Positions 1 through 21,418 of a DNA stretch of 21,418 bases are shown here, one piece after another. Every line of letters begins with the position of its first letter. The stretch's first letter is position 1. The position numbers and the translations under genes were made by a program. The notes under the pieces were generated by a model. It was given only the letters and a program-made list of their open reading frames with translations. It was not told where the DNA came from and did not search any database. This stretch comes from a virus, in IMG/VR virus record IMGVR_UViG_3300032113_000002, positions 1 to 21,418 of that record; one strand, written 5' to 3'.

Positions 1-85
1 ATATTTTCCTGTATATTTTCCTGTATATTTTTTCTATTTTTCTGTATATTTTTTCTATTTTTCTGTATATTTTTCTGTATATTTC
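1..85. repeat. AT-rich direct-repeat array (CTGTATAT x5)
   Basis: The stretch is built from units ATATTTTCCTGT (1-12, 13-24), a longer 21-bp unit repeated exactly (25-45, 46-66) and ATATTTTTCTGT (67-78), followed by ATATTTC. The core CTGTATAT starts at 9, 21, 42, 63 and 75, giving spacings of 12, 21, 21 and 12 bp. No ORF is seen across it. It begins at the window edge, so more copies may lie to the left. An iteron-like binding array, a replication origin element or an operator cluster are all possible; nothing here decides between them. Confidence 0.8.
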
Positions 86-96
86 TTAAATAACCC

Positions 97-125
97 TTGA
101 CACTCATCCCTATGTAGTATCTACT
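97..125 (+). promoter_or_regulatory. Possible rightward sigma-70-like promoter
   Basis: A perfect TTGACA (97-102) is followed, after 17 bp, by TCTACT (120-125), which matches the -10 consensus at 4 of 6 positions. It overlaps the left arm of an inverted repeat. It would fire rightward, antisense to the structural operon, so its role is unclear. It may be a chance match or a regulated promoter for a short or antisense transcript. Confidence 0.3.
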
Positions 126-149
126 AAGTTCTCAAGACTGCATAGGGAT
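106..149. repeat. Inverted repeat, possible operator
   Basis: Perfect 9-bp arms ATCCCTATG (106-114) and CATAGGGAT (141-149) are separated by 26 bp. Inside the spacer sits a smaller inverted repeat, TAGTA-TC-TACTA (115-126). The arms lack an adjacent T-run, so this is not a standard terminator. The overlap with the TTGACA box suggests a protein-binding site or a cruciform/RNA hairpin element. Confidence 0.6.
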
Positions 150-150
150 A

Positions 151-183
151 GGTTCAAGCACGGTTTAAGCACGGTTCAAGAAC
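151..183. repeat. Three 11-bp tandem repeats (GGTTCAAGCAC)
   Basis: Three head-to-tail 11-bp copies occupy 151-161, 162-172 and 173-183. The second differs by one base (GGTTTAAGCAC) and the third by two at its end (GGTTCAAGAAC). The period is close to one DNA helical turn. They lie between the inverted repeat and the terminator, in non-coding DNA. Confidence 0.75.
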
Positions 184-191
184 AAAAGGGC

Positions 192-217
192 AAAAGGGCA
201 ACCCCGAAGGACTGCCC
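192..217 (-). terminator. Rho-independent terminator of the structural operon
   Basis: Read on the minus strand, a 9-bp stem starting GGGCAGTCC and ending GGGTTGCCC closes a TTCG tetraloop (217-196, two wobble pairs). TTTT follows at 195-192, then GCCCTTTTG. A C(UUCG)G loop on a GC-rich stem plus a T tract is the textbook intrinsic terminator. It lies 44 bp past the stop of the last tail gene, so it probably ends the leftward late transcript. The plus-strand reading lacks a T tract, so it appears one-directional. Confidence 0.85.
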
Positions 218-220
218 AAT

Positions 221-264
221 TTCTTACCTACTTCTTACCTATCTCTTACCTACTTCTTACCTAG
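221..264. repeat. Four 11-bp tandem repeats (TTCTTACCTAC)
   Basis: Four copies without gaps occupy 221-231, 232-242, 243-253 and 254-264, differing only at the first or last base. The stop codon of the last gene (261-263) lies inside the rightmost copy, so the array forms the start of the 3' untranslated region just before the terminator. On the minus strand the unit reads GTAGGTAAGAA. Confidence 0.8.
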
Positions 265-872
265 ACCCAAACGATCAAGTCTAAATCAGCTTGAGTCCGA
301 GCCAATGATACTTGGTCACTTAACTCCCACTTCTTTGCTAGTGTTGTTTGGTAATTAACCCCTAACTGAAGGATCATCACTGCTACGTCACTTACTAGTA
401 CCTCATGTGATACGTTATTGAAGTCCCTTATTAACATCACTGTAGCACCACCTAGAACTGCTAGTCTCTGTCCTGAGTCCAGCTTAGTGACATCTGCAAT
501 ATCAGCATCCATTTTAATCAGATTGAGACAAGTAAAACCTAAATTCAACTCTTCGGTTAATGCGCTTGAGATTTCAGTTGCTTTTATTGATTGCTCAGAT
601 TCTAAATCAAATGGTGCCTGATAAACTTCAACTTCATTTGTATCAGAATTCCACTTTCGTTCGTTTTGAAACTCTATAAACTCTTGCCATTGTTCGTCAG
701 TGATTTCAATTGCATCCGCAGGAATTTGTGTATCTGGATTAGCTATTAATGGTGCTGTATCATCAACGGAAGATGGTACATGTCTTGAATCTGCTATTAA
801 TCGTGCTCCATGTACACCATCATCATAAAATGCAGTAGGTAAGTTATTTGTGTCTAGTTGTGTGTATTTCAT
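261..872 (-). CDS. Tail fibre assembly protein, DUF4376-like C-terminus
   Basis: This is a 203-aa protein directly downstream of the tail fibre gene (1 bp gap) and is the last gene of the operon. The middle (about residues 57-85, ITDEQWQEFIEFQNERKWN then a V.VYQAP-type segment) looks like the part of phage tail fibre assembly proteins that lies near ITDEQW. The last about 110 residues look like DUF4376, a domain common at the end of such proteins, with a helix-rich segment and a ...ADLDLI end. The expected role is to help the fibre fold, trimerise or attach. The start at 872 has an AGGATATTGAA-ATG spacing. Family assignment is by pattern recognition and position; the N-terminal 55 residues are not assigned. 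Confidence 0.7.
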   Translation of the reverse strand: MKYTQLDTNNLPTAFYDDGVHGARLIADSRHVPSSVDDTAPLIANPDTQIPADAIEITDEQWQEFIEFQNERKWNSDTNEVEVYQAPFDLESEQSIKATEISSALTEELNLGFTCLNLIKMDADIADVTKLDSGQRLAVLGGATVMLIRDFNNVSHEVLVSDVAVMILQLGVNYQTTLAKKWELSDQVSLARTQADLDLIVWV

Positions 873-873
873 T

Positions 874-2628
874 TCAATATCCTATTGCTAGATAAGTTAA
901 TGTATGACCAAGGTTATCACCACCACCATAGAATCCGGTTTGAGTTCTATATTTAACACCACACCTTTCTCTGTAAATTCCTGATGTTCCTGATGTTTGT
1001 GCGTCGTATGTCAACATAACAGCCTGACATGCAGATGGAAATACAGTAGGAAAATTTATTCGTGTATTCCAATTGTAGTTGGTTGAAAGTCTACCCCACT
1101 GAAGGATTATGCCACTGGAGAACCTCTGATAACCAGCAGTGGATTTTGATCCAGTCATGTTTAAATAATTAATTAGACCATCACGATTTGTGAATCGCAA
1201 ATAATTATCTGACGTATTGTTATTTCTAAAACATATATCAGCTGTTGAACCAGGAGTTCCTTGTTCTACATAATTACTTTTGAATAATCTTGCATCAATA
1301 TCACCGGCACTATTTCTAAGTGCAAGTGTGCTTCCTGTTGCAAGTGAGCTTAGACCATACCCGTCTAAATTGTCTGCACTTAATCCAGAACCTGAACCAT
1401 CATTTCCTGCGTGCCATACTTCATTACCATTAATTCTTAAACCGTTATCGTTGTTGATGCCAGTGATGTTCATAGTATTTGCAGTATCACAATCAATTCT
1501 AACGTCATAATCAACAGTTGAATTTGATGTATGAAAATCAATAAAACGACCGATTTCCATAACACCATTGCTTTGCACTATCGGGATTTTGTTTATAGTA
1601 GCTGCCCAACTTCCCACACCAGCATTTACATGGTATCCGTCAACAGTATCAGCATCTAGCCCTGATCCTGAACCACCATTTATAGTATTCCACATCTTTG
1701 ACCAAGGGCTCCAAGTATTGATGTACTTGCATCTCACAAACACAGTATTTGGGGTACTATATTGAGTGTACCTCTGATACCTCATGCCACCGGCATCTGT
1801 TACCTCTAGTAACCCTGCTAAAGCTACTGGGAAGTTTGTACCGGCACTGGCATTGGAAGTAGAACCTTGAGTGTATTTACCGGTTGATATGTAGTCATTT
1901 AGATCAACTACCCCAAGTGATGCCCTTACTGCATCAAATTTACCACTCACGAGCCCACCTAAGTAGTCTGCATCCAAACCAGAGCCAGCCCCGTCAACAG
2001 TTTTTAGTTGAGTCAGGATCTCTGCCGGTGCTAGGTTACCTCTGTGGTAAATCTCATTAACACCAGTAGCACCATCTATAATAGATCTTCCATCAGGAAC
2101 TTCCAAGGTACCTACATCGGCTATTACTACCTTACCTTTTACGTTACCTAGTACGAAGTTCTTCTCAAGTACTCCTGATGTATTCAATGCTATTAGTGCT
2201 GAGCTATTCTGAATAGTAACTTCAGATGAACCCCAAGTATCATCTGTCTTCCCCTTAATGTTACCTACAAATAACCCTTGAGATGTTAGGGAGTCTTCTA
2301 TTGGGCCACCTAAATGCATACCTTTAGACCAGTAAGATCCTGTGGTATCTGATGTAGGGCTTATGTTTGTGTTACCTAAGTGACATACATAAACTGTATT
2401 TGCTACAGTAACTCTTGCACCTACCTTGTATACAATGTCTGCCTGCCAGCTAAAGTCTCCTGCTTCAGCTAAGGCTAGTACGTTAGTATCTAATCCCTTT
2501 AGTACGTAGTTAAAATTCTCATATGTAGGTATTTCTACTACCCAACCTAGCGAATATTTTGCAGCTCCAGGATCTATTGATCCTCCACCAGAAGCCCATA
2601 CCTGTCCTAAATTTACTTGTGTTGTCAT
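874..2628 (-). CDS. Tail fibre / receptor-binding protein
   Basis: This 584-aa protein is probably the host-recognition fibre at the baseplate edge. Residues about 58-105 (W61, a YKVG.RV...TVYVC core, then SYW) resemble a small carbohydrate-binding fold of the ChtBD3/CBM5-12 style. Three linker motifs follow: GSGLDADYLGG (215-225), GSGLDADTVDGYH (321-333) and GSGLSADNLDGYG (413-425), typical of repetitive phage fibre shafts. The C-terminus (about 500-584; SSGIILQWG near 504-512, then an INFPTVFPSAC core and a final TYLAIGY) matches the pattern of the gp53-like fibre C-terminal domain, the likely receptor-binding tip. A TAGGAATAAT-ATG start supports 2628. It is followed by its assembly gene. 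CTAG tetramers are absent from its C-terminal half. Confidence 0.88.
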   Translation of the reverse strand: MTTQVNLGQVWASGGGSIDPGAAKYSLGWVVEIPTYENFNYVLKGLDTNVLALAEAGDFSWQADIVYKVGARVTVANTVYVCHLGNTNISPTSDTTGSYWSKGMHLGGPIEDSLTSQGLFVGNIKGKTDDTWGSSEVTIQNSSALIALNTSGVLEKNFVLGNVKGKVVIADVGTLEVPDGRSIIDGATGVNEIYHRGNLAPAEILTQLKTVDGAGSGLDADYLGGLVSGKFDAVRASLGVVDLNDYISTGKYTQGSTSNASAGTNFPVALAGLLEVTDAGGMRYQRYTQYSTPNTVFVRCKYINTWSPWSKMWNTINGGSGSGLDADTVDGYHVNAGVGSWAATINKIPIVQSNGVMEIGRFIDFHTSNSTVDYDVRIDCDTANTMNITGINNDNGLRINGNEVWHAGNDGSGSGLSADNLDGYGLSSLATGSTLALRNSAGDIDARLFKSNYVEQGTPGSTADICFRNNNTSDNYLRFTNRDGLINYLNMTGSKSTAGYQRFSSGIILQWGRLSTNYNWNTRINFPTVFPSACQAVMLTYDAQTSGTSGIYRERCGVKYRTQTGFYGGGDNLGHTLTYLAIGY

Positions 2629-2635
2629 ATTATTC

Positions 2636-3220
2636 CTATACTGTTGTTATTGTTAGTTTGTAGGCCATAGGTATGAGCCATGAACTAATTGCGATAATTA
2701 GCACCACTGTTGACACATCTACTGCCGCTGGTAATGTCAAGGACACTTCATAACCTAAGTTTGTTATCTTCATGGTTGGATACCTTGTGCCTATGATCTC
2801 TGTAATTGCATTATAAATAACATCTTCACTAAACACCTTCTCAGTCATAATAAGTGCTCTAGCTTTAAGTACCTTTCTGTACACGGTATCATTTAGTGGT
2901 GTGACGGTGTACCCAGTCTCTGTGCTAGACTTAAATACACCCTCGTTAAAGCTGTTGGCACCTACAGCACCTAGGAAGCCAAAGTACTCTGTTGGAATGT
3001 TAATAGATCTTGACTGTTGTAGTATATCCCCTATTATATCTAACTGGGCTCCTACTGCTGTCTCCAAGAACCTACCCCAATACACATCATTAATAGACTT
3101 AAATAGTAAATCCATCTCTGTTACATACGCCAGTAAGTACTCTTGCACATTAGGGCTACATACGTACTGGCTCAGCAACATGGCCTTCATTGTGTCCGTG
3201 CCTCTTGTACTATAACTCAT
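2636..3220 (-). CDS. Baseplate protein, DUF2612-like
   Basis: This 194-aa protein sits between baseplate J and the tail fibre, where DUF2612/YmfQ-like baseplate proteins usually lie. Supporting features are an early aromatic/leucine helix region, a QLDIIGDIL segment (about residues 59-67), the YRKVLKARALI motif (about 113-123) that is characteristic of this group, and a hydrophobic, beta-rich C-terminus. These proteins connect the wedge to the fibre. The start has an AGAGGTGTAGT-ATG site that overlaps the end of the upstream gene. Confidence 0.75.
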   Translation of the reverse strand: MSYSTRGTDTMKAMLLSQYVCSPNVQEYLLAYVTEMDLLFKSINDVYWGRFLETAVGAQLDIIGDILQQSRSINIPTEYFGFLGAVGANSFNEGVFKSSTETGYTVTPLNDTVYRKVLKARALIMTEKVFSEDVIYNAITEIIGTRYPTMKITNLGYEVSLTLPAAVDVSTVVLIIAISSWLIPMAYKLTITTV

Positions 3221-3221
3221 A

Positions 3222-4364
3222 CTACACCTCTGTTACGTTTATGTCAGTAGTAATAAGGTTCACAAACTGAGTATCTGACACCGCTATGTTTGTAGTCCCT
3301 GTAGGTACTGGTGCTATACCAATAGTTAAGCTATTTACTTGAGCCTTCCCATAAGGTGTGATGTACTCAAACAGTCTTGACCACACTACATCCTCTCCAA
3401 CTAACAAGCTGTTTATGTGCCCCATTAGGGATGTTTTGATGGACTCTATAGCCCCTGCTGAGTTATCTGTTAAGAACGTCACCTCTAGGTCAATATACAC
3501 AGGAAGTACTACAGACTTAGTGAATTTTACATCATGGCTGTACCCTTGAGAGTCTAGCACGGCCACCGTAGTAGTACCGTGAGTCAGAACGCCCAAACCT
3601 TTATTGTGGTATATTGTTTGTGCTATCACTAGGTCTGATACTAAGTACGTCTCCCCAATAGTTACATGGATAGAGTACGGTGGTGTTCCGTCACCTAGTG
3701 TGGCATTGGTATCATTATTCACAACTAATACTTGGTCAATCCCTGTATCATGCAAGGTACTATATAAGCTCTCTTGCATTGATTTGGTATTTCTTAGTAC
3801 AGATCTATTACGCTCATTCCTGAAGGCTACCTCAGAGTCTGGGTCGTTACCAATAGTCCCATCAAGTACGTGGCTTATAGAAGTCATCCCTGTCACTGGT
3901 GTCTCAATATTTACAATAGTGCCTGCCACTACAGGAACTTGCCCTACCACTACTGCTGATACCAGAGCTACCGTTGTTGGTATAGTTACTGTATCTACTA
4001 GGTAGAACTCATTACCTGCTAAGTCAGAGAACCTTATACCCGCTGGCACAACAGTACCGGCTACACCCTCTATCGTTAGCGGGGCTGTAGATCTGGTTGC
4101 TGTTCTGTACGTAGTTCCGGTGATTAATGCTAAGTTCCTTAGTGCTTCCCCACTTGTTGTGTACGGGTTGTACGAGTTATAAACAACCCCTAATTCATCC
4201 CAAGCTAGGCTTAGCTCTGCTGCCATGATGCCTACTAATTGACCATCAGGACTTTCTGGGCTGAAGTCTATTCCTGTGTTGAAGGATGTCAGCCTGCTCT
4301 CTATCCTACTCTTTATGTCTGCTAATACCTCTGGAACAAAACCAGAGTTTGTTAATCCTGCCAT
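3222..4364 (-). CDS. Baseplate J-like protein
   Basis: This 380-aa baseplate wedge component corresponds to P2 gpJ/Mu gp47. The N-terminus (AGLTNSGFVPEVLADIKSRI, then SPDGQLVGIMA and ...AWDELG.VYNSYNP) is the classic start of this family. The middle carries the E.AFR.ER.RSV segment typical of J proteins. The reading frame is open upstream to a TTG at 4430, but that start has no ribosome site and would overlap the gp25-like gene. The ATG at 4364 has AGGAG five bases upstream and begins exactly at the family's usual N-terminus, so it is preferred. Confidence 0.9.
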   Translation of the reverse strand: MAGLTNSGFVPEVLADIKSRIESRLTSFNTGIDFSPESPDGQLVGIMAAELSLAWDELGVVYNSYNPYTTSGEALRNLALITGTTYRTATRSTAPLTIEGVAGTVVPAGIRFSDLAGNEFYLVDTVTIPTTVALVSAVVVGQVPVVAGTIVNIETPVTGMTSISHVLDGTIGNDPDSEVAFRNERNRSVLRNTKSMQESLYSTLHDTGIDQVLVVNNDTNATLGDGTPPYSIHVTIGETYLVSDLVIAQTIYHNKGLGVLTHGTTTVAVLDSQGYSHDVKFTKSVVLPVYIDLEVTFLTDNSAGAIESIKTSLMGHINSLLVGEDVVWSRLFEYITPYGKAQVNSLTIGIAPVPTGTTNIAVSDTQFVNLITTDINVTEV

Positions 4365-4369
4365 ACTAT

Positions 4370-4374
4370 CTCCT
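4370..4374 (-). promoter_or_regulatory. Ribosome binding site fixing the baseplate J start
   Basis: AGGAG on the minus strand, with a 5-nt spacer (ATAGT) to the ATG at 4364. It selects this ATG over the in-frame TTG 66 nt upstream. Confidence 0.8.
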
Positions 4375-4395
4375 ATAAGGTGTGTGTTACTTGAG

Positions 4396-4749
4396 TTAAA
4401 CCCAAGGTACTTTGGTGTCAATGATGCCAAAAGTGGTCAAAGCTTTAAAGTTAACAGTTAAGGTTCTTCTTCCCTCAACCACCATCTCTATGTCGTATAT
4501 GGACTTCACGTGCATAATGTTAGAAACAACATCAATAACCCTAAGCTCTATATCATATAAGTCGTATTGAGCACCTAGGTAGTCTACGCTCAAGAACCCT
4601 GCGCTACGATCTAGTACCCACTCCCCTAAGATAGTTCTTAACTTGCATTGAGCTTGCTGAACCACGAACCTCCCATCCGTGACTCTAGTAATACCACTGC
4701 CTGCATTCTTAAACATATCATGTGTATCTTTATCTAATGCTACGTACAT
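4396..4749 (-). CDS. Baseplate wedge protein, gp25/gpW-like (DUF2634 type)
   Basis: This 117-aa protein lies between the spike and baseplate J, the standard place for the gp25-like sheath-initiating wedge protein. The segment QAQCKLRTILGEWVLDRSAG (about 32-51) is the family hallmark: a run of residues ending in a W.LD...G element, followed by a region with YD.ELRVIDVV. In T4 and P2 relatives this protein is part of the wedge and nucleates sheath polymerisation. No strong ribosome site precedes ATG 4749, and the upstream stop is only 2 nt away, so translational coupling is likely. Confidence 0.82.
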   Translation of the reverse strand: MYVALDKDTHDMFKNAGSGITRVTDGRFVVQQAQCKLRTILGEWVLDRSAGFLSVDYLGAQYDLYDIELRVIDVVSNIMHVKSIYDIEMVVEGRRTLTVNFKALTTFGIIDTKVPWV

Positions 4750-4751
4750 AA

Positions 4752-5417
4752 TTATAAAGGAGGGCTAGTAGTGCCTCCACTGTCTCCTGTGTGTATATGA
4801 GTGTTAAGGTTTATGCCACCTGATGTGGTTGTCCCAGCTACTGCTAGATCCCCTGAGGCTGTAGATAAACCTAATGTCTCTGATGTACCTGATGTGGTTT
4901 TACCAGTTACTGTTAAGTTCCCTGTTATTGTTACTTCAGGTGCTGTTATGTCAACGGTTACTTCTGAGTTAATCATAATAGATCCATCCGCTTTCAAGGC
5001 TATTACCTGAGACCTATCTGTGTTTCTCCACTCTGAGTCAGTTGTATTATACGAGGCTATTGCCCTAGGTAGGGTATTAAAGCCTACGATACAAAACCCA
5101 TCGTTCTCATCAAATTCCCTTAGTAGGTGAGGAGCAGGTTGCCCTGCCACTAACCCACCCTTGTCATGGTCATTAAATAGCCAGTGATCGTATCCTATGG
5201 CACTAAATACTACCAAGCATGTGTCACCGACTGCAATAGGCATAGTAATACTCCAACCACCACCTGATGCTGTGTGGACAGGCACCATCTTTAGTACCTG
5301 CCTAGATATAACTTGTAACAACTCATCGTAGTTATTAAATACCTTCTCGGCACATACCTGTATATCAGCCGTCTGGTTCTCTGGGTAGTACTTTACTATC
5401 CTTGCTGGGTATATCAA
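4752..5417 (-). CDS. Baseplate spike protein, Gp138-like (gpV type)
   Basis: This 221-aa central spike tip pierces the cell envelope. The N-terminal part (about 1-125) has the OB-fold pattern of the Gp138 N-terminal domain: ARIVKYYPENQTADIQV at the start, then a TMPIAVGDTCLVVFS core and a FDENDGFCI.GF segment. Residues about 145-205 are short, repetitive beta stretches, as in the triple beta-helix needle. The C-terminus has NTHIHTGDSGG with H207-x-H209, the metal-binding HxH tip motif known from P2 gpV and phi92 gp138. Translation appears to begin at TTG 5417, since no ATG is available before residue 44. That TTG overlaps the upstream TGA as TTGA. Confidence 0.9.
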   Translation of the reverse strand: MIYPARIVKYYPENQTADIQVCAEKVFNNYDELLQVISRQVLKMVPVHTASGGGWSITMPIAVGDTCLVVFSAIGYDHWLFNDHDKGGLVAGQPAPHLLREFDENDGFCIVGFNTLPRAIASYNTTDSEWRNTDRSQVIALKADGSIMINSEVTVDITAPEVTITGNLTVTGKTTSGTSETLGLSTASGDLAVAGTTTSGGINLNTHIHTGDSGGTTSPPL

Positions 5418-6571
5418 AATAACACCCCTAAGTTGGCTAATGCCCCTTTGAATGGACTTTCCATTGTTGTTATAATACCCCTAGATTTAGCGAAAGATCT
5501 TATGCCTGTATCAGCTTCGCTTAAAGCTTCAAATCCCTTACTCTCCAGCCTTCTTAGATCTCGGTCAATAGCTGGTGTGCCGTCCGTCTCATTGTAGTCT
5601 TTGAACACTTGCTTCTCTACTTGTATGTGGGCACACTCTAAAGCCATACCCAACATTGTTCTACCTAACCCATCACCTGCAAAGCTTAGCATATCCTCCT
5701 TCATACCATACAATGCATCCTCTAAACTCCCTAAGCCTGTTTTTACCAAGCCTTTGATAGCGTCCTCTGCTAGATTGAGTGTGTTGTCGAACATACATGA
5801 CGATGCACCCAACAGCCCTGCTGAGAAACCTAGTTGTGATTTTACATCTTCTGCTGCTTCCGCTACTCCAAATAAATTGGTAGCTTCTTTTTGTACCTCG
5901 TATTTGTAAGATGCATCTGTTGGGTCATTAGCCTTACACAAGTAAGTAGATCTATATAACTTCCCTGCACTATCTCTGCTGTCGAGGAAGAAGTCTTCTC
6001 CCAGAGTCACATTAGCCTGCTTAACAATAGCTTGATCTGAATAGAACAGCTTGGCCTCTGCCATTTCAGCCTTAATCTTCTCTAGCTCCTCAGGTAAAGT
6101 AATAGTCCTAAAGGACAACCTCTTTGGTGCTGACTTACTTAGAGTACTGGCTACTTGAACCTCCTCCCCTGATATAGAGAATTCCATGGAGTCCATGAAC
6201 CCTTGGCCCTGCTTAGTCTTAAATGATGTAAACACCACTGGATTATATGTGCCTAGGTTAGTGACCACTCTACATACAGTAGATGATCTTACCAGAGCCT
6301 CAAGCACTTTAAACATTTCTTTTGTGTTACTTACGCTGTTATATGACAATTGCCCCGTGCCGGCCATTATGGTGTCTGTAAAGGAACCATCTAGGCTTAT
6401 TAACCTGTTCTTTTTTATTGCGTGGTTACTAATTTCATAACCTGCTTGTACAGAGAACTTCGTCACCTCACTAGTAACTCCGTGGTCTTCCTGTACAAGT
6501 GCGTGGAACTTAATTGTGTTCTCTGTTCCATCAGAGCTTTTGTAGTGTATTGCTGATAAGTTTGTTGACAT
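5414..6571 (-). CDS. Dit-like baseplate protein
   Basis: This 385-aa protein follows the hub. Residues about 15-135 (TKFSVQAGYEISNHAIKKNR, then ISLDGSF, and a later beta segment through VQVAS) match the N-terminal domain of Dit-like phage tail proteins, a ring-forming baseplate fold. From about 155 on it is mostly helical with glycine-rich hydrophobic stretches (SAGLLGASSC, GDGLGRTMLGMAL) and no recognised domain. It begins at a TAATG overlap with the hub gene and ends in a TTGA overlap with the spike gene, so the hub, Dit-like and spike genes are tightly coupled. Confidence 0.8.
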   Translation of the reverse strand: MSTNLSAIHYKSSDGTENTIKFHALVQEDHGVTSEVTKFSVQAGYEISNHAIKKNRLISLDGSFTDTIMAGTGQLSYNSVSNTKEMFKVLEALVRSSTVCRVVTNLGTYNPVVFTSFKTKQGQGFMDSMEFSISGEEVQVASTLSKSAPKRLSFRTITLPEELEKIKAEMAEAKLFYSDQAIVKQANVTLGEDFFLDSRDSAGKLYRSTYLCKANDPTDASYKYEVQKEATNLFGVAEAAEDVKSQLGFSAGLLGASSCMFDNTLNLAEDAIKGLVKTGLGSLEDALYGMKEDMLSFAGDGLGRTMLGMALECAHIQVEKQVFKDYNETDGTPAIDRDLRRLESKGFEALSEADTGIRSFAKSRGIITTMESPFKGALANLGVLF

Positions 6572-7527
6572 TAACCCCCCTCTCCAAACCAGTTATAATC
6601 AGCCACCCGTAATCCGTTTGAGGCTTTGATGGCTAGTGCTTTTGTTGTCCATAAGTTAGTATGGGTAGACCCTTGGTGCTGTACACTAAGTACGCAGTAT
6701 CTTGAGTACCCTGATACCATAGACTGCAAGTAGTCCTTAGATATAGTCAGTAATTCAAACCCGTCTTCTGTAGTAGCTGTTACTAGGTTTGATGTATCTA
6801 ATAGTGTATTACCTTCTATGCGTAGGTCAAGGTTTGACTCTATTTGTAATTGAGCTGCACCTATAACAGGGTTAGCTCTCATGTTGCTTGTGTCTAGCAA
6901 GACAGTCTCCCTAGAGCCTTGCCCACCTAGATGTGCATTCCGTCCTTGTGGTAAGTGACATACCTCTATTGTATTCCCCTTAATATGGGCTGTACAATTA
7001 TACTGCTTTGATAACTTCTTTAGGAAGTCCTGCATACTACCCGTAAATACCAGCTCCCCTCTAGGTGGTACATAGTTCTCTAGCTCGGGTGGGAAGTCTT
7101 TGTTTATGAACTCCACACCACCTAACTTCACCCTACTCAACTCCTGTTGTATATTCTTCAGAGAGGGCTTAAGTACTTGCAAGTTAATCTCCTTGCTAGT
7201 AAAGTCCCTTCTTAGTGAGTCAATACAGTACAGTGATGTTATAGTGTTAGGAACTTTCTTCTCAGTTACTAGGTTGTTAATGTACATCTGATCTATCAGC
7301 ACCTCAGTAGTGCCCCCATGCAGGGACACCTCCAAAGTTACGTGCTTATCTCCAGCACTAAGCTGGCTTATAGTTTCTGGTGCTAGGTTAAATATATCGA
7401 ACTTAGCACGGTTGAAGCCTTGCAGCATACGTACATCGAAGTCTACTCTAAGGCCTGATGTATTTAGCATCAGTACACCTTTCTCATATATCTTCAACAC
7501 CACGGTCTTTCCAAACTTTGTTATCAT
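6571..7527 (-). CDS. Baseplate hub protein (gp27/gpD-like)
   Basis: This 318-aa protein lies directly after the tape-measure gene with an ATGA overlap. Position and pattern fit the baseplate hub family: an N-terminal beta domain (LRVDFDVRMLQGFNRAKFDI at about 26-45, NLAPET, then SAGD..VTLEVS), a YCIDSLRRDF segment at about 101-110, a helical FLKKLSKQYNC element at about 168-178 and a beta-rich C-terminus. In relatives the hub forms a trimer that joins tube to spike. No lysozyme domain is visible. Confidence 0.78.
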   Translation of the reverse strand: MITKFGKTVVLKIYEKGVLMLNTSGLRVDFDVRMLQGFNRAKFDIFNLAPETISQLSAGDKHVTLEVSLHGGTTEVLIDQMYINNLVTEKKVPNTITSLYCIDSLRRDFTSKEINLQVLKPSLKNIQQELSRVKLGGVEFINKDFPPELENYVPPRGELVFTGSMQDFLKKLSKQYNCTAHIKGNTIEVCHLPQGRNAHLGGQGSRETVLLDTSNMRANPVIGAAQLQIESNLDLRIEGNTLLDTSNLVTATTEDGFELLTISKDYLQSMVSGYSRYCVLSVQHQGSTHTNLWTTKALAIKASNGLRVADYNWFGEGG

Positions 7528-10500
7528 CTGGAATCCCCATATGCTGTTACATTAGTGTCACTAGAGAAGTTATCTACTGTAGTTTTGGTGATAGCTACAT
7601 CTTCCCCTAGGCTTACTGATACTTCTACATTAGTTGCTTTAGACTCTATATCAATATCTTTAGGCTTAGGTAAACTCACATTCCCTACATCACTTGAAGG
7701 CATAAATCTAACTTCTCCAACACCTGTATCAGATGAAGGTGTAAATCTAGTACCACCGTTTAATAACTCACTTGACGGTATGTATCTAGTACCACCATCA
7801 CCTACCATAGGTTTACCGTCAGGGGTCTTTTGGCTATCAAACTTCATGCTATCCCCACTTAGGAATGCCTCACCTTGTAGCATGACTGCTGCTGTAATGC
7901 CACCTGTTAGTATAGATCCTGATGCTACTCCTGCTACCCCAGACCCTAAAGCTACTCTACTGGCTGTTAATGCACCCCTCCCTGCTGTTGCTGTGTCTCC
8001 TAAAGTAAATAGTCTAGCAGCACCGGCTAACACACCACCAAATCCTGCTGCTACGTAGTTACCTGTCTCACCTATAAAGTTAGTCCCTGTTTCCTTAACC
8101 CTCTCTATCATGTGCTCAGCACTGGATATTCCCTTGTAGCCAGCTCTTGCCTGCTCTTCGTGAACAGTCATACTAGCACTTTGTACTTGGTCTGGAGTAA
8201 CTTCCCCTACAGCAGTTGCCAACTTCTTGTACTGTGGGTCGAAAGCACTTAGTACTGCTGCTCTTTGTTTAGGGTCTTCGTACTTACCAGCCTCTTTCAA
8301 CATACGAGCCATTAAGTCACTACCTGACATAGCCTTAGTAGATTGATAGTCCCCTAAGTTAATAGCAGACATACCCTCGTTATTCCTTAGGGCTAGTAGT
8401 CTCTTTTGCATCCCCGTATACATAGGGACACCTGTAGTCTCTGACTGCATATTTGATGCAAAGTTACCTGTGGCTTGTACCATACTTAGTGCGTCTTGGT
8501 CTGTCATACCACCCTGCTCAGATAGTAAGTATCTAGCACCTCGGGTTTTATCTCCACCCCATCCTGATTCTGCACCTACTCGTATATCTGTAAGTTCAGT
8601 TCCAGCACCTTCTTTGAGTAAGCCGGCTGCACCACCTACAAACTTAGACATAGTTTTGGCGAACCTCATAGTAGCCTGTGTAGCTTCCTGTGATGCCTTC
8701 TTCTGCTTATCCAGCATATTGGTTTGTTCATCAGCCTGTTGTTTAGCCATGGCCAACTTCTTTTTAGCTATGTCTTCATCTAACTTATGTAGCTTATTTC
8801 GTATATCCTGCTCATTCTTGAACCTCTTCTTGTTAGAGGCCATCTCAGCCAAGTCTTGTGACTTCCTGTCCTTATCTTTTGTTCTGGCCGCAGTCTCAGT
8901 AACGTCCATTATCTTAGCAGATAGTGCCTGAGATCTTTTGAACCTAGCAGTAGCATCAGTTGCTTCTTTTCTTTGTGCGGCTTTTTCGCTCTTCTCGGAC
9001 TCAACAAATGATCTCCTCCTTCCTTCCTGAATTGGGCCAGTAAATACTGTTGCTTCAGGTTCAGGCATTGGGCCATTAAATACTGTTGCCCCTAAATCTA
9101 TTGCAGCTTCATCAAGAACCCCTGATGTACCACCTCTTAATATTTCCATACCCTCTCCTGCAAGTTCTATTGATTTATACCCTGCCTCAATTATTCGTTT
9201 CTGTAACGCTGGGTCAGCTTTTACTACATCGTACTCAGCCTTTCTAGTCTGTCTGTTTATCCTGTAGAAGTGTACTTGATCTTCTCCAGTTATAGCCATT
9301 TGGAATTGTAGTTGGTTCATGTAAGTAGACAAAGACTTCTTCATAGCAGCCTCAGTCTTATGTACCTTAAACTCAACTAACCCATGCGACTTACCTGCCT
9401 CATCAAATACCCTACCATCTGGTGATACACCCATCCCTTCGTAGTTAGGGTTCTCTTCAAAGTACGCGTCCTCTACTGTTAGTCCGGTGCCTTCCTTTTT
9501 AGACATGCTCTCGAAAGATTTTCTGGCTAAGTCTTCGTACTCTTGACCTTCTACGATGTCTGCGTTACTGACAAAAGGTTGTGGGTCTATTAAGTTCTGT
9601 GCAGCCATGATCTGTCCTTCCTTAGATAGGAATTTTTTAGACTTACCATCCCTCGCTACTGTCCCTGTTAATGACGCTGATAACTTACCTTTTCTCTGAT
9701 CTTTCCAGCCTTCTGTCCCTTGCTCAAATAGAGTCCCTTCAGATAGCCTTTGCTCAGTATAAGCTAAGTAAGCCTCTCTATCGGAGTTGTACTCTTTAGG
9801 TCTTGGGTCTGCTGGCCCTACAAAGGTATCTACGTAATCTTTATTTAACAGCCTGAGGTTGTTGTCCTCATACAAATACTTATTACTGGCATATGGTTCC
9901 TCTATAACCTTATCTGGGTCGTATACTTCATACCCCTGTGACCTTAGTGACTGGTACGTGTCTGAGTCACTCATACCCTCACTACTGTACTTACCGCCTT
10001 GGTCAGATCCATATACTGTAGCTCCTGCCCTATAATCACCTTTGGTGTTTGTAGATAAATCAGCAGCCACTGTATCTCTCTTCTCATAGCTTAGGTCAAG
10101 TAACTGAGCCTCGTGTATGAAGTCGGATTGGTCTCTTTGTTCATCTGAGATTCCCAACCCTATTACGTGTTTGTAGTTCTGGTAGTTCTCGTCAGAGGTG
10201 TTGAGCATGAGCTTTTGTAGTATGCCTCTTGCCTTCTTAGAGTCAGACACTACCTCATCGTATTCGTTTCTAGCGTCCCTTCTTCTCGTTGTCTTCAAGT
10301 CCTTAATCTGGTTATCAGATAGGGCTCTCTTCTCACCCTTAGAGATCTTCTTAGGTTGTATTAATCCACTGATGTGGGGTTGCATTGCCCCTCTTTGTTC
10401 TGGTGTGAACTTATCCCACTCAGGGCTGTTAGCAAACGCATCGTACTGAGCTCTTGTAAAAGGACTTCCTTGATGCCCTTGCCAAGATGGTGTGCTAGTT

Positions 10501-11369
10501 AAACCGAAAATACCCAACTCATTGGGTAATGGTAGTATAGTACTTGCATATATTAAATCTCCTTTGCGCAAGCCTTCTTTGTATACAGCGTGCTCTCCTG
10601 TCTCTAGGTCGTAAACCTTGGCTGCTGGTCGGTGTTCATTAACCCAGTAGTCTATAATAGCATCTGTTGTGGATGACACACGCTCACCGTATAGGTCTGG
10701 TGCCATCTCCTTCGTCCCTGCCATCTGGTACTTACCGGCTAACTTCTTAGCAAACCCTATTGCCCAATCAATCTCATCCTTAGACTCAGCATCCTTCTCA
10801 GGGCTTAAGTGTTGGCCTATCATTGTACCACCAGGCCCTTGCTTTAGGAAAGCCTCAGCAGTTGTACCCATCATACTCAGAACCATGTTCTGTTCCATCT
10901 TGCTGGCGGTAGGGGACACTGATTCATCAAAGGTGAAGTGTTTTGCCCAGTACCTACTATCTCTTCCTATGGTTTTCTCAAAGGATGATTTTGCTAGGTT
11001 GACAGCATCAACAGCCTCTGCCCCACCTATACGTCTGGCCGCTGCTACTGGGTCGTTAGCAACCAAAGCTGCGAAGGCTTGTACTCTAGGCTCCATCTGG
11101 TCGAACCTTTGTTCCATGAACCCTACGGTAGACATACCATCTAACTCGCTTACTGACTCTGACTCAGTACTAGACTCTGGCTTTACAGATTCTTTGGCTT
11201 CATCTTCTGCTTTCTGTACTTCCTTGAGCCATAGGTCTGCTGCATCCCCTTCTGCGTCATCTTTGTAATCATCTTGTGCGTCTTCCCATTTATTGGGATC
11301 TACGTCAAAGTCCCCAAAGTCTGGTATGTCAGAGTCTAGTACTGAGTCCGAGCCATAATCGTCATCCAT
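7524..11369 (-). CDS. Tape-measure-position protein with embedded lambda-exonuclease-like nuclease
   Basis: This 1281-aa protein is the longest ORF, lying between the frameshifted tail chaperone and the hub, which is the tape-measure slot. Order: an acidic N-terminus (1-75); a 470-residue soluble region without clear homology; a PD-(D/E)XK nuclease (about 547-743) with W555-x3-R559 then SAS, E612 in EGQEYED, D651 in SPDG, E666-F-K668 and YMNQLQF (683-689), all aligning in order with lambda exonuclease/YqaJ motifs; a charged coiled coil (about 790-915); a Gly/Ala-rich hydrophobic segment (about 1104-1172); and three 13-residue repeats (1192-1230). The start has AGGAGG-CTTTAA-ATG. Tape measures set tail length and are often ejected with DNA. 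The nuclease fold is read from motifs; the tape-measure role is inferred from location, coiled coil and hydrophobic segment. I know of no standard tape measure with this domain. Confidence 0.85.
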   Translation of the reverse strand: MDDDYGSDSVLDSDIPDFGDFDVDPNKWEDAQDDYKDDAEGDAADLWLKEVQKAEDEAKESVKPESSTESESVSELDGMSTVGFMEQRFDQMEPRVQAFAALVANDPVAAARRIGGAEAVDAVNLAKSSFEKTIGRDSRYWAKHFTFDESVSPTASKMEQNMVLSMMGTTAEAFLKQGPGGTMIGQHLSPEKDAESKDEIDWAIGFAKKLAGKYQMAGTKEMAPDLYGERVSSTTDAIIDYWVNEHRPAAKVYDLETGEHAVYKEGLRKGDLIYASTILPLPNELGIFGLTSTPSWQGHQGSPFTRAQYDAFANSPEWDKFTPEQRGAMQPHISGLIQPKKISKGEKRALSDNQIKDLKTTRRRDARNEYDEVVSDSKKARGILQKLMLNTSDENYQNYKHVIGLGISDEQRDQSDFIHEAQLLDLSYEKRDTVAADLSTNTKGDYRAGATVYGSDQGGKYSSEGMSDSDTYQSLRSQGYEVYDPDKVIEEPYASNKYLYEDNNLRLLNKDYVDTFVGPADPRPKEYNSDREAYLAYTEQRLSEGTLFEQGTEGWKDQRKGKLSASLTGTVARDGKSKKFLSKEGQIMAAQNLIDPQPFVSNADIVEGQEYEDLARKSFESMSKKEGTGLTVEDAYFEENPNYEGMGVSPDGRVFDEAGKSHGLVEFKVHKTEAAMKKSLSTYMNQLQFQMAITGEDQVHFYRINRQTRKAEYDVVKADPALQKRIIEAGYKSIELAGEGMEILRGGTSGVLDEAAIDLGATVFNGPMPEPEATVFTGPIQEGRRRSFVESEKSEKAAQRKEATDATARFKRSQALSAKIMDVTETAARTKDKDRKSQDLAEMASNKKRFKNEQDIRNKLHKLDEDIAKKKLAMAKQQADEQTNMLDKQKKASQEATQATMRFAKTMSKFVGGAAGLLKEGAGTELTDIRVGAESGWGGDKTRGARYLLSEQGGMTDQDALSMVQATGNFASNMQSETTGVPMYTGMQKRLLALRNNEGMSAINLGDYQSTKAMSGSDLMARMLKEAGKYEDPKQRAAVLSAFDPQYKKLATAVGEVTPDQVQSASMTVHEEQARAGYKGISSAEHMIERVKETGTNFIGETGNYVAAGFGGVLAGAARLFTLGDTATAGRGALTASRVALGSGVAGVASGSILTGGITAAVMLQGEAFLSGDSMKFDSQKTPDGKPMVGDGGTRYIPSSELLNGGTRFTPSSDTGVGEVRFMPSSDVGNVSLPKPKDIDIESKATNVEVSVSLGEDVAITKTTVDNFSSDTNVTAYGDSR

Positions 11370-11382
11370 TTAAAGCCTCCTG

Positions 11383-11628
11383 TTATTCAGAGGCTCTATT
11401 AATGTGCTCTCTGATTTCTAATATTTGATTTAGCTTTTCTAAATCCTGTATGTTGTACGTGCCGTCTTGTAACTCAGCTAATGTACATAGTGGTGGTTTT
11501 GCTATCACTGGTCTAATCAAGAACCCATTAATCTCTGGGAAGATCTTGTTGTAGTCCATAGGGATAGCAGCAGAGGAATCCCCATCACTTAGCTGTCTTG
11601 GGAGGTCTCCTTTGCTAAACCTAACTCG
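11383..11628 (-). CDS. Frameshifted C-terminal extension of the tail assembly chaperone (GT-like)
   Basis: This reading frame is reached by a -1 shift from the upstream chaperone gene. After the slip it encodes 81 residues, starting RVRFSKGDLPRQL, passing through MDYNKIFPEINGFLIRP and ending INRASE, with TAA at 11385-11383. The frame is open without a stop from before the slippery site to its end. It would give a 196-aa fusion (115 + 81). From its first internal ATG it is only 58 aa and has no convincing ribosome site, so it is easily missed. It ends 13 nt before the tape-measure ATG, as lambda G-T and other phages arrange it. Confidence 0.85.
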   Translation of the reverse strand, partial: RVRFSKGDLPRQLSDGDSSAAIPMDYNKIFPEINGFLIRPVIAKPPLCTLAELQDGTYNIQDLEKLNQILEIREHINRASE

Positions 11629-11972
11629 AAAAAACTTAGGTACTGACTCTTGATTACGTGGGCGAAGATCTCTGCTATTTTAAACAAAGACCCTTCAAAC
11701 ATTGAATCAAAACCAGCATCTGTAATTCTGCTGCCGTCTACTCTAGCTGTGCACACGAAGTGCTTTATAAGCAATGTGGTTTCTTTTGGTGTACTTGATT
11801 CTAGGATAGCCCGTATCACAGCAGGGCAGCTGAGTGTTGATATATCTAATAAGTTATCTGTGCCAATGAACTCACCAGCTTTGGTTAAGTTCTCTAGTGC
11901 TACACTAGCCGGCCAAGTTGGTATGTATAACTCTGATCCATCCTTTAGTACTTCTTTGTATAATTCTGCCAT
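11589..11972 (-). CDS. Tail assembly chaperone (G-like product)
   Basis: This 127-aa protein lies between tail tube and tape measure. The frame is open to a TTG at 11999, but ATG 11972 (MAELYKEVLKDGSELYIPTW) has AAGGAG four bases upstream and is the better start. The sequence is mostly helical with no recognised catalytic motif. Position and the -1 slippery heptamer near its 3' end identify it as the short product of the tail chaperone pair, which binds the tape measure and recruits tube subunits during tail assembly. Twelve residues are translated after the slippery site when no shift occurs. Confidence 0.85.
   Translation of the reverse strand: MAELYKEVLKDGSELYIPTWPASVALENLTKAGEFIGTDNLLDISTLSCPAVIRAILESSTPKETTLLIKHFVCTARVDGSRITDAGFDSMFEGSLFKIAEIFAHVIKSQYLSFFELGLAKETSQDS
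11628..11634 (-). promoter_or_regulatory. Programmed -1 ribosomal frameshift slippery site
   Basis: The minus-strand heptamer T TTT TTC lies in frame as AGT-TTT-TTC (0-frame codons for S-F-F at residues 113-115). It matches the X XXY YYZ pattern. A slip of one base leads straight into the open frame that ends just before the tape-measure gene. No strong downstream pseudoknot was found by eye; a short GGAG/CTCC element 16 nt downstream is too tight to be convincing. Confidence 0.85.
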
Positions 11973-11976
11973 AGTT

Positions 11977-11982
11977 CTCCTT
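11977..11982 (-). promoter_or_regulatory. Ribosome binding site fixing the tail chaperone start
   Basis: AAGGAG on the minus strand, 4 nt before ATG 11972. The in-frame TTG at 11999 has no such site and lies within a stem-loop, so this ATG is preferred. Confidence 0.75.
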
Positions 11983-11994
11983 AGTTGATTTAAA

Positions 11995-12023
11995 GGCAAC
12001 CAAAGCCTTAAGCCCTGATTGCC
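11995..12023 (-). terminator. Stem-loop after the tail tube gene, possible attenuator
   Basis: On the minus strand GGCAATCA pairs with TGGTTGCC (8 bp, one wobble) around a 13-nt loop, starting 7 nt past the tube stop codon. Only a short TTT follows, so it is not a strong terminator. It may reduce read-through after the highly expressed tube and sheath genes, or protect the 3' end of their transcript. Confidence 0.4.
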
Positions 12024-12030
12024 AATATTA

Positions 12031-12531
12031 TTAGATTACGTTCAAGCCTACTTCGTCAACATCAGCACCGATCTCACGGTCGATCAGGACTTTCTCAAAA
12101 GTAATAACCCATGTTACAGTGTTCATAGTCTGTCCACGAACAACTGCTGGCATAGCCAAGATGACACCATTCTGCATCATAACCTCATCTTTACCCATGT
12201 TATCAACTAGCTTAGCTTGAATAGGGATAATTGGTTTAGCATTACCTTGTGCTTGATTCTGGAAATGGTTGGCCCAATCCTGTAAAGCTTTGTTTTCAGG
12301 TGAGTTCATTAGTACACTAAATACTAAATCACCAGCTCTGATACGCTGCATGTTTACTACCATGTCACCATACGCCCCGAAGGTTGTAGATGCGATAGGT
12401 GTTTTTCTTGTGATGCTGATTAATTGCTCACCGGCTACGTAGCCTGATACTGTGAACTTTCCATCTCCTACAATGCCTTCGTAGGCTGCTGAAATGATTA
12501 AGTCAACATTTGCAAATGAGTACTGGTACAT
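12031..12531 (-). CDS. Tail tube protein (DUF3277-like)
   Basis: This 166-aa protein follows the sheath. The N-terminus (MYQYSFANVDLII then GFGDG-like VGDGKFTVSGY) and the middle part (TTFGAYGDMVVNMQRIRAGDLVFSV, positions about 49-73) match the pattern of DUF3277-type tail tube proteins of myoviruses with DUF3383 sheaths. The length is slightly above the family's usual. It should form stacked hexameric rings through which DNA and the tape measure pass. AAAAGGAATAAATA-ATG gives a good start. Confidence 0.83.
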   Translation of the reverse strand: MYQYSFANVDLIISAAYEGIVGDGKFTVSGYVAGEQLISITRKTPIASTTFGAYGDMVVNMQRIRAGDLVFSVLMNSPENKALQDWANHFQNQAQGNAKPIIPIQAKLVDNMGKDEVMMQNGVILAMPAVVRGQTMNTVTWVITFEKVLIDREIGADVDEVGLNVI

Positions 12532-12553
12532 TATTTATTCCTTTTAGTTATAG

Positions 12554-13993
12554 TTATTCTGAGAACTCGCCAGCTACAAATACTTTATGTAAAGCACCTG
12601 CACCGACAGCCTTGAAAGATAAGCCTTGGTAAACTCTACCTGTCTTATCACTTGCCGCTACGTTCTCTAAAGCAACTGCTGTAACTACGTAACCATTAGG
12701 CAAGAATGTGCCGTCAGGCAAGAAACCCGCTGCTAGGAACCCATTACGTACACCTGCATCTAAAGACTGCTCTAAGGTATCCTTAGTGACGTTGATACCT
12801 GTCTGTGTGAAAGGGATCTTAGTATTTGATGTGTACAGTAAGTTAAACATATCTTTCTCAATACGATCTTCTAACCATAGTAAACCATGAGTAGTATCTA
12901 ACCAAGAGCCTGATGCTGTTGCGCTATCTACAAACACATTAGCTATGCCATTAACTATCACAAGCACATTACAGTTCTTGCCTTGTAATGCAGCTAGCTC
13001 ACCAGAGGTTAAGTTCTCTACAGTTATAGTAGGTAACTGCTTAAGGTTCATAGTAATAGTGGTGCCGATACCTTCAAAGTTCACACTAGCAATACGTCCA
13101 AATACAGAAGCACTTGGGTACTGGTTTGCGTTCTTAGCAAATACTGTGTGGCTGTATCTAAGTGTCATAGCCTTTAACTGAGAAGCTACGTCTGTTGCAA
13201 TAGCTGTAGATAAAGTGCTTAAGTCATTAGTGGTATTCATGAAGATGACTTTAGAAGCTTCTGCCCATGCTGCTAGGTCTGTTGTGTTCTCGCCTACTGC
13301 TTGTGCAGTTGAATCTCTGTACATCTTATGTGTTACTAAAGCTGTGAAGGCTGTGCCTGCATTTTTAGCTACGTTTAATGCAGTGATAGGTGTCTCTGCA
13401 TCAATACCTTGTGCAATTAATGCTTGATGTTGTGCAAAGCCTAAGTCTTCTGCTGATGTGCCTGTGCCAAAAGAGATTGTGCTGCCCACGCCTGCTGTGC
13501 TTGAAGTAATTAAGAAGCTTGTGCCATTGTGTGTACACACAGCCGTTGACAAACCAGCTAGTAACTGTGCTGTGATCTCTGCTGCTACTTCATCATAGGT
13601 AGTAGTAGCTGTTAGGTTCAATGTAATAACCTCAGCCGTACCATCAATAGTGATTGTTAAGTCACCTGCTGTAATAGCAGACAAACCTGCCACGTCCAAA
13701 GAACCACCGCCTAGTAATACTGCTGATTGTGCTGCATCATACACAGAGATTACTGTGAAGTCTACTGGTGTAGGTGTTTGTGCGTAGTACGCTGTAGCGG
13801 CTTTATAAACTTCAGTTGTTACTGCCCAGTCTACGGATACTTCTACTAAGCTTTTATAAGCCCGTGATCTTTCAGGTACTAAAATACCTGCTTCGTTTGT
13901 AAGGAAGCCTAGGATACCAAAGTTACCTAAAGCTAATCCTGCGGGAGATACAGAAATATCAGCCTTTACAAATTCATTAATGTTAATACTCAT
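12554..13993 (-). CDS. Tail sheath protein (DUF3383-like)
   Basis: This 479-aa contractile sheath subunit confirms a myovirus. The N-terminus (ININEFVKADISVSP....LGNFGILGFLT) and the C-terminal part (near residue 380, LLWLEDRIEKDMFNLLYTS, and NGYVVTA) match the DUF3383 family, whose members include the sheath of several proteobacterial phages. Residues about 100-200 are Thr/Ser/Ala-rich beta, the likely surface insertion. It is paired with the tube gene downstream (22 bp gap). The start has an AAAGGAAAATAA-ATG site. Confidence 0.88.
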   Translation of the reverse strand: MSININEFVKADISVSPAGLALGNFGILGFLTNEAGILVPERSRAYKSLVEVSVDWAVTTEVYKAATAYYAQTPTPVDFTVISVYDAAQSAVLLGGGSLDVAGLSAITAGDLTITIDGTAEVITLNLTATTTYDEVAAEITAQLLAGLSTAVCTHNGTSFLITSSTAGVGSTISFGTGTSAEDLGFAQHQALIAQGIDAETPITALNVAKNAGTAFTALVTHKMYRDSTAQAVGENTTDLAAWAEASKVIFMNTTNDLSTLSTAIATDVASQLKAMTLRYSHTVFAKNANQYPSASVFGRIASVNFEGIGTTITMNLKQLPTITVENLTSGELAALQGKNCNVLVIVNGIANVFVDSATASGSWLDTTHGLLWLEDRIEKDMFNLLYTSNTKIPFTQTGINVTKDTLEQSLDAGVRNGFLAAGFLPDGTFLPNGYVVTAVALENVAASDKTGRVYQGLSFKAVGAGALHKVFVAGEFSE

Positions 13994-14012
13994 TTATTTT
14001 CCTTTTGTTAAT

Positions 14013-14564
14013 TTATAGAATACCTTGAGGTACATCTACGTTAATAAGTGCCTCGTCTACACCTTCATAGATTAGTCCTGTGATACTAATTACTTGTCCT
14101 AGTCTGCCTAAGGTTTCCCTATGTGTTCTTGTTACGTACAATTCTACAGAGAAGCCCTCTCTATCTTCCCAGTTCTTTTCGAGCTGAGCGTCTTCTTGTG
14201 AGATAGGGTTGCACTTAATGTATCCGTACCCTGTGCTTTTCATTAAATCCTTTATAGTTTCTGTAGTCCAACCATTAGCTATCTGTGTAGATGCAACACC
14301 CAAACCATTCACTACTGTTATCCTGAACCTCAGCCGTGCTGCTGAATTGTACTCGTACACGTGCTGAGCTACGTTTCCAAACTCATCCAGAATGTCCTCT
14401 ATGAATCTCCTGTGCGGCAAGCCTACTACGTACTGTTCTATCAACTGTATACTAGCAAACTCTGTCTTAGGTCTAGGGGCATTCTTCTTTGCTGGGTACG
14501 AGAACTTTGGTACGTTTACCATACTATCTACCATGATCTGCATAGCCTGTATGTCTTGTCTCAT
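14013..14564 (-). CDS. Neck (tail) terminator protein, gp12/LIC_12616-like
   Basis: This 183-aa protein just before the sheath gene fits the neck-terminator family (LIC_12616-like) by position and pattern: an N-terminal helix, a beta core (ASIQLIEQYVVGLP at about 37-50, then YEYNSAARLRFRITVVNG at 71-88), a helix with a GYGYIKCNPIS segment, and VELYVTR before an ITGLIYEG end. Such proteins cap the tail tube and sheath where they meet the head. It begins at an ATGA overlap with the previous gene. Confidence 0.75.
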   Translation of the reverse strand: MRQDIQAMQIMVDSMVNVPKFSYPAKKNAPRPKTEFASIQLIEQYVVGLPHRRFIEDILDEFGNVAQHVYEYNSAARLRFRITVVNGLGVASTQIANGWTTETIKDLMKSTGYGYIKCNPISQEDAQLEKNWEDREGFSVELYVTRTHRETLGRLGQVISITGLIYEGVDEALINVDVPQGIL

Positions 14565-14947
14565 AATAACTCCGGTATTTCTTCGGGTGTCTCTAGTAGG
14601 TAGCTATTGAATCCAAACTCTTCTTCATCGGACTTCTGTAAGATGTTATATATAACACCTTTGTAATCTACCAAATCCTCCATATTTAATGAGGGCCATC
14701 TGGTGTCAACATACAATGATCTGTACGCAGAGAATCTATCACCTCCTGTTGTAGGCTTTCGTGCAATGCCTTCGTCAAATTGAGAGAACTTATTACCGGC
14801 AACCGATACACCCCAGAACTTCTCTTGGGTCATGGGTTGTTTTATGTAATCATTGTTCTCGTCATACGCCCCTGTGCCCCCTACGTACCTAATCATAGGT
14901 GTCATCATACGGGCATTGAAGGCTCTGTTCTGCTTCATCGTTGCCAT
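14561..14947 (-). CDS. Probable head-closure (stopper) protein
   Basis: This 128-aa protein lies between the DUF4054-type connector and the neck terminator. The segment DLVDYKGVIYNILQKSDEEEFGFNSYLLE (shown in parts: DLVDYKGVIYNILQ, then FGFNSYLLE) follows the pattern 'x-y-k-G-x-x-Y-x-I' plus a terminal beta strand seen in head-closure proteins of HK97/SPP1 type. It is expected to seal the portal exit before the tail joins. Identification is from position and this weak pattern only. AGGAG-TCTAAA-ATG supports the start. Confidence 0.5.
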   Translation of the reverse strand: MATMKQNRAFNARMMTPMIRYVGGTGAYDENNDYIKQPMTQEKFWGVSVAGNKFSQFDEGIARKPTTGGDRFSAYRSLYVDTRWPSLNMEDLVDYKGVIYNILQKSDEEEFGFNSYLLETPEEIPELL

Positions 14948-14948
14948 T

Positions 14949-15317
14949 TTAGACTCCTATAATACCTGCAAATGTCATACGTAGGAAGTTGTGGTATACC
15001 TGACCATAAGTAGTAGATGCTAGATTAGAGTTAGTTGGTTTAGCTGCACTTACAGCAGAATCAATAATAACGTCATCTACGTCCTGCTTCTTGATTGGGA
15101 ATAGCGATCCACTATCACCTGTCTCAGATGCCTGTGCTACTGCTAGTAAATGTCCTACTAATGCAGACTGTGCCAGTACGTAGAAGTCTAACCATCTATT
15201 CTCATCAGACATGTAGATAACAGCGTCATCAATAAATATCTGTATTCTTAAGTCAGAGTATAGTGTCTGATTAGCAAACTCAGGGTATCTTATTCTAAAG
15301 CTTGCTATATCAATCAT
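14949..15317 (-). CDS. Head-tail connector protein (DUF4054-like)
   Basis: This 122-aa protein begins IDIASFRIRYPEFAN, followed by a helix with DLRIQIFIDDAVIY, then a WLDFYVLAQSALVGHLLA helix. This helical pattern with a PEF near the start is typical of DUF4054/gp6-like head-tail connectors that dock to the portal. The C-terminal TTYGQVYHNFLRM segment is also family-like. It starts at a TAATG overlap with the preceding gene. Confidence 0.82.
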   Translation of the reverse strand: MIDIASFRIRYPEFANQTLYSDLRIQIFIDDAVIYMSDENRWLDFYVLAQSALVGHLLAVAQASETGDSGSLFPIKKQDVDDVIIDSAVSAAKPTNSNLASTTYGQVYHNFLRMTFAGIIGV

Positions 15318-15634
15318 TACACAGCAACCTTAAGTAATAGGGCTTTCTCTTGTAGTTCTTTCTTATTCATCTTGGCAGACAGCTTTACGCCAGCCTCATC
15401 TTCTACCTTAGCAACAATCTCGGCAATCGTAAGTTTAGTTTCAGGTGCTTCTAGGATAACAATAATTCCTGCATCAACTAGTGGCGCTACCTGTGCTTTG
15501 ACTTTCTCAAACTCTTCATCAAGTAGTTCTAGTGTGCTCCCAGCAATAACCTTTACTTTGAAAGGCATACCTTTTGCTACTGAGTAGTTTGCCATTAGGC
15601 TTAGGTTTCTTTTAGATGTGTTTCTTAATTTCAT
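15317..15634 (-). CDS. Small structural-module protein of unknown function
   Basis: This 105-aa protein sits between major capsid and connector. I do not recognise it. The N-terminal half (about 1-60) looks like beta strands with a helix (PFKVKVIAGSTLELLDEEF, then VAPLVDAGIIVILEAP). The C-terminal 40 residues (LTIAEIVAKVEDEAGV, KLSAKMNKKELQEKALLL) look like a helix-turn-helix or LEM/HeH-like tail. It may be a minor capsid or head-joining protein. GGAG-ATATA-ATG supports the start. Confidence 0.8.
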   Translation of the reverse strand: MKLRNTSKRNLSLMANYSVAKGMPFKVKVIAGSTLELLDEEFEKVKAQVAPLVDAGIIVILEAPETKLTIAEIVAKVEDEAGVKLSAKMNKKELQEKALLLKVAV

Positions 15635-15650
15635 TATATCTCCATGTAGG

Positions 15651-15674
15651 CTAGCACCCGATTAAGAGTGCTAG
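15651..15674 (-). other. Stem-loop between capsid gene and next gene
   Basis: On the minus strand CTAGCAC pairs with GTGCTAG (7 bp) around a 10-nt loop, about 30 nt after the capsid stop. There is no T tract, so it is not a standard terminator. It could stabilise or process the capsid mRNA end. A shorter AGGC/GCCT hairpin overlaps the end of the capsid gene region (15687-15700). Confidence 0.5.
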
Positions 15675-15704
15675 TTGTTTATTATAAGGCTTTAGCGCCT
15701 AGTA

Positions 15705-16775
15705 TTAGATGCCGTACCAGAAAGAAATGGCAGCAGGTCTGATGATCTCAAGGCCAGCGAAACGACCGTAGCAGTTGATCTCGAACTCAAGACCTTTGTA
15801 CTGTACTGGTAAGTTGATGAAAGGGAAAGGCTCACGTAAACGTAAGTTGTCTTGCTTGTCTTCCATAACAATGAAACCTTCAGAGCCTGCGCCAATTCCA
15901 GGAATTGCACCGAACACACCTGATAACTCATTGATAGCTACGATCTGGTCAGCAGAAGTGATGTATGCATTGTTAGCAATAAACCAGTTCATGATGCTTA
16001 CATCAGACTGTAAAGATCTAGGAGTGTTCATTAAGTAGTTACGCTTAGCAACAGACATTAAGATCTTGTTAGGTGTGTGGATCTGCAAAGTATCTGCAAC
16101 CATAGATGAGCAAGCTAATGCTAGATCAGCAACTACTTCATCAGGAGTTTTATCAACGCCCCATACTGGAGAGTTAGTACCAGCAGCCGCGCCAGCAACT
16201 AATGTATTATCAATAGTGCTCCAAGGACCAGTAGCTGGTCCACCGAATAAACCACCGATGTTATCTTGTGCTTGACCAAACCAGATGATTTGATTCACTT
16301 TCTCTTCGTATGCTCTACGGGCAGCTTCAGCTTTACGTGCATCTAAAGGCATACCTGTGATCTTAGCAGCAGCAAGCTCTTGGCGTGAGTAGCCATAAGA
16401 TGTTGCAACTGTACGTACATCAATTGTGTACTCTTTACCAGAGATGTCAGCGCGAGGTAAGTCAGTTGCTTTACCAGCAATAACTACAGCCTCACCACGT
16501 TTGTCATATGAGCGGTAAGTGAGTTGGTTAACACCTTCACCACCAGATGTATCACTAGCGAAAGTTGTACGACCTTTTAACTCTGGGTACAATACATCGT
16601 AGCTTTGTGCTTGGATGAATTCTAGCTGTCTTTGGAAGAAGATACCTTCATCATCAGTTGTGAACACACCTACGTTACGTAATGCTTCAACAGCATCATT
16701 CATCATTACTTCTTCTTTCTCAGCCGTAGGGTACTGGTTCTCATCTAAGATTGATACTTTTACTAATTTAGCCAT
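15705..16775 (-). CDS. Major capsid protein (DUF2184-like)
   Basis: This 356-aa HK97-fold capsid subunit is of the DUF2184 group. It has an N-terminal arm (ending FFQRQLEFIQAQSYDVLYPEL in parts: GIFFQRQLEFIQ, YDVLYPEL, residues about 44-64), the conserved SYGYSRQEL segment (about 128-136), a helix with AEAARRAYEEKVN then GLFGGPATG, a P-domain (PNKILMSVAKRNYLMNTPRS in two parts) and a C-terminus ending YGRFAGLEIIRPAAISFWYG. The gene is preceded by the protease and cement genes, as usual. The start has an AAAAGGAAAAAATAAAG-ATG site. Confidence 0.92.
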   Translation of the reverse strand: MAKLVKVSILDENQYPTAEKEEVMMNDAVEALRNVGVFTTDDEGIFFQRQLEFIQAQSYDVLYPELKGRTTFASDTSGGEGVNQLTYRSYDKRGEAVVIAGKATDLPRADISGKEYTIDVRTVATSYGYSRQELAAAKITGMPLDARKAEAARRAYEEKVNQIIWFGQAQDNIGGLFGGPATGPWSTIDNTLVAGAAAGTNSPVWGVDKTPDEVVADLALACSSMVADTLQIHTPNKILMSVAKRNYLMNTPRSLQSDVSIMNWFIANNAYITSADQIVAINELSGVFGAIPGIGAGSEGFIVMEDKQDNLRLREPFPFINLPVQYKGLEFEINCYGRFAGLEIIRPAAISFWYGI

Positions 16776-16817
16776 CTTTATTTTTTCCTTTTATTGATTG
16801 TCAGTTAGGGTGTGTTC

Positions 16818-17294
16818 TTAAGCTACGATGTCAATACGTGCTTTGATAATGCTACCTGCGACAGCAGACTCTAGTGCTACTACGTTAACAGAAGCAGTGA
16901 TTCCAGCAGCTACAGCGTCAGCCGTAAATAAGCCAGTTGCATCAACTACTTGTAATACAGCACCAGCTACAGAAGCAGCAGCACCAGTTAGTAGTAGGTT
17001 AACAGTACCTTGGCGTAACACAGATACAGACTCTGTAGCTCTGTACTTAACAGTACCATCTGAAGGTCGTGTGAATGCTTCGTGGTTTAATTCGCGTAAA
17101 GCCACACCGAATACATTACCTGCTACGTGACCTAGTGCCACATCACCTGCAACAACACCCATTTTTAATGCTGAACCGAACTCAGCTTCTGCGTTTTCTA
17201 AGCTACCTGATACGATAGTGCGAGGCTCTGATGCATAAGCTACTTGGCCGTTGAATGCGTTCTTAGTGTATAAGCTGTAATCTTGGATTGTCAT
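16818..17294 (-). CDS. Capsid cement/decoration-like protein
   Basis: This 158-aa protein sits between protease/scaffold and capsid. The sequence is beta-rich, Ala/Val-rich and glycine-poor in charged residues, with an N-terminal YTKNAFNGQVAYASEPRTI segment (about 8-26) and a central KMGVVAGDVALGHVAGNVFGVAL segment in two parts. This looks like the structural cement (Gp24/DUF2190-like) proteins that clamp capsomers. Position strongly supports a head decoration role; the exact family is less sure. The start uses AAGGAA-ACCAA-ATG. Confidence 0.65.
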   Translation of the reverse strand: MTIQDYSLYTKNAFNGQVAYASEPRTIVSGSLENAEAEFGSALKMGVVAGDVALGHVAGNVFGVALRELNHEAFTRPSDGTVKYRATESVSVLRQGTVNLLLTGAAASVAGAVLQVVDATGLFTADAVAAGITASVNVVALESAVAGSIIKARIDIVA

Positions 17295-17306
17295 TTGGTT
17301 TCCTTA

Positions 17307-18644
17307 TTATTTGTTTGAATTTCTTTTAATCATGTCTTTACGAGCCTTCTTAACTGGGTCTACGTATTTCTCAACAACGTCTACAACAGCAATCTGGTCT
17401 CTTAGCATTTTACCTAGTGGTGTTTCTGATGTATCTCTGCTCTCATATAAAGCATCAAATCTTGCACTGATGTAGTCTTCAGACTTGTCATCTAACTTAA
17501 CAGATAAACAATCTTCTACAACTAACTTTCTTAGGGCTGCTGTATTAACGTCAATGTCATAACAGTTAATATCAGATACTTCTTTAGCTTTGAATATGAA
17601 GTCACATCTTTCAGATACTTTATCTGCGATTGAGTCATGCAGTTTTGTGTTCTCTGTATTAAGATCTGCTACTGCATCTTCTAAGTTCTTAAGAGCATCT
17701 AATATGATTGTTACATCATCAGTTATGGTCACATCCTGAACCTCAGCTTCGTCCGTGTACTCGGTTTCACCAGCAGCTTTTACACTCTTGTGTAACTTGT
17801 CAGAGTACTTACGAGCGCTCTTAGACAGCTCTTTATGTGCTGTGTATGTTGCCATGGCACTAACAGCATAATGGGCAGCCCACTGAGCTTCATCTGCGTA
17901 CATAGTAGTTTCAGACTCTTCCTCATTTGCCACACGCTCAGCAGCTTCTGATAAGTCTTGCTCTGTGTACTCAGTCTCGAAGTCGTCTTTTACTTCTAAG
18001 GCTTCCACCTCTTTATCAGTTTCATCAGAAATGCTTGAATCACTGGTATCTGCAACATTACCATCAATGTCTTTATCGCTGCCATCATTTGTAATCTCCT
18101 CTTCATCTGAGATAGAACATGCACTGCCAGCTCTACCACACTTTACAATAGCAATGTGATTTGCTTTAATATTAGATTGAAAGTACACACCATCAACCTC
18201 TGAGATGTCACATGTGTAACCACAAGATAACTCTTTAGTATTATCCTCAATTGCATCAATGGCTTCTTGGTTACTGATAACTAAAGTACCTGTAATAAAA
18301 TCCTCATCCCTTGTTGGCGATCCTTCAAGCATACCTACTTGAAAGTCCTTGGCGTTCTCTGCTGTAACTTGTACTGACTTGCCTTCGTCATCCACTGGGT
18401 GCCCAATAGTTACTGGGATGGATCGGTATGTCTCTAAGGACTTTTCGTCAAACACCTCTTCTTCTTTTCTCATAACTTCAACTAACTTATCAGGGTCTTC
18501 ATCTTTCAAGCCTAGACTTTTGGCTGTGTAGACTTGGACTCCTGTCCTAGCGAAAGCACAAGGCACAATCATAGTGCCGGCATCTGTGATCTTTCGTTTG
18601 GATGGTAAGCTGATTTTGTCTTCAAGCATTACACCTGTAATCAT
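17307..18644 (-). CDS. DUF2213 prohead protease with acidic scaffold-like tail
   Basis: This 445-aa protein has two parts. Residues about 1-175 match the DUF2213 prohead protease, with PVTIGHP (H82 probable catalytic His), ELSCGY (S140 probable nucleophile) and ANHIAIV (H163). Residues about 176-240 are highly acidic and low-complexity. Then comes a helical stretch (about 240-340) including a coiled-coil-like segment (ILDALKNLEDAVADLN, TENTKLHDSI), and a basic end (KKARKDMIKRNSNK). A fused scaffold is a reasonable inference, because no separate scaffold gene is seen before the capsid. It overlaps the portal stop by ATGA, with AGGAG upstream. Confidence 0.87.
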   Translation of the reverse strand: MITGVMLEDKISLPSKRKITDAGTMIVPCAFARTGVQVYTAKSLGLKDEDPDKLVEVMRKEEEVFDEKSLETYRSIPVTIGHPVDDEGKSVQVTAENAKDFQVGMLEGSPTRDEDFITGTLVISNQEAIDAIEDNTKELSCGYTCDISEVDGVYFQSNIKANHIAIVKCGRAGSACSISDEEEITNDGSDKDIDGNVADTSDSSISDETDKEVEALEVKDDFETEYTEQDLSEAAERVANEEESETTMYADEAQWAAHYAVSAMATYTAHKELSKSARKYSDKLHKSVKAAGETEYTDEAEVQDVTITDDVTIILDALKNLEDAVADLNTENTKLHDSIADKVSERCDFIFKAKEVSDINCYDIDVNTAALRKLVVEDCLSVKLDDKSEDYISARFDALYESRDTSETPLGKMLRDQIAVVDVVEKYVDPVKKARKDMIKRNSNK

Positions 18645-19930
18645 TTACTATCTCCTGTTGTTGTAGGCAAAGTACCTAATGTAGCCTCTTCATGTACTAA
18701 GCCTGCTCTCTTAGCCTCATCTAACGCACTTTGAGTGGATAAGATTCCTGCTGTAGTAAGTTTAGTCAAACTATCTGTCAGTATATCTAATCGCTCTGTT
18801 TGGTCTTTAGATGACTCAGGGAAGATGCAATTAAACTCATACTTAAACTTCTCTAAATCAATTCCGTAGTGGGCTGATAGAAGCTTATCTATGACTCGTA
18901 GTCTGGGTTTGAATATTTCATTTTGTAAGCCAATTAATAAATCTACGTAGTTGACTTGATCTGATTGGCCAGTCGCGTTTAAGCCGTCTGGACTTGCACA
19001 CAAGAATCTAGTTGCTGGTATACCAACTGATGCTGATACGATACGTAAGTATTCCCAAAGCATGTCCTTAACTCCAGATAGCTGCATGTTCTTCTGGTCG
19101 TACTCCTCAGATCCATCTAAGATGCTCACACCAAACACAGACTTAATCTGCTTCCATTCACTGAACCTCTGAATCATAGCTGAGGTTCCTTTAGAGTTCT
19201 GTAGTATGTTGCTAAGGCCTTCTACTTTAATTACATCAATGTTAGCTTCTTGCACCATCTGGCTAGCAGCGTGCGCTGTTGTGTGGAAGCTGTCAATCAA
19301 ATCCATTAAAGGTATTAGAATGCTATCACTGTACCATAGGTTACGCATACGTTCATAGATGGGGAGTTCAGTTCCTTCAAACCTCACAAGCCTATCTTTG
19401 TGTATTGGTGTAGTCATACCTACGAACTGATAAGTGTTTGGCATACCATACGTCACACTCATAGGATCTTGGTCAATCTGACCTGTAGCTACTATCCGAG
19501 TTCTGTCTACTACGTGCATGGATCTTAGGCAACCTTTTTGAAGTTTGTCCCAATTGACTGGCTTCTCTGGTGACCGCTTGTCATCTATGTCTAGGACTAT
19601 AAAGCTAGTACCATATAGTCTAGCCCACTGATAAGCAAGTTTGAATAAGAGATCTACATCAAAAGACTCATCAGCCTCTTGTGCATCATCATCCTTAAAT
19701 GATCTCCACTCTCTTGTCATATCCTGTGGTATGATCTTACATACCTTCTGAGATATCCAATCCTCTCTGAACCTGACACTAAGTCCTACGTGGTCTGTGT
19801 TTCTGCCTGAGTGATCCCATTGGTTAGACATGGACTTATCTTTTGATGTACCTAACCCTGTTGTTAAGTTAGCAATACCATCTAGTAGGGATACCTGTTT
19901 TACTGGGTCTGCTGATACGGTTGCTTCCAA
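18641..19930 (-). CDS. Portal protein (DUF1073-like)
   Basis: This 429-aa protein forms the dodecameric DNA-entry ring. The segments VRFREDWISQKVCKIIPQDM (about 52-71), YQWARLYGTSFIVLDIDD (about 97-114), VVDRTRIVA, the helix ANIDVIKVEGL (about 227-237), and PATRFLCASPDGLNATG with a following NYVDLLIGLQNE are characteristic of DUF1073-type portals. Some databases call this family Acb1-like because of a fusion in relatives; no extra Acb1 domain is visible at this length. Translation appears to start at TTG 19930: it has AGGAG 6 nt upstream, whereas the next Met (residue 34) lacks one. The start lies 31 nt inside the previous gene. Confidence 0.9.
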   Translation of the reverse strand: MEATVSADPVKQVSLLDGIANLTTGLGTSKDKSMSNQWDHSGRNTDHVGLSVRFREDWISQKVCKIIPQDMTREWRSFKDDDAQEADESFDVDLLFKLAYQWARLYGTSFIVLDIDDKRSPEKPVNWDKLQKGCLRSMHVVDRTRIVATGQIDQDPMSVTYGMPNTYQFVGMTTPIHKDRLVRFEGTELPIYERMRNLWYSDSILIPLMDLIDSFHTTAHAASQMVQEANIDVIKVEGLSNILQNSKGTSAMIQRFSEWKQIKSVFGVSILDGSEEYDQKNMQLSGVKDMLWEYLRIVSASVGIPATRFLCASPDGLNATGQSDQVNYVDLLIGLQNEIFKPRLRVIDKLLSAHYGIDLEKFKYEFNCIFPESSKDQTERLDILTDSLTKLTTAGILSTQSALDEAKRAGLVHEEATLGTLPTTTGDSK

Positions 19931-20169
19931 TGTACTCTCCTATCCTCTTCTATAATTACTCCTAAGCGCCCTATTGTTATTTGTAGATCCACTAGTGTTG
20001 AGTTAAGCGTACCCATTGTTAGGTCGTTCTTATCTACCTTTTCTTTTAGTGCAGTGATAGCCACAGCTTGTTCTGCCATAGACACCTTTATAACCATGTA
20101 CCCAATAGCTACACTTGTAAGCATAGAGAAGATCATAGCTGCGATCACACCTTTGAAGTTATTATCCAT
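19900..20169 (-). CDS. Small membrane protein with coiled coil, function unknown
   Basis: This 89-aa protein starts at ATG 20169, which overlaps the previous stop by 8 nt (ATGGATAA); a TTG at 20223 also opens the frame but has no ribosome site. Residues about 6-28 (GVIAAMIFSMLTSVAIGYMVI) form one membrane segment. Residues about 33-75 have a heptad-like Leu/Ile/Val pattern (ITALKEKVDKNDL, LVDLQITIGRLGVII). This is the general look of holin-like or XhlA-type proteins, but also of minor virion membrane-associated proteins. Its place between two head genes, away from any lysis gene, makes the role uncertain. Confidence 0.75.
   Translation of the reverse strand: MDNNFKGVIAAMIFSMLTSVAIGYMVIKVSMAEQAVAITALKEKVDKNDLTMGTLNSTLVDLQITIGRLGVIIEEDRRVHWKQPYQQTQ
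19937..19941 (-). promoter_or_regulatory. Ribosome binding site supporting TTG start of portal gene
   Basis: AGGAG on the minus strand, 6 nt before TTG 19930. It lies inside the preceding gene's coding region and is the main reason to accept a TTG start for the portal. Confidence 0.65.
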
Positions 20170-20365
20170 AGTCGTGGTCCAACCCTTTCTGTACTTCTGA
20201 TTTCCAGCCGGTAGGTTTCTCAATATAGAGGCCTTCTGCTGTCTCTATATTGAGTGTTATACTTTTATCACCTACTGCTTGTATAAAAGCCAACTCTTCA
20301 CCATCCTTTCCTCTAATAATAATACTGTCATTGTCCGACTGTGCATTTATTCTTGTTTTAAGCAT
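20162..20365 (-). CDS. Small beta-rich protein of unknown function
   Basis: This 67-aa protein has a strong AGGAGG-ACAC-ATG start. It reads as short beta strands (DSIIIRGKDGEELAFIQAV, about 13-31; KSITLNIETAEGLYIEKP, about 34-51) with a polar C-terminus. The last strand pair resembles the end of CsrA (pattern V-R-I-G-V-N-A-P..V-A-V-H-R), but one strand seems short and the key arginine is lysine here, so this is only a weak resemblance. It lies in a tight cluster with the membrane protein and portal genes. Confidence 0.75.
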   Translation of the reverse strand: MLKTRINAQSDNDSIIIRGKDGEELAFIQAVGDKSITLNIETAEGLYIEKPTGWKSEVQKGLDHDYG

Positions 20366-20377
20366 GTGTCCTCCTAT

Positions 20378-21358
20378 TTATAACTCAAACATTTCGATGT
20401 TATCCACGTCCCCTATAAAGTCTCCGGTGTTATTGCATCTAAAGATTAGGTCGAAACCTCCCGCGATACCCGTTAATTCATGAGGCCCATCTGTGGTCAC
20501 GTGCCCTGCTGTTGTTGTACCTATCAGTACTTGTAGTCCTAGCCCTGCATAAGTACCATTACTTGTGTCGAACTTTATTGTGTAGCTCTGTGGCATTACT
20601 ATTGATTCTCCTACTATGTTAAAGCTAGCACTTTGTAGTTTAATACTTGCATCTGATATTGTTGTGATTGGCTCACTACTCAAGTTGAATGCACCTGTGC
20701 CTGTTGTTATTAAAATGTCTGCAAACTGTACTATTGGCTGAGGGTCTGTGTTAAACACACCCGTGCTTAAAGCTTTAGTGGACTCGCTTGTAGTTACTAA
20801 GCTTCCCGCACTAACATTAAAGCTAGCATTCACTAGCACCACACTTGTGTCTATCCCTTGCACTAAACTAACTGGTGCTATATTAAGTGAAGCTGTTGTT
20901 GTCCCCAGAGTAGTGGCGCTATTAGACTCAGCGTTTACAGGGGTAATGTTGAAAGCTGCTGTACTTAGTACCTTTACCACATCTTGTATAACTATTAAGT
21001 TACTTTCTGTTATGTTAAAGTTTGGACTTTGTAATGAGTGAGTAGCGTCACTTTTAGTTTGAGCACTTACAGCAGATAAGTTAAATGTTGCATTTACTAC
21101 ATTACTGCTGTAGTCACTCTTAGTTTGTACAATACCTTCTGTGAAGCTAAATGTTGGCGTAGCTAATAATAAGTTAGTGCCACTCTTAATTTGTACAATA
21201 CCTTCTGTGAAGCTAAATGTTGGTGTGGCTAATAATAAGTTAGTGTCACCACCAGCAGCAGCAGATTGCTCTTTATACAACCCACCTTTCAGCAGTACTA
21301 GTTTTCCTGACCCACTGTCCTTTACAAAGCCTTGTCCTGGAATTAAGTAAGTAGCCAT
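20378..21358 (-). CDS. Repeat-rich structural protein, ten 22-residue repeats
   Basis: This 326-aa protein is of unrecognised family. The N-terminus (MATYLIPGQGFVKDSGSGKL) is followed, from residue 39 to 258, by ten tandem repeats of exactly 22 residues with no insertions. The consensus is roughly ...L..A.FNI....IV..SD. The first two repeats are nearly identical, and at DNA level 62 of 66 bases match. The C-terminal 68 residues (259-326) form a separate beta-like domain ending GDVDNIEMFEL, resembling small carbohydrate-binding modules. It may be a head fibre or surface adhesin. The start overlaps the upstream stop as TAATG, with no good ribosome site. Confidence 0.85.
   Translation of the reverse strand: MATYLIPGQGFVKDSGSGKLVLLKGGLYKEQSAAAGGDTNLLLATPTFSFTEGIVQIKSGTNLLLATPTFSFTEGIVQTKSDYSSNVVNATFNLSAVSAQTKSDATHSLQSPNFNITESNLIVIQDVVKVLSTAAFNITPVNAESNSATTLGTTTASLNIAPVSLVQGIDTSVVLVNASFNVSAGSLVTTSESTKALSTGVFNTDPQPIVQFADILITTGTGAFNLSSEPITTISDASIKLQSASFNIVGESIVMPQSYTIKFDTSNGTYAGLGLQVLIGTTTAGHVTTDGPHELTGIAGGFDLIFRCNNTGDFIGDVDNIEMFEL
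21115..21246. repeat. 66-bp tandem duplication within the repeat protein gene
   Basis: Two adjacent 66-bp copies (21115-21180 and 21181-21246) differ at only 4 positions. They encode two near-identical 22-residue repeats (residues about 39-82). The remaining repeats of the gene have diverged, so this pair looks like a recent duplication. Confidence 0.85.
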
Positions 21359-21418
21359 TAGCTTACAACCACATCAGGACAAACACTAACAAGACCTTGT
21401 ACTGACGAAAGGATATAA
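21358..21418 (-). CDS. C-terminal end of an upstream CDS (partial)
   Basis: From the window edge an open minus-strand frame reads YILSSVQGLVSVCPDVVVS and ends at TAA (21360-21358), sharing its last base with the next ATG (TAATG). That overlap is typical of the coupled genes here, which supports a real gene. Too little is visible to name it. Confidence 0.55.
   Translation of the reverse strand, partial: YILSSVQGLVSVCPDVVVS

Follow-up and report, generated by a model that had tools for sequence, protein, structure and literature searches.

A conserved slippery heptamer and a predicted -1 frameshift fusion at the tail assembly chaperone locus of a Chaseviridae-like phage

In a phage genome fragment, an open frame lies between the end of a short tail assembly chaperone gene and the gene occupying the tape-measure position, and this raises the question by which route it could be translated. 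The window, i.e. the whole stretch of DNA analysed here, is a single virus record of 21,418 bases and represents a fragment. Its tail sheath gene (12554..13993, on the minus strand like all features described below; PHROG 205, tail sheath, E 5.7e-93) has its best match among the named phages listed in a member of the Chaseviridae, Vibrio phage VPs20 (41.6%). For the family comparison, 19 records were fetched of the 60 listed, which came from 1448 sheath-matching records, and the order of the structural genes in the window is that of the fetched Chaseviridae records. Judged by sequence, the window phage is a Chaseviridae-like myophage with a predicted contractile tail. According to the abstract of the Myduc report, Chaseviridae have genomes of approximately 52-56 kb and a T7-like RNA polymerase of their own. 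Closer to the window than the named phages are IMG/VR contigs, whose chaperones are 37-54% identical to that of the window and whose tails (the -1 frame extension described below) are about 47-57% identical.

The short chaperone (TAC-N) is encoded directly between a tail tube candidate and a gene located in the tape-measure position. The former (12031..12531, minus strand), located upstream of the chaperone gene, matches Pfam KPP10_Orf10 (E 3.2e-9) and PHROG 280 (virion structural), and its homologues carry the name tail tube in some records. The latter (7524..11369, minus strand) encodes 1281 aa with a Pfam match to a YqaJ nuclease domain. The chaperone ORF extends from an ATG at 11972 to a stop at 11589 (11589..11972, minus strand; 127 aa plus stop) and matches PHROG 11820 (E 1.2e-16) and, above the cut-off, Pfam Phage_TAC_15 (E 5.4e-9). 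Reading of the sequence revealed a ribosome binding site, AAGGAG, at 11977..11982 (minus strand).

The initial annotation had proposed that a heptamer T TTT TTC located in frame 12 codons before the chaperone stop serves for a programmed -1 frameshift. Indeed, the heptamer is found in phase at 11634..11628 (minus strand). The -1 frame is open from stop to stop between 11679 and 11383, and from the heptamer onward it comprises 81 codons plus stop (TAC-C; 11383..11628, minus strand; PHROG 4364, E 6e-12). It contains no stop, while the other two frames contain 8 and 9 stops over the same ORF. The stretch 11589..11627 (minus strand) is read in both frames, since it also holds the last 12 zero-frame codons and the chaperone stop, and it shows a lowered synonymous difference. 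The stop of the -1 frame (11385..11383) is separated by 13 nt from the tape-measure ATG (11369), and this gap contains the GGAGG (11376..11380, minus strand) which, from reading of the sequence, is the ribosome binding site of the tape-measure-position gene. Thus, both the extent of the open -1 frame and its distance to the next gene agree with the proposal. Translation across the heptamer yields, as predicted, a fusion of 115 + 81 = 196 aa with the junction SQYLSFF-R. The expectation that the second ORF is short from its own ATG was also borne out, since translation from the earliest ATG of this frame would cover just 58 codons. Profile searches against solved structures gave no match for the short chaperone and one match at chance level for the tail. 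Structure models of the tail alone were poor (mean pLDDT 57 and 56), so that independent folding of the tail as a domain is not supported.

If the heptamer is used, related phages should keep it, and this check, named in the initial annotation, was run on two sets of loci. The first set consisted of 19 phage records, seven IMG/VR loci and the window (27 loci). The heptamer was in phase in all 27, as TTTTTTC in 26 and as GTTTTTC in one (phage Faunus), and every locus of the set has its tail in the -1 frame, with the sequences of two loci (L003 and L005) ending within the tail. The second set of 54 loci was gathered by the tail peptide alone, blind to the heptamer. Here, N-TTTTT-C/T was in phase in 48 loci and absent from five, and one locus (L082) was cut before the site. 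Four additional phage records (L028-L031) also have the heptamer in phase. In total, N-TTTTT-C/T is in phase in 79 of the 85 loci (window included), with five loci lacking it and one cut off; since the loci are related, these counts do not represent independent events. The second set comprises in part the same phages as the first, and this overlap was removed by clustering: at 95% nucleotide identity, the 79 positive loci form 51 clusters, 49 with TTTTTTC, one with GTTTTTC and one with TTTTTTT. T TTT TTC is found at the Phe-Phe pair of the site in 26 of the 27 loci of the first set, but at none of 84 Phe-Phe pairs elsewhere in these loci (ORFs of at least 150 aa, chaperone genes excluded). Conservation of the heptamer in the relatives is far beyond chance. 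In one of the clusters, Pel53 (L025, PP952070.1), a phage named for Staphylococcus hyicus, groups at 95% identity of its chaperone locus with coliphages; its host label looks doubtful.

The second frame is conserved too. No -1 frame stops were found in related phages, and the tail occupies the -1 frame at every locus where it could be judged. This includes the five loci that lack the T run (L060, L061, L067, L069 and L071), all of which are distant. Two of these, L067 and L069, are identical in sequence around the site and harbour GGGTTTT there in phase, and L071 has AAATTTG in phase at the corresponding position; both heptamers are canonical. In L060 (152-376) and L061 (2796-3020) a canonical in-phase heptamer was looked for and none was found; their tails are still in the -1 frame. 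Related tails, detected with queries from L012 and L021, match 102 phage records, among which the heptamer check covers the fetched ones.

Next to conservation of the motif, the pattern of substitutions bears on translation of the tail. A comparison of 25 representatives from the clade to which the window belongs gave, for the chaperone frame, a synonymous difference of approximately 0.76 in the 39 codons preceding the site. The value drops to 0 at the pair of slip codons and is 0.26 in the 12 codons that follow; the lowest value for any upstream run of 12 codons is 0.61. The same step at the heptamer, smaller in size, was found in three other groups. Past the chaperone stop, the -1 frame of the tail has pN/pS values of 0.37, 0.22, 0.25 and 0.27 in four groups, compared to 0.94-1.05 and 1.76-2.82 for the same bases in the other two frames. 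Thus, the tail is under constraint at the protein level, and in the -1 frame only. Coding constraint is present from the heptamer onward, and therefore the tail is a protein whose translation most probably enters at the heptamer. In line with the initial proposal, the conservation and the constraint which switches on at the heptamer at the level of codons support the reading that a programmed -1 frameshift yields the long chaperone form, for which we estimate a probability of about 95%. That the feature is real and functional has, on this comparative evidence, a very high likelihood.

Several other explanations of the locus have to be weighed. The tail could be a separate small gene, translated from its own start codon or by reinitiation past the chaperone stop. 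In support of this, fragments of the -1 frame are annotated as separate genes in SppYZU05 (gp10), PP101 (gp66), BUCT696 (gp53) and PM1 (PM1_050), Myduc gp50 is located at the same place, and 4 of 49 representatives have a start that is accompanied by a GGAG-like site and from which at least 45 codons could be read. However, an ATG, GTG or TTG leaving 50 codons is missing in 28 of the 49 complete tails, and for this reason independent translation of the tail is unlikely. Moreover, the tail of SSEM1 has no ATG, GTG or TTG start at all, that of the window has no start with a ribosome binding site, and the constraint sets in at the heptamer, which lies upstream of all starts of this kind. We therefore consider a separate gene highly improbable; an internal start as a general route to the tail was ruled out by the start-codon survey of the 49 tails. 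Alternatively, slippage of RNA polymerase on the T run could result in a share of frame-shifted transcripts, and nearly all loci indeed have a run of six T there. Yet six T are short for efficient polymerase slippage, and Faunus has just five (GTTTTTC). A seventh T would keep the Phe-Phe coding but was seen in only one of the 51 clusters, and distant relatives have GGGTTTT or AAATTTG in the correct codon phase instead. Together, these points fit slippage between codon and anticodon better than slippage of the polymerase, to which we give just as little credence as to the separate gene.

The homopolymer run and the origin of the window from a single virus record could also point to an indel, arisen by sequencing or assembly, which split one gene. 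Against this, the same split is found in many separate assemblies and in isolate genomes (79 of 85 loci), the isolate genomes NC_049466 and NC_023865 contradict it, and the zero-frame end belongs to the stretch of lowered synonymous change, leaving a negligible probability for an error of this kind. Finally, the -1 frame could be open by chance and unused. TTTTTTC occurs four times on both strands of the window, close to the 2.85 copies expected, and thus the motif by itself has no significance. The idea of an unused frame is nevertheless refuted by the conservation of the tail protein, with pN/pS of 0.22-0.37 in the -1 frame only, and by the tail homologues in 102 phage records; its probability is as negligible as that of the indel.

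Frameshifting can be helped by a stimulatory RNA structure downstream of the slippery site, which is not always present. Single folds downstream of the heptamer were mostly no better than shuffles, and the consensus fold of the alignment in this region was nearly empty. With a control preserving the -1 protein, the mean z was -0.68, and p values up to 0.05 were obtained in 2 of 25 cases. By eye, members of the window's clade repeatedly show a hairpin of the CUCCC...GGAG type around the stop codon of the zero frame (window, approximately 11610-11575 on the minus strand; L002, L004, L027, L054, L055 and others). This hairpin starts approximately 23 nt past the heptamer, some loci lack it, and it was not clearly above the control. 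Overall, no convincing stimulatory element emerged from these folds.

In the proposed frameshift, the majority of ribosomes would produce the 127-aa chaperone, while a fraction, with tRNA-Phe on TTT in the P site and on TTC in the A site, would slip back by one base and append the 81-aa tail, resulting in the 196-aa fusion. We infer that the slippage is ribosomal, and its rate likewise. By its gene arrangement and sequence features, the locus belongs to the textbook lambda G/GT class. The slippery site of lambda is G GGA AAG, unlike T TTT TTC here, and the lambda tail is non-contractile. The likeness lies in the existence of two chaperone forms, generated by a -1 shift immediately ahead of the tape-measure gene; for gpG and gpGT, the available part of PMC5009743 gives a model with coating of the tape measure and recruitment of tube subunits. 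By analogy, the short form may coat the tape-measure protein, the tail of the long form may recruit tube subunits, and both forms would leave before completion of the tail.

Closer counterparts exist among other phages. The Chaseviridae phages 4HA13, PM1, Faunus and VPs20 have orthologous chaperone genes in the same order and likewise a -1 tail. Felix O1 has an in-phase TTTTTTC 11 codons ahead of the stop, together with an open -1 frame, and in KPP10, G GTT TTT was read by eye at the matching place. For Felix O1-like phages, the accessible portions of the Moogle and Mijalis genome announcements mention a -1 frameshift in the tail chaperone. A conserved -1 chaperone frameshift with a GTTTTT motif is described for Vandenendeviridae, based on 56 alleles from 159 genomes, in the part of PMC12846349 (Adele) that is available, and there the motif is likewise given for 231 Andersonviridae phages. 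As far as these excerpts go, both families resemble the locus described here in gene position, in the combination of TAC-N with a -1 TAC-NC, in the T-rich slippery site close to where TAC-N ends and in the tail being often annotated as hypothetical, and they differ in that GTTTTT is named invariant there (PMC12846349), compared to TTTTTTC here. On Chaseviridae, the same available text deals with tail fibers and claims no chaperone frameshift. The 4HA13 genome paper contains no word beginning with "frame", and Chaseviridae are not mentioned in the portion of the PRFect paper that is accessible. In the literature searched, to which most subscription papers do not belong, no published report of a chaperone frameshift in Chaseviridae was found, and thus it seems to be unreported there.

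The suspicion that automatic annotation misses the second frame was well founded: a joined chaperone frame is present in none of the 19 fetched phage records, and the tail is either unannotated or annotated in fragments. With tails in 102 records, this would amount to an annotation correction for a whole phage family. Further, nature provides here a series of different slippery sites in an unchanged position, which could be used to study which heptamers support a set ratio of the two chaperones. It is tempting to speculate, with the chances in our opinion evenly balanced, that one ancestral frameshift signal was kept across several contractile-tailed families, namely Chaseviridae and their relatives, Felix O1-like phages and KPP10-like phages, in which phase and position are fixed while the heptamer (TTTTTTC, GTTTTTC, TTTTTTT, GGGTTTT, AAATTTG and GGTTTTT) and the amino acids at the site change, without the help of a conserved RNA structure.

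Some observations concern the neighbouring tape-measure-position gene (7524-11369, minus strand). The YqaJ-type nuclease domain of its product comprises residues 555-696 (Pfam E 2e-11) and contains a D...ExK-like stretch. A YqaJ match was detected in all six Chaseviridae tape-measure homologues tested, with that of L008 below the curated cut-off; three of the six also harbour an SLT transglycosylase domain, and a simple D...ExK-type motif pattern is present inside the YqaJ domain in three of the six. The nuclease domain may be injected together with the DNA. The annotation of Shewanella phage Spp001 (L022, 7793-11253) divides the tape-measure region into two ORFs of 2025 and 1272 bases, compared to one ORF of 3756 bases in its relative SppYZU05, which points to either a frame error or a genuine split.
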